Below are positions 1 to 5,471 of a stretch of 5,471 bases of DNA, one piece after another. Both the position numbers and the translations under genes were made by a program. Position 1 is the stretch's first letter. Each line of letters begins with the position of its first letter. Origin of the DNA: Candidatus Eiseniibacteriota bacterium (GTDB lineage Bacteria; Arandabacterota; Arandabacteria; JAGLYR01); NCBI GenBank assembly GCA_023132135.1, contig JAGLYR010000120.1:1-5471 (forward strand), read 5' to 3'. The notes under the pieces are model-generated. The model was not told the origin of the DNA. It saw nothing but the letters and a program-made list of their open reading frames with translations, and made no database searches.

Positions 1-75
1 GGGACGACGGGCGCGATAGCTCCGCGGGGGTATGATGCCCTTTTCCCTGTACTAGGGACTACGGACTGCTCTTAC
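1..75. other. Non-coding flank downstream of the regulator gene
   Basis: No gene is visible here. It is the 3' flank of the minus-strand operon. Its only structure is a 7-bp-period repeat (49-69) and a short inverted repeat CCCT-GTACT-AGGG (45-57). On the minus strand that hairpin is followed by AAAAGGG, not a T-run, so it does not qualify as an intrinsic terminator for the operon. Confidence 0.6.
49..69. repeat. Degenerate 7-bp tandem repeat (three units)
   Basis: Three consecutive heptamers, GTACTAG, GGACTAC and GGACTGC, keep ACT at exactly the same place in each unit (51-53, 58-60, 65-67). The array lies just past the regulator stop codon. Similar short-period repeats occur in the other non-coding stretches of this window. 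Three units is short, so chance is not excluded. Confidence 0.4.
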
Positions 76-1446
76 TCACCCCTTCGGCTTCTCCACCCCA
101 TACCGCCTCATCTTCCGATGCAGATTCGCCCGGTCGGTGTTCAGGGCCCTCGCTGCTTCGGCGACGTTCCAGCCCGCCGATTCAAGAGCCTGAACAATGA
201 GGTCCTTTTCGTAGGACTCAACTGCCGTCCGCAGCGATTTCGCACACGGTGCGCTGGAGATCGCCTCATCCTGGAGCTCGGCAATATGCTCAGCGCCGAT
301 CTCCGCATCCTCCGTCATGATCACGAGCCGTTCGATCGCGTTCCGGAGCTGGCGCACATTCCCGGGCCAGTCCATCTGCTGAAGACGCGCAATCGCACCA
401 GGCATCAACGTCTTGGCGAGGGCCTCGTCTTCCTGCGAGTACATGTCCAGGAGGTGCCGGGCGAGGGCCGGTATGTCTTTGCGCCGCTTCCGTAGTGGCG
501 GGACGGAAATGGGAATCACGGAAACACGATAGTAGAGATCGTCCCGGAAATTCCCGTCTTCGATCTCCTTCTTGAGATCCTTGTTGGTGGCCGAGATCAT
601 ACGGACGTCGATGGAGATCGGCTGACCGCCGCCGACCCTCTCTATCTCGTTCTCTTCGAGGACCCGGAGCAGCTTGGCTTGGGTTTCCAGGCTCATGTCT
701 CCGATCTCGTCCAGGAGAATCGTTCCCATGTGAGCGAGCTCGAAGCGACCGCGGCGCTGCCGATCCGCACCCGTGAACGCCCCTTTCTCATGACCGAAGA
801 GCTCGCTTTCAATCAGGTCCCGCGGGATGGCGGCACAGTTGACCTTAATGAAGGGCCCGTCGCTCCGGTTGCTGTTGTCGTGGATCGCCCGGGCCACCAG
901 CTCCTTCCCTGTTCCGCTCTCACCCATGATGAGAACCCGGCCGGTGGATGGAGCGGCCTTCGCGATCTGCCGGTACAGCATCCGCATGGGCTCGGAATCG
1001 CCGATCATGACGGACGTGCTCTTGACCCGCGTCTGCAGATCCACATTCTCCTGACGGAGCGATTGGGCTTCCAGGGCATTGTGGATGGAGAGGGTCAGCC
1101 GCTGCGGCTCCAGGGGTTTCTCCAGGAAATCGTAGGCTCCCAGCCTGGTCGCCTTCACCGCAGTGTCGATCGTTGCGTGTCCCGACATCATGATCACAGG
1201 GGTATCCACACCCTTCCCCTTGAGTTGGGCCAGGAAGGCGACTCCATCCATACCCGGAAGAAGAACGTCCAGGAGAATGAGATCGGGAGATTCCTCATCG
1301 AGCACGCCAAGAGCTGTCTCGGCGTCCGCAGCTTCGATCACTCGATATCCCTCATCCGACAGCACGCCCTTGAGTGATGCCCGGATTCCCGCCTCATCGT
1401 CAACGACGAGGATTCCCGGGGCTCCACGATTGCTACTTGCCGACAT
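76..1446 (-). CDS. Sigma-54-dependent response regulator, NtrC family (NtrX-like)
   Basis: Cytoplasmic transcription activator of 456 residues, the usual length for NtrC-family regulators, with all three domains intact. The receiver domain (about 11-125) has the acidic pair D16/D17, phospho-acceptor D60 in LLDVLLPGMDG, switch residue S88 and K110. The AAA+ domain (about 148-385) has Walker A GESGTGKE (175-182), the sigma-54-contacting loop GAFTGA (222-227), Walker B LLDE (244-247) and the WPGNVRQLRN segment (360-369). A Fis-type helix-turn-helix occupies about 405-450. The family uses ATP hydrolysis to open sigma-54 RNA polymerase promoters from upstream sites. The gene directly follows its kinase, with the kinase TGA touching its ATG and AGGAGG 5 nt upstream, so translation is probably coupled. 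The receiver sequence and kinase pairing look NtrX-like. A nitrogen role is not implied: the nearby sigma-54 promoter suggests control of an envelope gene. The class is certain, the orthologue name is not. Confidence 0.96.
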   Translation of the reverse strand: MSASSNRGAPGILVVDDEAGIRASLKGVLSDEGYRVIEAADAETALGVLDEESPDLILLDVLLPGMDGVAFLAQLKGKGVDTPVIMMSGHATIDTAVKATRLGAYDFLEKPLEPQRLTLSIHNALEAQSLRQENVDLQTRVKSTSVMIGDSEPMRMLYRQIAKAAPSTGRVLIMGESGTGKELVARAIHDNSNRSDGPFIKVNCAAIPRDLIESELFGHEKGAFTGADRQRRGRFELAHMGTILLDEIGDMSLETQAKLLRVLEENEIERVGGGQPISIDVRMISATNKDLKKEIEDGNFRDDLYYRVSVIPISVPPLRKRRKDIPALARHLLDMYSQEDEALAKTLMPGAIARLQQMDWPGNVRQLRNAIERLVIMTEDAEIGAEHIAELQDEAISSAPCAKSLRTAVESYEKDLIVQALESAGWNVAEAARALNTDRANLHRKMRRYGVEKPKG

Positions 1447-1457
1447 TCACGCCTCCT
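1447..1457 (-). promoter_or_regulatory. Ribosome binding site and TGA/ATG junction coupling kinase to regulator
   Basis: On the minus strand AGGAGG (1452-1457) sits inside the last kinase codons, 5 nt before the regulator ATG (1444-1446). The kinase TGA (1447-1449) directly precedes that ATG with no gap. This arrangement fixes the regulator start and is typical of translational coupling, which would keep kinase and regulator levels linked. Confidence 0.8.
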
Positions 1458-3000
1458 CTTTCCCTCTCCCAGCCGGAAACCACAGCCGAAACACCGTCCC
1501 CCGTCCCTCCTCACTTTCCACCTCGACCGTCCCTCCATGATCCGTCACAATGCGGTGCACGATGGCTAACCCCAACCCGCTCCCCCGCTTCCTGGTCGTC
1601 ACGTAGGGTTCAAACACATGATCCCGGATATCCACCGGCAACCCCGGACCGCTGTCCGCGACGGAAACCCGGACCCCCGGCCTTGCGGGGGGGGCAACCT
1701 TCTCCAACCGGACGGCAATGGTCCCACCCGACGGCATGGCCTCCAGGGCATTCTTGATCAGGTTGCCCAGCACTTGGCGGTACTGGTCGGGATCCACGGG
1801 AATCCGGGGCAACCCATCCGGGATGTCCAGCTGCACCGTCACCCCCGCGCTTAGCTCTTTGTAGAGATCCAGCACCGATCCGCTCAGCTCCCCAAGATCA
1901 GAGGACACGGGATTCGGCTGAGGCATCCGCGCGAACCTGGAGAATTCGTCGGCCAGCCGCCGGAGATTGGCAACCTCAGTATCCATGAGATCGAGGCACT
2001 CGGTGAAAACCATCTGTGCCTCGCGATTCACCTCCGGCATTCGTTTCCGGAGCCGGTGAATCGAGAGCTGAACCGGAGTGAGCGGGTTCTTGATTTCGTG
2101 GGCAATTCGTCGCGCCACGTCCCGCCACGCCGCCGCTCGCTCGGCCCGTCTCAGGTTCTCCTTCGAGAGCCTGAGATCCCCGGTCATCTGGTTGAAAGAG
2201 CCGACCAGGAGCCCGATCTCATCCTTGGCCCGCACCTGAACGGGATGATCCAGATCCCCCAGGGAAACACGCCGGGTTCCCTTCACCAGTTCCAGTATGG
2301 GGCTGGAGATACTCCGGCCCAGCATCCGGCTCACAATCAGGGACGCAAGTACCACCAGCGCCACCAGCACCACGGTTCCGACCACAACCGTCGCAATCTG
2401 AATCCGCTCGTAGCCCGCCAGTCGCCGGTAGAGATCCGCATCGGAGGCCAATCGACGGATGCGGCTCATGACCTCGGCGGGAGGCTGGATACCCACGAGC
2501 AGCACATCGTCTCCTTCTCCCACGGGGAGAAGCGCGCAAACCGACCTGCTCTCCAGATCCAGAGGCGGCGAGCACGAGCCCGAGAGAGCAGCCTCCGCCA
2601 AGGCCGGTTCCAGTTCCTCTTGCGGGCCCTCCGCACCACCTGCCGCCCAGACCTTCCACCTTCCCCCCTCCCGGCGATAGATGGCCAGCAGATCCAACCC
2701 CACCTCGGATGCATTGTTCCGAAGGAACCTGGACACCTCTGCACCGTCGGCCTCCGGATCCAGCAGGACCAGCAGGAACTCGCCCGCCTGGACCGCTTCC
2801 TGCCGGTAGTGCTCCAGGCTTTCCCGCGCCACCGCCAGGGAGTTGTTGATCGTGCGCTCAATGCCCGGATTCTGCCAATACTCGATGGTGTCGGTTGCAA
2901 AACGAAGATAGAAAAACGTCAGCAGCGCGATGGGGATGACGGCTACAAGAACGAAGCAGAGAACCAGTCGTGTGCGGAATCCGATGCGCAGTGTAGACAT
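1447..3000 (-). CDS. Membrane sensor histidine kinase, NtrY-like
   Basis: Inner-membrane kinase of 517 residues, likely phosphorylating the regulator encoded next to it. Order of parts: short cytoplasmic N-terminus, TM1 (about 11-33), periplasmic domain of about 165 residues (34-199), TM2 (about 202-224), HAMP linker (about 225-278), HisKA with H301 in RRIAHEIKNPLTPVQLS, and HATPase with N-box N413/N417, G1 DSGPGL (449-454), F-box FEPY (463-466) and G2 GSGLGLAI (473-480). All catalytic motifs are intact. The text around H301 is characteristic of NtrY-type kinases, but there is no obvious PAS domain between HAMP and HisKA, and only two membrane spans. I do not recognise the periplasmic fold (Cache-like is possible); it contains two cysteines, C143 and C155. 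The ATG at 3000 places TM1 correctly, although the upstream GGTGGG is a weak ribosome site. An uninterrupted C8 coding tract lies at 1687-1694. Promoter candidate: 3075-3103. Confidence 0.95.
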   Translation of the reverse strand: MSTLRIGFRTRLVLCFVLVAVIPIALLTFFYLRFATDTIEYWQNPGIERTINNSLAVARESLEHYRQEAVQAGEFLLVLLDPEADGAEVSRFLRNNASEVGLDLLAIYRREGGRWKVWAAGGAEGPQEELEPALAEAALSGSCSPPLDLESRSVCALLPVGEGDDVLLVGIQPPAEVMSRIRRLASDADLYRRLAGYERIQIATVVVGTVVLVALVVLASLIVSRMLGRSISSPILELVKGTRRVSLGDLDHPVQVRAKDEIGLLVGSFNQMTGDLRLSKENLRRAERAAAWRDVARRIAHEIKNPLTPVQLSIHRLRKRMPEVNREAQMVFTECLDLMDTEVANLRRLADEFSRFARMPQPNPVSSDLGELSGSVLDLYKELSAGVTVQLDIPDGLPRIPVDPDQYRQVLGNLIKNALEAMPSGGTIAVRLEKVAPPARPGVRVSVADSGPGLPVDIRDHVFEPYVTTRKRGSGLGLAIVHRIVTDHGGTVEVESEEGRGTVFRLWFPAGRGKEEA

Positions 3001-3007
3001 GACCCAC

Positions 3008-3085
3008 CAGTGCTCAGTGCTTCGCGCCGTGCTTCGTACGAAGGGAAAGTGCTTTGTGAGGTCTATCCACCGGGATCGTACTTCG
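3008..3085. repeat. Cluster of GTGCTTCG-like repeats, possible operator array
   Basis: A perfect 7-bp tandem CAGTGCT-CAGTGCT (3008-3021) leads into GTGCTTCG at 3017-3024 and again at 3029-3036, GTGCTTTG at 3049-3056 and GTACTTCG at 3078-3085, all in the same orientation. The cluster covers the expected 5' leader of the kinase mRNA and the -10 element of its candidate promoter. It may be a binding array, for example for autoregulation, or a degenerate short-period repeat like those elsewhere in the window. Confidence 0.45.
3032..3043. promoter_or_regulatory. Perfect 12-bp palindrome, candidate operator
   Basis: CTTCGTACGAAG equals its own reverse complement. It lies about 32-43 bp upstream of the kinase start codon, downstream of the candidate -10. 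Fis-type HTH dimers such as the one on the adjacent regulator bind inverted repeats, so this is a plausible autoregulatory site. It does not match the enteric NtrC consensus. It is about 280 bp upstream of the sigma-54 promoter, which is further than is usual for an activator site. Confidence 0.35.
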
Positions 3086-3103
3086 AGTCGACCGCCGGGT
3101 CAA
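3075..3103 (-). promoter_or_regulatory. Candidate sigma-70-type promoter for the kinase-regulator operon
   Basis: Read on the minus strand, TTGACC (3098-3103, five of six bases of the -35 consensus) is followed by a 17-bp spacer and TACGAT (3075-3080, four of six bases of the -10 consensus). Transcription would start near 3068, giving a leader of about 68 nt before the kinase ATG. The spacing is ideal and the -10 is moderate. The primary sigma consensus of this organism is unknown. Confidence 0.5.
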
Positions 3104-3122
3104 TCACAGAACGATACTACGA

Positions 3123-3178
3123 CGGAGCGAGGGGGCGACAAGGCGAGGGGGCGAGAGCGCGAGAGGGCGAGAGGGTCA
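3123..3178. repeat. Octamer tandem repeat ending in GCGA (six to seven units)
   Basis: Consecutive 8-bp units from 3123 are CGGAGCGA, GGGGGCGA, CAAGGCGA, GGGGGCGA, GAGCGCGA and GAGGGCGA, with a decayed seventh, GAGGGTCA. The period is exactly 8 bp, and CGA is kept in all six good units (GCGA in all six). The plus strand is almost entirely purine apart from the C of CGA. It lies between the two divergent promoters. Function is unknown; it may be a spreading short repeat family, a strand-asymmetric structure or a protein array. Confidence 0.7.
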
Positions 3179-3318
3179 ATCCGACACACCCAATCCGCGT
3201 CCGAGCTACACAACCGAAGGCGCCATCCATCGCCGGCGGATCTCGGCTACCACTGTAACTCATTTACAAGAAAAGAAATGGCTACATCCACTGCCACACG
3301 GAGCGTATCGAGTCCACT

Positions 3319-3333
3319 TGGCACACCAGTTGC
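3319..3333 (+). promoter_or_regulatory. Sigma-54 (RpoN) -24/-12 promoter for the outer-membrane gene
   Basis: TGGCAC (3319-3324), five intervening bases and TTGC (3330-3333) match the core of the sigma-54 consensus TGGCAC-N5-TTGC exactly. The invariant GG (3320-3321) and GC (3332-3333) are 10 nt apart, as required. Transcription would start near 3345, giving a leader of about 68 nt before the ATG at 3413. The gene for a GAFTGA-containing sigma-54 activator sits on the other side of the same intergenic region, which strongly supports function. Confidence 0.82.
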
Positions 3334-3401
3334 GTATGCTCATGAAAGGGAGCCGGAACACTCCCCTGGAACATTCCAGTTCCCCTTTGATATCCCCCCT
3401 T

Positions 3402-3406
3402 GGAGG
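3402..3406 (+). promoter_or_regulatory. Shine-Dalgarno for the first start (ATG 3413)
   Basis: GGAGG, extending to GGAGGTG at 3402-3408, lies 6 nt before the ATG at 3413. It is the strongest ribosome site in the leader and the reason for choosing 3413 as the annotated start. Confidence 0.75.
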
Positions 3407-3412
3407 TGTATC

Positions 3413-5383
3413 ATGGCACGGATTCTGAAGATTCTGAAGACAGTGGGCGACCGTCACTTTACCCGTCTGCATTCCCCATGGAGGTTTCGGATGACAAGAG
3501 GCGGCCTGACCCTCGCTCTGGTGTTTCTCGTGTTCGCGAGCGCCACTGCAGAAGCTGCTGTATCGGACGACGCGGATGGAGACCGCACGAAGAGAGAATT
3601 GAGAAAAGAAGCCCTCCGCCACGCGCCGGGACTCGACCGGGACGCCGAGCTCATGTCCGACGATTTTGTCCTGGACGAGGGCGAAGTCTACCGGGGCGAT
3701 CTCATCGTGCACGGCAACCTGGACATCCTCGGCCTTCTCAAGGGCGACGTAGTGGCCTTTGGTGACATCCGCCTGGGCCCCGAGGCGGAGATCCGGGGAG
3801 ACGTGGTGGCCATCGGGGGCCGGATTACGCGAGACGAAGGGTCGGAGGTGCGCGGGGACGTGGTGGAGGTGCGGGAGCAGTGCGACTCCGTGGGCGCCAG
3901 GGGAATCACCACGAGGGTATGTGCTTTCGAGTCGGGGTCTCATCTCTTTCCCAAGGGGAAAGACGGAGGGGTTCTCTTCCGGTACAAGGATGCCGCCGTC
4001 GATGAAGTCTACCTTGTGGGGGATTTCAACGACTGGGACGAAGAGGCGGACCCCATGGTCCGGGACGGAGACCTCTGGAAGCTGACCGTACCTCTGGAGA
4101 AGGGCCGCTATGAATACGCCTTCATCGTGGATGGAGAGTGGACCACCGATCCATCGAATCCCGATGAAGTGAAGGACCGGGAGGAGGATCTCGTCTACTC
4201 GGTGATTCACGTGAAGCGCAGTGGGAAGGTCCAGAAACCCAGGAAGCGATTGACCCTCCGCGTGCACACGCACGAGGACCATGTTTTTGACATGACCGCC
4301 CGCTACAACCGGGTTGACGCGTTCTATCTTGCAGGTAGCCTGGCCTTCGAACACCGGGAAACCTATGTGCCGAGCGCGCGGGCCCGGCTGGGCTATTCCT
4401 GGGGACGCGAGGAGTGGTTGGGCGAAGTGGAGGTTTCTCAGCCCGTCATCGGATGCGACAACGGACTCTCCCTGGGGTTCAACTACCACCAGGATACGTA
4501 CAGTCACGATTTCGATGAGGAGATCATCGGAGATACAGAAAACACACTGGCGGGGATTTTCCTGAAGGAGGATTTCCGGGACTACTACGAGAGGGTGGGC
4601 GCGTCCGTCTTCGCGAACGTGAAGGCGGGGAGCCACGTCAATATCCGCGTGGAGTACTGGAAGGACGATCTGGCGTCCCTCGCTCAGAACACGGATTGGG
4701 CCCTCTTTGGCGGGGACAAATGTTTCCGCTGCAATCCGTCACTGCACACGAACATGCCCTATTGCGATCTTCGCCGAGTATCCATGTGCTCCATGCGCAT
4801 GTGCTCCATGGGAGAGGTCTTCGACCCATCTACTCCGGAGCTGGGAACAATGAAGAGCCTGTGGGGTCTTTACACTCTGGACCTCCGCAACGATAAGGAG
4901 AACCCGACCCGGGGTCTGTACGCGCGGATCGGGGGCGAGAAGGCCGGTGGGGATCTCGGTGGGAACTACACCTTCGCCAAGTACTGGGCGGACGTCCGGA
5001 AGTACACAAAAATCGGGCCCCGGTGGTACCTCGATCTCCGTATGTTGGCCGGCGCAGCGGAAGATGACCTGCCTCCCTGGAAGCAGTACTACGTAGGCGG
5101 TATCGGGACCCTGACCGCGCGCAGGTTCAAGGAATTCCGGGGTGATCGGGTTCTCCTGGGCAGTCTGGAATACCGGGTTGGCCTGGGATCCGACATTCAC
5201 GGTGCTTTCTTTCTGGATTCGGGAGACGCGTGGTCCCCAGAGGAGAGGAACTGCGACATCAAGACCGACGTCGGGATTGCGCTTATGGATTCCGACAATG
5301 ATTTCCGCGTGAGCTATGCAAAGAAATCCGAGGATCTTTCCGGGGACGGCGTGTGGACATTGCGACTGAATCGAACCTTCTAG
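3413..5383 (+). CDS. Exported CBM48-containing Omp85-like outer-membrane protein
   Basis: Predicted outer-membrane protein of 656 residues from the ATG at 3413. A second in-frame ATG at 3491 (M27, 630 residues) also has GGAGG 6 nt upstream and gives a textbook signal peptide: MTRGG, hydrophobic core, cleavage near AEA-AV. Using the longer numbering: a bactofilin-like beta-solenoid with GDLIV/GDVVA/GDVVAIGG/GDVVEV repeats (about 92-153); an AMPK-type CBM48 domain (about 183-267) with FNDW, LWKL and YEYAFIVDGEW; a beta-barrel region (about 275-656) with the Omp85-type motif DLRNDKENPTRG (490-501), the GG...ARRF loop-6-like segment (562-572), GDRVLLGSLEYR, and terminal aromatic F656 as expected of a BAM-recognised strand. 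No POTRA domain is apparent. A Cys/Met-rich insert (437-466) is unusual. The sigma-54 promoter upstream implies control by the adjacent regulator. The role is unknown; translocation, glycan binding or envelope scaffolding are possible. Barrel class is fairly sure, substrate is not. Confidence 0.88.
   Translation: MARILKILKTVGDRHFTRLHSPWRFRMTRGGLTLALVFLVFASATAEAAVSDDADGDRTKRELRKEALRHAPGLDRDAELMSDDFVLDEGEVYRGDLIVHGNLDILGLLKGDVVAFGDIRLGPEAEIRGDVVAIGGRITRDEGSEVRGDVVEVREQCDSVGARGITTRVCAFESGSHLFPKGKDGGVLFRYKDAAVDEVYLVGDFNDWDEEADPMVRDGDLWKLTVPLEKGRYEYAFIVDGEWTTDPSNPDEVKDREEDLVYSVIHVKRSGKVQKPRKRLTLRVHTHEDHVFDMTARYNRVDAFYLAGSLAFEHRETYVPSARARLGYSWGREEWLGEVEVSQPVIGCDNGLSLGFNYHQDTYSHDFDEEIIGDTENTLAGIFLKEDFRDYYERVGASVFANVKAGSHVNIRVEYWKDDLASLAQNTDWALFGGDKCFRCNPSLHTNMPYCDLRRVSMCSMRMCSMGEVFDPSTPELGTMKSLWGLYTLDLRNDKENPTRGLYARIGGEKAGGDLGGNYTFAKYWADVRKYTKIGPRWYLDLRMLAGAAEDDLPPWKQYYVGGIGTLTARRFKEFRGDRVLLGSLEYRVGLGSDIHGAFFLDSGDAWSPEERNCDIKTDVGIALMDSDNDFRVSYAKKSEDLSGDGVWTLRLNRTF
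3480..3493 (+). promoter_or_regulatory. Internal Shine-Dalgarno and alternative start (ATG 3491)
   Basis: GGAGG (3480-3484) lies 6 nt before an in-frame ATG (3491-3493), the same spacing as at the first start. Initiation here removes a 26-residue basic N-terminal extension and leaves a standard short n-region before the signal-peptide core. On protein grounds this start is at least as plausible as 3413. Confidence 0.55.
4783..4810 (+). repeat. Direct repeat inside the barrel gene encoding MCSM-R-MCSM
   Basis: The 13-bp sequence CATGTGCTCCATG occurs at 4783-4795 and 4798-4810, a 15-bp period that preserves frame. It encodes the duplicated peptide MCSM-R-MCSM within the Cys/Met-rich insert. 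The exact identity at synonymous positions suggests a recent in-frame duplication. Confidence 0.8.
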
Positions 5384-5405
5384 AGCCTGGGTTATTCATG
5401 AATCC

Positions 5406-5433
5406 CTGCTGCGAGCGGCGGACAGCAGTATTT
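5406..5433 (+). terminator. Weak candidate terminator after the outer-membrane gene
   Basis: CTGCTG (5406-5411) and CAGCAG (5423-5428) can pair as a 6-bp stem with an 11-nt loop, followed by TATTT (5429-5433). The T-run is short and the loop long, so this is a poor intrinsic terminator. A second small inverted repeat, ATTCATGAAT (5394-5403), lies just before it between GGG and CCC. Confidence 0.25.
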
Positions 5434-5449
5434 CCCAATCCTAGTCGCT

Positions 5450-5471
5450 TGTCACCCTGTCACCTGTCACT
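5450..5471. repeat. TGTCACC short tandem repeat running off the window
   Basis: Units TGTCACC (5450-5456, followed by one extra C), TGTCACC (5458-5464) and TGTCACT (5465-5471) repeat with period 7-8 bp up to the window end, so the array may continue. It lies in the non-coding 3' flank of the outer-membrane gene. Confidence 0.6.

Follow-up and report, generated by a model that had tools for sequence, protein, structure and literature searches.

A POTRA-less Omp85-type barrel protein with a bactofilin-fold solenoid and a CBM48 domain, from a barrel lineage linked to NtrYX-like and DUF4390 genes

Omp85 proteins carry a (V/I)RG(Y/F) motif at the L6 tip and an (F/G)xDxG motif in the barrel wall, and a salt bridge between Arg and Asp holds the two together (PMC4490367). 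Omp85 barrels without POTRA domains have been assigned to separate subfamilies ('noNterm' and others) by Heinz and Lithgow in 2014 (PMC4104836). The NtrYX-family system PlrSR of Bordetella contains a periplasmic third component, the DUF4390 protein PlrP, as established by genetic evidence in 2026; PlrP restrains the phosphatase activity of the NtrY-family kinase PlrS, probably via the periplasmic PDC domain (PMC13001219). The NtrX proteins of beta-proteobacteria lack the sigma-54 AAA+ domain (PMC13001219), and NtrYX of Rhodobacter sphaeroides directly controls envelope genes (PMC7240162). The signal of NtrY-family kinases is not settled in the literature found, and the action of PlrP on one such kinase is a recent finding. 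A relay of outer-membrane state over the periplasm to an inner-membrane regulator is exemplified by RcsF-BamA/OMP-IgaA of the Rcs system (PMC5736177). The Rcs relay resembles the locus described here by analogy only: the two are not homologous, and Rcs uses a lipoprotein rather than a barrel head.

The window, a whole contig of 5471 bases, contains an uninterrupted open reading frame on the + strand for a 656-residue protein, and the contig ends 88 nt past this gene. The protein consists of a signal peptide, a bactofilin-fold solenoid (residues 79-154), an AMPK-type CBM48 domain (residues 186-270) and an Omp85 barrel (residues 284-656), as follows.

3413..5383, + strand: POTRA-less Omp85-type outer-membrane barrel protein with a solenoid and CBM48 head (656 aa; open reading frame and Pfam)
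3491..3556, + strand: signal peptide, residues 27-48 (sequence reading)
3647..3874, + strand: bactofilin-fold beta-solenoid, residues 79-154 (AlphaFold2 pLDDT 70-87; 6rib_A; sub-threshold Pfam match)
3968..4222, + strand: AMPK-beta type CBM48/E-set domain, residues 186-270 (AMPK1_CBM; AMPK beta1 1z0n)
4262..5380, + strand: Omp85-type beta-barrel, residues 284-656, with F at the end (PF01103; hhalign; BamA and TamA PDB chains)
5114..5122, + strand: position of the L6 lid motif, T568-A569-R570 (R-G-(Y/F) in Omp85; alignment columns)
5210..5224, + strand: FxDxG motif, F600-L-D-S-G604 (alignment; motif definition from PMC4490367)

An earlier note on this DNA had described a secretion signal, an Omp85-type barrel with a C-terminal F, and a solenoid and CBM48 domain in place of the POTRA region. 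Each of these elements is borne out by the analysis, with one caveat on the coordinates: a second plausible start, the ATG at 3491, is likewise preceded by a GGAGG Shine-Dalgarno sequence and yields a canonical signal peptide (MTRGGLTLALVFLVFASATAEA/AV). Translation may therefore begin at this codon. No POTRA family model was found among the hmmscan Pfam matches of the 656-residue product at E<=1, and a hidden POTRA domain was rejected on this basis. The combination of solenoid, CBM48 domain and POTRA-less Omp85 barrel was not found described in a literature search, which also yielded no paper linking CBM48 to an outer-membrane barrel protein.

The GDVV repeats of the solenoid match the Pfam Bactofilin family at residues 86-133 with 19.4 bits, below the cut-off of 27.9. 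In an AlphaFold2 model built without relatives, residues from about 79 to 154 reach pLDDT values of 70-87 and form the sole confident region of the whole protein. The solved structures nearest to the solenoid model are bactofilins, with the best match to 6rib_A (Z 11.5, 1.8 Å over 77 residues). The fold is common to the solenoid and the Thermus bactofilin (6rib), but in the window protein the solenoid is part of a fusion with a signal peptide and an outer-membrane barrel, and its Pfam score lies below the cut-off.

The barrel is assigned to the Omp85 type by homology and not to an unrelated porin family. Residues 433-617 match Pfam Omp85 (PF01103) with 58.1 bits (cut-off 24; E 1.4e-15). In hhalign, an alignment of 37 related barrel sequences matches over its full length five BamA-type proteins that carry POTRA domains (E 1.3e-36, probability 99.9), and PDB matches of its profile include chains of BamA and TamA. 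Given this identity, the barrel is predicted from the profile homology to have 16 strands, with which its length of about 373 residues and the full-length alignment agree; the barrel alone was modeled by AlphaFold2 without relatives at a pLDDT of 31. The FxDxG motif of Omp85 is present as FLDSG. In contrast, the (V/I)RG(Y/F) motif at L6 is replaced by LTARRF, and the protein was therefore classified as a derived member of the superfamily rather than a canonical Omp85 insertase. The window protein thus shares barrel homology and FxDxG with BamA and TamA but differs from them in the absence of POTRA domains, the loss of RG(Y/F) at L6 and the nature of its periplasmic head.

Barrels of this family are common across the 386 sampled genomes. 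Their heads comprise a solenoid, a CBM48/E-set domain, a solenoid with CBM48, or no head at all. Because solenoid-barrel and bare-barrel relatives are widespread, the window protein is not alone in lacking POTRA domains. Within the set examined, the solenoid-CBM48-barrel arrangement is confined to the class of the window, in which the barrel occurs in five of eight genomes; in a sixth genome, a truncated copy lies where a contig ends (L016). The best-preserved relatives in the class contain two solenoid blocks and three CBM48 domains. Three solenoid-barrel genes outside the NtrX-linked clade (L101, L104 and L105) adjoin two recurring genes of ~590 and ~260 aa.

Beyond its own class, the clade of the window barrel is represented in at least four lineages. 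In a maximum-likelihood tree, a clade of 13 (support 91/83), nested within a 17-row clade (100/99), contains all NtrX-linked members, including that of the window, except one (G303), and NtrX linkage requires two changes on this tree. The clade barrel is present once per genome in 7/7 genomes of one lineage and 33/47 of another. RG(Y/F) at L6 is found in none of the 13 NtrX-clade members of the 37-row set, compared with 18 of the 24 others. In a set of 42 loci, it is retained in two of 37 readable members, the rest having mostly RAH or RGH; the readable members are the 41 tallied loci minus four in which the pattern matched elsewhere (L135, L136, L138 and L142), and one further locus (L147) gave no reading. 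The L6 arginine is kept in most clade members outside the class of the window and lost within it. Because one clade amounts to one evolutionary event, the apparent erosion of the motif shows an evolutionary shift without indicating its cause. With its exchangeable periplasmic heads and eroded L6, this branch of Omp85 provides a natural test of the purpose of that motif.

The genes upstream of the barrel gene and two candidate regulatory elements are arranged as follows.

76..1446, - strand: NtrX-like sigma-54 response regulator with a GAFTGA motif (Pfam; NCBIfam)
1447..3000, - strand: NtrY-like sensor histidine kinase with HAMP, HisKA and HATPase domains, oriented divergently to the barrel gene (Pfam; synteny)
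3173..3187, + strand: candidate NtrX enhancer palindrome GGGTCAATCCGACAC, with two mismatches to GTGTCA-N3-TGACAC
3318..3334, + strand: sigma-54 -24/-12 element TTGGCACACCAGTTGCG (exact TGGCAC-N5-TTGC at 3319-3333), 95 nt upstream of the ATG at 3413

The best NCBIfam match of the regulator is NtrX (463 bits, below the 600-bit equivalog cut-off), and the kinase is not matched by the NtrY models of NCBIfam; the pair is therefore termed NtrYX-like. In relatives, the conserved order is rlmN, NtrY-like kinase, NtrX-like sigma-54 regulator, barrel and DUF4390. NtrX lies upstream of the barrel gene in 39/42 loci and DUF4390 downstream in 36/42, counts in which loci of one lineage are not independent of each other; several, but not all, of the misses are at contig ends. 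Of 22 pairs of barrel and DUF4390 genes from the same genome, 13 lie within 5 kb of each other, where 0.06 would be expected. The Omp85-type barrel lineage of the window gene is thus tied to NtrY/NtrX-like genes and DUF4390 across several lineages. No paper joining NtrX with a POTRA-less Omp85 of this kind was found in the literature, and the accessible part of the survey of POTRA-less subfamilies (PMC4104836) describes neither the NtrYX/DUF4390 linkage nor a solenoid-CBM48 head; these two features and the eroded L6 distinguish the present protein from the subfamilies as presented there. In two genomes (G001, L033:1450-2958, and similarly G003), a protein with HAMP-type and SpoIIE-like phosphatase regions is encoded between rlmN and the NtrY-like kinase.

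The sigma-54 element before the barrel gene is the only exact TGGCAC-N5-TTGC match in the window. Sites with 12-13/13 matches also precede the barrel gene in four other genomes (G001, G003, G004 and G303). The 1.41 Mb of scanned strands, in which overlapping loci are counted more than once, contain just seven sites of this quality. The genome of the window encodes sigma-54 (rpoN), and G(A/S)FTGA is kept in all but one of the NtrX proteins. Three relatives of the same class carry the palindrome GTGTCA-N3-TGACAC (two perfect, one with two mismatches) at a distance of 116-119 bp before the promoter, and its two-mismatch form in the window lies 145 bp upstream. With up to two mismatches, 0.011 such palindromes are expected per 400 bp. 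We infer that NtrX binds this element. In G001, a possible 37-aa membrane peptide is encoded downstream of the sigma-54 promoter and ahead of the barrel gene (L033:6210-6323).

The conserved NtrYX-like/DUF4390 block suggests an undescribed outer-membrane arm of this signalling system. Recurrent ntrYX/DUF4390 synteny, the role of PlrP, the tree clade, the sigma-54 element, the palindrome and the L6 loss lead us to propose, at slightly under even confidence, that the window protein serves an NtrYX-type signalling locus as its outer-membrane component. Several observations count against this assignment. The ntrYX genes of the window are divergent from the barrel gene rather than in line with it. 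The regulator scores below the NtrX cut-off, and the kinase lacks an NtrY model match. DUF4390 was not found by Pfam or the family alignment in the 96%-complete genome of the window, where the contig breaks off 88 nt behind the barrel gene. The L6 arginine persists in most members beyond the class. The locus resembles PlrP-PlrSR (PMC13001219) in its NtrY/NtrX-type pair and adjacent periplasmic DUF4390, a likeness that comes from the relatives and not from the window itself; it differs in its barrel, no counterpart of which is described for PlrP-PlrSR, and in that the regulator retains its sigma-54 AAA+ domain. The new content is the association of a derived Omp85 barrel with an NtrYX-like/PlrP locus in several lineages.

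A more specific proposal, which we put forward more tentatively than the assignment to the locus, is a two-membrane module of several bacterial lineages in which a repurposed POTRA-less Omp85 monitors the outer membrane or wall and signals through PlrP (DUF4390) to the NtrY-like kinase, with NtrX and sigma-54 feeding back on the barrel gene. As part of the assignment to the locus itself, the NtrY-like kinase would sense envelope trouble, and the NtrX-like regulator with sigma-54 would drive the barrel gene and, in relatives, also the DUF4390 gene behind it. The barrel would be embedded in the outer membrane, and its solenoid/CBM48 head would lie in the periplasm. The head would bear on the DUF4390/PlrP protein and thereby on the periplasmic sensor domain of the kinase, feeding back information on the condition of the outer membrane or cell wall. 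The head, which is exchangeable, probably sets reach or contact (wall, glycan or partner). Protein insertion would not be the main task of the barrel because the L6 lid motif is eroded. A barrel encoded between the regulator and PlrP is a specific candidate for the signal source that has been lacking.

Alternatively, the protein may be an accessory Omp85 insertase or translocase under NtrX/sigma-54 control that is induced by envelope stress for particular substrates, with the head receiving substrate like a POTRA domain; the barrel would then be an output and not a sensor. The end-to-end profile match to BamA-type proteins, the retained FxDxG and the sigma-54 promoter are consistent with this role, as are the accessory assembly proposed for POTRA-less Omp85 proteins by Heinz and Lithgow (PMC4104836) and the direct regulation of R. 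sphaeroides envelope genes by NtrYX (PMC7240162). However, RG(Y/F) at L6 has nearly disappeared from the clade, with the arginine also lost in the class of the window, no conserved substrate gene adjoins the barrel gene, and the barrel is constantly paired with the regulatory protein DUF4390. We regard the insertase as a real contender of lesser probability than the outer-membrane signalling component. The synteny is equally compatible with a regulated effector and with a sensor. The sensor arm and the regulated accessory insertase are the leading readings, and the evidence does not decisively separate them.

The earlier note had inferred a barrel with a built-in glycan-binding or scaffolding head, perhaps for the transport or attachment of a polysaccharide or protein in the envelope; the version weighed here concerns an alpha-glucan. 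The CBM48 domain exceeds the Pfam cut-offs for AMPK1_CBM (residues 189-270, 49.3 bits against 26.8, E 5.7e-13) and CBM_48 (34.7 bits against 22.4). Its best matches among solved sequences are AMPK beta subunits (AMPK beta1 1z0n, E 2.5e-9). It retains tryptophans equivalent to W100 and W133 of AMPK beta1 but not the equivalents of K126, T148 and N150, all of which we take to be glycogen-site or ligand positions. Sequence family and the two tryptophans are thus common to the window domain and the AMPK beta glycogen-binding domain; the window domain differs in its predicted extracytoplasmic location, its fusion to a barrel and the altered other ligand positions. The retained aromatic positions and the presence of other CBM48-like proteins in the genome agree with an alpha-glucan role. 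Against it, the three other AMPK ligand positions are changed, no glycan enzyme was recognised next to the barrel gene in the relatives examined, and clade heads vary between solenoid with CBM48, CBM48 alone and none, CBM48 being absent from most members of one lineage and degenerate in others. The head was rejected as the defining feature of the protein because CBM48 is optional in the clade and the gene neighbourhood persists. Since the heads are optional accessories, the sequence predicts glycan binding as at most an accessory function, a glycan-transport reading is unsupported, and we regard the alpha-glucan role as improbable. Equally hard to credit is a housekeeping barrel unrelated to NtrYX in a merely inherited gene order: rlmN, which has no evident functional link, does belong to the block, but the linkage recurs in another order (G161, L154:1-5927, barrel-x-DUF4390-ntrY-ntrX, with DUF4390 preceding the kinase, the Bordetella arrangement) and also for a less closely related Omp85 (G068, L155, ntrY-ntrX-Omp85-DUF4390), and a sigma-54 promoter and palindrome lie at the barrel gene.

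CBM48 heads in the sample occur in the NtrX-linked clade and in one more member, in the phylum of G201 (L151). In a scan of genome contigs, matches were confined to the CBM48 region. Further CBM48-like domains are encoded on four contigs of the window's genome (C49, C119, C287 and C160), and the C49 gene has a signal-peptide-like stretch at its start.
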